Assembly (NCBI GenBank): GCA_902593905.1 | Contig: CACJKF010000001.1 | Span: 124,001 to 188,000, forward strand | DNA from: an uncultured Pelagibacteraceae bacterium | GTDB taxonomy: Bacteria; Pseudomonadota; Alphaproteobacteria; Pelagibacterales; Pelagibacteraceae | Direction of reading: 5' to 3' | Length of the DNA stretch: 64,000 nucleotides | Shown: positions 1 through 64,000 of the stretch, piece by piece | Layout of the letters: the number at the start of each line of letters is the position of its first letter | Position numbering within the stretch: position 1 is the first letter of the stretch | Notes under the pieces: generated by a model | Database searches by the model: none | What the model saw: the letters and a program-made list of their open reading frames with translations, nothing else | What the model was told of the DNA's origin: nothing | Position numbers and translations under genes: made by a program

Positions 1-1
1 A

Positions 2-196
2 AGAAATAGAGTTGCAATTATGAAAGATCAAAGTTTAAAAGAGTACACAGATTTAGAGTCTATAAAAAAAGAGATTGAGGATTCAAAAATCCTATTTAAA
101 AAAAATAATTGGCCTATTATCGATGTAACAAGAAAATCAGTAGAGGAAACAGCAGCGTCAATTTTAAAAATCATTGAAATAACCAAGAGCAAATGA
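2..196 (+). CDS. C-terminal fragment of pyruvate,phosphate dikinase/PEP synthase regulatory protein (PpsR/DUF299 family), truncated by window start
   Basis: Open frame from base 2, RNRVAIMKDQSLKEYTDLESIKKEI...WPIIDVTRKSVEETAASIL, ends TGA 194-196 overlapping the next ATG; IDVT..SVEETA motif typical of the family. Confidence 0.7.
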   Translation, partial: RNRVAIMKDQSLKEYTDLESIKKEIEDSKILFKKNNWPIIDVTRKSVEETAASILKIIEITKSK

Positions 197-777
197 AAAT
201 AATTTTAGCATCAAAAAGCGGAGTTAGAAAGAAAATATTAGATGATCACAATATTGATTGCGACGTGATAGTGTCAAATGTCGACGAAGACGAAGTGAAA
301 GAATCTTTATTAGCTGAAGGAGCAGACCCATTAATAGTTTCAAAAAACTTAGCAGAAATTAAATCGATTAAAGTAAGCAGTAAAAATCCTAATAGACTTG
401 TTTTAGGAGCAGATAGTGTGATTTCTCTAAATAATGAATTAATCAATAAACCAAAAACAAGAGAGGAGGGTTTGAAAATTTTAAAAAAACTAAATAATTC
501 AAAGCATTATCTTATTAGTTCTGTTTGTTTTTCGAAAAACGGAGCGATGATCTGGAATCACACTGACACTTCAGAATTAAAGATGAAAGAATTTTCAGAG
601 GATCAGCTATCACTATATTTAAGCAAGATTAAAACAGAAACATTATTAGCATATGGAGTTTATCAAGTTGAGGCGGATGGTTTTGAATTATTTGAATATA
701 TAAAAGGAGATCGAAATTCAATTATGGGTTTGCCAATAAAAGACATAATAAACTATATTAATAATTATAAAAAATGA
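193..777 (+). CDS. maf: Maf-like nucleotide pyrophosphatase
   Basis: ILASKSGVRKKIL N-terminus, GADSVI motif; precedes aroE-coaE-dnaQ as in other alphaproteobacteria. Confidence 0.9.
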   Translation: MKIILASKSGVRKKILDDHNIDCDVIVSNVDEDEVKESLLAEGADPLIVSKNLAEIKSIKVSSKNPNRLVLGADSVISLNNELINKPKTREEGLKILKKLNNSKHYLISSVCFSKNGAMIWNHTDTSELKMKEFSEDQLSLYLSKIKTETLLAYGVYQVEADGFELFEYIKGDRNSIMGLPIKDIINYINNYKK

Positions 778-1595
778 CAAAAAAATTTGGAATAATCGGC
801 AAGCCTATTCAACATTCTTTATCACCCATTCTTCATAATTATTGGTTTGAAAAATATAAAATTGATGCAAATTATTCAATTTTAGACGTAAACGAGAATC
901 ATCTAGCCGATATTGTGAAAAGAATTAAAAACAAAGATTTGACTGGCGTCAACGTAACCTTACCTTTTAAGCAAAAAATTGTCTCAAATGTTGATATACT
1001 TGTTAATGATGCAGAAATAACTCGCTCAGTTAATACTCTTTATCTTGATGAACAAGAAAAAGTTATTGGAGAAAATACAGACGTATTTGGATTACAAGCA
1101 GCGTATTTAAAAGAGGTGGAGGCGTCTTTAAATAAAAAAGCATTAATTATTGGAGCAGGCGGTGTTTCCCCATCAGTTATTCTATCATTACAAAAATCCG
1201 GATTAAAAGATATTTCCATTGTTAATAGAACAAAAGAAAAATGTATTTTTTTAAAGAAAAAATTCAAAAATCTTAAAATAATAGATTGGGAAAACCTCAA
1301 ATATGAAATTAAAGATTTTGATATTGTTGTCAACGCAACCAGTCTAGGATTAAAGGGGGGTGAAGATTTTGATTTTAATTTTGAACAAACAAAAACTAAT
1401 TTAATTTATATAGATACTATATATAATCCCCTTGAAACTAAAACTTTCAAATTTTTAAAAGATAAAGATATTAAAGTATACAACGGGCTTGATATGTTCA
1501 TTTATCAAGGACAGAAATCATTTTATTTATGGAACAAAGTTAATCCTGAAATAGATCAAAAATTAATAGAACTTTTAGTATCTAAACTTAAATGA
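774..1595 (+). CDS. aroE: Shikimate dehydrogenase
   Basis: GIIGKPIQHSLSPILHN, GVNVTLPFKQ, GAGGVSPSV motifs. Confidence 0.95.
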   Translation: MTKKFGIIGKPIQHSLSPILHNYWFEKYKIDANYSILDVNENHLADIVKRIKNKDLTGVNVTLPFKQKIVSNVDILVNDAEITRSVNTLYLDEQEKVIGENTDVFGLQAAYLKEVEASLNKKALIIGAGGVSPSVILSLQKSGLKDISIVNRTKEKCIFLKKKFKNLKIIDWENLKYEIKDFDIVVNATSLGLKGGEDFDFNFEQTKTNLIYIDTIYNPLETKTFKFLKDKDIKVYNGLDMFIYQGQKSFYLWNKVNPEIDQKLIELLVSKLK

Positions 1596-2158
1596 AAAAG
1601 ATAGGAATAACAGGATCTTTAGCCTCTGGCAAAACTTCAGCTAGTAAATTTTTGTCATACAAAAAAGGACCATTGTTCAGTGCTGATGTAATTGTTAAGA
1701 ACTTGTATACCAAAAGCAGTTTTAAGAAATTAATTAAAAAAAAACTAAATATCAAAAAAACCCAAAATTTAAAAAAGACATTGAAAAAGAAAATTTTAAT
1801 TGACAAGAATTATCTAAAAAATCTCGAGATAATTATTCATCCTTTGGTTAGAAAAGAAATGTTAAAATTTGCAAAAAAAAATGTTAAAAAAAAATTCGTA
1901 TTTTTCGAAATACCCTTACTAGTTGAGAACAAACTTATGAAAAAATTTGATGTGATATTTTTCATCAAGTCAAAAAAAAGCTCTAGATTAAAAAGATTTA
2001 TTAAAAAAGGAGGGAATAAAGATCTTTTCCAAATGCTTAATAATAAACAGTTAAATGATAAAAATAAAATCAAATATTGTGATCATACTGTATTGAATGA
2101 TAAAAGCTTAAAGGCTCTAAAAAAAAAATTATTAAACATATTTAGAAAATATGAATGA
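1592..2158 (+). CDS. coaE: Dephospho-CoA kinase
   Basis: P-loop GITGSLASGKTSASKFL, HPLVRKEM, FFEIPLLVE motifs; very lysine-rich. Confidence 0.9.
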   Translation: MKKIGITGSLASGKTSASKFLSYKKGPLFSADVIVKNLYTKSSFKKLIKKKLNIKKTQNLKKTLKKKILIDKNYLKNLEIIIHPLVRKEMLKFAKKNVKKKFVFFEIPLLVENKLMKKFDVIFFIKSKKSSRLKRFIKKGGNKDLFQMLNNKQLNDKNKIKYCDHTVLNDKSLKALKKKLLNIFRKYE

Positions 2159-2810
2159 AGTTTTCTTAGATACAGAAACAACAGGTTTGTCTTTCAAAGA
2201 TGGACACAAAATAGTTGAAATAGCCTGCGTTGAAACCAAAGATCTGGTCTTAACTGGTAGGGTTTTTCATAAATTAATAAACCCTCAAAGAGATATACCA
2301 GAAGAAGCATTCAAAGTTCATGGTTTCTCACAAAAATTTTTAAGTGATAAAGAAACTTTTGATAAAGTTTCAGATGAATTTTTAAATTTTGTTAAAGGAA
2401 AAAAAATAATCATTCATAATGCCCAATTTGATTTAGGTTTTTTAAATGGTGAGCTAAAAGCTATAAATAAAGATCTAGTTGATAAAAAACTTGTTATTGA
2501 CTCACTTGAATTAGCTAGGAGCAAATTTCCAGGAGCGTCGAATTCTTTGGACTCATTATGTAAAAAATTCAACATTGATCTTTCTAAGAGAACTAAGCAT
2601 AATGCTCTTTTAGATTGCGAATTATTAAGAGAAGTTTACATAAATTTACTTGATGCTAAAGAGCCGAAATTTAACCTTTCACTTAATAGCTTTGAACAAA
2701 ATATAGTTAAGAATAAAAGTTATAATAAAAAAGTCATAAATATTCCAGAGGCCGAGCTAGAAATGCACAAAGATTTTATTAAAAAAGAACTCAAAAAAAA
2801 TTTTTATTGA
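2151..2810 (+). CDS. dnaQ: DNA polymerase III epsilon subunit (3'-5' exonuclease)
   Basis: FLDTETTGL ExoI motif, HNAQFDLGFLN, KHNALLDCELL. Confidence 0.95.
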   Translation: MNEVFLDTETTGLSFKDGHKIVEIACVETKDLVLTGRVFHKLINPQRDIPEEAFKVHGFSQKFLSDKETFDKVSDEFLNFVKGKKIIIHNAQFDLGFLNGELKAINKDLVDKKLVIDSLELARSKFPGASNSLDSLCKKFNIDLSKRTKHNALLDCELLREVYINLLDAKEPKFNLSLNSFEQNIVKNKSYNKKVINIPEAELEMHKDFIKKELKKNFY

Positions 2811-3223
2811 ACTGTTCTCATGCTGTACAGTTTCTGAAAATCAACACTTTCACTAATTTTTATATCTTTAAAACCAGAATTTTCAAACAAACTTACAAAT
2901 ATTTTTCTTAGCTCACTGTAAATTTTTGAAGGTACATCTACAAGTATAATTTGTTCTATCTCCTTTTTACTTATTTTTTCTTTGGATAATTCAATGATAG
3001 TGGCATACACAATCTGAGTATTAATATTTTCAAAATCGTTTTTTGTAGGAGTTAAACTTAGAGAAATTAGTATTTCAATTATATTTTGCTCTAACTGATT
3101 GCTTTTAATATCTATATTTATTTTGTAGTTTGCAATGTTTTTTGAAAGTAAAAAGAATGTTTTAGCGTTAGGAATGTTAAAATTTAGATCTTTGATATAC
3201 TTGCCTATAATTTTATAGTTCAT
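2804..3223 (-). CDS. secB: SecB-like protein-export chaperone
   Basis: IGKYIKDLNFNIPNA N-terminus, C-terminal SESVDFQKLY; position between dnaQ and fxsA; divergent. Confidence 0.75.
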   Translation of the reverse strand: MNYKIIGKYIKDLNFNIPNAKTFFLLSKNIANYKINIDIKSNQLEQNIIEILISLSLTPTKNDFENINTQIVYATIIELSKEKISKKEIEQIILVDVPSKIYSELRKIFVSLFENSGFKDIKISESVDFQKLYSMRTVQ

Positions 3224-3635
3224 CTTTGTTTTTATTTACAATCTCACCATCTATCGTGCTAGTCTGTTTAGATTTTTTATTTACTGTAATTTTATTTTTA
3301 AAGATTAGTTTAAATAATATTTTTCTAGTAAAGGGTATTAACAATAAAAATCCAAAAAAATCAGTTAAAAAACCTGGAACTATTAATAGTAAAGCTGCAA
3401 ATGCTATTGAAGCCCCTGAAACCAATTCGTAAAATGGAGCTTTATTTTTATATAAATTAATTATTCCTGATCTCAACGTCTGAATGCCTTGTATTCTTGC
3501 GTAATAAATGCCTGTAATAGCAGTAAGAAAAATCAAAGCTATAGTGTTTAATGCGCCTATTTCACCCCCTATTTTGATCATCAGAAATATCTCTATAGCG
3601 GGAAGAACAATAAAAATTAGGAAAAATGTGTTCAT
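3213..3635 (-). CDS. fxsA: FxsA family membrane protein
   Basis: FLIFIVLPAIEIFLMIKIGGEIG...TGIYYARIQGIQTL...LLIVPGFLTDFFGFLLLIPFTR. Confidence 0.9.
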   Translation of the reverse strand: MNTFFLIFIVLPAIEIFLMIKIGGEIGALNTIALIFLTAITGIYYARIQGIQTLRSGIINLYKNKAPFYELVSGASIAFAALLLIVPGFLTDFFGFLLLIPFTRKILFKLIFKNKITVNKKSKQTSTIDGEIVNKNKDEL

Positions 3636-3661
3636 TTGTCTGATACAAAATTATATTATTC

Positions 3662-4282
3662 ATGTATATTTATCAAATTATGAGTAATAGTTTTGGTTAT
3701 TTAGATATAATTTTATTGGGTATGATTGCAGGATTTATAATTTTGCGATTAAGAAGCATTTTGGGAAGAAAAACTGGGCATGAGTCAAAGGTTTACCCTA
3801 GTTTTGCTGAAAAAAAATTCAATATACCTCAACAAGATACTAAACCAATCAAGCAAAATCTTGAAGTTTTAGAAGGTAAAGACAAAAAGGAATTTTTAAG
3901 AGGAGCTGAGATTGCCTACGAGAGCATTTTAACTGCCTTTGCTAATGGCGATCTTATAAAGTTGAAAGCTTTATTGACTCCAAATATGTTTTCCAATTTT
4001 TCAGAAGCAATTAAGATTAGAAATAAAGACAATATCAAATCCGAATTTACTTTTATTGGAGTTAAAGAGTCTTCTGTAGAAAAATATGAAAAAATTAAAG
4101 ATAATTTATTTGCGACAGTAAAATTTGTTGCAGAAGTAATCTCTGTAAAGAAAGATAAGAACAACAAAATAATCGAGGGAAATCCTGATAAAATTAAGTA
4201 CGTTACTGATAGCTGGAAATTTACGAAAAATGTAAATAATAAAAGTCCAAATTGGTATCTTTCTAAGATTATTAGTCAGTGA
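3662..4282 (+). CDS. Tim44-like domain protein (start may be ATG 3680)
   Basis: N-terminal TM, C-terminal Tim44-like fold sequence; adjacent to fxsA as in other alphaproteobacteria. Confidence 0.8.
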   Translation: MYIYQIMSNSFGYLDIILLGMIAGFIILRLRSILGRKTGHESKVYPSFAEKKFNIPQQDTKPIKQNLEVLEGKDKKEFLRGAEIAYESILTAFANGDLIKLKALLTPNMFSNFSEAIKIRNKDNIKSEFTFIGVKESSVEKYEKIKDNLFATVKFVAEVISVKKDKNNKIIEGNPDKIKYVTDSWKFTKNVNNKSPNWYLSKIISQ

Positions 4283-4698
4283 ATAGAAAGAAAGATATTT
4301 CGAAGGAAGATATAAAAACCTGGGAAGAGTATACAAAAAATCCTTCCGACATTTACGATAAAGATGAGAAAAGTTCTAAAGAATCTAGTATAAAAAACAG
4401 ATTTAAATTTGACCTTCATGGTTTCACCCTTGATGATGCTAACGATAAAGTAAGGGAAATTATTCTTTCATGTATAAAAAATAAGTTTAAAGAAATTCTA
4501 TTCATCACAGGAAAAGGTCTTCATTCTAAAAATGAGAAAGATATCTATACTTCTAAAGACTTAGGAAAATTAAAATTTTCTGTTCCTGAATATATACGAA
4601 CAAACACCCAACTTAGCAATCATATTTTATCAATTAAAGAAGCCGACATAAAAGATGGCGGAGCGGGTGCGATATTAGTTAAACTAAGAAATTTATAA
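4279..4698 (+). CDS. Smr domain protein
   Basis: [11 protein letters not shown]...[11 protein letters not shown]...[11 protein letters not shown]. Confidence 0.9.
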
Positions 4699-6069
4699 AA
4701 TAAATTTCGATAAATCAGTATCTTTTACTAAATTACCCAAGTTATTTTGTACAAATTCTTTATCTACTGTAATAGTTTCTCCAGCTTTATCGGTCGCATT
4801 GAAACTAATTTCGTCCAAAACTTTTTCTATAATTGTGTGAAGTCTTCTTGCCCCAATGTTTTCCACCGAAGAGTTTACCTCTGCCGAAATTTTGGCTAGC
4901 ATATCTATTCCATCCTCAGAAAATTCAAGATTAACGTCTTCAGTTTTTAGTAAAGCTTTGTATTGTTTAATTAAACTATTATCTGGTTCTTTTAAAATCC
5001 TCTTAAAATCGTCCTCATTTAAAGCGTTCAATTCTACTCTGATTGGTAATCTACCCTGCAGCTCTGGCAAAAGATCAGATGGTTTTGCTAGTTGAAAAGC
5101 ACCTGAAGCAATAAATAAGATATGATCAGTTTTAATTGGCCCGTGCTTAGTGCTCACAGTTGTGCCTTCAATTAAAGGCAACAAATCTCTTTGCACACCT
5201 TCTCTTGAAACATCTCCGCCCACCCTATCACTTCTTGCTGAAACCTTATCAATTTCATCTAAAAAAACGATACCGTTTTCTTCAGTTGCTCTCTTAGCTT
5301 CTTTAATTATCTTGTCTTCCTCAATCATTTTATCAGACTCTTGAGCAACTAAAATTCCATGGGACTCTTTAACAGTCATTTTTTTCTTTTTACCTTTTTT
5401 ATTACCCATAGATTTTCCAAGGATATCTCCTAGATTTACCATACCAACGTTTCCTCCGGGCATACCAGGTATTTCAAAACTTTGTAATCCAGAAGATGTG
5501 TCCTGCACCTCTATTTCAATTTCGTTATTATCTAAGTCGCCATTTCTTAGTCTTTTTCTAAAACTTTCTCTTGTTGCAACACTTGCTTTGTTTCCCACTA
5601 AAGCATCTAAAACTTTTTCCTCTGCCTTTAATTCAGCCTTAGCTTTTACTTCTTTTCTTTTTCTCTCTCTTTCCATTGCAATAGCAATTTCTATTAAATC
5701 TCTGACGATTTGTTCTACATCTCTACCTACATACCCAACTTCAGTAAATCTTGTTGCCTCAACTTTTATGAAAGGTGCTTCAGCTAATCTAGAGAGTCTT
5801 CTTGATATTTCAGTTTTCCCTACTCCAGTTGGACCAATCATAAGTATATTTTTTGGTAACACTTCGTCTCTCATCTCGTCGGTAAGAGCCTGCCTTCTCC
5901 ATCTATTCCTTAATGCAACAGCAACAGCTTTTTTTGCTTCCTTTTGACCAATTACATATCTATCAAGCTCTGAAACTATTTCTCTTGGAGAAAGAGCGCT
6001 AACCTTTGAGCTATCAGCTTTAGATCCCTTAACGAGTTTTAAATTTATATCTTTTTTTGATTTAGGCAT
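4693..6069 (-). CDS. hslU: ATP-dependent protease ATPase subunit HslU
   Basis: [52 protein letters not shown]. Confidence 0.98.
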
Positions 6070-6609
6070 TTAAATTTTTTCCATTGTTACATTATTGTTC
6101 GTAAACACGCAGATGTCTGAGGCTACTTTTAATGCTTTTCTTGCTATCTCCTCTGCTTTCATATCAGTCTCGATTAATACCTTTGCAGCTGCAAGGGCGT
6201 AGTTTCCTCCTGATCCAATTCCTATTATTCCATCTTCTGGTTCTAAAACATCACCAGTTCCAGAAATTATAAAGCTATGATTTTTATCTGCAACTGCCAT
6301 TAATGCTTCTAATCTTCTTAAAAATTTGTCACTTCTCCAATCTTTAGCCAACTCAACAGCTGCTCTTTGTAAGTTGCCGGCATGTTTTTCTAATTTTGCC
6401 TCGAGTCTTTCAAATAAAGTTAAAGCGTCTGCAGTAGAGCCAGCAAATCCTGCGATTACTCCTCTGCTCTCAATTTTTCTAACTTTCTTGGCTTTACTTT
6501 TTAAAACTGTATTACCAAGACTGACTTGACCGTCACCTGCTACAATGGTTTCCCCACCTTTTCTAAGAAGGACAATTGTAGTACCATGCCATTTTTCAGC
6601 TGTATTCAT
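6070..6609 (-). CDS. hslV: ATP-dependent protease peptidase subunit HslV
   Basis: [38 protein letters not shown]. Confidence 0.98.
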
Positions 6610-6705
6610 GGAGTTATATGTGGAGATTAATTTGCAATCTTCAATAGTGATTTATTGATAAAATGACCAATTAAATATATATCAAAGGTAAATCAGGCAT
6701 AGTTT

Positions 6706-7296
6706 ATGAGCAGAAAAGCAAAAATAACTAGGAAAACAAAAGAGACCAGTATTTCTGTCGCGGTTAATTTAGACGGCAAAGGAAAGTATAAAATTAAAAC
6801 TGGAATAGGTTTCTTAGATCATATGTTGGAGCAATTATCAAAACACTCTCTAATAGACTTAGAAGTGAAAGCAAAAGGTGACACACATATAGATTTACAT
6901 CACACTACTGAGGATACAGGTATAGCAATTGGTGAGGCTATTAAAAAAGCAGCAGGTAATAGAAAAGGAATTACACGTTACGCCTCAACAATGATTCCTA
7001 TGGATGAAACTTTAAGCCGAGTTTCTATAGATGTATCAAATAGACCTTATTTAATCTGGAAAGTTAATTTACCTGTAGAAAAATTAGGTGAGATGGATAC
7101 AGAATTATTTAAAGAGTGGTTCCAAGCTTTTTCACAATCAGCTGGAGTTACTTTACACATTGAAAATATTTATGGTGAGAATAGTCACCACAAGATTGAG
7201 TCATGTTACAAAGGTTTAGCTAGATCATTAAAAGATGCTCTAGCAATAGATAAGAGAATTAAAAACTCTATACCTTCGACAAAAGGCTCTATTTAA
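6706..7296 (+). CDS. hisB: Imidazoleglycerol-phosphate dehydratase
   Basis: [36 protein letters not shown]. Confidence 0.97.
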
Positions 7297-7301
7297 AATT
7301 G

Positions 7302-7928
7302 ATGAACGTCACAATTGTTGACTACCAATCGGGCAATATAAGCTCTGTCATAAATTCTTTTACAGAGGTTGCTAAAGGTAAAGTTAATCTAGAAGTAACT
7401 TCAGATATAAAAAAAATTAAATCTAGCGATAAGATCGTTTTACCAGGCCAAGGTTCTTTTAAAAGCTGTGTAGACTCTCTAAACAGTATCAATGGTTTGG
7501 TTGAAACGCTTAAAGAATTTGCGATTACAAATAAAAAACCTTTATTAGGTATCTGTGTAGGCTTACAAATGTTCGCAGATGTTGGTTATGAGGAAGCAGA
7601 AACTGAAGGACTAGGTTGGATTCCTGGAAAAGTTTCTAGAATTGATAATCAAAAAGGAAAATTTAAACTCCCACACATTGGTTGGAATGAAATTGAAATT
7701 CAAAAAGAAAGTAAAATATTTAAAGATATAAAAAATAAATCTCATATGTATTTCGTTCACAGTTTTGAGTTTATTCCTGAAGATCCATCAGTTATTTCAG
7801 CAACAACAGACTATTCATCAAAAATTGTCTGTGCTGTTGAAAGAGATAATTTATTTGGAACTCAGTTTCACCCTGAGAAGAGTGATAAAATCGGATTAAA
7901 AGTAATTGATAATTTTTTAAAACTATAA
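7302..7928 (+). CDS. hisH: Imidazole glycerol phosphate synthase, glutaminase subunit (ORF track starts at TTG 7299; ATG at 7302)
   Basis: VDYQSGNISSV, PLLGICVGLQMF, GTQFHPEKS. Confidence 0.96.
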   Translation: MNVTIVDYQSGNISSVINSFTEVAKGKVNLEVTSDIKKIKSSDKIVLPGQGSFKSCVDSLNSINGLVETLKEFAITNKKPLLGICVGLQMFADVGYEEAETEGLGWIPGKVSRIDNQKGKFKLPHIGWNEIEIQKESKIFKDIKNKSHMYFVHSFEFIPEDPSVISATTDYSSKIVCAVERDNLFGTQFHPEKSDKIGLKVIDNFLKL

Positions 7929-8653
7929 TGAAAATATTTCCTGCTATAGATATAAAAGACAAGAAATGCGTAAGATTAATCAAAGGAGACTTTGAAAACA
8001 AAACGGAATACGAAATTTCACCTATTGATCAAGCAGGTAAATATAAAGATCATGGCTTTAAAAATTTACACATTGTTGATTTGGATGGTGCACTAACTGG
8101 AAAGACGGTTAACTTAGATATTATTAAAGAAATAGTTAGTAAATACGATTTAAAAATTGAAATAGGTGGCGGTGTAAGATCTCTCGATAGTATTACGCAA
8201 TATATTGATGCAGGTGTTGAGAAGGTAATTTTAGGGAGTGGTGCTATTAAAAATAAAGAACTTTTAAAGGAGGCCTGCAAAAAATTTAAAGGTCGAATTG
8301 CTTTAGGATTAGATGCAAAGGATGGAAATCTTTCTGTGTCAGGTTGGAAAGAAAATCTAAATGTTAAAACCATAGACTTTCTCAAAGATGTAAACAATTA
8401 TGGAGTTAGCCGAATTATTTTTACAGATATTAATAGAGATGGAATGAAGAATAGCCCTAACTTTAATGAGACGGTTAAAATTGCAGAGATTTCTAATTGT
8501 CCTGTTGTGATTTCAGGGGGCGTTTCTTCAATAAATGATATTAAGAAAGCCAAAGACTTAAATAATAAAAAAATTGAAGGTATCATTGTTGGTAAAGCTA
8601 TTTATGATGGCGATATTAAACTAGAAGAGTTAGCAAAGGAGATCGATGCTTAA
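7928..8653 (+). CDS. hisA: Phosphoribosylformimino-5-aminoimidazole carboxamide ribotide isomerase
   Basis: [36 protein letters not shown]. Confidence 0.97.
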
Positions 8654-9404
8654 AAATAGAATTATACCTTGTCTTGATGTTAAGAACGGAAGAGTAGTTA
8701 AAGGTATAAACTTTGTTGAATTAAAAGATGCTGGAGATCCAGTCGAACAAGCTAAGATTTACAGTGACGGTGGAGCTGATGAGATTTGTTTTTTAGATAT
8801 TACCGCATCTAATGAAAACAGAGAGACAATTATTGATATTGTAAGAAAAACTGCCAAAGAATGTTTTGTTCCTTTAACTGTCGGTGGCGGAGTTAGAACT
8901 ATACAAAATATTACTGATTTGTTATTAGCTGGTGCAGATAAAGTTTCTATTAATACAGCAGCAGTTAAAGACGTTAGTTTTGTAAAAGAAGCGTCTAAAA
9001 AATTTGGTTCTCAATGTATTGTTGTAGCTATCGATGCTAAAAAAGTTTCAGATAATAAATGGGAAGTCTTTACTCATGGTGGAAGAAACAAAACAGGTAT
9101 TGATGCTGTTGAATTCGCTAAACAAGTGGAAACAAATGGAGCAGGAGAAATTTTACTAACTTCTATGGATAGAGATGGAACTAAGTCTGGTTATGATGTT
9201 GAATTATTAAAAGTAATTACAGATAAAACTAATATTCCTGTTATTGCTTCTGGTGGTGTAGGAACTTTAGATCATCTATACGATGGTATAGTTAAAGGTG
9301 GAGCGAGTGCAGTTTTAGCAGCTTCTATCTTTCATTATGGCGAACATAAAATCAAAGATGCTAAAGAATATTTGAATTCTAAAAATGTATCAGTAAGGTT
9401 ATAA
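8646..9404 (+). CDS. hisF: Imidazole glycerol phosphate synthase, cyclase subunit
   Basis: [39 protein letters not shown]. Confidence 0.98.
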
Positions 9405-9405
9405 A

Positions 9406-9678
9406 ATGTTTGAAAACTTGGAACAATTAATCAAAACAATCAGAGAGAGAAAAAATTCTTCTCCTGACAAATCTTATACAAACAAACTTTTGAATGACAA
9501 AAACTTAAGTGTTTCAAAAGTAAAAGAGGAAGTAGGTGAATTAATAGAATCTGTGGAAAAAAATTCAAATAAGATACACGAAGCTGCTGATGTAGTTTAT
9601 CATTTGATGGTTTACTTGGAGGCTAATAATATAAAAATTGAAGATGTGATGAGCGAACTTAAGAAAAGGCAAAAATGA
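9406..9678 (+). CDS. hisE: Phosphoribosyl-ATP pyrophosphatase
   Basis: KVKEEVGELIES, EAADVVYHLMVYL. Confidence 0.93.
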   Translation: MFENLEQLIKTIRERKNSSPDKSYTNKLLNDKNLSVSKVKEEVGELIESVEKNSNKIHEAADVVYHLMVYLEANNIKIEDVMSELKKRQK

Positions 9679-10031
9679 GTTACGATAAGAACAATATATT
9701 TGCAAAGATTTTAAGAGGAGAAATCCCGTGTAAAAAGGTTTATGAAAATGATCATGTTTTAGCTTTTCATGATATTAATCCTCAAAAGAAAGTTCATGTT
9801 TTAGTTATTCCCAAAGGTGAATACGTAGATCTTAATGATTTTAACAACAAAGCTTCAGACAAAGAAATTGTAGAGTTAAATAAAGCCGTGACACATGTTG
9901 CAAACTTAATGGGAGCAAAAGACAAAGGGTATCGAGCTTTAACTAATATAGGAAGTGATGGTGGTCAGGAAGTTCCTCATTTACACTATCATATATTTGC
10001 AGGTGAAAAGATCGGAAAGATGGTCAGCTGA
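9675..10031 (+). CDS. HIT family hydrolase
   Basis: IFAKILRGEIPCKKVYEND, HLHYHIFAG (HxHxH). Confidence 0.95.
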   Translation: MSYDKNNIFAKILRGEIPCKKVYENDHVLAFHDINPQKKVHVLVIPKGEYVDLNDFNNKASDKEIVELNKAVTHVANLMGAKDKGYRALTNIGSDGGQEVPHLHYHIFAGEKIGKMVS

Positions 10032-10537
10032 TGGTTTCAAGAGTAAAAAGATATTTTTTAGAAATTAGAGATTTTTCAAAAACAGTTGATTTAAATCTTC
10101 CAGAAAATTTTCAAATTATTTTGGACGATAAAGATAATTTTCATTTAAATAGATTTTTTTATAAACAAATAGGCGTAGATCATTACTGGAGAGATAGATT
10201 ACTTTGGTCTGATAGTGAATGGGTAAAGTATGTTACAAATAAAAACTTAGAAACACATGTTCTAAAAAAAGGTGAAGATCTAGTAGGATATTACGAACAA
10301 GAATATCATCCTGGATCAAATGAGGTAGAGCTTATCAATCTAGGAGTACTAAAAGAATTCAGAGGATTGAAGCTTGGTTCAACACTTGTAAATCATGCTA
10401 TTGCAAGTGCATCAAGAAAAAATCCTGAAAGAATGTGGGTTCATACTTGTAGTTTAGACCATAAACATGCATTACAAAATTATAAATCTAAAGGTTTTGA
10501 AATTTTTAAAGAAGAAGAAATTGATTTTGTAGCTTAG
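10031..10537 (+). CDS. GNAT family N-acetyltransferase
   Basis: NLGVLKEFRGLKLGSTLVNHAIASA, KSKGFEIF. Confidence 0.85.
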   Translation: MVSRVKRYFLEIRDFSKTVDLNLPENFQIILDDKDNFHLNRFFYKQIGVDHYWRDRLLWSDSEWVKYVTNKNLETHVLKKGEDLVGYYEQEYHPGSNEVELINLGVLKEFRGLKLGSTLVNHAIASASRKNPERMWVHTCSLDHKHALQNYKSKGFEIFKEEEIDFVA

Positions 10538-11121
10538 TTTATTTCAGGCACTTTAAAGGTGCCTTTTTTAAAAACGTCATTTTTAGCAACAATATTAAGG
10601 GAGAAATTTATATTATTGTTATATTGATCTATAATTTCCCATCCTTTTAAATCTAGATTTTTTTTGTCAAAAAAAACTGTAATTTCGTTGTCACCAAAAT
10701 AAATAAGTTTGATTATTTGATCAGTTGACTCTAATTTTCCTGATCGCACTATTTCTAAAAGTTTATCTTTATATAAAATATTTAAGAACGGAGATTTTGA
10801 AATAGGATAATGATAAGTTTTATTATACCTTTTCTGCGTTATTGCTAATCTCTTATTATTGATAACTAGTTCTTTTTTCTTGTCATCAAAGTAATTACAT
10901 TTTAATTTTCCAGGAAACTCTAATAGACAACTACCTTTTTCTGTTTTTTCATTAATCAATTGATCAAAGGTAAATTCTAAAGAACTTAAGTTATTTAGTT
11001 GAGCAACTATTTGTTTTTTTTCATTAGCTAATAAACCTGTCGTTATTAATAGAAAAAACGAGATTAAAAATATTTTTTTAAAGAACTTCACGTTTACCAA
11101 CATGATTTGCCTTACTAACAA
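10534..11121 (-). CDS. lolA: Outer-membrane lipoprotein carrier LolA-like (ATG at 11103 gives a cleaner signal peptide)
   Basis: Signal peptide, LSSLEFTFDQLINEKTEKGSCLLEFPGKLKC; adjacent to ftsK as in alphaproteobacteria. Confidence 0.8.
   Translation of the reverse strand: MLVRQIMLVNVKFFKKIFLISFFLLITTGLLANEKKQIVAQLNNLSSLEFTFDQLINEKTEKGSCLLEFPGKLKCNYFDDKKKELVINNKRLAITQKRYNKTYHYPISKSPFLNILYKDKLLEIVRSGKLESTDQIIKLIYFGDNEITVFFDKKNLDLKGWEIIDQYNNNINFSLNIVAKNDVFKKGTFKVPEIN
10546..10569 (+). terminator. Intrinsic terminator for the his/HIT/GNAT operon, inside the lolA 3' coding end
   Basis: AGGCAC-TTTAAAG-GTGCCT-TTTTT. Confidence 0.87.
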
Positions 11122-13159
11122 TACCTTTTTCTTCCATCATATCAATAATTCTAGCAGCTCTATTGTATCCAATCTGTAATTTTCTCTGTAAGAAGCTTGT
11201 AGAGGCCTTTCTTTCAGCTTTTATAATTTCTACAGCCCGATTGAATAATTCATCCTCATCACCCTCATTTCCAGACGTTAAAGAGCTTTCAGCTGTTTCT
11301 TGGGAAGTAATTTCTTCCATATAATCTGGCTCTCCTTGAGCCCTTAATGAGTTTGTAATTTTCTCAATTTCTTGTTCAGAAACGTAAGGGCCATGAATTC
11401 TAACTATTCTGTTTGCTGATGACATGAATAACATGTCTCCTTTTCCAAGCAATTGTTCAGCACCCTGCTCACCTAAAATAGTTCTACTGTCAATTTTAGA
11501 ACTAACTTGAAAAGATATTCTTGTTGGGAAATTCGCTTTTATTGTACCTGTTATTACATCAACACTTGGTCTTTGTGTAGCCATGATGATATGAATACCG
11601 GCAGCTCTTGCCATTTGAGATAATTTTTGAATGTAGTTTTCAATTTCTTTTCCAGCTACAAGCATTAAATCTGACATTTCGTCAACTACTACAACGATGT
11701 AAGGCATTTTAAGCTTGTGCTTAGAATTATAGCCATCAATGTTTCTTACTCCTACCTTGCTCATTAATTTATATCTGCTGTTCATTTCTTTCACTGTCCA
11801 AGATAAAGCCGATGTAGCTTTTTTAGCATCAGTAATAACAGGAGTTAATAAATGAGGTATTCCTTCGTAAGTAGATAGTTCTAACATTTTTGGATCGATT
11901 AAAATAAATTTGCAAAGATCTGGACTTAGTTTGTAAAGTAGAGAGACAATTATTGTATTAATACAAACAGACTTTCCTGAACCAGTTGTACCTGCAATTA
12001 AAAGATGAGGCATTGAGGTTAAATCACCAACAATTGGTATTCCAGAAATACTTTTGCCTAATGCTATCGGAAGTCTCACATCTTTTTTTTTAAATTTATC
12101 GCAAGAAATTATTTCTCTTAGTGAAACGCCCTCTCTTTCCTCGTTTGGGATTTCTATTCCAACAGTATTCTTACCTGGAATGACCGAAACTCTTGTTGAA
12201 GTTGAGCTAGTATTTCTTGCTAAATCCTCAGATAAATTAATAATTTTGGATACTTTTACGCCTGGCGCAGGCTCGAATTCATAAAGGCTTACTACCGGGC
12301 CATTGTTAATTGTTTTAATTTTTCCATCTATACCAAAGTCTAATAATATTTTCTCTATAAACTCTGCATCAGGACGATTTCTATTTCCATCAGAGCTAAG
12401 CTTTGATAAATTTTTTTCTAAATAACTTATATCCGGCAATTTATATTTAGCTTTAGCATCAATTTGATTTGATTTAGATAACGCGGCTTCATCAAAAGAA
12501 AATGATTGTTGAGGTTTCTCCAAAGTTTGAGGTTGGTCTTCAATATTTATTTTAGTAAAATCCGGCTCAATATCTTCCATTGGTTTTCTCACAAATAGTG
12601 AAATAATTATTAAGAATATTTTTTTATAATTAATATCAGCTGAAAAAGAAAAAAAAATTATTGTTAACAATAGCAACCCATAAATTGAATATGTATTGTC
12701 TATCCATGGAGCCCAAGTATTAATATAATTATATGTTACTTTTCCAACAAAACCTGAATTACCATTGTCAATTAGCCAAAATGAATTATCGAAAGTTAAA
12801 TAAATAAAAACTGTTCCTACAGTCAAATAAGCTACAACTAAAAATAATTTTAAAATTATTCTTCTTAATTCTTTCTTAATTATTAAATTTAATCCCCAAA
12901 ATAAAAAATTAAGTAGTAACAAAAAGGAGGCCAAGCCAAAACTTTGTAGTAAAAAATCTGCAATACTGCTTCCATAAATTCCAAATAAATTCTGGATCTC
13001 GAAATTTCTATCTCCATAAATAAATGAAGGATCTTCAGGAGAATATGTTGTAAAGGCGATTGCAAGTGCGACACTTGATAAAACCAAGATTAAACCTAGC
13101 AATTCAAAGGTTCGCTTTTTTAAAAAATTTGTTACACTATCTAAAAAGTTTGTATTCAT
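11078..13159 (-). CDS. ftsK: DNA translocase FtsK/SpoIIIE
   Basis: 4-TM N-terminus, LIAGTTGSGKSVCINTII, GEQGAEQLLGKGDMLF, C-terminal gamma winged helix. Confidence 0.97.
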   Translation of the reverse strand: MNTNFLDSVTNFLKKRTFELLGLILVLSSVALAIAFTTYSPEDPSFIYGDRNFEIQNLFGIYGSSIADFLLQSFGLASFLLLLNFLFWGLNLIIKKELRRIILKLFLVVAYLTVGTVFIYLTFDNSFWLIDNGNSGFVGKVTYNYINTWAPWIDNTYSIYGLLLLTIIFFSFSADINYKKIFLIIISLFVRKPMEDIEPDFTKINIEDQPQTLEKPQQSFSFDEAALSKSNQIDAKAKYKLPDISYLEKNLSKLSSDGNRNRPDAEFIEKILLDFGIDGKIKTINNGPVVSLYEFEPAPGVKVSKIINLSEDLARNTSSTSTRVSVIPGKNTVGIEIPNEEREGVSLREIISCDKFKKKDVRLPIALGKSISGIPIVGDLTSMPHLLIAGTTGSGKSVCINTIIVSLLYKLSPDLCKFILIDPKMLELSTYEGIPHLLTPVITDAKKATSALSWTVKEMNSRYKLMSKVGVRNIDGYNSKHKLKMPYIVVVVDEMSDLMLVAGKEIENYIQKLSQMARAAGIHIIMATQRPSVDVITGTIKANFPTRISFQVSSKIDSRTILGEQGAEQLLGKGDMLFMSSANRIVRIHGPYVSEQEIEKITNSLRAQGEPDYMEEITSQETAESSLTSGNEGDEDELFNRAVEIIKAERKASTSFLQRKLQIGYNRAARIIDMMEEKGIVSKANHVGKREVL

Positions 13160-13214
13160 TACGAATCGTTTACGTACTTTTTACCATTTTTATGAAAACG
13201 TTAAAAATTTTTAT

Positions 13215-14324
13215 ATGACTAAACAGAGAATATGCATTGTTGGAGATGGTCTTTCAGGCCTGATGACGGCTGTAGTTTTAGCGAAAGTGCCAGGTATAGA
13301 GATAAGTTTGATCGCTAAAAAAGGCGTAAAAAACGTGGATAAAAGGACTACTGCTATTTCTGATACAAATTATAAGTTCGTTAATCAAAATATCACTAGT
13401 CTAGGAAGTAAGTTGTTCTGGCCTTCAAAAAAAATCGAGCTTTTTTACGAAACATCCAAAGAAAGAATAAATTTTTTAAATCTCAACGAGGCGAATTCTA
13501 ATCTTATGTATGTCTTTGAAAATGATAAAGTTAAAAGTACATTATTGAAAGAAATTCCAAAAAATAAAATTAAACTAATCAGAAAAGATTTTAAAAACTT
13601 GGATGAACTAAAAAATTATGATTTAATTATCCTTTGCGTAGGCGGACAATCTAAATTCTATGATAACATAGCAAAAAAAAGATCGATTAAGAAAGATTAC
13701 AAAGAAATAGCTATAACAGGTTACGTAAGGCACAATCACAAAAATCTAAATACAAGCCAGTTCTTTTTAAAAGAAGGGCCACTAGCTATACTTCCTTTTT
13801 CAAAAAATTATTTTTCTTTCGTTTGGAGTGTTAAAAAATCCTTTTTCGAAAACAATTCAAAAAGAATTATAAATCTAGTCAAAGGTAAAATAACAGAATT
13901 ATTTAATTTTGAGCAAGATATAGCTATTAGCAATATTCAGTCCTATCCGATCTCACTTCGTTTGAGAAGACAGTATCATCAAAAAAATATATTAATTCTT
14001 GGAGAGGGTTTGCACACGGTTCATCCTGTTGCCGGACAAGGTTTTAATCTTGTTCTTAGAGATATTAAAAAACTAAATGAGATTATTAAATATTATGTTG
14101 GCTTAGGTATTTCTATTAAAAACAGCTATGCATTAAATGATTTTTATAATAGTAGAAAACCTGAAAATACTATCATCAGTTTAGGTGTTGATGCCACTCA
14201 CAGCTTCTTTAAACAAAATAAATATTTGGATCCGTTCAAAGAAATAATTATCAAAAATATTAAGAACAACGAAACACTAAAAAAGTTCAGTAAAATAATT
14301 TCTAATCAAGGTTTATCATTATAA
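13215..14324 (+). CDS. FAD-dependent monooxygenase, UbiH/UbiF/COQ6-like
   Basis: CIVGDGLSGLMTAVVLA dinucleotide motif; LGEGLHTVHPVAGQGFNLVLRD. Confidence 0.87.
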   Translation: MTKQRICIVGDGLSGLMTAVVLAKVPGIEISLIAKKGVKNVDKRTTAISDTNYKFVNQNITSLGSKLFWPSKKIELFYETSKERINFLNLNEANSNLMYVFENDKVKSTLLKEIPKNKIKLIRKDFKNLDELKNYDLIILCVGGQSKFYDNIAKKRSIKKDYKEIAITGYVRHNHKNLNTSQFFLKEGPLAILPFSKNYFSFVWSVKKSFFENNSKRIINLVKGKITELFNFEQDIAISNIQSYPISLRLRRQYHQKNILILGEGLHTVHPVAGQGFNLVLRDIKKLNEIIKYYVGLGISIKNSYALNDFYNSRKPENTIISLGVDATHSFFKQNKYLDPFKEIIIKNIKNNETLKKFSKIISNQGLSL

Positions 14325-14328
14325 TTCA

Positions 14329-15657
14329 ATGAACATTTATGCTCTTTCATCAGGCAGAGGTCCGTCAGGAATAGCCATCGTAAGAATATCTGGTAAAGAT
14401 ACTCTTAAAGTTTGCAAGAACTTAACAAAACTTACAGAAATCAAATCCAATGAAGTAAATTATTGCCAATTCTATGATCCCAAAAACAATAATATAATAG
14501 ACCCAGAAGCTCTATTATTGTGGTTTCCCGGGCCTAATAGCTATACTGGCGATGATTTAGCAGAATTTCAGGTCCATGGAAGCAATGCTGTTATTAATGC
14601 TTTACTAAAAGCACTATCAGAACAAGATAATTGTAGATTAGCCGAACCTGGCGAGTTTACGAAGGTAGCTTTTCAAAACGATAAAATTGATCTTCTAAAA
14701 GCTGAAAGCATTGGTGATTTAATCCATGCAGAGACAGAACTGCAAAGAGATCAAGCTGCTAAATTAGTCCAAGGAAATGCCTCTAATTATTACAATGATT
14801 TAAGGGAAAAATTAATTAAATCTCTATCTTATATTGAAGCAAAAATAGATTTTGCTGAGGATGATTTACCAGAAAAAGTATTAAAAGAGGTACAAAATTC
14901 TATTAAAGAAATCCATAAAGACATTCATAAAATAATCGAGGACAATAAAATAGGAGAAAAAATTAGAGATGGATTTAGAGTGTCTATAATAGGCGAAGTG
15001 AACGCAGGAAAATCTTCTCTCATGAATTTGATAGCAAAAAGAGATGTCGCTATTGTTTCAGATGAAGCGGGTACCACAAGAGATGTGATCGAGTCATATT
15101 TGAATATAGATGGTTATCCTGTAATTTTAGCTGACACGGCTGGTATAAGAGATGCAAAAAATGAAGTTGAGAAAAAAGGTATATCTTTAGCTGTTGGTAA
15201 ATCAAAAGAAGCAGACCTAAATATTGTTGTTATAGATAATTCTTCAAAAAGCATAAATAATGAAATTAAAAAAATAATTAGTAAAGACACGATAGTTTTA
15301 CTAAATAAGTCGGACGTACAAAATAAACAAAATCATAAATTTGATGCAGATACGGTGTTAGCATCAGTTAAAGAAAATAAAAATATCGATAGTTTGATTA
15401 AAAAGATAAAAGAAAAATTAAGTAAAAAATTCACGTCTAATAACACTGTCCTAATTACGAGAGAAAGACATAGAGTTAAACTTAATCAATGTTTAAAAGA
15501 AATAGATAACTTTCTTAAAAAAGATCAAAATAAAGATTTAGAATTAGCTGCTGAAGATCTAAGAATGGCTACGAGGCATCTTGGAAACATCGTCGGCAAG
15601 GTTGATGTCGAGGAAATTCTTGGATCTATATTTAAAGACTTTTGCATAGGTAAATAA
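14329..15657 (+). CDS. mnmE: tRNA modification GTPase MnmE
   Basis: GEVNAGKSSLMN, DTAGIRD, C-terminal FCIGK. Confidence 0.98.
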   Translation: MNIYALSSGRGPSGIAIVRISGKDTLKVCKNLTKLTEIKSNEVNYCQFYDPKNNNIIDPEALLLWFPGPNSYTGDDLAEFQVHGSNAVINALLKALSEQDNCRLAEPGEFTKVAFQNDKIDLLKAESIGDLIHAETELQRDQAAKLVQGNASNYYNDLREKLIKSLSYIEAKIDFAEDDLPEKVLKEVQNSIKEIHKDIHKIIEDNKIGEKIRDGFRVSIIGEVNAGKSSLMNLIAKRDVAIVSDEAGTTRDVIESYLNIDGYPVILADTAGIRDAKNEVEKKGISLAVGKSKEADLNIVVIDNSSKSINNEIKKIISKDTIVLLNKSDVQNKQNHKFDADTVLASVKENKNIDSLIKKIKEKLSKKFTSNNTVLITRERHRVKLNQCLKEIDNFLKKDQNKDLELAAEDLRMATRHLGNIVGKVDVEEILGSIFKDFCIGK

Positions 15658-15699
15658 AATACCTCTTGTATTCCTTATATACCTCGTTACATTCATCAT

Positions 15700-17568
15700 A
15701 TGACTAAACAAAGCTATGATGTCGTAGTAATAGGGGGCGGACATGCTGGTTGTGAAGCAGCAGCAGCATCCGCTAGAATGGGCGTAAATACTGCTCTTTT
15801 TACTCATAAAATAGAGACTATTGGAGAGATGTCGTGCAACCCTGCTATTGGAGGACTTGGAAAAGGGCATCTTGTAAGAGAAATAGATGCTTTAGATGGT
15901 GTAATGGGTGTAGTAGCCGATAAATCAGGTATTCAATTTAGATTATTAAATAGAAGTAGAGGTCCAGCGGTGCAGGGACCACGTACTCAATCAGATAGAG
16001 CTTTGTACAAAGAGCATATGCAGAAGATTTTACTAAATTATAAAAATTTGGACGTAATTGCAGATCCAGTTGTTAAATTTTTATTTGAAGCAGATAAAAT
16101 TATAGGTTTTGTATGTCAAAGTGGAAAAGAAGTTAGGACTAAGGAGCTTATATTAACTACCGGCACTTTTCTTAACGGATTAATACATATAGGTGAAACT
16201 CAAATACCAGCGGGTAGGTACGATGAGAAACCATCTACAGGTTTAAGTGAGCAATTAGCAAAATTTAAAATGCAAATAGGAAGATTAAAGACAGGTACAC
16301 CACCGAGACTAGATGGTAGTACTATTAACTATGATGATTTGGAAATGCAACCAGCTGATGATGATCATTACTATTTTTCTTTCCTTACAAACAAAATTGA
16401 TAACAAACAAATCAAATGTGGGATGACTTATACTAATAACGAAGTCCACAAAATTATTAGTGATAATATTTTACGAAGCGCAATGTATTCTGGAAACATT
16501 AAAGGTGTCGGACCACGATATTGTCCATCCATTGAAGATAAAATTGTAAAATTTAAAGAGAAACAAAAACATCAAATATTTCTTGAACCTGAAGGATTAA
16601 AGGACAATACTATTTACCCAAATGGTATATCTACTTCACTTCCTGAGGAGATACAGCTTAAAATATTAGCTAAAATCAAGGGTTTAGAGCAGGTTAAGAT
16701 GAAAAGAGCTGGATACGCGATAGAGTACGATTATGTGGATCCAAGAGAACTTAATGCCACTTTAGAAACCAAAAAAATTAAGTCATTATTCTTAGCAGGA
16801 CAAATTAACGGTACTACTGGTTATGAGGAGGCAGCCGCTCAAGGCCTGATTGCAGGTATTAATGCTGCTTTAAAAATCAAAAATAAATCTGAGTTTGTTT
16901 TAGATAGATCAACTTCTTACATTGGTGTGATGATTGATGATTTAATAACTAAAGGTGTTACGGAACCTTATCGTATGTTTACCTCTAGAGCAGAATACAG
17001 ATTAACATTAAGAGCTGACAATGCAGATCAGCGATTAACAGATCTTGGTATAAGTTTACATTTGGTAGGGCCTGAAAGAAAAAAAATATTTTTAGAGAAG
17101 AAAAAAAATATTTCTTCATTAAACAATTTTTTAAGATCTAAATTTATGACCCCCAATGAAGCAAAAAAATATGACATTAAAATTGCTATGGATGGAGTCA
17201 AAAGATCATGTTTAGAGATAATGGGCCAACGAAAAGTAAATATGGCAAAAATAAGGCAAATATTTAGCGACATACCTGTATTTCCTGAGTCTATAGAAAG
17301 TCAGGTTGTAACAGATTCTCATTACATGGGTTATTTGAAGAGGCAGGAGCAAGATATTAAATCTTTTAAGAAAGATGAGTCAGTCATCATCCCTGATAAT
17401 ATAAATTATGAAAATTTAAGTGGTTTATCTAATGAGGTTAAGTCGAAGCTCATTTCTATAAGGCCTAAAACGTTAGGACAGGCTATCAGAATAGACGGTA
17501 TAACTCCTGCAGCTGTAATAATCTTATTATCTCACATTAAAAAGCTTAAATTTAAAGCCACTGCTTAA
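15700..17568 (+). CDS. mnmG: tRNA uridine-5-carboxymethylaminomethyl modification enzyme MnmG
   Basis: [37 protein letters not shown]. Confidence 0.99.
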
Positions 17569-18182
17569 TGCAGGATAATGAGGTCATAAATATTCTTCAA
17601 AACCAACTTAAGTTTAGCAAAAGAAATATATCAGACATTAAAATCTATTTAAGCGAATTGCTTAGGGCTAATAAAAAGCACAATTTTATATCTAAAAGTA
17701 CTGAAAATGCAATTTGGCATAGACATGTACTTGATTCTGCACAGTTAGTTAAATTTATTGATTTTTCCAAAGGCTCCTTGTCAGATTTAGGCTCTGGAGC
17801 TGGTTTTCCAGGCTTGGTTTTAGCTTTATTTAATAAAAATAAAGACTTTCACGTGAAATTATATGAAAAATCACCAGTTAAGAGAGCCTTTTTAATGGAT
17901 ATTAGTAAGAAATTGTCAATTAACGTTGAAATTCTTAACGATGTTTACCAAGATTTTATTGATACAGATTACATAGTTAGTAGAGCTTTTAAAAAAATCG
18001 AAGCGATAATACAAGTTTCACGTGAAATCGCCAAAAAGTCCCATAAATTAATAGTTTTAAAAGGTCAAAACGCACAGGAAGATTTAAAAAAAGCTTTCAT
18101 TAAGGAAAAATACGATTATAAACTTGAAAATAGTATTACAAATAAAGACTCTAAAATAATTATAGTCGATTTTAAAAAATGA
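17568..18182 (+). CDS. rsmG: 16S rRNA (guanine527-N7)-methyltransferase
   Basis: NAIWHRHVLDSAQL, DLGSGAGFPGLVLA, SRAFKKI. Confidence 0.96.
   Translation: MQDNEVINILQNQLKFSKRNISDIKIYLSELLRANKKHNFISKSTENAIWHRHVLDSAQLVKFIDFSKGSLSDLGSGAGFPGLVLALFNKNKDFHVKLYEKSPVKRAFLMDISKKLSINVEILNDVYQDFIDTDYIVSRAFKKIEAIIQVSREIAKKSHKLIVLKGQNAQEDLKKAFIKEKYDYKLENSITNKDSKIIIVDFKK
17845..17860. promoter_or_regulatory. parS-like centromere site 1
   Basis: ACTTTCACGTGAAATT; perfect 12-bp palindrome TTTCACGTGAAA; consensus TGTTTCACGTGAAACA; 320 bp upstream of parA. Confidence 0.75.
18014..18029. promoter_or_regulatory. parS-like centromere site 2
   Basis: AGTTTCACGTGAAATC; matches 13/16 of TGTTTCACGTGAAACA; 169 bp from site 1. 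Confidence 0.82.
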
Positions 18183-18964
18183 CGACAACAATTTCCGTAA
18201 TTAATCAAAAGGGTGGAGTGGGAAAAACAACAACGGTAATAAATTTAGCTGCCTCATTGTCCATTTTGGGTCAAACAAATCTTGTTATTGATCTGGATCC
18301 ACAGGGGAACGCCACAACAGGATTTGGAAAAAGCAACAGTGATGAAGATAAAAATATTTATAATCTATTGATCAAAAAAATTAGTCTTGCGCAGGCAATA
18401 CAAAAAACTAATATACAAAATTTAGATATTGTAGGGTCACATGTAAATTTATCTGGTTTAGAAGTTGAAACAGCAAATGATGCAAGAAGAGCATTTGTTT
18501 TAAAAGAAATTTTATCGTCAGAAAAATCAGGGTTACTTAAAAAGTATGATAATATATTTATAGATTGCCCGCCTTCTTTGAGCCTCCTTACAATTATGTC
18601 TTTAGTTGCATCCGACGAATTATTAGTTCCTTTACAAACAGAATTCTTTGCCTTGGAAGGAATCACTCAGCTAGTTAAAACAATTGATAGAATAAAAGAA
18701 AATTTAAATCCCACACTTTCTATTAGGGGAATATTGTTAACTATGTTTGATAAAAGAAACAAACTTTCATCAGAAGTAGACAGGGAAGCAAGAAATTATT
18801 TTAAAGACAAAGTTTATAAAACTGTAATTCAAAGAAATGTAAGATTGTCAGAAGCACCATCTCACGGCTTGCCTTGCGTTATTTACGATAAAAGTTGTGT
18901 TGGAAGTAAATCATACTTTAAGTTAGCTGAAGAATTTAAAAATAAGATAGAAAGCGCTGCATGA
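18179..18964 (+). CDS. parA: Chromosome-partitioning ATPase ParA
   Basis: NQKGGVGKTTTVINLAA, DLDPQGNATTGFG, CPPSLSLLT. Confidence 0.97.
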   Translation: MTTTISVINQKGGVGKTTTVINLAASLSILGQTNLVIDLDPQGNATTGFGKSNSDEDKNIYNLLIKKISLAQAIQKTNIQNLDIVGSHVNLSGLEVETANDARRAFVLKEILSSEKSGLLKKYDNIFIDCPPSLSLLTIMSLVASDELLVPLQTEFFALEGITQLVKTIDRIKENLNPTLSIRGILLTMFDKRNKLSSEVDREARNYFKDKVYKTVIQRNVRLSEAPSHGLPCVIYDKSCVGSKSYFKLAEEFKNKIESAA

Positions 18965-19815
18965 GTAAAGGAAAAAAAAAGGGATTAGGTCGAGGTTTAT
19001 CTGCTTTGTTTGGTGACGAAAAACCGAAAGAAGAAAAAAAAGAAAATATTAGTATAAACAAAGTTTTGATTGGCGATTTAAGTAGAAATCCTTACCAACC
19101 AAGGCAAAATTTTAGTGAAGAAAAATTAGAAGAATTAGCTAATTCAATTAAAAAAAATGGCATTATTCAGCCAATAGCTGTTAGACCAAGCAAATCAGGT
19201 TCAGAAAAATATGAAATAGTAGCGGGTGAAAGAAGGTGGTTAGCAGCGCAAAAAGCCGGATTACATGAAATCCCAGTAACTATACTAGAATTAAGTGACG
19301 TAGAATCTTTAGAAGTTGCGATAGTTGAGAATATACAGCGTGACGATCTTAATCCTATTGAAGAGGCAAGAGGCTATAAAAGATTAAATTCTGAATTTGA
19401 CTATGATCATGAAAGTATATCTAAACTTATGTCTAAAAGTAGGAGTCATATCAGTAACACGCTAAGACTGTTGACATTACCACAAGATGTTATTGCAATG
19501 TTAGAAGAAGGGACACTTACATCTGGTCAAGCGAGACCATTAATTGGATTATCTAATGCATCTTCCATTGCAGAGGAAATAGTGTCAAAAAATTATAGTG
19601 CAAGAAAAGTCGAATATTTAACGAGGTCAAAAAAGGGTACAAGTAAAGAAAAAAAAGAAGACGCAAACATTTTAAAAACTCAAGAAAAAATTGAAAAAGT
19701 TTTAGGATTAAAAATTAGAATTTCAAATAAAAAAAATAATTCAGGAAAATTGATTATAGAGTATAAAGATTTGGATCAATTTGAAATGATATCTAAGTTG
19801 TTGACTAAGCATTAG
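18961..19815 (+). CDS. parB: Chromosome-partitioning protein ParB
   Basis: GLGRGLSALFG, NPYQPRQNF, EKYEIVAGERRWLAAQ. Confidence 0.97.
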   Translation: MSKGKKKGLGRGLSALFGDEKPKEEKKENISINKVLIGDLSRNPYQPRQNFSEEKLEELANSIKKNGIIQPIAVRPSKSGSEKYEIVAGERRWLAAQKAGLHEIPVTILELSDVESLEVAIVENIQRDDLNPIEEARGYKRLNSEFDYDHESISKLMSKSRSHISNTLRLLTLPQDVIAMLEEGTLTSGQARPLIGLSNASSIAEEIVSKNYSARKVEYLTRSKKGTSKEKKEDANILKTQEKIEKVLGLKIRISNKKNNSGKLIIEYKDLDQFEMISKLLTKH

Positions 19816-20794
19816 CCATTTCGCATATATCAACAATCAGTTTCTTTATTATAATATTTTTATTAATTAAAGAATTTGACTTAAGTTGTATTTCAGTATC
19901 ATAAGTTTTTTTTTGTAATTTTTTTATTTTATCTATCCCCCATTTATTTGCTTGAATTGAAAAATTTGTTTTATCTTTCCAAAAGATAGGGGGTTTCAAA
20001 GCGTTTATCGCGCTTTCTAAACTCGTTGTAGTATCTCTATTACTTACTTGTAATAATCTATTTACATTATTATTAATCAAATTTAGATAATAAATGTTTT
20101 TTTCTGCTTCTATTACAGTAGTGCCTAATAATTTATTTGTTTTTACTTTCTCTCCCATAAGTGCAAAATCCTTTAAAATATTAAAATTACTATTGGTTTC
20201 TGGATCAAGAAGCTTTTTTAATTTTTCATCGTCAATTTTTTTATCATCAAATAAAGCTATTATTTTATTTAATTCATTATTAAGTTTGACTCTGTCTAGT
20301 CCGCTATTTTCAGTAATATAATTAAGATTATTAGGTGTTAAACCAATGAATCCGGCTAGTTTATTTTGTATAATTTTTTTAATAGTTATTTCGTTATCGT
20401 TGTAACATGGAATAGTCGCTAATTTGTCAGATTTTTCGAAATAGTTTCTCAATTTTGATTTTTTGTCTAATATTTCAGAAAATAAAAAAACCTGACAATC
20501 TGTATCTACTTCTTCTATTTCAAAAATTATCTCTAAAGCTTTGTCATTTGTATTTTCTATAAAAAAAATTTTTTCCTTTTGAAAAAGTGAAATATTATTT
20601 ATTTCGTTAAAAAATATATTGTTGTTTTGTAATATCTCCTCTTGATTAAATGATATAATTTCGGCCGTCTTATAATGTGATCTAATTAGTTTTTTAAAGT
20701 CACTTTTTAAACCTAGGTTTTCACCGTAAAATAAACTTATTCTATTATGAAGATCTTTAATACTTTGTTCTATTATATAACTTTTATAAATCAC
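19805..20794 (-). CDS. holA: DNA polymerase III delta subunit
   Basis: LFYGENLGLKSDF N-terminus, helical clamp-loader C-terminus; parB-holA-lptE-leuS order conserved. Confidence 0.82.
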   Translation of the reverse strand: MIYKSYIIEQSIKDLHNRISLFYGENLGLKSDFKKLIRSHYKTAEIISFNQEEILQNNNIFFNEINNISLFQKEKIFFIENTNDKALEIIFEIEEVDTDCQVFLFSEILDKKSKLRNYFEKSDKLATIPCYNDNEITIKKIIQNKLAGFIGLTPNNLNYITENSGLDRVKLNNELNKIIALFDDKKIDDEKLKKLLDPETNSNFNILKDFALMGEKVKTNKLLGTTVIEAEKNIYYLNLINNNVNRLLQVSNRDTTTSLESAINALKPPIFWKDKTNFSIQANKWGIDKIKKLQKKTYDTEIQLKSNSLINKNIIIKKLIVDICEMANA

Positions 20795-21260
20795 TTAGTC
20801 TTCTATCTAATTTTTCTATAATTTCTTCTGAAATTCCTTTTTTAATAATTTCCATCAATTTTTTTTCATTTGACAGTGTTTGGACGTGTCTTATTCCAAC
20901 CTTATAATCTCCAGATTTTTTTACCACAAAGCTTTTAGTCTCTAACTTTCCTGGAATATTGTAATTAACAGTTGCGGACACGTCTAGTTGATATTTTACA
21001 ATTTCGTTTTTATCATTTTTTTCTTTAATCGATTTTGTTTTTTTCGTGTCCAAACTAATTTTTACTAAATTATTTGCATTTTTGTTAGAGAATAATAAAA
21101 TATTATTTTTAATCTCGTAATTTATTCTATTTTCCCCTTTAGTATTTATTTCAACGAAGTTTATATCTTTCAATCCCTCTTTCTTCATGACCTGAAAACC
21201 GCAGTTATTAAGTAGAAGAACAGAAAGAAAAACAATTATATTGGTTGTAAGTTTTTTCAT
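20784..21260 (-). CDS. lptE: LPS-assembly lipoprotein LptE-like
   Basis: Lipobox LLLNNCGFQ; position between holA and leuS. Confidence 0.75.
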
Positions 21261-23779
21261 TTTTTATCCACTATATAATTAATAATTTTATTTTTAACGA
21301 ATATTGTTCTTAAAATTCTCTTATTTTCTAAATATTTTTTTGCTTTAGAATTTGAGATGACAATTTTATTAATTTCTTCTTCCATTAAATTTTGTTTTAT
21401 TTCAATAATATCTCTCGTTTTACCATCGACTTGAATAGCTAATTTAGTTTGGTTAATTGTATATTTTTCATCAATTTTTGGCCATTCATTTAAATTTTTA
21501 CATTTTAGTAACTCCAAACATTCATTAGCAAGATGAGGTGTAAAAGGTATCATCAACTTCATAACTTTTGTTAAATTATCAATAAGAATTTTTTTTCGAA
21601 TCCCAGAGCTTGGAGTTTTTTTGAAAAAATTGTAAATTTCATAAAAATGTGCAATAGAAACATTAAATCTAAAGCTTTCGATTGATGCATCAATTTTATT
21701 TACAAAATTATTTATTTCTGAAATAAATTTATTCTCTTTTTTCTCATCTTTTTGTAATTCCTTCATATTCAATATTGACATATTAAGGTTCCATATTTTC
21801 TGAAGAAACTTATTTGCAGAAGCTACACCACTGTCAGACCATTGCACGTCTTTTTCTGGTGGACTGTCTGATAAAATAAACCACCTTACGGAGTCAGCAC
21901 CATATTGCTCAATCATAGTTTCAGGATCAATTGTATTTTTTTTTGATTTAGACATTGACTCAGCAGGTCCGACTATGACCTTACTTTTGTCTTGTATTTT
22001 TAATACTGTGTTTGAGTCAACTCTTATAACTTCATCTGGATACAACCAATTACCAGATTGATCTTTATATGATTCATGACACACCATTCCTTGGGTGAAT
22101 AAATTTTTAAACGGCTCGTCTAATTTAATTTTTTTATTATATTTGTTTATTCCTTTTGTAAAAAATCTTGAATATAGTAAGTGCAATATTGCGTGCTCAA
22201 TACCACCTATGTATTGATCAACAGGCATCCAATAATTTACCTCTTTTTCATTGAATGGTGAGGCCTTATGATTAGGCGAGCAAAATCTTAAAAAATACCA
22301 AGATGAGTCAACAAATGTATCTAGGGTGTCGGTTTCTCTTATTGCTTTTTTTCCTGTTGATTTTTGAACTGTATTTTTCCAAGACGGATGTTTTTCAAGT
22401 GGATTTCCTTGAGATTGAAGGTCTATATCTTCTGGTAATTCTATTGGCAATTCATCTTTTTCAACTGGCACAACCGAGCCATCTTCTAAATAAATCATAG
22501 GAATAGGGCATCCCCAGTATCTTTGTCGAGAAATTCCCCAGTCTTTTAATCGGTATAAAGTTTTTCTCTTTCCTAAACCTTCTTTTTCGATTTGATCAAT
22601 AATTTTATCTTTGGCTTTACTTACCTCTAGATTATTTAAGAAATCTGAATTGATCAATTTTCCATTCCCCGTAAAAGCTTCACTAAGAGCTAAGTCGCTA
22701 TCGTTTGACACTACTTTAATAATTTCTAAATCATATTTTTTAGCAAAGTCAAAATCTCTTTGATCATGAGCTGGACATCCGAATATCGCACCACTTCCGT
22801 AATCCATTAAAACAAAATTAGCAAAATATATTGGTATTTTTTTGTTATTAATAAAGGGGTGTTCTACAAATGCTCCAGTGTTGTAGCCAACTTTTTCTGC
22901 ATTAGCTAAAGCCTCTTCTGTTGTACCAGTTTTATCACATTCCTTTTTAAATTTTTCAAAATCCGGTTTATTTCTAAAATTTTTATTAAAGGGATGATCT
23001 ACTGATAAAGCAATAAAGCTTGCCCCAAAAATTGTATCCGGACGAGTCGTAAAAACATTAATTTTTTCATTTTTTGATTTAATTTTAAAATTTATTTCAC
23101 ATCCATAAGATTTTCCAATCCAATTTTTTTGCATAAGTTTTACTTTTTCTGGCCATCCTTTTAGATTTTCCAAATCTTTTAAAAGTTCTTCCGAAAATTT
23201 AGTAATGTTAAAAAACCATTGATTTAGTTTTTTTCTTTCTACCGGAACATTTGATCTCCAGCCTTTTCCATCAATTACTTGCTCATTTGCTAAGACTGTT
23301 TTTTCTACTGGATCCCAGTTTACGTAGGTTTCTTTTCTAGAAACTAAGCCCTCTTTAAAGAAATCAATAAATAGCTCCTGCTGATGCTTATAATAATTTT
23401 TATCGCAAGTGGAAATTTCTAAATCCCAATCAATTGATAACCCGAGCATCTTTAGTTGTTTTTTCATGGTTAAAATGTTCTGATTAGTCCATTTTCTTGG
23501 GTGAAGTTTATTAGCTTTAGATGCATTTTCAGCCGGCAAGCCAAATGCATCCCAACCCATAGGATGTAAAACATTAAAACCATTTAAATATTTATAACGT
23601 GCAATCACGTCACCAATAGTATAATTTCTTACATGACCCATATGTATTTTGCCAGATGGATATGGAAACATCTCCAAGCAATAAAATTTTTTCGATTTCG
23701 GGTTTTTATTATATAATTTTAAGCTTTCGAATTTTAATTGCCATTTTTTTTCAACTTTTTGAAAGCTAAATCTTTCCAT
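21257..23779 (-). CDS. leuS: Leucyl-tRNA synthetase
   Basis: [42 protein letters not shown]. Confidence 0.99.
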
Positions 23780-23787
23780 TAAGATCT

Positions 23788-24330
23788 TTATCTTTTTTTC
23801 TTTTTTTTATCTTCGACTTGCAGCAAAGCTGCTTTTCTTATAATTGTGCTCGTAAGTTCTTCACTAATCTTTGATTTATTTAGAAGAACTGTTTTACAAT
23901 TTTGAACAGTAGAACAGTTTTTTTTATGTATAATAATTTTAACACTATCACTCCTTACTTCATTTGATAAGAATCTTACAGAAATTTTAATGGACTCTTT
24001 TTCATTGTTGTTTTCAGAATACCAATCGGTAACAATCATTCCTCCAGAGTAATCAACTGTAGACAAAGGCATGAAATCTAAAATTTCCAGCGAAGCTCTC
24101 CACAAAGGGTTTGAAGTACTAAATTCGTAGGTAGTTTTCCTATTTAATATACCACCCATACTTACTCCTCTACCTTCTTCTACGTTTTTCCTAGCTTTAG
24201 CTTTTGCAGTATCAGGCATAGTTCTTTGATCAACAGGTTTATAGAATCCGCAAGAAAGAAGAGGAAATGAGATTAGTATTAATTGTAAGATTTTTAATAT
24301 TTTCATGATAAATCTATTTATAAATATCAT
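23788..24330 (-). CDS. DUF3576-type lipoprotein (likely start ATG 24306)
   Basis: Lipobox [28 protein letters not shown]; upstream of leuS as in alphaproteobacteria. Confidence 0.8.
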
Positions 24331-24401
24331 AATTTAAAAAAAAATTACGTAATATTAGATGAGCGAAAAAAAAACGAATTTTTTCATCAAATTCAACTGT
24401 A

Positions 24402-24425
24402 TTATGTTGCATAAATACAACATAA
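24402..24425. repeat. Perfect 8-bp inverted repeat with 8-nt loop upstream of the porin
   Basis: TTATGTTG-CATAAATA-CAACATAA. Confidence 0.8.
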
Positions 24426-24532
24426 GTTAATAAAAACTACTAAAAATAGGGAAAAAGCGATTTATTCAGCAAAAATTTGGTAATTATTACCCGTTTAATA
24501 ATAATTATTAAATCTAATAACAAAGGAAAAAT

Positions 24533-25624
24533 ATGAGAAATATAATCAAAACTCTAGTTGTTTTATTCTCAGCTTCTTTATTTTCTGTAGTAGCAAAAGC
24601 AGGTGAACTATCAGTAACAGGTTCAGCTACAGCTACTTTAGTTCATAACGGCGGAGTAAATCACCTAGGAAAAGGTTTGGGTATAACTAACGAACTTATG
24701 TTCAGCGCTACAGGCGAATTGGACAACGGTTACTCTTGGAAATACCACACTGAGTTAGATATGGCTGATGGCGGTGCTGCAAGCAACGACGATACAGCTT
24801 TAGTAATCACATTAGGTGACATGGGTACTTTAGGTATTTATGATGCTGAAGGTGGATTATCTACAGAAACTGGTTACGGTATCGGTGCAGTAGGAGTTGG
24901 TCAAGACTATTCTAACACTATGACGCAAACTGGTATGGGAACAGATATCTCAAGTGATACAAACATAACGTACACAATGCCATCAGGACTATTACCTTTT
25001 GGAATCGTAGGTGCAGTAGGATACGCTCCGAACACAGCTGACGGTCAAGGTAACAGCCAGAAAAATACTGGTGCATTGAACGTTGTAGACGCTGACGGAC
25101 AAAATGCAACACAATACAGACTAACAGCTGCTCCAATCGATGGTTTAAAAATTGGTGCTGACTATTACGAAGTAGGTGGAGCTTCTTCAGCTTTAGGTCA
25201 AGAGCATACTTCAGGTAACTACTACGCGCAGTATGCAATTGGTAACTTTAAAGTTGGTATGTTCCAAGGTTACATGGAAACAGGTGTAGCAAACAAACAT
25301 GCTACAGCGAGTGCTGATACAGCAACTGCTAAAAATGGTGACAGATATGACTCTGATGGTTTCGGTATAGAATTTGCCGTAAATGATCAGGTGTCTGTTT
25401 CATATTCAGAAGAAGAGTATGAAAGAACTGACTACCAAACAATAACTGCAGGATCTTCAACAAGAGTTGTATCTTCAGTAACTTCAGATGCTAAATACAT
25501 TCAAGCAGCTTACAATATCGGTGGAGCAACTGTGGGCGTAGCTCTAGTTGACACTGATAATTCTGACTTTACAGCTGGTCGAGAAGAGAGCAGAACTGTA
25601 TTCTCAATTGCAATGGAATTTTAA
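24533..25624 (+). CDS. Outer-membrane porin (Gram-negative porin family)
   Basis: Signal peptide ending AKA, alternating beta-strand pattern, C-terminal aromatic VFSIAMEF; codons enriched for AAC/TAC versus neighbours. Confidence 0.92.
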   Translation: MRNIIKTLVVLFSASLFSVVAKAGELSVTGSATATLVHNGGVNHLGKGLGITNELMFSATGELDNGYSWKYHTELDMADGGAASNDDTALVITLGDMGTLGIYDAEGGLSTETGYGIGAVGVGQDYSNTMTQTGMGTDISSDTNITYTMPSGLLPFGIVGAVGYAPNTADGQGNSQKNTGALNVVDADGQNATQYRLTAAPIDGLKIGADYYEVGGASSALGQEHTSGNYYAQYAIGNFKVGMFQGYMETGVANKHATASADTATAKNGDRYDSDGFGIEFAVNDQVSVSYSEEEYERTDYQTITAGSSTRVVSSVTSDAKYIQAAYNIGGATVGVALVDTDNSDFTAGREESRTVFSIAMEF

Positions 25625-25642
25625 TTGAGACTTAATAGTTAA

Positions 25643-26215
25643 TTAAAAAAGCCGGTCAAATATGGCCGGCTTTTTTTTTACCTCTGATAAAATAGCAAAC
25701 CCATCACTTTTCACATTTTTAAGCTTGTTTAAATTAGAAATTTTTATTCCACCAAGAGGAATTATTTTGTTTAGGTAAGTGAAAATATATCTGTTGAACT
25801 TTATTACGCCCAAATATCTATCATTTTTCTTGTAATCAACTACAAATAATTTTGATAATAAAATATAACTACACCCTTGTAATTTTTTCATGAAGATTTC
25901 TTTATGGTTATGTGCTGATCCAATAATTTCAAAGTTGAATTTTTTTAAATGCAAAGATTTAAAATTTCTATTATGAGCTGAAATATAAAGCCCATCAGAT
26001 TTTAAATTGACTCCCAATTGAATGTTGTTAGCAACAAAAAACTTAATTTTTTTAATCTTGCATGTTTTTCTAAACTTTATTAAATGATCTAAATTATCGA
26101 TTTTACCATTATTTCTGTAAATAATGATAAACTTATTACTTTTTTTAATGTTTCTTAAATTTATATCTTTGATACTTTCTACGATAAAAAAATATTTTTT
26201 TTTAAAAGTAAACAT
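25643..26215 (-). CDS. Divergent thiamine-phosphate synthase/TenI-like protein (ORF open to 26326; likely start ATG 26215)
   Basis: MFTFKKKYFFIVES..., SDGLYISAHN, IIGSAHN, PLGGI, SDGFAILS pattern resembles the ThiE/TenI barrel; several catalytic positions not conserved. Confidence 0.65.
   Translation of the reverse strand: MFTFKKKYFFIVESIKDINLRNIKKSNKFIIIYRNNGKIDNLDHLIKFRKTCKIKKIKFFVANNIQLGVNLKSDGLYISAHNRNFKSLHLKKFNFEIIGSAHNHKEIFMKKLQGCSYILLSKLFVVDYKKNDRYLGVIKFNRYIFTYLNKIIPLGGIKISNLNKLKNVKSDGFAILSEVKKKPAIFDRLF
25645..25676. terminator. Intrinsic terminator of the porin gene (A- and T-tracts on both sides, potentially bidirectional)
   Basis: AAAAAA-GCCGGTC-AAATAT-GGCCGGC-TTTTTTTTT. Confidence 0.92.
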
Positions 26216-26866
26216 ATGAGCAGCATAATAGAAAGATTTGATAAAATAAATTCTAATATAAAAAAAATTAAATCTGAGCGTTCTGTAAATATTGTAGCAG
26301 TAAGTAAAACGTTTTCTTTCGAGCATATAAAACCCTTAATTGATCATGGACATACACATTTTGGGGAAAACAAAGTTCAGGAGGCTCTTGCAAAGTGGTC
26401 AAATTATAAAAGGGAAAATCAACATCTAAAACTTCATATGGTTGGTAAATTGCAAAGCAATAAAGCAAAAGATGCATATAAATTATTCGATTATATTCAT
26501 TCTTTAGACAGCAAAAAACTTGCAGATATTTTTTCAAAATGTGAGAAAGACAATAAGAAAAAGATTAAATATTTTATTCAAGTAAACATTGGCAATGAAT
26601 TACAAAAATCTGGCTTACCAATAGATGAAGTAGAGACCTTTTATAACTATTGTATAAAAGAAAAAAATTTAAATATTTTAGGCCTAATGGCTATACCTCC
26701 TAACGATGAAAATACCCTCCAATATTTTAAACATTTAAATAATTTAAATGCGTCCCTGGGTTTAAAAGAACTTAGTATGGGAATGTCATCTGATTACTTA
26801 GACGCTATAAAATTTAATGCCACTTTCGTTAGAATTGGAAGTTCTATATTTGGACCTAGGTCTTAA
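26216..26866 (+). CDS. YggS-family PLP homeostasis protein
   Basis: VAVSKTFSFEHIKPLIDHGHTHFGENKVQEALAKW, HMVGKLQSNK, MGMSSDYLDAIKFNATFVRIGSSIFG. Confidence 0.96.
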   Translation: MSSIIERFDKINSNIKKIKSERSVNIVAVSKTFSFEHIKPLIDHGHTHFGENKVQEALAKWSNYKRENQHLKLHMVGKLQSNKAKDAYKLFDYIHSLDSKKLADIFSKCEKDNKKKIKYFIQVNIGNELQKSGLPIDEVETFYNYCIKEKNLNILGLMAIPPNDENTLQYFKHLNNLNASLGLKELSMGMSSDYLDAIKFNATFVRIGSSIFGPRS

Positions 26867-27353
26867 TAATTTCTACCTTAGTATTTTTTTTAACTACCTC
26901 GGCTAATTTTTTTAAATTTCTTTTTTCAATAGCGATACACCCCTCAGTAGGTTCGAATTTTTTTTTTGCAACATGTAAAAAAATTGCACTTCCTTTATTT
27001 TTTCTAGTAGGATTCATATTATAATTTAACACAAAAATAATATCGTAAATATTATCTGATCTAAAAAGTTTTTCAGATTTAAATTTAAATGGATATTTTA
27101 TAAGTTTGTTATATTTATTTGATTTTGGATCATCACACCAGCCCATATTCTCTTTTATGAAATTTTTCCTAATTTTTGTTTTAAAATTCTTAATTCTATC
27201 TTTCCTATATAATACTTGTCTTATTTTAAATAAACCTATTGGAGTGATCAAATCTCCTTCCTTTTTTTTTATATTAATTCCTCTTTTACCAATAGCGCAT
27301 TTTACTTTATAATGACCATAACTAAGAATTTTATTTTTTATAATTATATGCAT
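26856..27353 (-). CDS. L,D-transpeptidase (YkuD) family protein
   Basis: KKKEGDLITPIGLFKIRQVLYRKDR...GSAIFLHVAKKKFEPTEGCIAIEKRNL (H...GC active site). Confidence 0.9.
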   Translation of the reverse strand: MHIIIKNKILSYGHYKVKCAIGKRGINIKKKEGDLITPIGLFKIRQVLYRKDRIKNFKTKIRKNFIKENMGWCDDPKSNKYNKLIKYPFKFKSEKLFRSDNIYDIIFVLNYNMNPTRKNKGSAIFLHVAKKKFEPTEGCIAIEKRNLKKLAEVVKKNTKVEIIKT

Positions 27354-27974
27354 AAATTTAATATTTTAATCTTTGGTCCAAAAAATTTTACATCTGCACT
27401 CGAAGAATTAAGACCATATTTAAAGTTTTCATTTTTTTCAATTCAAAAAATTACAAATGACACTTTGTCAAAAAATTTTGACGGTTTCATCTGTCATCAA
27501 GATGTTTCTGAAGATAAAGAATTCAACAAATTGGTTGAATTATCAAATTGTTTTAAAATTTTAGCAACTAATAAAAATACAAGTAAAACAAAATTTTTTG
27601 ATCATTCTTTAAAACTTCCAGCTTCTCTTAAAGATTTTAACGACATTATTGAAAATAGTGCTGCTAAAAAGCAATTTAATAAAAATTCATCGATAAGAAT
27701 TAAGTCATATTTTCTAGATAAAAATCAAAAGAAACTCATCAAAGAAAACAGTTTTATAATATTGACTGAAAAAGAAATTCAACTTCTAGAACTATTCTTG
27801 TCTCAAAATAAACCAATATCTAAAAATTCGATATTATCTACAGTGTGGAAGTATTCCTCAGACGCGGATACGCATACAGTTGAAACTCATATTTATAGAT
27901 TGAGAAAAAAAATAAATGAAAAATTTTCAGATGAAAAATTTATAGTTAATTTTAAAGAAGGCTACTCCATTTGA
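27348..27974 (+). CDS. Atypical OmpR-type regulator: degenerate receiver plus winged-helix DNA-binding domain (ORF open from 27312)
   Basis: C-terminal LTEKEIQLLELFLSQNKPISKNSILSTVWKYSSDADTHTVETHIYRLRKKI...FKEGYSI; receiver half lacks an obvious acidic pocket/phospho-Asp. Confidence 0.85.
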   Translation: MHKFNILIFGPKNFTSALEELRPYLKFSFFSIQKITNDTLSKNFDGFICHQDVSEDKEFNKLVELSNCFKILATNKNTSKTKFFDHSLKLPASLKDFNDIIENSAAKKQFNKNSSIRIKSYFLDKNQKKLIKENSFIILTEKEIQLLELFLSQNKPISKNSILSTVWKYSSDADTHTVETHIYRLRKKINEKFSDEKFIVNFKEGYSI

Positions 27975-28078
27975 AAAAGAGAAATAAAATAGCTTACGAT
28001 TTATATTCTAATAAATATCGTAAAAGAGTGATTAAGCCGAAAAAAGGTAAAGGAAGTTTTAAGAGACGGAAAAAATAG
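27971..28078 (+). CDS. Putative ArfA-like alternative ribosome-rescue factor (35 codons, TTG start)
   Basis: MKKRNKIAYDLYSNKYRKRVIKPKKGKGSFKRRKK; YRKRVxKxKKGKGSFxRxxK resembles E. coli ArfA [20 protein letters not shown]; TTG overlaps upstream TGA. Confidence 0.75.
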   Translation: MKKRNKIAYDLYSNKYRKRVIKPKKGKGSFKRRKK

Positions 28079-28079
28079 C

Positions 28080-29009
28080 TTAATTTAGTCTCGCTCCAAT
28101 TATCTGAATAACTTTTGAGGACAGTTCAGTACCTTTTTCTAAACTTTCTTTAATATTTTTACCATTTAAAAAGCCGTGTAGAAAACCACCGGCAAATAAA
28201 TCTCCAGCGCCAGTAAGATCAACTATATTCAGATTTTTTTTTGCTGAACATTCAAAAACTTCTTCACTTTTGATTGCCAAGGATCCTTTATCACCACGTG
28301 TAATAACAATTAATTTTTCTAATCTTTTTGCAAAATTTATCACGTCATTAAAATTTTTTGCATCGATCAGAGACATAATTTCTTGTTCGTTTGCAAATGT
28401 AATATCTAACTTATTTTTAACTAGTTCTAAAAAGTTAGTTTTGTGTCTCTCCACACAAAATAAGTCCGATAATGACATAGCTACTTTATTGGAACAACCT
28501 ATTGCTTTTTCAAAAGCTGTTTTAGGTTCACCTTCATCCCATAAGTATCCTTCTAAAAATAACATTTCACTCCCTTTTACAGCATCAACGTTTATATCCT
28601 TTTCATTAATTTTACCGGCTGTTCCAAGAAAAGTTACCATTGTTCTTTCTGAGTCTGGTGTGATCAATATTAAGCATGTACCAGTTGGTATAGACTCTTT
28701 CTTTTTTTTATAAAAGTAGACGACTTTTTCTTTTTTCAATCCTTCTTCGTACTTTAAGCCTAATTCATCATCACTTACTTTTCCGATAAAACCAACTTCA
28801 TTACCTAGTTGAGAAAGTCCAACTATTGAATTAGCAACAGACCCACCTGATACAGTTTCTTCTATTTTAAGGGAAGATATTAGTTTTGTAATTTCATCCT
28901 CATTAACAAGTTTCATTGTGCTTTTTGTTAAATTGTTTTGAGCAATAAAGTTGTCATCAACTTTACAAAATACATCGACAATCGCATTGCCTATTCCTAA
29001 TATTTTCAT
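28080..29009 (-). CDS. PfkB-family sugar/adenosine kinase
   Basis: GGSVANSIVGLSQLG, IVDLTGAGDLFAGGFLHG. Confidence 0.92.
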   Translation of the reverse strand: MKILGIGNAIVDVFCKVDDNFIAQNNLTKSTMKLVNEDEITKLISSLKIEETVSGGSVANSIVGLSQLGNEVGFIGKVSDDELGLKYEEGLKKEKVVYFYKKKKESIPTGTCLILITPDSERTMVTFLGTAGKINEKDINVDAVKGSEMLFLEGYLWDEGEPKTAFEKAIGCSNKVAMSLSDLFCVERHKTNFLELVKNKLDITFANEQEIMSLIDAKNFNDVINFAKRLEKLIVITRGDKGSLAIKSEEVFECSAKKNLNIVDLTGAGDLFAGGFLHGFLNGKNIKESLEKGTELSSKVIQIIGARLN

Positions 29010-29663
29010 CTAAGCTTTTTTTGTCTTAATAGGTTTTTTTCTATTTGGATAGCAGCTTTTGCAAATTTTACAAGTAATACCATAACAATCTCGAGCCTTG
29101 CAGTATTCCCTTCCATACCAAATAATTTGCAGATGAAGTTTATTCCAGTGCTTTTTAGGAAATATTTCTTTTAAGTCTTTTTCTGTTTGAACTACATTTT
29201 TTCCATCAGTCAAGCCCCACCTTTGTGCTAATCTGTGTATGTGAGTGTCCACTGGAAAAGCAGGGTATCCAAAACCTTGAGACATAACAACACTAGCCGT
29301 TTTATGTCCAACACCAGGTAGTTTCTCTAGTTCTTCATAAGTTCTTGGAACTTTACCTTTATATTTCTCAATTAGAGATTTTGACAAATAAAAAATGCTT
29401 TTTGCTTTAACTCTGAAGATACCAATTTTTCTGATTAAACTCTCAATTTTTTTTCTTCCTAGTTTTACAAAATGTTCAGGTTTATTATATTTAGGGTATA
29501 TATTTTTTGTTACATTATTCACATTAACATCAGTGCACTGAGCAGAAAGTAAAACTGATATAAGAAGAGTAAAGGTATTTTTGTAGTTTAATGGAATTGG
29601 AACTTTAGGATAAGTCTTATCTAAGATCCTGATTATGATCTTCGATTTCGCTCTTTTATTCAC
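29010..29663 (-). CDS. nth: Endonuclease III
   Basis: LLSAQCTDVNVN, LEKLPGVGHKTASVVM, VDTHIHRLAQRWG, 4-Cys Fe-S motif CKARDCYGITCKICKSC. Confidence 0.96.
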   Translation of the reverse strand: MNKRAKSKIIIRILDKTYPKVPIPLNYKNTFTLLISVLLSAQCTDVNVNNVTKNIYPKYNKPEHFVKLGRKKIESLIRKIGIFRVKAKSIFYLSKSLIEKYKGKVPRTYEELEKLPGVGHKTASVVMSQGFGYPAFPVDTHIHRLAQRWGLTDGKNVVQTEKDLKEIFPKKHWNKLHLQIIWYGREYCKARDCYGITCKICKSCYPNRKKPIKTKKA

Positions 29664-30436
29664 TTAAAATCTAACAGATCTCTCATTGAGTAGAGACCAG
29701 ATTTTTTATTAGTTAACCATTTCGCTGCAGCCAGTGCTCCCTCAGAATATAGCGCTCTATCAAAAGACTCGTGGTTTAAAGTTATTATTTCTTTTCCACT
29801 TGAAAAAGTTACCTCATGCATCCCTATAACTTCGCCTTTTCTAATAGAGTTAAAATTTATTTTTTTTCCATAAGGAAAAGTTTTTTTGTTAAGATATTTT
29901 TTCCCAATCATACTATAAAATTCCTTATTTTGCCCTTTAGCAACACCTTGCCCTAACATCAGAGCTGTTCCAGATGGATAATCTTTCTTATGTTTATGGT
30001 GAACCTCAAAAATTTTGCTTAAAAAATTCTTTCCAAGAGACCCGGAGGCTATCTCTGTTAAGTACATTAATAAATTAACGCCTATACTCATATTTCCAGC
30101 TTTTAAAATAGGAATTTTTTTTGAAAATTTCTTGATTAAATTTTCCTCTCTTTTTGTAAAACCTGTTGTACCTATAACCACTTTCTTTTTTTGTTTAGCC
30201 GCTATTTTCAGAATTTCAATAGTACATTTAGGAACTGTAAAATCTATAATTACACTGGCTTTTTTAAATGCCTCTGCGGAATTTAATTTTGGTTTTATTC
30301 CAGAAATTTTTTTATCTATCTTTCTGCTTTCGGTCAAAGCAACAATTTTAAAAGATTTGTTTATATTAGCAGATTTTATAAGTTGCTGACCCATTCTACC
30401 TATACAACCCGTAATAGCTAAGTTAATTTTTTTCAT
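29660..30436 (-). CDS. dapB: 4-hydroxy-tetrahydrodipicolinate reductase (ORF open to 30487; start ATG 30436)
   Basis: INLAITGCIGRMGQQLI, VIGTTGFT, HHKHKKDYPSGTA. Confidence 0.95.
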   Translation of the reverse strand: MKKINLAITGCIGRMGQQLIKSANINKSFKIVALTESRKIDKKISGIKPKLNSAEAFKKASVIIDFTVPKCTIEILKIAAKQKKKVVIGTTGFTKREENLIKKFSKKIPILKAGNMSIGVNLLMYLTEIASGSLGKNFLSKIFEVHHKHKKDYPSGTALMLGQGVAKGQNKEFYSMIGKKYLNKKTFPYGKKINFNSIRKGEVIGMHEVTFSSGKEIITLNHESFDRALYSEGALAAAKWLTNKKSGLYSMRDLLDFK

Positions 30437-30603
30437 TTTGCCACCCAATAAATAATTACAACAATAATAATAACAATTATAGTCCAAATAGATAAATTGG
30501 TTAAAAATTGTTTTAATTTACTATTGGTGGATAAAAAACCAGGTAGGATTAGTGCAAGTACAGCAACAAGAAATATTGCAGACATTATTTGATCAGCGTG
30601 CAT
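30433..30603 (-). CDS. Small (56 aa) two-TM membrane protein, unannotated in the ORF track
   Basis: MHADQIMSAIFLVAVLALILPGFLSTNSKLKQFLTNLSIWTIIVIIIVVIIYWVAK; stop overlaps dapB ATG (ATGA). Confidence 0.65.
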   Translation of the reverse strand: MHADQIMSAIFLVAVLALILPGFLSTNSKLKQFLTNLSIWTIIVIIIVVIIYWVAK

Positions 30604-30608
30604 TTAAA

Positions 30609-31727
30609 TCAAGATCTCTTCCAAAATTTTTTTGCTTTCTCAAAAAAACTCTTAATTACAGGGTCTGGCTTATTGGATTCTATTTCATTGAATTCCTCTA
30701 GTATTTCTTTTTGTCTCTTTGAAAGTGCGGTTGGTACTTGAGTAACAATTCTTATATAAAGATCTCCAAATAAATTTCTTCTTAAGATCGGCATCCCCTT
30801 TCCTTTTAATCTAAATTGTTTGCCGTGTTGTGTTCCTGATGGAATTTTTATCTTTGATTTACCTCCATCAATTGAAGGTACTTCAACCGATGTTCCTAAA
30901 GCAGCGTCAGAGAATGAAATTGGGAGTTCGTAGTACAAATTTTCATCAGATCTTTTAAATATGTTGTGGTTGTCTATTGAAATAAATAAATATAGATCTC
31001 CGTTTGAAGCGCCTTTGGATCCTGCCTCGCCTTTTCCAGACAATCTTATTCTTGTACCATCATCGACGCCTTTTGGAATTTTCACAGTCACATTTTCGTT
31101 AGCTTGCGTTTTTCCATTACCATTACAAACACCACAAGGCGTGCCAATCATCTCACCGTAGCCACTACATTGTGGGCAAGTTTGTTGAACAGTAAAAAAA
31201 CCTTGATTAGTTCTTACTTTACCTCTTCCAGCGCAATAATCACACTTCATCGGCTTTGAACCTTTTGCAGCTCCGCTTCCTGAACATGATCTACAAGACT
31301 TATAGGTCGTATATCTTACATTTTTTTCGGTGCCCTTATAAGCGTCTTCCAGACTGATACTTACATCATACCTTAAATCATTTCCTCTACTAGATCTTCT
31401 AGAAGAACCACCACCAAAATCGCTAAAAAAATCCTCAAAAATATCTGAGAAAGATGAATTATCAAACCCCCCAAATCCCTGGAAGCCACCTCCACCTCCA
31501 CCTTCAAAAGCTGCATGACCAAATTGATCATAATTAGCTTTTCTTTTGTCATCCGAGAGTATGTGATATGCTTCACTTGCCTCTTTAAATTTTTCTTCAG
31601 AGGATTTATCACCTTTATTTTTATCGGGATGGTATTTAAGAGCTAGTTTTCTGTATGCTTTTTTAATTTCGTCTTTAGAAGCACCTTTTGGGATACCTAA
31701 GACATCATAACAATCTCTTTTAGCCAC
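30609..31727 (-). CDS. dnaJ: Chaperone DnaJ (GTG start, SD AAGGAG)
   Basis: J domain with HPDKN, G/F region, four CxxCxGxG-type zinc motifs. Confidence 0.98.
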
Positions 31728-31750
31728 AGGACGTCTCCTTATTTTTTATC

Positions 31751-33676
31751 TTAGGCGCTCTTTTCTTTATCTTCTTTTACGTCTTCAAAGTCTGCATCTA
31801 CAACGTTATCTTTATCATTAGGTTTCGTTTCTTTAGAACTACCAGTGCCTTTTCCATCATCATTTGGTTTTTGCTGGCTTTTATATACTGCTTCACCTAA
31901 TTTCATAGAAGCTTGAATTAAACTTTGTGTTTTTTTCTTTATATCTTCTATATCTGTACCTTCTAGAGATTTTTTTAAATCAGCTATTCCGTTTTCAATT
32001 GCTTTTTTCTCCTCAGCAGAAACCTTGTCCCCGTGTTCTTTTAAACTTTTTTCTGTAGTAAACACTAGACTATCAGCTTGATTTCTTGCATCAACAGATT
32101 CTCTTTTCTTTTTGTCTGCTTCCTTGTTCGCTTCAGCATCCTTTACCATTTTATTTATTTCTTCGTCAGATAAACCACCAGAAGCTTGAATCTGAATCTT
32201 TTGTTCTTTACCGGTACCTTTATCTTTAGCAGAAACACTAACAATTCCATTAGCATCTATATCAAAAGTTACTTCTATTTGAGGAGTCCCTCTCGGTGCT
32301 GGCGCAATACCAACTAATTCAAAATTACCTAAAATTTTGTTGTCTGCCGCCATTTCCCTCTCTCCTTGTAATACTCTAATTGATACCGCAGGTTGGTTAT
32401 CTTCAGCAGTAGAAAATACCTGACTTTTTTTTGTTGGTATTGTTGTGTTTTTCTCAATTAACTTTGTCGATACACCACCTAGTGTTTCTATACCTAAAGA
32501 TAAAGGTGTTACATCTAAAAGCAAAACATCTTTAACATCTCCTTGCAACACTCCGCCTTGGATAGCAGCACCCATGGCAACTACTTCGTCAGGGTTAACA
32601 CTCTTGTTTGGCTCTTTCCCGAAAAAGTTTTTTACAGTCTCTATGATTTTTGGCATTCTAGTCATTCCGCCTACAAGAACTATTTCATTAATTTCTGCGG
32701 CTGAAAAACCAGAATCCTTTAAGGCAGTTTTACATGGTTCTAAAGTTCTTTCGACTAGATCTTGAACTAAAGCTTCTAATTTTGCTCTAGTAAATTTTAA
32801 ATTTAGGTGTTTCGGTCCTGTTTTATCAGCAGTTATAAATGGCAAATTAATCTCTGTCTGAGCTGCTGAAGAAAGTTCTATTTTTGCTTTTTCAGCTGCT
32901 TCTTTTAATCTTTGTAGTGCAAGCTTGTCTGTTTTTAAGTCAATTCCATTATCTTTTTTGAATTCGGATGCAAGATATTCAACAATGGAATCATCAAAAT
33001 CTTCCCCACCTAAAAAGGTGTCCCCGTTAGTTGATTTTACCTCAAACACTCCATCTCCAATTTCAAGTATTGATATATCAAATGTACCACCACCCAAATC
33101 ATACACTGCAATTTTCTTTCCTCCTTTTTTATCGAGTCCGTAAGCAAGTGATGCAGCTGTGGGTTCATTAATTATTCTAAGAACTTCAAGACCTGCAATT
33201 TTACCTGCATCTTTAGTAGCTTGTCTTTGTGAGTCATTAAAGTATGCAGGAACAGTAATGACGGCCTTTGTTACAGTCTGTCCTAAATACTTTTCAGCAG
33301 TTTCTTTCATTTTTTGCAAAACGAAAGCAGAGATTTGAGCTGGTGAATATTTTTTTCCTTTACCTTCTACCCATGCATCTCCATTATCAGATTTAACAAT
33401 CTTGTAAGGAACTTTTGAAATATCTTTTTGCACTGATGGTCCATCAAATTTTCTTCCAATCAACCTTTTTACTGCAAATATTGTATCTCCAGCGTTAGTT
33501 ACCGCTTGTCTCTTTGCTGGTTGACCAACCAATTTTTCTTCATTTTCTAAAAATGCAACAACAGAAGGAGTAGTCCTTGCTCCTTCTACATTTTCCAAAA
33601 CCTTTGCTTGCGACCCGTCCATTATCGCTACGCATGAATTCGTGGTTCCTAAGTCTATTCCTATAACTTTACTCAT
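31751..33676 (-). CDS. dnaK: Chaperone DnaK
   Basis: [51 protein letters not shown]. Confidence 0.99.
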
Positions 33677-33700
33677 TATATTTTCCTTCTGTTAATTTTT

Positions 33701-33729
33701 TATATGGGTGTTTTTTTCCCTTCTACAAG
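33701..33729 (-). promoter_or_regulatory. Candidate sigma32 (RpoH) promoter of dnaK(J)
   Basis: Minus strand CTTGTAG-N14-CCCATATA, resembles CTTGAAA-N13/14-CCCCATnT; 24 bp upstream of dnaK ATG. Confidence 0.65.
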
Positions 33730-33748
33730 GTTCTTTTTTTGATTTTTT

Positions 33749-34333
33749 TTACTTATTTTCATGTTTTTTTGCATCTTTCTTCTTTGCAACCCCTACTAAT
33801 GCTGGCCTTAATAATCTTTCACCCAACATGTAGCCTGGTTGGATCTCTTGAACTACAGTACCTGGCTCAGAGTTTTCGTCTTCAATTTCCGTCATTGCTT
33901 GATGTACATTAGGGTCAAACTTCGCTCTATTAACATCAATTTTCTTAATATTATTTTTTTCAAAAATAGAAATTAAATTTGTTTCAATAATATTTATGTT
34001 TTCTAAAAATTTATCTAGGTCCTTGTTTTCTTTTAAAGTATTGTCGTTTTTAATTGCAACTTTTGCTCTTTGTAAGTTATCCAATATTTCTAAACTTTCT
34101 TTAGCAAAATTAAATGATCCAAATTCAAACGCATCCTTGATTTCCTTTTCAAATCTTCGTCTTTGGTTCTCTATTTCGGCCAATGATCGCAATAATTTAT
34201 CTTCAGTTTCTTTAAGTTTGTCCTCTACTGATGGTTTATTCTTTTCTTTTTTATTGTCTAAATTTGAGGAATTTTCCACCTCTTGATTTTTTGGCTTAAT
34301 TTCTTGTTGTTTTTTTTTATCATTTTCTGACAT
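33749..34333 (-). CDS. grpE: Nucleotide exchange factor GrpE
   Basis: LRSLAEIENQRRRFEKEIKDA, FDPNVHQAM, VVQEIQPGYMLGERLLRPALVGVAK. Confidence 0.96.
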   Translation of the reverse strand: MSENDKKKQQEIKPKNQEVENSSNLDNKKEKNKPSVEDKLKETEDKLLRSLAEIENQRRRFEKEIKDAFEFGSFNFAKESLEILDNLQRAKVAIKNDNTLKENKDLDKFLENINIIETNLISIFEKNNIKKIDVNRAKFDPNVHQAMTEIEDENSEPGTVVQEIQPGYMLGERLLRPALVGVAKKKDAKKHENK

Positions 34334-34376
34334 TAGGATGCTATATAGTAAATATTTTTAAAATTACTAGATATAA

Positions 34377-34952
34377 ATGAAAAAAATTTTAATAGGCACT
34401 CACAATCAAGGAAAATTTAAAGAATTAGCCTATCTTTTATCAAAGGGTTATAGGAAGATTTCTCCAAAAGCACTTAAACTTCCAAGTCCAAAAGAAACAG
34501 GTAAAACTTTTTCGTCAAACTCAAAATTGAAAGCAAAATTTTTTTCTAAATTTATAGATTTTCCAGTAATATCGGATGACTCTGGTCTGTGCATTAAATC
34601 TTTAGGAAATAAACCAGGAATATACTCGGCAAGATGGGCTAAAAAATATGGAAGTTTCAAAAAAGCTATGAGATTTATTTTAAAAAAATTAAGAGGAAAA
34701 AAAAGTAGATCTGCATATTTTATTTGCAGTCTTACTTATGTTTATTCATCAGGCAAGATAGTTACTGTAGAAGGAAAAATCCCTGGTAGAATTTCTGGTA
34801 AAATTTTAGGCAATAATGGATTTGGATATGATCCTATTTTTATTCCTTCAAAGATGAAAATTACATTTGGACAAATGAAAAAATTAAAAAAAATCAATAT
34901 GGATCATCGTTTTATTGCTTTTCAAAAATTAAAAAAAAAAATTAAAATTTAA
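34377..34952 (+). CDS. rdgB: XTP/dITP diphosphatase (RdgB/HAM1)
   Basis: ILIGTHNQGKFKELA, VISDDSGLCIKSL, GNNGFGYDPIFIP. Confidence 0.95.
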   Translation: MKKILIGTHNQGKFKELAYLLSKGYRKISPKALKLPSPKETGKTFSSNSKLKAKFFSKFIDFPVISDDSGLCIKSLGNKPGIYSARWAKKYGSFKKAMRFILKKLRGKKSRSAYFICSLTYVYSSGKIVTVEGKIPGRISGKILGNNGFGYDPIFIPSKMKITFGQMKKLKKINMDHRFIAFQKLKKKIKI

Positions 34953-36096
34953 CAAATTTGTTTTTATCTGTTTTGTAAATATTTAGTTCTTGCATTACTT
35001 TTTTATCCTTAAAGCTAAATGTACCAATTTTACCTTGAATTTTATTTTTAAATGAAAAATCTGCTACAGAATTTATCTTACCAAGTTTTTTCCAAGCATA
35101 GTAAATTAACCCTAAAGAGTCATATGCTAAAATGGTAATCTCGTTTGGGTAAGAGCTAAACTTTTTAAAATATTTTTCATTATATTTTTTAAATTCTTTA
35201 TAGTTAACTGATGGATAATAAAGATTTCTTATACTATTTTCATAAAAAATACTTTCATCAAACCATTGGTTAACAGTAGTAAATAAAACTTTGTCTTGAT
35301 TCACATCAGTATAAACTAAAGAAGTTAAAACACTTTTTAAGCTGTTTCCAAAATCTATTATAATAACAGAGTCAAAATTTACTCCTCCCAAAGTATATAA
35401 TTGCTCTAATTTCTCTAACTCTCTTACTGATTGACTATCTTCTTTATCGATATACATTTTTTTTCTTAACTCTAAATTTTTTTTTCTTTGGGAATAATTT
35501 GTCAAAATTTCTATTTCACCAGTAAGAACTTCAGGGTTTGCACTATATTTAAAAATTTTAAACTGGCTTAGTTGAAATTTCTTTAATTTTTTTTCTATTA
35601 AGTCCGTATACTGGTTTTCTGGAAACATTATGACAGTTTTTTTCTTTTTTTGTTTCGCAATGAAATCAATTAAAACTTTAAGTTGAGACTCTAAACTTAC
35701 ACCAACACTAATCGTATTGCTTGTAAATTCAGGAACTATATTTGATGGTGAAATAAATATTAAATCATTATATTTTTTTACTTCATTAAAATCTTCAAAA
35801 CTGATTGGTCCAATTATGATTTTTACATTATTATTTTTAAAATCTTGTATAGCAGAATTTAGTTTTTCTTTATTTTTAAATCCTGAGTCCCTAGGAATAA
35901 CAAAAACGTTTTTATCACCGATTTCATCAAGAGCCAGTTGCAAAGAGTATAGAAGCGAGTTTCCTAATTCTCTAAACTCTCCTGTTAGCGGAGCGAGTAA
36001 TCCAACTTTAAGAATTTTATTATCCTCATTACATAAAAGATTAGAATTAAAAAAAATTACAATATAGGATAATATTAATATTATTTTATTTTTCAT
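34942..36096 (-). CDS. LpoA/YraM-like penicillin-binding-protein activator (type 1 periplasmic-binding fold)
   Basis: KVGLLAPLTGEFRELGNSLLYSLQLALDE; divergent to rsmI (yraM/yraL arrangement). Confidence 0.82.
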   Translation of the reverse strand: MKNKIILILSYIVIFFNSNLLCNEDNKILKVGLLAPLTGEFRELGNSLLYSLQLALDEIGDKNVFVIPRDSGFKNKEKLNSAIQDFKNNNVKIIIGPISFEDFNEVKKYNDLIFISPSNIVPEFTSNTISVGVSLESQLKVLIDFIAKQKKKKTVIMFPENQYTDLIEKKLKKFQLSQFKIFKYSANPEVLTGEIEILTNYSQRKKNLELRKKMYIDKEDSQSVRELEKLEQLYTLGGVNFDSVIIIDFGNSLKSVLTSLVYTDVNQDKVLFTTVNQWFDESIFYENSIRNLYYPSVNYKEFKKYNEKYFKKFSSYPNEITILAYDSLGLIYYAWKKLGKINSVADFSFKNKIQGKIGTFSFKDKKVMQELNIYKTDKNKFVKF

Positions 36097-36099
36097 TTT

Positions 36100-36948
36100 A
36101 TGAAACTCTCATTAAATACTTTATATATTGTTTCCACTCCTATTGGAAATTTAGAAGATATTACTTTAAGAGCTATAAACGTACTTAAAAATTCAGACAT
36201 AATTCTTTGCGAAGATACTAGACATTCAATTAAGTTACTTAATCATCTTGGTATTAAAAAAAAATTAATTTCTTATCATAAGTTTAACGAAAAAAAACAA
36301 ACAAGTGTTATTATTGAATACATTAATCAGGGCAAAATTTTGTCTTTAATTTCTGATGCAGGAACTCCATTACTTTCAGATCCGGGTAAATTAATATTAA
36401 ATGAGTGTTTGAAAAATAATATTTCCGTTGTGCCAATTCCAGGTGTTTCATCTATTACAACTGCTATGAGTGTTTCTGGATTTAGTGATAAGTTTTTATT
36501 TTATGGATTTTTACCAAAAACTGAAAAAAAAATTGACAATACTTTAAATGCACTTTCTTTGATTGATTATTCTTTAATTTTTTTTGTACCATCAATAAAA
36601 ATTGATTTTTATCTTAAGAAATTTAACAAGTTTTTTTTAGGAAGAAAAATAATGATCGCAAAAGAAATTACCAAAGTTCATGAAGAATTTTTTAGAGACG
36701 AGGTTAGGAACATAAAATTGGTTAAAAAATCATTTATTCCTAAAGGAGAACTAACAATTGTAGTTTCAGAGAATAACATTAAATCAAAACCTATCGATAA
36801 AGAAAAAATTATCAACAAAGCAAAAATTTATTTAAAAAAGTATAGCTTAAAAGATACAGTTGATTTAATTATAAAATCAGAAAAAATCGATAAAAAAAAA
36901 GAAGTTTATAATTTGTGTCTTAAATTAAAAAATGAAAAAAAAAATTAG
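36100..36948 (+). CDS. rsmI: 16S rRNA (cytidine1402-2'-O)-methyltransferase
   Basis: LYIVSTPIGNLEDITLRAI, CEDTRHS, ISDAGTPLLSDPG. Confidence 0.97.
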   Translation: MKLSLNTLYIVSTPIGNLEDITLRAINVLKNSDIILCEDTRHSIKLLNHLGIKKKLISYHKFNEKKQTSVIIEYINQGKILSLISDAGTPLLSDPGKLILNECLKNNISVVPIPGVSSITTAMSVSGFSDKFLFYGFLPKTEKKIDNTLNALSLIDYSLIFFVPSIKIDFYLKKFNKFFLGRKIMIAKEITKVHEEFFRDEVRNIKLVKKSFIPKGELTIVVSENNIKSKPIDKEKIINKAKIYLKKYSLKDTVDLIIKSEKIDKKKEVYNLCLKLKNEKKN

Positions 36949-37510
36949 TTTAATTCTTTTATTCTTTTTCACGTCTTGTTCCTCGGTAGGTCAATTTGGT
37001 GCAGGAGTTGATATAACCTTTGATCCTAGAACCATTGGAATGCAAATAGATGATACAATAATGCAAAAAAATTTAAGTGCTCGATTAGCTTTAGCAGATA
37101 AAAAGTATTTTATATCAATCCAATCTGAAGTTAGAGATGGCAATATTTTTCTTTCTGGAAAAGTCGATCAACCTGAAGAAAAAATTAAAATTACAAAAAT
37201 GGCTTGGGAAACAAAAGGAGTGAGGTCAGTTAAAAATGCTATCACAATTAAAGGTCAATCTTCCTTCAAAAGTACAGCAAAGGATATTTTGATTACAAGT
37301 CAACTGAGATCTGCTCTTATTTTTAACAAAAAAACAAAAGCAAGAAATTATACTTTGGAGACGATAAATAGAAATATTTACATATTTGGGATTGCAATGG
37401 ACATTGAGGAAAAGAAAGAGGTCATAAATGAAGCAAACAAGATTTATGATGTTAAAAAAATATTTCCTTCTATTTATCTTGCCACGGAATTAAGTAGAAG
37501 CAAACTTTAA
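36932..37510 (+). CDS. BON-domain lipoprotein (DolP/YraP-like)
   Basis: Lipobox FFTSCSS, two BON-like repeats (EVRDGNIFLSGKVD...; TINRNIYIFGIAMD). Confidence 0.88.
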   Translation: MKKKISLILLFFFTSCSSVGQFGAGVDITFDPRTIGMQIDDTIMQKNLSARLALADKKYFISIQSEVRDGNIFLSGKVDQPEEKIKITKMAWETKGVRSVKNAITIKGQSSFKSTAKDILITSQLRSALIFNKKTKARNYTLETINRNIYIFGIAMDIEEKKEVINEANKIYDVKKIFPSIYLATELSRSKL

Positions 37511-39789
37511 AAAGAGTAATCAATTACATCTGAAGAGTAAGCAGCAATAGAAGCTAAATTTAAAATTTCAGATGTAGTTGCCCTTAGTGGCGCAACCTCT
37601 ATTGGTGAGCCTAAACCAATAAGTAAAGGTCCAATAAGTTTTCCTCCACCAAAAACTTTCATTAACTTAGTAGATATAGCTGCGCTATGCAGAGCTGGCA
37701 TAATTAAAATATTTGCATTTCCTACTATTTTAGAAAATGGATAAATTTCTTGATAGATTGGATTAAGGGCTACATCAGGTTGCATTTCACCATCGAAATC
37801 AAAGTCAACTTTTTCTTTTTTTAATAGTTCAATTGCATCTCTAACATGTTTTGTATTTTTAGAAATAGGCTTGCCAAAAGTTGAATGAGATAAAAATGCT
37901 ACCTTAGGGTTAAAACCAAATAGTCTTGCAACACGAACACATGATTTAGAAACTTTTACTAGTCTTTCTGGTGAAGGAAAATCTTGAACATTTGTATCAG
38001 CTACTAAGATCGTTTTTCCTTTAAGAGTTATCATTGTCATACCAAATATTTCTTCACCTTTTCTTGGCTCGGTTACTTTTTTTAATTTTTCAATAGATGC
38101 AGCATAATGCCTGATATTTCCAGTGACCATCGCATCTGCATCTTTACAGGCTATCATTGATGCGCCCCATGCAATTCGATCGTTTCTTACTAAACGATCA
38201 ACATCACGTTCTAATTGGCCTTCACGTTGAAGTTTTTTATACAGATGTTTTACATATTTCTCTCTTTTTTCTTTATCTGTTGAGTTAACTATTTCAATCT
38301 TATAATTTTCATCCAAACCAATATTTTTCAATTGTTCTTTTATCCTTTTCTCCGCTCCTATTAAAATTGGCTTGCCCAGTTTATTTCTTCCAAATTCGAT
38401 AGCTGCTTTAAGCATATTTTCATCTTCTCCCTCAGCAAATATAACTCTTTTTGGATTTTTTCTGACTTTTGCATTAATACCTTGCATTAAAGACATGGTT
38501 GGGTCTAATCGGTTAGTAAGTTGATCTTTGTATATTTCTATATCCGTAATATTTTTTCTGGCCACACCACTTTTCATTGCAGCTTGAGCAACAGCCGCGG
38601 GTATAACACTGATTAATCTTGGATCAAAAGTTGACGGAATTATATAATCTTTGCCATACCTTGGCCTGTCTCCTCCGTAAGCAGAAACTACTTCGTCTGG
38701 AACATTTTCCCTCGCTAAAAGCGCTATAGCATTCGCTGCAGCAACTTTCATTGCTTCATTTATTTCCTTAGCTCTTACATCTAGCGCTCCTCTAAAAATA
38801 TAAGGAAATCCAATAAGATTATTTACTTGATTTGGATAGTCAGATCTTCCAGTAGCTATAATCGCATCCGTTCTGGCTTCTTTAATTAGTTCAGGTTTAA
38901 TTTCTGGATCCGGGTTTGCGCAAGCAAATATAATAGGTTTGTCTGCCATAGATTTTACCATTTCTTTAGAAACCACATCTTTTGCAGACAATCCTAAGAA
39001 AACGTCGGCACCCTTCATGGCTTCTTCTAAACTTCTAAGCTTTGTTTCAATCGCATGAGCTGATTTGAATTGGTCAATATTTTTTCGTCCTTTATAAATT
39101 ACTCCTTTGCTATCGCACATAATAATATTTTCACTTTTAACTCCAGAGCTTTTAAATAAATTAGCGCATGCTTGAGCTGAAGCCCCTGCCCCATTCACTA
39201 CAATTTTTACCTTATCAATTTTCTTTTTAGAAATATCTAAAGCATTAATTAATGCTGCTGTTGTAATAATAGCAGTTCCATGTTGGTCGTCGTGAAAAAT
39301 AGGAATATCTAAAAGTTCTTTTAATTTTTGTTCTATTAAAAAACAATCTGGAGCGGCAATATCTTCAAGATTAATTCCACCAAATGTCCCACCAATATTC
39401 TTGATTGTTTCGATAATTGAGTTGGTGTTATTGCTATTAATCTCTATATCTATAGAATCTATATCTGCAAATCTTTTAAATAGGACAGACTTTCCTTCCA
39501 TTACAGGCTTTGAGGCTAAAGACCCCAAATTACCCAAACCTAATATCGCCGATCCATTACTTATAACGGCAACTAAATTTCCTTTACTTGTGTAGTCGTA
39601 AGCTAGATCGGGATTTTTGGCTATTTCTTTAACTGGTGCTGCAACACCAGGCGAATATGCAAGAGAGAGATCTCTTTTTGTTGTTAAAGGCTTACTCGAG
39701 TTAATCTCAATTTTGCCTGACTTTCCTTTTATATGAAAGTCAAGTGCCTCTTTATCTGAATAATGATCTATCTCTGTTTTCTTTGGCAT
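37507..39789 (-). CDS. maeB: NADP-dependent malic enzyme with C-terminal phosphotransacetylase-like domain
   Basis: SLAYSPGVAAPVKEI, FHDDQHGTAI, C-terminal PTA domain MQPDVALNP, NILIMPALHSA. Confidence 0.96.
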   Translation of the reverse strand: MPKKTEIDHYSDKEALDFHIKGKSGKIEINSSKPLTTKRDLSLAYSPGVAAPVKEIAKNPDLAYDYTSKGNLVAVISNGSAILGLGNLGSLASKPVMEGKSVLFKRFADIDSIDIEINSNNTNSIIETIKNIGGTFGGINLEDIAAPDCFLIEQKLKELLDIPIFHDDQHGTAIITTAALINALDISKKKIDKVKIVVNGAGASAQACANLFKSSGVKSENIIMCDSKGVIYKGRKNIDQFKSAHAIETKLRSLEEAMKGADVFLGLSAKDVVSKEMVKSMADKPIIFACANPDPEIKPELIKEARTDAIIATGRSDYPNQVNNLIGFPYIFRGALDVRAKEINEAMKVAAANAIALLARENVPDEVVSAYGGDRPRYGKDYIIPSTFDPRLISVIPAAVAQAAMKSGVARKNITDIEIYKDQLTNRLDPTMSLMQGINAKVRKNPKRVIFAEGEDENMLKAAIEFGRNKLGKPILIGAEKRIKEQLKNIGLDENYKIEIVNSTDKEKREKYVKHLYKKLQREGQLERDVDRLVRNDRIAWGASMIACKDADAMVTGNIRHYAASIEKLKKVTEPRKGEEIFGMTMITLKGKTILVADTNVQDFPSPERLVKVSKSCVRVARLFGFNPKVAFLSHSTFGKPISKNTKHVRDAIELLKKEKVDFDFDGEMQPDVALNPIYQEIYPFSKIVGNANILIMPALHSAAISTKLMKVFGGGKLIGPLLIGLGSPIEVAPLRATTSEILNLASIAAYSSDVIDYSF

Positions 39790-39859
39790 TTATTTTAATG
39801 AGTATGTAATATAAAGAAAATTAATTCACTATAAATTTATGGCTTAATTTAGATCAAAT

Positions 39860-41386
39860 ATGAACTTACTTTCTTCGACTTCAATATTTAGTTTTTTTAC
39901 GATAATCAGCAGAATTTTAGGCTACTTAAGAGATATTTTAATAGCTATTTTTCTAGGTGCTTCAATTTTTGCAGATACTTTTTTTGTTGCTTTTAGATTA
40001 CCAAACACTTTTAGGCGTTTATTCGCTGAAGGTACCTTTAACGCTGCTTTTATACCCAGCTATACTTCAGCAAAAATAAAAAGTAAAAAAACAAGTAAAG
40101 CGTTTGCAGATGAAGTTTTAAGTCTTCTTCTAGTAATTTTACTTATAATAGTTACTATTGCTGAAATATTTACTCCATATTTAGTTTATTTGATTGCTCC
40201 AGGCTTCATTGGAGATGACCTTAAATTTAATCTTGCTGTTGAGTTTACAAGAATTACTTTCCCCTTCTTATTATTTGTAAGTCTTTCGTCTTTTTTTTCT
40301 GGAATCTTAAATTCAAACAATAAATTTGGAGCTGCAGCCGCAGCACCAATAATTTTAAATATTATTTTAATAATTAGTATTTTAGCATCTTATTCTTTAG
40401 ATTTGAATATTGCAAAACAACTTTCATTTGGAGTTACGATAGCTGGAATTTTTCAATTAATATTTTTGATATATTTTACCTTTAAATTTTATAAACCAAA
40501 TATTAAAATAAGTTTTAAAATCTCAAATAAAGCAAAATTTTTTTTTAATAAATTGTTACCAAGCATTTTTTCATCTGGTGTAACTCAGATAAATATTTTA
40601 GTGGGTACAATAATTGCATCTTTTCAGTCAGGTGCAGTCTCATATTTATATTATGCAGATAGAGTTTACCAAATTAATTTAGCCCTTGCCGGAATAGCTG
40701 TTGGAACAGTTTCTCTACCAGTTTTATCAAAAGCTTTTAAATCAAAAAACTTTTCGAAAGTTTCAAACATTCAAAACAAATCGATACAATTATCTCTATT
40801 ACTTTCAATTCCGGCAAGTCTTGGTTTGATAATTGCGTCAGAAGAAATAGTTAATGGGTTATTTGGTTATGGTTCCTTTTCACCAAAAGATGTTGAGATG
40901 ACAGCTGACGCTTTAATGTTTTTTGGTTATGGTGTAATTGCATTTGCATTAGTAAAAATTTTGTCCAATTTTTTTTTCGCTAGAGATAATACAAAAACAC
41001 CATTTTATATTTCTTCATTTATTGTTTTTTTAAATGTTTCAATCAGTTTAAGTTTTTTCAATCAAATAGGATTTCTAATCATTCCAATTGCTACATCTAT
41101 TTCTACTTGGATAGGAGTTTTAATTTTTATTTACTTCCTTAAGAAGAAAAATTATCTTCTTTTGCAAAGTGGATTATTTTACAACACTTTTAAGATTGTC
41201 ATCTCGACTGCCATTATGTGCTTAGTGCTTATTTTCTCTTTAGAAAAATACTCAAGTTATCTTGATTATTCGTATGCTTATAAGTCAATTTATTTATTAA
41301 TTATTGTAGGTTTCGTAGGAATTGTTTATTTGTTATCTTGTTACTTACTAGGATTATTAAAAATTAAAAATTATAAAACAAATTAA
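39860..41386 (+). CDS. murJ: Lipid II flippase MurJ
   Basis: SRILGYLRDILIAIFLGAS, FRLPNTFRRLFAEGTFNAAFIP. Confidence 0.97.
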   Translation: MNLLSSTSIFSFFTIISRILGYLRDILIAIFLGASIFADTFFVAFRLPNTFRRLFAEGTFNAAFIPSYTSAKIKSKKTSKAFADEVLSLLLVILLIIVTIAEIFTPYLVYLIAPGFIGDDLKFNLAVEFTRITFPFLLFVSLSSFFSGILNSNNKFGAAAAAPIILNIILIISILASYSLDLNIAKQLSFGVTIAGIFQLIFLIYFTFKFYKPNIKISFKISNKAKFFFNKLLPSIFSSGVTQINILVGTIIASFQSGAVSYLYYADRVYQINLALAGIAVGTVSLPVLSKAFKSKNFSKVSNIQNKSIQLSLLLSIPASLGLIIASEEIVNGLFGYGSFSPKDVEMTADALMFFGYGVIAFALVKILSNFFFARDNTKTPFYISSFIVFLNVSISLSFFNQIGFLIIPIATSISTWIGVLIFIYFLKKKNYLLLQSGLFYNTFKIVISTAIMCLVLIFSLEKYSSYLDYSYAYKSIYLLIIVGFVGIVYLLSCYLLGLLKIKNYKTN

Positions 41387-42391
41387 ATGAGTAAAAAAAA
41401 ATTAGTATTTTCTGGAGTTCAACCTACTGGAAATTTGCATTTAGGAAATTATCTTGGTGCGCTTAGAAACTTTGTTTCACTGCAAAAAGATATGGATTGT
41501 ATTTACTGTGTCGTGGATTTACATGCTATAACTACTTTTCAAAATCCTGATGAATTACGAAAAAACGTTTTTGAAACAGTTGCGAGTTTTATAGCAACAG
41601 GACTAGATCCGGATAATAGCATTATATTTAATCAATCTTCCGTCTCAGGTCACGCTGAGCTAGCATGGATCCTCAATTGTGTTTCTAGAATTGGATGGTT
41701 AAATCGCATGACTCAATTTAAAGACAAAGCTGGCTCGGACAAGGAAAAAGCTAGTGTTGGCTTATATATTTATCCAAATCTAATGGCTGCTGATATTCTT
41801 CTTTATAAGGCAACACATGTGCCAGTAGGAGCTGATCAAAAACAACATTTAGAATTATCTAGAGATATTGCTCAAAAATTTAATAATGATTTTAAATGTA
41901 AAGATTTTTTTCCTTTACCGGAGCCATTAATTCCAAAAAACGTTTCTAGAGTAATGAGTTTAAGAGATGGAACAAAAAAGATGAGCAAATCAGAAGAATC
42001 TGACTATTCAAGAATAAATTTAAGAGATACTGCCGATGATATAACTAAAAAAGTAAAAAAAGCTAAATCAGACTCGGAACAAATACCAGATAATATTAAA
42101 AGTCTAGAGAAGAAACCTGAAGCCTTAAATCTAATTAATATTTATTCAGAAATTTCAAAAAATACTTTAGATAATGTTTTAATAGAAATGTCTGGAAAAG
42201 AATATTCTTATTTAAAAACAAAACTAGCAGAGCTTTTAGTTAGCGAGATCACACCAGTAGGAAAAGAGATTGAAAAACTTCTGAAAGATAGGTCGCACCT
42301 TGAGCAAATCTTGAAAAAAGGCAGGGAAAAAGCCAATATTATCGCTGAGGAAAACCTTAAAAATATACGTGAAAAAGTAGGATTGATATAA
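41387..42391 (+). CDS. trpS: Tryptophanyl-tRNA synthetase
   Basis: [28 protein letters not shown]. Confidence 0.98.
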
Positions 42392-42403
42392 TATAAATTT
42401 CCC

Positions 42404-42949
42404 ATGATACAAACAGAGTCAACTCCAAACCCTAATTCACTGAAATTTTTATCAGAAAAAGTCATATCAACGACCGGGACTGAGGAATTTCAAAAAAGCA
42501 ATACAAAAGACTTAAGCATACCATTCATTAAAGAGCTTTTAGAGTTTAAAGGAGTGGAGTTAGTTTTATTATCAAAAAACTTTTTATCTGTAAAAAAAAC
42601 AGACGAAGTCTCTTGGAACGAATTGAAACCAATGGTGATTTCTCATCTTAATGATTATTTTGAAAAAAATGATGAACCAATTTTAAAAGGTAGTAAAAAA
42701 TCTGAAAATTCCCATGAAAATGATGAAACTATTAAAAAGATAATAGATGTGTTAGATACCAAAATTAGGCCAGCTGTTGCAAGAGATGGTGGCGATATAA
42801 AATTCAAATCTTTTGAAAACGGAATAGTCAAAGTTGAATTGCAAGGAAGTTGTTCTGGTTGCCCTAGTTCACTTATGACACTGAAGCAAGGAGTGCAGAA
42901 TTTATTAAAACATTATGTAAAAGAGGTTAACTCTGTAGAAGCAATTTAA
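42404..42949 (+). CDS. NifU-like Fe-S scaffold (Nfu type)
   Basis: TESTPNPNSLKFL N-terminus; RDGGDIKF, GSCSGCPSSLMTLKQGV (CxxC). Confidence 0.95.
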   Translation: MIQTESTPNPNSLKFLSEKVISTTGTEEFQKSNTKDLSIPFIKELLEFKGVELVLLSKNFLSVKKTDEVSWNELKPMVISHLNDYFEKNDEPILKGSKKSENSHENDETIKKIIDVLDTKIRPAVARDGGDIKFKSFENGIVKVELQGSCSGCPSSLMTLKQGVQNLLKHYVKEVNSVEAI

Positions 42950-42952
42950 ATT

Positions 42953-44461
42953 ATGAAAAAAAAACTTAGTTATAGAGACAAATTACTTGAGCTTGCATAC
43001 ATTTATAATGTCAAAGAGATTCAAGACTACACAAAAAATAGAAAAAATTTAACTACAGGCCAAATAGAATTAATTTTAAAAAAAAATAAAATTGTTATTC
43101 CCAAAGATTTTAAAACAAGTTTTTTTAAGGAAAATTTTTCAAAACCTATATCAAAAATAAGATCAAATATTGTTGAATATAAAGAAGAAAAAATAAAAGA
43201 TAAAAATAGATTTTTTAGAAGAATAGAGAATTACAAATATGATACCTCAAGAAAAGTAAATCACGGATTAAATAATTTATGGAAAGGTATTGGAAATGCA
43301 GGCATAAATTTTCTGAATGTGCTTCCAAAGTTAGGCTCCACTGTAGCAAAATTTTTTGGAAATCTTTTTACAGATGTTTTCAACTCTATCTACAATCAAC
43401 AGATCGATCAAAAGAGCGCAAGAAATGTAATTGTAGGTTTTTTTATAGTCGTAGGAGTTACAACAGCGATCATTGCTGGGTTTAATACGTATAAAAATTA
43501 TGATTTGATAAAAAGTAAATTTGAAACAAAAAAACCTGAAATTAAGGTCAAAAAAGAGATAAAAAAACCTGAAGTTAAGATTAAAAAAGAGGTGAAAAAG
43601 CCAGAGGTAAAAATAAAGAAAGAAGCAAAAAAACCTGAACTAAAGGTAAAAGAGAAAAATGTTGCTGAAGTTATTTTACCAGATTTAAATTTAAAAACTG
43701 AGACAGTCATTCAGCTTTTTAAGGATGTTGACTACGACTTAAGAAAAGTAAGAAATGATAAATTGGTAAAACCAATTTATTTTACACAGTTCCCAAGAGA
43801 TCTAGACAACTTACAGAGTGTGCAGCTTAAAAAAGAAACTTTTATCAAAATTGTTCTTCCCTTAATTGTAGCAGAGAATGAGAAAATACTTGATGATAGA
43901 AGAAAACTAAAAATTTTGTCTGAAAAAAAATATACATCAGATTTAGAGAAACAATGGTTAAGGCAAAAACTTCTAGAGTATAAAGTTAAAAAGGGTAATT
44001 TAGATGAACTTATGTTCAAAATGGACATGATCCCAGTTTCAATTGCATTAGCGCAAGCAGCAAAAGAAAGTGGTTGGGGAACATCAAGGTTTGCTTTGGA
44101 AGGAAACGCAATTTTTGGACAATGGACTTGGGATGGCCAAGGTATCGCTCCACTTAAAAGGGATAGTAACAAAAGTCATAAAATTTTAAAATTTCCGATT
44201 TTACGAGCTTCCGTTAAAGCATATAAAAATAATTTAAATACTCACAAAAGTTACTTAAAATTTCGAGAGAAAAGAAAACAACTTAGAGACAAAGAAAAAA
44301 ATATTACAGGCTTAGCTTTAACTGACACTCTCAAAAATTATGCACAAACAGGTTCTGAGTATACAAAAATTTTAAATCAAATTATAAAGCAGAACAGGCT
44401 TTCAGACTTTGAACTAGTTAGACTTGTAAATTCCGTCAAACAGGTAGAATTAAATTCTTAA
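42953..44461 (+). CDS. Membrane-anchored Bax-like glucosaminidase-domain protein
   Basis: TM VIVGFFIVVGVTTAIIAGF, Lys/Pro/Glu spacer, C-terminal PVSIALAQAAKESGWGTSRFALEGNAIFGQWTW. Confidence 0.88.
   Translation: MKKKLSYRDKLLELAYIYNVKEIQDYTKNRKNLTTGQIELILKKNKIVIPKDFKTSFFKENFSKPISKIRSNIVEYKEEKIKDKNRFFRRIENYKYDTSRKVNHGLNNLWKGIGNAGINFLNVLPKLGSTVAKFFGNLFTDVFNSIYNQQIDQKSARNVIVGFFIVVGVTTAIIAGFNTYKNYDLIKSKFETKKPEIKVKKEIKKPEVKIKKEVKKPEVKIKKEAKKPELKVKEKNVAEVILPDLNLKTETVIQLFKDVDYDLRKVRNDKLVKPIYFTQFPRDLDNLQSVQLKKETFIKIVLPLIVAENEKILDDRRKLKILSEKKYTSDLEKQWLRQKLLEYKVKKGNLDELMFKMDMIPVSIALAQAAKESGWGTSRFALEGNAIFGQWTWDGQGIAPLKRDSNKSHKILKFPILRASVKAYKNNLNTHKSYLKFREKRKQLRDKEKNITGLALTDTLKNYAQTGSEYTKILNQIIKQNRLSDFELVRLVNSVKQVELNS
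43529..43660 (+). repeat. Four tandem 33-bp (11-codon) repeat units encoding KKPE(I/V/L)K(V/I)KKE(I/V/A)-type repeats; last unit degenerate
   Basis: KKPEIKVKKEI KKPEVKIKKEV KKPEVKIKKEA KKPELKVKEKN. Confidence 0.93.
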
Positions 44462-45517
44462 CTATTTTTCACTTACCACATACTGAATACCAAGCCATCT
44501 CCAAAATCCGTCTGTTTCTCTCAGAGAACAATTTATTCTACCTCGCTCTCCAACAAACTTCTCTGCAATTTTTATTTCTAATAAATTATTTTCTAAAAAA
44601 GAAATATTAGAATTTCTCCATTTATTTCCCTCATTTGAGAAGCAACTTATAATTTCCAGATTTTGAATATTTTCATAGAATTCAATTTTTACTACTGGCG
44701 GATTCTTTGACTGTAAGAGATACTTATCCTCTGGATATATTTTTCTATATTTAAAGGGAAGTGTTTTCATCAAGGTTTTAAAACGATTAATCTCTCCGTA
44801 TTTTTCATTTATTGGAAATCTTGGAAGTTCCCATAAATCTTTTGTCTCATCAATTACTCCTGAATGTTGACCAAAAGCATATTTAAAGCCGAGATCTTTT
44901 ATAATTTTCTTAAACTCGATGCTATATTCACCGAAAGGATAGGAAAAGAATTTGGAGTTTTTACCCAGTTTTGTCTCAAAAATTTCGATTGATTTTTGTA
45001 TGTCTTTTTTTATCACTTCTGAACTTTCATCTACAAGATATTCGTGAGAGTGACTATGATTTCCTATTTCAACAAAATTAAATTTCTGTAGTTCAATAAT
45101 TTGGTCCCAGTTCATATAATTAAAAGCACCAACTTCTCTTGTATTTACGAATAAGATGAATGGAATTTTTTTTTCTTTTAAGATAGGCCATGCATTTTTA
45201 TAAAATGATAGTAAGCCGTCATCAACAGTTAATAAAACTTTTCGACTTTTCTTGTTCTCAGAAAGACTTTTTTCAAAGTTTTCAGGATGTATGAAATCAA
45301 TTCCAGAATTTTCAATAATATCAATTTGTTCTTTAAAAACGTCTAACTGAATGTTAGTTGATGGGTATTTTTTTTCATCAAACCTGTGGTACATTATCGA
45401 AATTAATCCAAAGTCATCAAAATTATATTTACTTGAAGCAATTAACTTTGATTGAATAGTGTCAAAGGCTATAATAAAAATAAAAATGATTGATAATTTT
45501 TTAATTATAAGCTTCAT
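44462..45517 (-). CDS. Polysaccharide deacetylase (CE4) family protein, secreted
   Basis: Signal peptide, ISIMYHRFDE, LTVDDGLLSFY, GNHSHSHEYL. Confidence 0.92.
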   Translation of the reverse strand: MKLIIKKLSIIFIFIIAFDTIQSKLIASSKYNFDDFGLISIMYHRFDEKKYPSTNIQLDVFKEQIDIIENSGIDFIHPENFEKSLSENKKSRKVLLTVDDGLLSFYKNAWPILKEKKIPFILFVNTREVGAFNYMNWDQIIELQKFNFVEIGNHSHSHEYLVDESSEVIKKDIQKSIEIFETKLGKNSKFFSYPFGEYSIEFKKIIKDLGFKYAFGQHSGVIDETKDLWELPRFPINEKYGEINRFKTLMKTLPFKYRKIYPEDKYLLQSKNPPVVKIEFYENIQNLEIISCFSNEGNKWRNSNISFLENNLLEIKIAEKFVGERGRINCSLRETDGFWRWLGIQYVVSEK

Positions 45518-45869
45518 AGGAAAAGATGATAAATTAGGTTTAAGAATAAATAAAGATTTTTTTATTTATAATTGTAGAGAGCGGAGTAAAAATAACAAAG
45601 ATCTTATCGCTGATATATCAGACTTCCTAAGCAAACATCATGTTAAAATTGATAGCAACTTTGCTGTAATAGTGAATCAAGGACCAGGGAGCTTTTCGGG
45701 TGTTAGAATTTCATTAGCTGTTGCTAAGGGAATAAAAATCTCCAAAAAAATTAAATTATTTGGTTATAAAAACAATGATTTGAAGGTTTTTAATAAGGAA
45801 AATGTTGAAAAATTGTTAAGCGGAAATTTATTAGAAAAAAATTTGATTAAGCCCATATATTTAAGTTAA
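45486..45869 (+). CDS. tsaB: Minimal TsaB-like protein (t6A biosynthesis); ORF open from 45459
   Basis: VIVNQGPGSFSGVRISLAVAKGI signature; only ~128 aa, C-terminal LIKPIYLS. Confidence 0.82.
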   Translation: MIDNFLIISFIGKDDKLGLRINKDFFIYNCRERSKNNKDLIADISDFLSKHHVKIDSNFAVIVNQGPGSFSGVRISLAVAKGIKISKKIKLFGYKNNDLKVFNKENVEKLLSGNLLEKNLIKPIYLS

Positions 45870-45877
45870 ATTAAGTT

Positions 45878-46297
45878 ATGAGTATTATTGAAGAAAAATG
45901 TAAACAAAAAGGTGTAAGACTCACCGATCAAAGGAAAGTAATAGCAAAAATTCTGTCTGAGTCTAAAGAAGTTTATGGATCGAAGGATCATCCAGATGTG
46001 GACGAACTTCATAAAAGAGTTACATCCATTGATGACAAAATTAGTATTGCTACAGTGTATAGAACTGTAAAACTTTTTGAAGAGGCAGGAATACTAGTTA
46101 AACATGATTTTAAAGCAGGTAAGGCGCGTTACGAAATAAACGATGATCATAACCATTTAATCGATATTAATAGTGGTGAAATTGTTGAATTTGTTGATAA
46201 AGATATAGAGGAACTTCAAAAAAAAATAGCAAAAAAATTAGGATATAATTTAGTGGACCATAAACTTGAATTATACGGATCTAAAATTAAAAAATAA
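45878..46297 (+). CDS. Fur-family transcriptional regulator (Fur/Mur-like)
   Basis: GVRLTDQRKVIAKIL, ISIATVYRTVKLFEEAGIL, NDDHNHLIDINSGEIVEF. Confidence 0.93.
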   Translation: MSIIEEKCKQKGVRLTDQRKVIAKILSESKEVYGSKDHPDVDELHKRVTSIDDKISIATVYRTVKLFEEAGILVKHDFKAGKARYEINDDHNHLIDINSGEIVEFVDKDIEELQKKIAKKLGYNLVDHKLELYGSKIKK

Positions 46298-47636
46298 CTT
46301 GATAAAAAAAATATTTATAAAAACATTCGGATGTCAGATGAATGAGTATGATAGTAATCGTATTTATGATATCGCAGAAAAGAATAATTACAAGAAAACA
46401 GAAAATTCTATAGATGCTGATTGTTATGTATTAAATACTTGTCACATAAGAGAAAAAGCTACTGAAAAAGTTTACCATGAAGTAGGCCGTATAAAAAAAG
46501 AATTTAGAAATAAAAAAAAACCAATTATAATTATTACTGGCTGTGTAGCCCAAGCAGAAGGTGAAATATTATTACAAAAAGAAAAATATATTGATGCTGT
46601 TTTAGGTCCGCAATCTTATCACGAAATAAACAAAACCATTCAAAAAATTGAGAGAGATAAAAAAAAAATTAATATAACTAATTTTGATGTAAATAAAAAA
46701 TTCGATAATTTAAACTTAATAAAAAATAAAAACAGCAAAGTTTCTTCCTTTTTAACAATACAAGAGGGATGTGATAAATTTTGCAAATTTTGTGTAGTTC
46801 CCTATACAAGGGGTCCGGAATTTTCTAGATCCTTAGATGAATTATTTAAAGAATGCAAAGAACTTGTTAATAACGGAGCAAGAGAAATCACTCTTCTTGG
46901 TCAAAATGTGAACGCTTATAATAATAATGGAAAAAAACTTTCAGATTTAATATACAAAATCTCTGAAATTGAAAATGTTAAAAGAGTCAGGTATACAACT
47001 TCTCATCCTATTGATTTTTCGAGAGATTTAGTAGAAATACACAAGAATTCAAAGAAGTTAATGCCCTTAATTCATCTTCCAGTTCAAAGTGGATCGAATA
47101 AAATTTTAAAAAGTATGAACAGAAAACATACCATAGAAGATTACTTGGATTTAGTTGACATGTTGAAAAAAAATAATCCTAATATAAAATTCTCTAGTGA
47201 TTTTATAATCGGTTATCCGGGAGAAACAGATAATGATTTCAATGAAACATTAAAACTATTAGATAGAGTGGAATTTATAAATTCTTATTCTTTTTTATAC
47301 AGTCCAAGACCCGGCACACCCGCTGCAAAAATGAAAAATATAGATTTTTTGGTGGCTAAAAATCGCTTGATTACATTTCAAAAAAAAGCTTTTGCAAAAA
47401 AAATGCAATTTAAAAAAAGACTTTTTAACACGAAATCTTTAGTTTTATTTGAAAATAAAATGAGAAATAAGGAAAATTACTTTTTTGGTAGAGATGAATA
47501 CTTAAATTCAGTAATAGTAAAAACTAAAGAAAACTTAAGTGGTCAAATTAAAGAGGTCAACATAATCAACGGAAATCAAAATACACTTTTTGGTGAAATT
47601 TCCAATAAATCTATTAATAATGTCTACGCAGCTTAA
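46266..47636 (+). CDS. miaB: tRNA-2-methylthio-N6-isopentenyladenosine synthase
   Basis: IKTFGCQMNEYDS, IQEGCDKFCKFCVVPYTRGPEFSR (CxxxCxxC). Confidence 0.98.
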   Translation: MNYTDLKLKNNLIKKIFIKTFGCQMNEYDSNRIYDIAEKNNYKKTENSIDADCYVLNTCHIREKATEKVYHEVGRIKKEFRNKKKPIIIITGCVAQAEGEILLQKEKYIDAVLGPQSYHEINKTIQKIERDKKKINITNFDVNKKFDNLNLIKNKNSKVSSFLTIQEGCDKFCKFCVVPYTRGPEFSRSLDELFKECKELVNNGAREITLLGQNVNAYNNNGKKLSDLIYKISEIENVKRVRYTTSHPIDFSRDLVEIHKNSKKLMPLIHLPVQSGSNKILKSMNRKHTIEDYLDLVDMLKKNNPNIKFSSDFIIGYPGETDNDFNETLKLLDRVEFINSYSFLYSPRPGTPAAKMKNIDFLVAKNRLITFQKKAFAKKMQFKKRLFNTKSLVLFENKMRNKENYFFGRDEYLNSVIVKTKENLSGQIKEVNIINGNQNTLFGEISNKSINNVYAA

Positions 47637-47639
47637 TTT

Positions 47640-48644
47640 ATGTCAGAAATTAGTAAATTAGATCAAAATTTAGTTATTAAGAAAATTGACAGCGAAACAG
47701 TTAATTTGCTGGTTGCTGACAATGAAATGCTAATGTCTATTGTCGGAGAATTTGATCAGAATTTAAAAGATTTAGCTAAGTTATCTAACACAGTTATTTT
47801 TTTTAGAGGCAACTCAATTACCTGCAAAGGAAAAAAAGAAAATATCAATGTATTTTGTGAAGCAATAAAATTTTTAGCAAATAAGTATTTTTTAACTAAA
47901 ATTATCGAAAAAGAGGATATACTCTTTTCAGTGAAAAAAAATATCGAACTTGATAAATCGAATATAAAATCATTCCAACAATTAATAAAGACGCCTCGAA
48001 AATCTGTTATTGCTAGATCAGAAAAACAGTCTGAATATATAAAATCTTTAAAAGAAAATGAAATTGTAATGTCCTTGGGCCCTGCAGGCACAGGAAAAAG
48101 TTTCTTAGCTGTTTCTGTCGGGGTAACGATGCTAATGGAAAAAAAAATAGAAAGAGTAATTTTATCTAGACCTGCAGTTGAGGCAGGAGAAAAGTTAGGA
48201 TTCCTTCCTGGAGATATGAAAGAAAAAGTAGATCCTTATTTGCGTCCACTATATGATGCTTTATATGAACTGTTTGGTGCTGAAAAAATAACAAAAAAAA
48301 TTGATTCAGGTGAAATTGAAATTGCGCCACTAGCGTTTATGCGAGGCAGAACTCTTAAAAATTGTTTCGCGATTTTAGATGAAGCTCAAAATGCAACAGA
48401 AACACAAATTAAAATGTTTTTAACTAGAATTGGTGAAAACTCAAAACTAGTTGTTAACGGGGATCCATCTCAAATCGACCTTATCAACAAATCCCAATCA
48501 GGCTTAATTAAATCAAAAAATATTCTTAAGGATCTAAAAGAAATAAAAATTATTGAATTTGACCATAATGACGTTGTTAGACATCCATTAGTTTCAAAAA
48601 TTATTAGGGCTTATCAAAAGAAAAGCACTGATGATAAAAATTAA
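47640..48644 (+). CDS. PhoH family ATPase
   Basis: SLGPAGTGKSFLAVSVGV, SRPAVEAGEKLGFLPGD, ILDEAQNAT. Confidence 0.97.
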   Translation: MSEISKLDQNLVIKKIDSETVNLLVADNEMLMSIVGEFDQNLKDLAKLSNTVIFFRGNSITCKGKKENINVFCEAIKFLANKYFLTKIIEKEDILFSVKKNIELDKSNIKSFQQLIKTPRKSVIARSEKQSEYIKSLKENEIVMSLGPAGTGKSFLAVSVGVTMLMEKKIERVILSRPAVEAGEKLGFLPGDMKEKVDPYLRPLYDALYELFGAEKITKKIDSGEIEIAPLAFMRGRTLKNCFAILDEAQNATETQIKMFLTRIGENSKLVVNGDPSQIDLINKSQSGLIKSKNILKDLKEIKIIEFDHNDVVRHPLVSKIIRAYQKKSTDDKN

Positions 48645-49095
48645 TATCATATCAAATGATAAATCCTGGAATCGATACATAAAAAATCCGAACAATTTTA
48701 TACAAAGAAAAATTAATAAATTAAATAAACAATTCAAAAAATACAACAACAATACTATCTTTTGTACCTTATTATTATCTGGTGGTAGCGAAATTAAAAA
48801 ATTGAATAAAAAATTTAGAAATAAAAATAAAACTACTGATGTTTTATCTTTTCCATTTTATAAAAATAAAGATTTGAAAAAAATATTGAAAAAAGAAAGA
48901 GAAATTTATTTAGGCGATATAATTGTAAACATCAACAAAATTAAAAATAAAAAAAATCTTAAGGATTTTAAACTAGAATTTAATAAATTGTGGATTCATG
49001 GTTTAACTCATTTATTCGGCTATGATCATAAAAGTATAAAAGACTTTGATAATATGACTAAGGTTGAAAAAAAATTCCTCTCATATTTAAATTAA
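48631..49095 (+). CDS. ybeY: Endoribonuclease YbeY
   Basis: TTDVLSFPF, YLGDIIV, WIHGLTHLFGYDH (HxxxHxxxxxH). Confidence 0.95.
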   Translation: MIKINIISNDKSWNRYIKNPNNFIQRKINKLNKQFKKYNNNTIFCTLLLSGGSEIKKLNKKFRNKNKTTDVLSFPFYKNKDLKKILKKEREIYLGDIIVNINKIKNKKNLKDFKLEFNKLWIHGLTHLFGYDHKSIKDFDNMTKVEKKFLSYLN

Positions 49096-50658
49096 ATGTT
49101 TGAAAAATTTATTAATAATCGTTTTGCAATTTTATATATAATTCCATTTGTAATTGGTTCATTATCTGTTCTATCTTTTCAACCTTTCAACTATACATTT
49201 GTTAATTTTTTTATATTTCCAATACTTTTTTATTTAATAGTTTATATTAAAAAAAAGTCTAAAAGTGTTTACAGAAAAAAACCTTATAAAAAAAATTTAT
49301 TTATTCTTGGAACAGTTTTCGGATTTGGATTTTTTTTAAGCAATATTCATTGGATTACCAATTCTTTAACATTTGATGAAAATTTTAAGATATTTATTCC
49401 TTTTGGATTAATTTTAATTCCACTTTTTTTGAGTTTATTTTTTTCCCTCATTATTTTATTTCTAGGATCTATTTTAAATTTAAATTTTCATTCAATATTA
49501 ATTTTTTCTAGCGGTCTTGCTGTTTCTGATTATTTAAGATCTAAAATATTAACTGGTTTTCCATGGAATCTCTGGGCTTACAGCATGTCTTGGTCGACAG
49601 AGATACTGCAGATTTTAAACAAAATAGGTTTGTTTGCTTTTAACCTTTTAGTCATTACAATATTTACTTTGCCTGTAATTATATTTTTTAAAACTAGTAC
49701 TATTAAAAAAATCTTTTCTTTTTTTTCTATAATTTTAATTTTTTTGAGTCTATTCATATACGGCAGTCATAAAATTAATTTAAATCAAAAAAACCTCGAA
49801 AATAGTACTAAAAGATTTAATGTTAAGATTATTTCTCCAAATTTTAAACTGAAATACAATATTTCTGAAAAAGAAATAAAAAAAAGGTTAGAAAAATTAA
49901 TAAAATATAGTGATCCCAAAAAAGATATAAAAACACTTTTTATTTGGCCCGAAGGAGTTTTTAGTGGATACAGTTATGATGAAATATTGTTTTTAAAAGA
50001 TATTTTTGAAAAAAACTTTTCCAAAAATCATTTTATATTATTTGGTATTAATACCTTTAATGAAGAAAAAACTGGTTATTTCAATAGTTTAATAATTACA
50101 AATAATCGTCTAAAGATAATACAGCACTATAAAAAACAAAAGTTAGTTCCTTTTGGTGAATTTTTACCATTAGAGTCAGTACTGAATAGATTTGGTTTAA
50201 AGAAAATTACTGAAGGACATGGTTCTTTTTTAAAAGGCTATGATCAAAAAAATCTAAAAATTGAAAACCTAAATATTTTACCATTAATTTGTTATGAAAT
50301 TATATTTACAGAATTAATACAATCGTCTAGCAATGATACTAATATAATAATTAATATTTCAGAGGATGGTTGGTTTGGAAACTCTTTGGGACCATACCAA
50401 CATTTTGCAAAAGGTGTTTATAGAGCGATAGAAAAAAATTCGTTTTTTTTAAGATCAACTAACAAAGGGGTAAGCGCTATAATTAATAATAAAGGACAAA
50501 TTATCAAAAGACTTGACTCCACCGAGGCAGGACATATTGAGTTAGAAGTGCCTTTAATTAAAAATAAAAATAAAACTAAAAATGATTTGATATTTTTTAC
50601 ACTTTTAATTACATATATTTCAATCTTTTATTTTTACAAAAAAAATAATGAAAATTAA
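49096..50658 (+). CDS. lnt: Apolipoprotein N-acyltransferase
   Basis: Multi-TM N-terminus, [16 protein letters not shown]-type nitrilase domain, PLICYEIIF. Confidence 0.95.
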
Positions 50659-51811
50659 CAATTATCTATTTACTAGTGAGTCTGTTTCTGAGGGTCACCC
50701 AGATAAAGTGTGTGATAGAATTTCCGATATGGTAGTTGACTCTTATTTATCCCAAGACCCAGTATCGAGAGTTGCCTGCGAAACATTAACAACAACTAAT
50801 AAAGTAGTTTTAGCTGGAGAAACGCGTGGACCTAAAATAGAAAAAGAAGACTTAATAAATAAAGTAAGAAATTGCATTAAAGATATCGGTTACGATCAAA
50901 AAGGATTTAGTTGGAAAACTGCAAATATAGAAACTTTTTTACACGAGCAATCAGCGGATATTGCTATGGGTGTTGATTCAAAAGACAATAAAGATGAGGG
51001 AGCTGGAGATCAGGGAATTATGTTTGGCTATGCATGTAAAGAAACAGAGGACCTAATGCCTGCACCAATTTATTATTCACATAAAATTTTAAGATTAATG
51101 GCTGAAGACAGAAAAAATGGAGTCTTAAAAGGCATTGAACCTGACTCAAAAAGCCAAGTAACTATGCTATACGAAAAAGACAAACCCGTTAAAGTAACAT
51201 CGGTTGTTATTTCAACTCAACATTCCAAAGATCTAAAACAAGAGGAAGTAAGAAAAACTATTATTCCTTATATTAAAAAATCTATTCCAGAAAATTATCT
51301 TGATGGATTATCGGACAAAGAAATTTACATAAATCCAACAGGGCAATTTATTATTGGTGGACCTGACGGCGATACCGGGCTTACTGGCAGGAAAATTATT
51401 GTTGATACATACGGAGGCGCTGCACCACATGGAGGTGGAGCCTTTTCTGGAAAAGACCCAACGAAAGTTGATAGATCAGCTGCTTATGCTTCAAGATATA
51501 TTGCAAAAAATATAGTTGCATCAGGTGTTTCAGAAAAATGTTTAATACAATTAGCTTATGCAATTGGTGTATCTAGGCCGCTTTCAATATTTGTTAAATT
51601 AGCTAATGGAGATGAGGCAAAAGTAGAGAATGTAAAAAAAATAATTAATGAAAATTTTGATCTTTCACCTAGAGGAATAAGAGAAATGTTAAAATTAAAC
51701 AATCCAATTTATGAGGTGACATCTGCATATGGTCACTTTGGAAGAAAAGCAACAAATAAAGGTGAGTTTTCTTGGGAAAAAATGGATAAAGTTGAATTAT
51801 TTAAGTTGTAA
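50648..51811 (+). CDS. metK: S-adenosylmethionine synthetase
   Basis: [50 protein letters not shown]. Confidence 0.99.
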
Positions 51812-51864
51812 TCTTGAAAAAAACATAATTTTCTTTTAAAAAAGATAAAATTATTAATAAATTC

Positions 51865-51891
51865 AAAATGGGCAGTAGCCCATTTTTTTTT
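51865..51891 (+). terminator. Intrinsic terminator-like hairpin directly upstream of nusA SD (metK terminator or nusA attenuator)
   Basis: AAAATGGGC-AGTA-GCCCATTTTTTTTT, followed immediately by AGGAG. Confidence 0.85.
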
Positions 51892-51903
51892 AGGAGCGAT
51901 AAA

Positions 51904-53454
51904 ATGCTAAATAGAGGTCTAGATAAACTGGAGTTACTAAGGATAGTTGAGGCAGTTGCAAATGAGAAATCCATAGATAAAGAATTGGTAATAGGTTCAA
52001 TGGAAAGTGCTATACAAAAAGCAGCCTTAACTAAGTTTGGTAATGATAATAATATTGAGGTAATTATAGATAGAGAAAGCGGAGAAATTAAAATTCAAAA
52101 AGTTTTAGACATCGTTGATAAAGTTGAAGATGCCGCTAGAGAAATAACACTAGATCAAGCAAAAAAAATAAATCCAAACAAAAAAGAAATTAAGGTAGGT
52201 GAAAAGATTTATGAAGAATTACCTCAAATAGACTTTGGCCGTATAGCTGCTCAAAGCGCAAAGCAAGTTATTAGCAGCAGAGTTAGAGAAGCCGAGAAAA
52301 ATAGACAATTCGAAGATTTTATTGACAAACAAGGTCAAATTTTAAGTGGAATAATTAAAAGATTAGAATATGGAAATGTTATAGTAGATTTAGGAAAAGC
52401 TGAAGGTGTTATAAAAAAAGATGAGTTAATTCCAAGAGAAATTTTAAAAACCGGGGATAGAGTAAAAGCTTATTGCTATGAAGTAAAAAAAGAACTTAAG
52501 GGTCATCAAATTTTTCTATCACGAGCACATCCCCAGTTTTTAGCAAGATTATTTTTTCAAGAAGTACCAGAAATTTATGAGGGGACAATAGAAATCAAAT
52601 CGGTTGCAAGAGATCCTGGTAGCAGAGCTAAAATATGTGTTCACTCTCAAGACTCATCTATCGATCCTGTCGGTGCGTGCGTTGGTATGAGGGGAAGCAG
52701 AGTTCAAACTATAGTTAACGAGTTGCATGGAGAAAAAATAGATATTATAAAATGGACTGAAGATCTACCAACCTTGATTTCAGAGTCTTTATCTCCTGCA
52801 GAAATACAAAAAGTTTTAATTGATCAGGAAAACAAAAGAATTGATATAATTTTGACAGAGGAAAATTTGAGCAAAGCAATTGGTCGAAGAGGACAAAATG
52901 TAAGATTAGCATCTAAGTTAACAAATTATGAAATCGATATTTTAACAGATCAAGAAGACTCGGAAAGACGACAAGCAGAATTTAAGGATAGAACAGAAAC
53001 GTTAATCAAAAATCTTGAGGTTGATGAAACATTGGGTCAGCTATTGGTATCTGAGGGGTTTACATCCATTGAAGAAATAGCTCAATCAAATCCTGACGAT
53101 ATCTCAAAAATAGACGCAATAGACGAAGAAACTGCAAAAGAACTTATAGAAAGATCAAAAGAAAATTTAATAAAAGAAAAAGAGGCAGTTGCGTTAAAAT
53201 TAAAAGAACTTGGTGTGGAGGATAAACTAATTAGTCTGACCGGAATGACACAAGGTATGCTTGTAATACTTGGGCAGAAAAATATAAAAAAATTGAGCGA
53301 TTTTGCAGACCTCTCATCAGATGAATTAATAGGTGGATTTGACGAAATTAAAGGAAAAAAAATTAGGATCGAAGGATACCTTGAAGAGTTTTCGTTATCT
53401 AGAAAAGAAGCAGACGATCTAATAATGGCCGCAAGAGAAATAGTTTATAAATAA
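51904..53454 (+). CDS. nusA: Transcription termination/antitermination factor NusA (ORF open from 51868; true start likely ATG 51904)
   Basis: AGGAG SD at 51892-51896; S1/KH domains, CVGMRGSRVQTIVNEL, AIGRRGQNVRLASKLT; two C-terminal HhH-type repeats. Confidence 0.97.
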   Translation: MLNRGLDKLELLRIVEAVANEKSIDKELVIGSMESAIQKAALTKFGNDNNIEVIIDRESGEIKIQKVLDIVDKVEDAAREITLDQAKKINPNKKEIKVGEKIYEELPQIDFGRIAAQSAKQVISSRVREAEKNRQFEDFIDKQGQILSGIIKRLEYGNVIVDLGKAEGVIKKDELIPREILKTGDRVKAYCYEVKKELKGHQIFLSRAHPQFLARLFFQEVPEIYEGTIEIKSVARDPGSRAKICVHSQDSSIDPVGACVGMRGSRVQTIVNELHGEKIDIIKWTEDLPTLISESLSPAEIQKVLIDQENKRIDIILTEENLSKAIGRRGQNVRLASKLTNYEIDILTDQEDSERRQAEFKDRTETLIKNLEVDETLGQLLVSEGFTSIEEIAQSNPDDISKIDAIDEETAKELIERSKENLIKEKEAVALKLKELGVEDKLISLTGMTQGMLVILGQKNIKKLSDFADLSSDELIGGFDEIKGKKIRIEGYLEEFSLSRKEADDLIMAAREIVYK

Positions 53455-53458
53455 TGTT

Positions 53459-55645
53459 ATGGAAAAAGATAAAAATAAAAAGAAAACACTTACTATCTCA
53501 TCAAACCTAAAAAAGAAAATTGACACTAGTTCAATCACAACAGCTGGCAAAAAATCCTTTAAAGTAGAAAAAAGAAAACCGTTTAAGGGAAACAATCCTC
53601 CAAAGAAAAATTTTCCAGAGCCAAACATAAATTTTAATCAAATTAATAAGAAAAAAAACTTTGCAAGAAAATTTATTGAACAACAAGCTACAAAAGATTT
53701 TATAAAAAAAGATAATAAGCCTTCAGGAAAAAGTAAGCTTAAACTAAAGGGTCCAGTTGATAAAAGGGATTTCAAGTTAACTGTCTCAAGAGCTCTCAAT
53801 GTTGAAGAAATCGAGATTAAGCAGAGAAGTTTGGCCTCTGTCAAACGCGCAAGATTAAAAGATAAAAAGACCAAACCAGAAACTGAAGAGAAGAAGGAAT
53901 TTAAAAAAGTTATAAGAGAAGTAAAAATACCTGAACAGATTACGATACAAGAGCTTTCCAATCGTATGGCTGAAAAATCAAATGAAATAATTAAATTTTT
54001 ATTTAATATGAAAGTCGTTGCTACGATAAACCATAATATTGATAAAGATACAGCTGAATATATTGTTAAAGAGTTTGGTCATAAGCCGATACTAGAAGAT
54101 AAGCCATCCATCGAAACCGGTAAGGTAAAAGAAAATTTAAAAGGTGAGATTAAAATTCGCCCTCCTGTAGTTACGATAATGGGCCACGTAGATCATGGAA
54201 AAACATCATTGCTTGACGCTCTTAGAGAAAGCAATGTTGTTTCAGGTGAGCACGGAGGAATTACACAGCATATTGGAGCTTATCAAGTGCAAACAGGCAA
54301 AAATTTAATAACATTTATTGATACGCCAGGACATGCAGCTTTCACAGAAATGAGAGCTCGGGGATCAAAGATTACAGATATTGTTGTGTTAGTTGTAGCT
54401 GCAGATGATGGTATTAAACCTCAAACTGTAGAGGCTATTAAACATGCAAAAGCGGCAAAAGTTCCTATTATAGTTGCAATAAATAAATGCGATTTACCAG
54501 AAAAAAATATCAGCAAAATAAAAAATGAGATGATGCAGTATGAGTTAATTGCTGAGGACTTAAGCGGGGATACTCTATTTGTTGAAGTTTCTGCTTTAAA
54601 AAAATTAAATTTAGACAAACTTAAAGAAAATATTTTGTTACAATCTGAAATTTTGGATCTAAAAGCGTCATTTTCTGATCAAGCAAGAGGCGTAGTAATT
54701 GAGTCTAAAATAGATAAAGGCAAAGGACCAGTTTCAACAATTTTAATAAGCAACGGAAAACTTAAAAGAGGAGATCATTTTATATGCGGCGATACCTGGG
54801 GCAAGGTGAGAGCAATGATTAACCACGAAGGCAAAACAGTTGATGAGGCTTTTCCATCTATGCCTGTAGAAATTCTAGGTATGAATAGTACCGCTTACGC
54901 GGGTGCAGAGTTTGTGGTTACCAGCAATGAAGAAGAAGCTAAAGAAATGTCGGAATTTCGAAAAAATAATGTAGTAAAAAATTCGATTTTAGCAAAAGAT
55001 AAAACAACATTATTTGAAAATGAAAAAAATAAAGATGAGTTAAATATTATTATTAAATCAGATGTGCAAGGATCTAGTGAGGCTTTAAAGATGGCGATAG
55101 ATAAAATTCAACACAATGAAGTGCAGGCTAATATAATACTTTCTGATATTGGGATGATAAATGAAACAGATGTGTCTTTAGCTAAAGCATCAAATGCAAT
55201 ACTGATCGGTTTTAATGTTAAGCCAAACCGTGAAGCAAAAAAATTAGCTGATAAAGAAAAAATTAATATACAATACTACAATATTATTTACGAAGCTTTA
55301 AATTACGTAGAAAAATCATTATCAGGTCTCTTAGAACCAGATGTGAAAGAAACATTGTTAGGTAGCGCAGAGATAAAAAAAATTTTCAAAGTTTCAAGTG
55401 CTGGAAAAATTGCTGGTTCAAAAGTTTTAAGTGGAGAAATAAAAAGTAAATCAAAGGCAAGAATTATTAGAGATGGAGTAGTGGTCTACAACGGCGAGAT
55501 TTTGACAATATTTAGAGAGAAGAATCAAGTTAAAGAAGTAGGAACTGGTCTTGAATGCGGTATCAGTCTTAAAGATTTTATTGATTTTAAAGAAAAAGAT
55601 GTTATCGAATCTTACTCATCCGAAAAAATTCAGAGATCAATTTAA
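53459..55645 (+). CDS. infB: Translation initiation factor IF-2
   Basis: [36 protein letters not shown]. Confidence 0.99.
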
Positions 55646-56043
55646 TGAGAAATCAAACTTCACAAAAAACTTACAGCCAGAGACAACTAAGAGTTGGTGA
55701 ACTTGTTAAACAAAACCTAGGTGAACTGTTTATAAGAAATGAAGCAAAAATACCTTCAATAAACTCTAAATTAATAACTGTGACGGAAGTAAGAATGACC
55801 CCTGACCTTAAAACAGCTAGGGTTTACGTTATTCCATTAGGAGGAGTAGATACGAAAGAAACAGTAAAAATCTTGACGGAATACTCGCATCTTGTTAGAA
55901 AAGCGCTATCTAAAAGGCTAGATATTAAGTTTCTTCCTAAACTCACATTTGTTGAAGATAACTCATTTGAATATGCTGAAAAGATTGAAAAAATAATAAA
56001 GAAGAATAAAAGAAATGATGAAGAAAAAAAAAGATATAATTAA
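55645..56043 (+). CDS. rbfA: Ribosome-binding factor A
   Basis: SQRQLRVGELVKQNLGELF, VRMTPDLKTARVYV. Confidence 0.95.
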   Translation: MRNQTSQKTYSQRQLRVGELVKQNLGELFIRNEAKIPSINSKLITVTEVRMTPDLKTARVYVIPLGGVDTKETVKILTEYSHLVRKALSKRLDIKFLPKLTFVEDNSFEYAEKIEKIIKKNKRNDEEKKRYN

Positions 56044-56275
56044 ATCTCTAGCCATACATAAAAATGATGTCGGTTCAACAGAGATTCAAATTGGCTTACT
56101 AACTGAGAAAATCACAAAACTCTCTGATCATTTCAAAAAATTTAAAAAAGATAAACATTCAACTTTAGGTTTGACAAAGTCTGTTAATAAAAGAAAAAAA
56201 CTACTATCTTATCTTAAAAGAAATAACACAGAGTCTTACCAAAAAGTTATAAAACAACTTAATTTAAGGAAATAA
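56015..56275 (+). CDS. rpsO: 30S ribosomal protein S15
   Basis: [35 protein letters not shown]. Confidence 0.96.
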
Positions 56276-58347
56276 TGTTTAAAATACAAAAGGAAGAGTT
56301 AGAAGTTAATGGTAGAAAATTAACTTTAGAGACAGGTAAAGTTGCGCGTCAAGCAGACGGAGCCATTATTGCTTCACTTGGGGAAACAGTTGTTATAGCA
56401 ACTGCAGTTGGAGCTAAAAAAGTTGCAGAAGGTCAAGATTATTTTCCCTTGTCAGTAAATTATCAAGAAAAATATTATGCAGCTGGAAAAATACCTGGGG
56501 GATATTTTAAAAGAGAAGCAAGACCAACTGAAGCAGAAACATTAATTTCTAGATTAATAGATAGACCAATAAGACCTTTATTTCCATCTGGTTTTATGAA
56601 TGAGGTTCAAGTTCTTCCTACAGTCTTGTCATACGATAGTGAAAACCAACCAGATATCTTATCAATTATAGCTTCTTCAGCAGCTTTAGCCATTTCTGGA
56701 TTGCCATTTTTAGGTCCTATAGCGGCTAGCAGAGTTGGTTATAAAGATGGAAAGTATCTATTAAATCCATCTGTAGAAGAATTAAAAGACTCTGAGTTAG
56801 ATCTTGTAGTTGCTGGAACTAAAGACGCAGTTCTTATGGTTGAGTCTGAAACATCGGGATTATCTGAAAAAGTAATGTTAGATGCTGTAAAATTTGGCCA
56901 TGAAAAATTTGTACCGATAATTGAGGCAATAGAAAGATTGGCAAAAAAAGCTAGTAAGCCAAAATGGGCGGTTGAGGAAGTAGATCATTCTGAAATCAAA
57001 AAGAAAATTGCTGCAAAATTTGAAGGTAGCTTAAGAAGCGCATTTAAAGAAATAGATAAGAAAAAGAGATCATCAACTATTTCTGAAATAGAGACACAAT
57101 GTAAAGAAATGTTTGGTGAAGTTGAAACTGTTACAGAAAACCAAGTAATGTCTCAACTGAAATCATTAGAGAAAGATATTGTTAGAACCGCTATTTTAAA
57201 AGAAAAGAAAAGAATAGATGGTAGAGGATTAGCAGATGTAAGACAGATAAAATGTGAAGTTGGTATTTTACCAAGAACTCATGGATCTGCTCTCTTTACT
57301 AGAGGAGAGACTCAAGCTCTAGTGGTGACTACACTAGGTATGGCAGATGATGAGCAAAGACTAGAAAGCCTCGAAGGAATGCAAAGATCTAATTTCATGT
57401 TGCACTATAATTTTCCACCTTTTTCAGTTGGAGAATGTGGAAGAATAGGCACTGGAAGAAGAGAAATTGGACACGGCAAATTAGCATGGAGAGCAATAAA
57501 TTCATCTTTACCATCGAAGGAAAGTTTTCCTTATACGCTAAGAGTAGTTTCAGAAATTACAGAGTCAAACGGATCTTCATCCATGGCTACAGTTTGTGGA
57601 ACCTCGTTATCTTTAATGGATGCAGGGGTTCCAATAAAGGAACCAGTTGCTGGAATTGCGATGGGGTTAATCAAAGAGGGTGACGATTTTTCTGTGCTTT
57701 CTGATATTTTGGGTGACGAAGATCACTTAGGAGATATGGATTTTAAAGTCGCTGGTACAAAAAATGGCATTACCTCACTTCAGATGGATATAAAAATAAC
57801 AGGTATTACTTTTGAAATTATGGAAAAAGCTTTGGATCAAGCAAAAGCTGGAAGAGAAATTATTTTGGGTGAAATGAATAAAGCTATTAAAACATCAAGA
57901 AAAGAGTTTTCTAAACACACACCAAAAATGGAAACAATTAAAGTTGATAAAAAAGATATAGCAACAGTAATCGGAAAAGGTGGCGCAACAATACGAGAAA
58001 TTGTTGAGACATCAGGAGCTAAAGTTGATGTAAAAGATACTGGAGAAGTAACAGTGGCAGCTCCGGATGAAGCCTCAAGAAATAAAGCTATAGAATTCAT
58101 TAAAAATTTAATTGCTAAACCAGAAATGGGTAAAATTTATAAAGGTAAAGTGGTTAAAATAATGGAATTTGGAGCTTTCGTAAACTTTTTAGGAAAACAA
58201 GACGGTCTTGTTCATATTTCAGAACTAGCTGATAAACGCGTTGCAAAAGTTGGAGATGTTGTAAAAGAAGGTGATGAAGTTTCTGTAAAAGTGGTTGGAT
58301 TTGATAGAGGGAAAGTAAAATTATCAATGAAACAAGCGTCAGTATAA
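56275..58347 (+). CDS. pnp: Polyribonucleotide nucleotidyltransferase
   Basis: [30 protein letters not shown] domain [12 protein letters not shown]-terminal S1 domain. Confidence 0.99.
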
Positions 58348-58348
58348 T

Positions 58349-59296
58349 TTAAACAAAACCAATATCGCTATCTATATATTGTATATTATCAAATTCGTTG
58401 ATTAAACGTTCAATCGAAGAGTCCTCTGCGGAGAAAGCAAAGTTAAGTTTTTTACTCCACGGGGTATTAATACTGATTAATTCCTTTTTTTTTGAAATAA
58501 AACTTATAAAATTTATCTTATTGTTTTTAGCAAAGTTTAAAAAAAGGTTTGATAAATTTACCTTTATTGGTTTTGAAACATAAATGATATTCAAAATTTT
58601 AAAACCATCTTTAATTTTTACCTCAGTAATAATATTTGTGTCTTTATAACTAAAAATAAAAATATTTTTCTTTTCAGGATAATCTATCACTCGCCATTTA
58701 AACCAGTTTTCGTCTCTTACAATTCCTAATGAGTTTTCCGATAATAATTTTTCACTTTCATTTACTAATTTAGAAATAGTTTGATTATTTGTATCTTCAA
58801 GTTTTAAATTTCCCAAATTATTAGTATTCATTTCCAACTCCTTAGATTTTTTGAAAATTGAAATAAAATTAAGCAAGTTAGAAACTTTTATTTTTCGTAA
58901 AAATTTATTATTATAAGACCAATCCATTTTTCTAAATATTTTTAAAGACAGATCATTGCAGAGTGTTATTTGAATTGGACAAATTTTCATCCATTCTTGA
59001 GTCAATAATTTTCCATATCCTAAAGATCTATATTTTTCTTTTACATAAAAGTCAGTAAACCAGATACCAGTTTTTATTTTATCTTTGATTTTTAAATCAT
59101 TTGCTATAAGGCCTGCATGCCCGCATATCATTCCATCAACCTCTAAGACAAGAGGTTCAAAACTTTTAAATCCAGGCCTATATCGCCAATTCAAAATATC
59201 TGGATTATCATTTTTATAATTGAAAGATTCTTGATAAAATCTAAATAGTTTTTTTTTATCTACTTCAGATACCTTTTTTATATGAAATTTGCTCAC
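58349..59296 (-). CDS. GNAT-like acetyltransferase of unknown substrate
   Basis: DFYVKEKYRSLGYGKLLTQEWM, followed by IFRKMDW; ~315 aa. Confidence 0.75.
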   Translation of the reverse strand: MSKFHIKKVSEVDKKKLFRFYQESFNYKNDNPDILNWRYRPGFKSFEPLVLEVDGMICGHAGLIANDLKIKDKIKTGIWFTDFYVKEKYRSLGYGKLLTQEWMKICPIQITLCNDLSLKIFRKMDWSYNNKFLRKIKVSNLLNFISIFKKSKELEMNTNNLGNLKLEDTNNQTISKLVNESEKLLSENSLGIVRDENWFKWRVIDYPEKKNIFIFSYKDTNIITEVKIKDGFKILNIIYVSKPIKVNLSNLFLNFAKNNKINFISFISKKKELISINTPWSKKLNFAFSAEDSSIERLINEFDNIQYIDSDIGFV

Positions 59297-59319
59297 TGTA
59301 AGATAAAATATAAATAAAT

Positions 59320-60084
59320 ATGTTTAATTCAATAAATAAAATTTTTTCTAAATATACCGGATTACTTATCCGAATGGATGATATATGTGAGAATATGAAT
59401 TGGGTTTTAATGGATAAATGTGAATTATTATTTGATAAATACAAAATTAAACCACTACTTGGTGTAATTCCAGTCAACAAAGATCCTGAACTGTTAACTT
59501 ATCCAAAAACAGAATCTTTTTGGGACAAAGTTACAAGTTGGAAAAATAAGGGTTGGGAAATAACAATGCACGGATGCAATCATCTGTATACTCAAAAATC
59601 TGACAAAAATGATGTTTTCAATTACGGCGGTGACTCTGAATTTTATGGATTAGAATTTTCAAAACAATTGAGTAAAATTGAGACAGGTTTGTCTGAGTTT
59701 AAAAAAAGGCAAATAAAGATAAGAAGTTTTTTTGCCCCTAATCATATTTATGATCAAAATACATTAGATGCTTTAAAAAAAAAAGAAATTAAAATAATTA
59801 TAGACGGTTATGGATTATTTCCTTTTTACAAAGATGATTTGCTTTTTATTCCTCAACTTTTTTACAAAGAAATATTTTTACCATTTGGTATCCAGTCTAC
59901 TCAACTACATATTAACTATTGGGATGACAAAGACTTTGAGAGATTTGAAAATTTTATCATTAAACATCATAACAAAATAGTTGATTTGGATTATATAATA
60001 GACATCACAGACCCTAATTCTATTCAGAATATCACAAATTTTATAGTTGAAAAAACTCTTAAAACAGCAAGATTGTTTAAGTAA
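59320..60084 (+). CDS. Polysaccharide-deacetylase-like (DUF2334-type) protein
   Basis: LLIRMDDICENMNW, GVIPVNKDPEL, EITMHGCNH, FFAPNHIYDQNT. Confidence 0.8.
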   Translation: MFNSINKIFSKYTGLLIRMDDICENMNWVLMDKCELLFDKYKIKPLLGVIPVNKDPELLTYPKTESFWDKVTSWKNKGWEITMHGCNHLYTQKSDKNDVFNYGGDSEFYGLEFSKQLSKIETGLSEFKKRQIKIRSFFAPNHIYDQNTLDALKKKEIKIIIDGYGLFPFYKDDLLFIPQLFYKEIFLPFGIQSTQLHINYWDDKDFERFENFIIKHHNKIVDLDYIIDITDPNSIQNITNFIVEKTLKTARLFK

Positions 60085-60862
60085 TATTTTTAGGATCTGG
60101 CATCCCAACTTTATTATATCCAGCATCTACATAATGTATCTCACCCGTAACACCTGCAGCTAAATTACTAATTAAATATAATGCAGAATTTCCAACATCG
60201 TGAATATCTACATTTCTTTTTAAAAAGGAATGATCTTCATTCCATTTATATAAAAATTTTGCATCTCCAATTGCAGAAGCAGCTAAAGTTTTTATGGGTC
60301 CCGCGCTGATTGCGTTTACTCTTATATTTTTTCCCCCAAGATCCCTGGCTAAATATTTTACACTGGCCTCTAAAGCTGATTTACACACGCCCATAACATT
60401 ATAATTTGGAATCGCTTTAGTAGACTCATAAGTAAGTGTTAGTAAACTTCCTCCATCTTTCATTATTTTTGAAGCCTCTTTGGATACTTCAGTAAATGAA
60501 AAACAAGAGATTAGCATACTTCTAAGAAAATTTTCCCTTGTAGTGCTTAAATATTCTCCCGATAATTCTGATTTATCAGAAAAAGCTACTGCGTGAACTA
60601 CAAAATCTATTTCTCCCCATTTTGACTTTACATCTTTAAAAAGTTGAACAACTTCATCTTTTTTTTCTACATCGCAACTGAAAGTTAATTTTGAGTTTAA
60701 TTTTTCTGCTAAAGGAACAACTCTTTTCTTTAAAGCATCGCCTAAGTAAGTAAAAGCTAATTCTGCTCCAGCCTCTGCAAGTTTCTGAGATATACCCCAA
60801 GCAATAGAGCGCTCATTTGCAACTCCCATTATCAGACCTTTTTTTCCCTTCATTAAACTCAT
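60077..60862 (-). CDS. fabI: Enoyl-ACP reductase (NADH)
   Basis: KGLIMGVANERSIAWGIS, HAVAFSDKSEL, NVMGVCKSALEASVKYLA. Confidence 0.98.
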   Translation of the reverse strand: MSLMKGKKGLIMGVANERSIAWGISQKLAEAGAELAFTYLGDALKKRVVPLAEKLNSKLTFSCDVEKKDEVVQLFKDVKSKWGEIDFVVHAVAFSDKSELSGEYLSTTRENFLRSMLISCFSFTEVSKEASKIMKDGGSLLTLTYESTKAIPNYNVMGVCKSALEASVKYLARDLGGKNIRVNAISAGPIKTLAASAIGDAKFLYKWNEDHSFLKRNVDIHDVGNSALYLISNLAAGVTGEIHYVDAGYNKVGMPDPKNIT

Positions 60863-62076
60863 TATTTTACCTTTTCAAAAACTAAAGTGGCATTGGTCCC
60901 GCCGAAGCCGAAACTATTCGACATTATAGAATTTAAATTCACATCTTTTTCTACTTTTGTAACAATTGGATATTTTTTTGCTTCCTCATCCATATCGCTA
61001 ATATTAGCTGATGCAGCAATAAAATTATTTTTCATCATAATTAAACTATAAACAGCCTCATGAACTGAAGTAGCTCCTAGAGAATGACCTGCAAGAGATT
61101 TGGTTGAGCTAATTTTTGGTTTATAGTCATTGAACACTTCTCCTACAGCTTTCAATTCTGTTATATCTCCGACAGGTGTTGATGTACCATGAGTATTTAT
61201 ATAATCGATTTTGTTTTTTGTAGTGCTCAATGCCATTTTCATGCATCTGACTGCTCCCTCTCCAGAAGGAGCCACCATGTCATAACCATCAGATGTAGCA
61301 CCGTATCCTGTAAGCTCTGCATATATTTTTGCACCTCTTGACTTTGCGTGCTCGTACTCCTCTAAAACTAACACCCCTCCTCCACCTGAGATAACAAAGC
61401 CATCTCGTGTTTTATCATAGGGCCTAGAAGCTTTTTCAGGAGTATCATTATATTTTGAGGAAAGAGCTGTCATAGCATCAAACATTGCAGTCATTGCGAA
61501 ATGTACTTCATCGCTTCCGCCTGCAAAAATAATTTTTTGTTTTCCTAATTGAATTAACTCCATGGCATTACCAATACAATGACCACTGGTCGCGCAAGCT
61601 GAACTGATTGTGTAGTTAACTCCTTTTATTTTAAATGGCACTGCAAGAGTTGCTGATGCAGTGCTAGACATAGTTCTTGGTACAACAAAAGGACCCATTC
61701 TTTTAGGACTTTTTTCTCTTGTTTTATCTGCAGCTAATATTACGTTTTCAATGGACGGCCCGCCAGATCCCATAATCATTCCAGTAGTTATGTTACTGAT
61801 ATCTTTTTCCTCTAAACCTGAGTCTTTTACAGCTTCATTCATAGAAACATAATTATAAGCTGATCCGGGTCCCATAAATCTTATAAATTTTCTATCTACA
61901 TAGTCCTCAAGTTTTATATTTGGTTTTCCATGAACATGACTTTTCAAATTATATTCTTTGTACTCTTCAGAAAACGTAATTCCAGATTTAGCGTTAATTA
62001 GCGACTTCAAAACTTCTTCTTGATTGTTTCCTAAACAAGAGACCACACCTATTCCAGTTACCACAACTCTTTTCAT
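60862..62076 (-). CDS. fabB: Beta-ketoacyl-ACP synthase I
   Basis: [53 protein letters not shown]. Confidence 0.98.
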
Positions 62077-62576
62077 GACTTAAACAATCCTACCTTTAAA
62101 TTTTCTGCTGTATAAATTATTTTACTATCAGCGCTCAAAATACCGTTTGCTAACCCAACAGCAGTTCCCTCTTTCTTTAAAATTCTCTTCATATTTATTT
62201 CATAAGTAGCCATTTTAATATTTTTTAAAACCTCACCAGTAAATTTTACAGAATTTACCCCTAAAGCTCTACCTTTTCCTGGCTCTCCGATCCAACCTAA
62301 GTAAAACCCAACTAATTGCCACATAGCATCTAACCCAAGGCAACCTGGCATAACTGGGTCTTTTTTAAAATGACAATCAAAAAACCACAAATTATCTTTG
62401 ATATCAAGTTCGGCTTTAATAAATCCTTTTTTAAATTCACCAGCATCTTTCTTAATTTCAGTAATTCTATCAAACATTAACATAGGAGGCAGTGGAAGTT
62501 TTGCATTACCCTCTCCAAATAACTTTCCCTCTCCACACGAAATTAGTTCATCATAACTATAGCTATTTTTTTGCAT
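62073..62576 (-). CDS. fabA: Beta-hydroxydecanoyl-ACP dehydratase
   Basis: [38 protein letters not shown]. Confidence 0.98.
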
Positions 62577-62628
62577 GATTTAAAAACAGTTTTACTTGAT
62601 TTAGCAAATGTTTCATATATATTTATAA

Positions 62629-62645
62629 TTTAGAATGATTATAAA
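62629..62645. promoter_or_regulatory. ICE/Irr-box-like operator between fabA and irr
   Basis: TTTAGAA-TGA-TTATAAA vs ICE TTTAGAA-N3-TTCTAAA (13/14 arm positions). Confidence 0.65.
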
Positions 62646-62668
62646 CTATAAAATAATAGAGAAAAAAA

Positions 62669-63076
62669 GTGAAAAAAATTGATATTTTTAACAAATTAAG
62701 AACATCAGGCTTAAGGCCAACTAAACAAAGAGTAGAAATAGCTAAATTTTTATTTGAAAGAGAAAAAACATTTCATTTTACTGTAGAAAGTTTGAACAAA
62801 CTTTTAGAAAAAAAAACAACTTCTAAATTTGCTCTGGCTACAATTTATAATACTGTGCATGCTTTTAAAAATGCTGGTCACTTAAGCGAATTGGAAGTAA
62901 AGGGAAATAAAACTTATTTTGATACCAATGTGTCAAACCACCATCATTTTTATGATAGTGAAACTTCAGAGTTGATAGATATAGACGAGAAAGAAGTAGT
63001 TATTCAAAAAATTCCAAAAGCACCTAATGGTAAAAAAATTAAAAACATAGAGGTATTTATAAATTTGAAAAATTGA
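62669..63076 (+). CDS. irr: Irr-type Fur-family regulator (GTG start possible/ORF as given)
   Basis: GLRPTKQRVEIAKFLF, FALATIYNTVHAFKNAGHL, SNHHHFYDSETSELIDI (HHH); adjacent to fabA-fabB-fabI as in alphaproteobacteria. Confidence 0.87.
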   Translation: MKKIDIFNKLRTSGLRPTKQRVEIAKFLFEREKTFHFTVESLNKLLEKKTTSKFALATIYNTVHAFKNAGHLSELEVKGNKTYFDTNVSNHHHFYDSETSELIDIDEKEVVIQKIPKAPNGKKIKNIEVFINLKN

Positions 63077-63098
63077 CAGTTTGTCGCTTGTTTTTCAC

Positions 63099-63115
63099 TT
63101 TAGAACTATTATAAA
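63099..63115. promoter_or_regulatory. ICE/Irr-box-like operator upstream of katG
   Basis: TTTAGAA-CTA-TTATAAA, same arms as the box at 62629; 10 bp before katG ATG. Confidence 0.65.
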
Positions 63116-63125
63116 CTAGAATTAA

Positions 63126-64000
<875 letters not shown>

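Follow-up and report, generated by a model that had tools for sequence, protein, structure and literature searches.

Predicted Irr operators in front of irr and katG of Pelagibacteraceae, in a unit probably descended from an irr-rubrerythrin module

This work reveals that, in a SAR11 bacterium (Pelagibacteraceae), nearly the same palindromic box precedes both the regulatory gene irr and katG, which encodes a catalase-peroxidase. The sites, their conservation, their loss together with irr, the geometry of the surrounding promoters and the exchange of the gene behind them are direct results. They make it highly probable that both boxes are operators through which Irr represses katG and its own gene until a signal, presumably haem and/or peroxide, releases it, and that the module descends from an irr-rubrerythrin unit. 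The window analysed here, a stretch of 64,000 nucleotides with an A+T content of ~70%, belongs to a host genome of 848,189 bases (848 kb) that is 77% complete; among named relatives, single-cell genomes of Pelagibacteraceae are closest, HIMB058 being somewhat more distant. The relevant parts are as follows (window numbering).

45878 to 46297, plus strand: another regulator of the Fur family, of Fur/Mur type (Fur models match best)
62073 to 62576, minus strand: fabA, oriented divergently from irr (251.9 bits with the NCBIfam fabA model, above the cut-off)
62629 to 62645, plus strand: predicted Irr operator of irr, TTTAGAA-TGA-TTATAAA (sequence, genome count, conservation with at most one mismatch in 41 of 70 family loci)
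62669 to 63076, plus strand: irr, a 135-residue Fur-family regulator with an HHH motif and no cysteine (best match NCBIfam IrrA; Pfam FUR)
63099 to 63115, plus strand: predicted Irr operator of katG, TTTAGAA-CTA-TTATAAA (sequence, genome count, conservation, promoter spacing)
63126 to 64000, plus strand, extending past the window to 65297: katG, a catalase-peroxidase of 723 residues

Profile matches bear out the gene calls of an earlier note on this DNA (divergent fabA, irr and katG). The full open reading frame of KatG (recovered in locus L133) passes the TIGR00198 equivalog with 1021 bits for a cut-off of 770, and the divergent fabA/irr arrangement is found in 70/70 family loci analysed.

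Two conserved boxes in front of irr and katG

The 20-mers before irr (TTTAGAATGATTATAAACTA, 62629-62648) and katG (TTTAGAACTATTATAAACTA, 63099-63118) are present as the earlier note had described them; they differ in three central bases only, and the katG box ends 10 bp ahead of the ATG at 63126. Each box matches 13 of the 14 arm bases of the ICE consensus TTTAGAA-N3-TTCTAAA, which confirms the claimed distance of one arm position. The single deviation (C to A) is the same across the family, the right-arm A being present in 57/57 downstream and 36/40 upstream boxes. A whole-genome scan for the 17-bp core TTTAGAA-N3-TTATAAA, which the earlier note had proposed, returned two exact sites, one before irr and one before katG, with 0.31 expected by base composition, and a reversed-pattern control gave no exact match in the whole host genome. 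With up to two mismatches, the motif is not enriched (46/43 matches in the host genome versus 55/58 for the reversed control), and only exact or near-exact sites therefore carry meaning.

Phylogenetic footprinting also had the outcome anticipated by the earlier note. Among close relatives, the 14 arm positions are conserved at 99.3% in 53 distinct fabA-irr spacers versus 77% elsewhere in the spacer, and at 99.7% in 44 distinct irr-katG spacers versus 87% for the flanks; by comparison, irr third codon positions are 64.5% conserved. Across the family, a box with at most one mismatch occurs in 58/70 spacers between irr and the next gene and in 41/70 fabA-irr spacers, where dinucleotide shuffles lead to expectations of 0.13 and 0.19, respectively. 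The box is thus both conserved at irr and katG orthologues and far more frequent there than in shuffled sequence. In the g2 members, and likewise in part of g1 where the katG box persists, the irr box is absent or degraded, which suggests that, of the two functions, control of the enzyme is retained more strongly. Within the irr-katG spacer, TGACAGTTTGTCGCTTG (63074-63090, plus strand) overlaps the irr stop codon and is almost invariant in close relatives; it holds a short inverted repeat (GACA-GTT-TGTC) and represents a conserved but unexplained element.

Promoter geometry and direction of control

The promoter elements predicted around the two boxes are the following.

62596 to 62601, plus strand: predicted irr -35, TTGATT, 16 bp from TATATT and inside a block (TTTTACTTGATTTA) that is invariant in 53 distinct relatives
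62618 to 62623, plus strand: predicted irr -10, TATATT, inside the strongly conserved block TTCATATATATTT
63088 to 63093, plus strand: weak -35-like TTGTTT, 16 bp upstream of TATAAA
63110 to 63115, plus strand: predicted katG -10, TATAAA, the last six bases of the katG box

The earlier suggestion of a TATAAA -10 element inside each box is plausible at katG and rbr, where a TTGACN motif lies 15-17 bp ahead of the in-box TATAAA in 42 box-bearing loci, so that bound Irr would cover both the spacer and the -10. The clade to which the window belongs has a weak -35 at katG (TTGTTT), the clear TTGACN form occurring in other lineages. The suggestion does not hold at irr, where TTGATT-16-TATATT lies just upstream of the box (TTGA-to-box distance of 31-33 bp in 35/40 loci) and places the predicted start site, expected at about 62629-62631, inside the box itself. 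Occlusion-type repression fits both of these predicted positions. Published data on R. sphaeroides show binding of Irr to the promoters of mbfA and ccpA, with the mapped 5' end of mbfA falling within the Irr box (PMC3413700). In the window's own clade, 10 bp (8 bp in several relatives) separate the end of the predicted katG -10 from the ATG, so that a katG transcript made from here may have little or no leader.

The same positions bear on the alternative that Irr is an activator of katG and irr and not their repressor, positive control by ICE-type sites being possible in Bradyrhizobium. Judging by its title, Rudolph et al. 2006 (a reference given in PMC2864753) reportedly deals with ICE in positive as well as negative control in B. 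japonicum, which would speak for activation. The rise of the rbr transcript in iron-limited Ca. P. ubique (1.57-fold, P=0.025; PMC2864753) points the same way. However, the box lies over the katG -10 and the predicted irr start, where a bound protein usually blocks RNA polymerase, and activation seems to us improbable. Under repression by Irr, which we favour, an Irr dimer on the katG box would shut off the katG promoter, and Irr on its own gene would occupy the predicted start site and damp its own synthesis. Sufficient haem, or peroxide damage to haem- or iron-loaded Irr, would lift repression and allow the peroxide scavenger to be made.

The regulator and its possible signal

Among NCBIfam profiles, the window regulator scores best with IrrA (147.4 bits, cut-off 150) and Irr (133.8), followed by PerRA (67.2); the Irr profile thus outscores those of Fur, PerR and Zur, and the PerR profiles (31-67 bits) stay far below their cut-offs of 180-250. 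The histidine cluster reads SNHHHFYD, and HHH is found in 69/70 family members. As the window Irr has no cysteine, the Cys-Pro haem regulatory motif of the B. japonicum type is absent from it, and no CP occurs in any of the 70 family Irr proteins. In B. japonicum, haem-derived iron together with H2O2 leads to self-oxidation of Irr at the His cluster, a behaviour likened to that of PerR by the authors, who also cite work in which oxidative stress promotes Irr degradation (PMC4700492). A release of Irr by peroxide or haem would suit KatG, a haem catalase, as well as rubrerythrin with its di-iron site. The earlier argument that a haem sensor should control a haem enzyme is not specific, since the non-haem iron enzyme rubrerythrin occupies the same operator slot in further SAR11 lineages and in the majority of sampled alphaproteobacteria; the reading of the katG box as an Irr operator is retained.

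The mild rise of rbr noted above also argues against a simple iron-only model, since a plain iron-scarcity repressor should lower this transcript, and the irr transcript of Ca. P. ubique tracked stationary phase and not iron (PMC2864753). For the SAR11 Irr, we infer binding, repression and signal (haem and/or peroxide). In R. sphaeroides, katE is higher in an irr mutant yet has neither an Irr box nor Irr binding (PMC3413700), which indicates that Irr effects on catalase can be indirect. OxyR was considered as a regulator of katG and rejected, since the host genome yielded a single LysR-type protein, which the NCBIfam ranking places nearest to GcvA/YafC, with all matches under the cut-off, and does not mark as OxyR-like.

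Loss of the box together with irr

The boxes might instead serve as operators for the other Fur-family regulator (Fur/Mur) or for one yet to be recognised, given that Fur-family boxes are AT-rich and can resemble one another and that the host genome encodes a Fur paralogue. Genomes without irr argue against this view. A box with at most one mismatch is found in 50/52 family irr-katG loci versus 1/20 readable katG loci of irr-less genomes, 19 of which have no such box (Fisher p=3e-14, uncorrected for kinship). In three g2 genomes, irr is deleted, fabA and katG adjoin and no box is present; in g3 irr-less genomes, the box has decayed to 2-3 mismatches, and one of them (G130, locus L233) has a relic of irr, interrupted early by an in-frame stop, beside a three-mismatch box upstream of katG. 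The irr-less g2 and g3 genomes, including those with fabA-katG synteny, retain the second Fur-family gene; the box vanishes with irr while the Fur paralogue stays, and it therefore follows Irr and not Fur. In addition, the box is one base away from the Irr ICE, and the classical ICE is carried by irr-to-rubrerythrin spacers class-wide. An exception is G006 (83% complete; loci L144 and L232), which is without irr yet has the irr promoter and a perfect box directly before katG, adjoining fabA. Ownership by a regulator other than Irr is thus quite improbable, and the Fur/Mur-type paralogue (45878 to 46297) is unlikely to be the protein that binds the box. The earlier attribution to Irr is supported by the IrrA-like regulator, by conservation at orthologous loci and by the loss of the box from katG where irr is lost; the regulation itself is our inference.

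That the similarity reflects a conserved -10 element of an AT-rich genome, with TATAAA in the right arm and no regulator bound, is very hard to believe, since the left arm TTTAGAA is conserved as well as the right one, the likely irr -10 sits elsewhere than the box, and the motif, which outside these two loci is no more frequent than chance predicts, disappears with irr.

Enzyme exchange behind the operator

In a class-wide alphaproteobacterial sample, rubrerythrin lies directly downstream of irr in 65/87 loci, and a classical ICE with 0-2 mismatches separates the two genes in 42 of these 65, where mononucleotide shuffles predict ~0.08; this ICE often stands immediately before a TTGAC -35. Eight loci were read in the sister SAR11 family, seven being irr-rubrerythrin with an ICE and one katG. 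Within Pelagibacteraceae, all 18 loci without katG carry rubrerythrin in the slot; the box before the -35 is often retained there, and a second box lies over the spacer and -10, 30-32 bp downstream, about three helical turns away. No katG was found in 18/18 rubrerythrin genomes and no rubrerythrin in 51/51 katG genomes, with queries that find their targets elsewhere and in a set where many genomes are incomplete. Slot content, either rubrerythrin or one of three KatG types, changes nine times on a FabA+Irr tree (a quick tree with incomplete support). This comparison of loci shows irr followed by rubrerythrin, with a classical ICE, as the apparent older alphaproteobacterial layout, and KatG as having repeatedly taken the place of rubrerythrin behind the operator in Pelagibacteraceae. 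The irr-katG unit of this family would be a descendant of that module, with KatG exchanged in several times behind the same operator.

KatG types 69-70% and 95-97% identical to the window KatG occur in the same slot of close relatives (L016-L018, L025, L028, L031, L033); such differing types in one slot suggest gene exchange at the locus. An alphaproteobacterium from outside the SAR11 order (L320, 2240-2500) has a fabA/irr-katG arrangement with two ICE-like sites in the spacer, apparently the result of an independent enzyme exchange. In a literature covered largely at title level, we found no earlier announcement of the irr-to-rubrerythrin module; Rodionov et al. 2006, said to be the main computational study of the Irr regulon, may list it.

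Target set and significance

A wider Irr regulon was considered for the host genome and rejected: there is a single further one-mismatch site (C1:74699), flanked by genes for a TRAP transporter substrate-binding protein and a hydroxyacid dehydrogenase, and two-mismatch matches are at control level. This one-mismatch host site (L075, about 1501) and an exact site of a relative (L136, 1236) have similar flanking sequence. Off-locus exact matches in 42 relatives are mostly within genes. In small SAR11 genera, exact or palindromic intergenic boxes occur in L137 (1507), L147 (1539) and L138 (1504), ahead of genes resembling sulfide:quinone reductase, persulfide dioxygenase and uracil permease; they may belong to a wider regulon or have arisen by chance.

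No heterotroph is commoner in the surface ocean than SAR11, whose control of peroxide defence has, to our knowledge, not been described. We tentatively propose, as a possibility that falls somewhat short of an even chance, that SAR11 Irr is no longer a global iron regulator but a local peroxide/haem switch of one exchangeable scavenger gene, in place of OxyR or PerR, with an operator slot that took rubrerythrin and at least three KatG types. Among Pelagibacteraceae, katG is reported to be shared by most genera from offshore waters, but not by coastal ones (PMC12636525). Rubrerythrin is suggested here as the stand-in where katG is missing, with a candidate regulator and operator for both enzymes. 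The locus is, moreover, a clear example from nature of an operator that stays put while the enzyme behind it is swapped, and the genomes that lose operator and regulator together act as its control group.

Comparison with known systems

The unit shares with the Irr system of Rhizobiales and Rhodobacter a Fur-family Irr, a palindromic site of the TTTAGAA-N3-TTCTAAA type and a box over the start region of its targets, as for mbfA (PMC3413700). It differs in that the right arm is fixed as TTATAAA in Pelagibacteraceae, that the SAR11 target set has apparently shrunk to irr and the next gene, and that the catalase-peroxidase gene itself bears a box. Gene order and an operator between irr and the next gene are common to the alphaproteobacterial irr-to-rubrerythrin module, whereas here KatG replaces rubrerythrin, the ICE upstream of the -35 is reduced or lost and the second box lies over spacer and -10. 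In the mycobacterial FurA-KatG and actinomycete CatR/FurS-type systems, a Fur-family gene directly upstream of katG is thought to control katG and itself; the layout is alike, but the Fur-family branch and the operator are different, and the arrangement has no shared ancestry. With PerR, Irr has been compared for its peroxide-linked oxidation at a histidine/iron site (PMC4700492), although the window regulator scores far below the cut-offs of PerR models. Judged by its sequence, the irr-katG unit is of the known Irr/ICE kind, and what appears new is its derived right arm, the box over the -10, an apparently tiny target set and an exchangeable enzyme.
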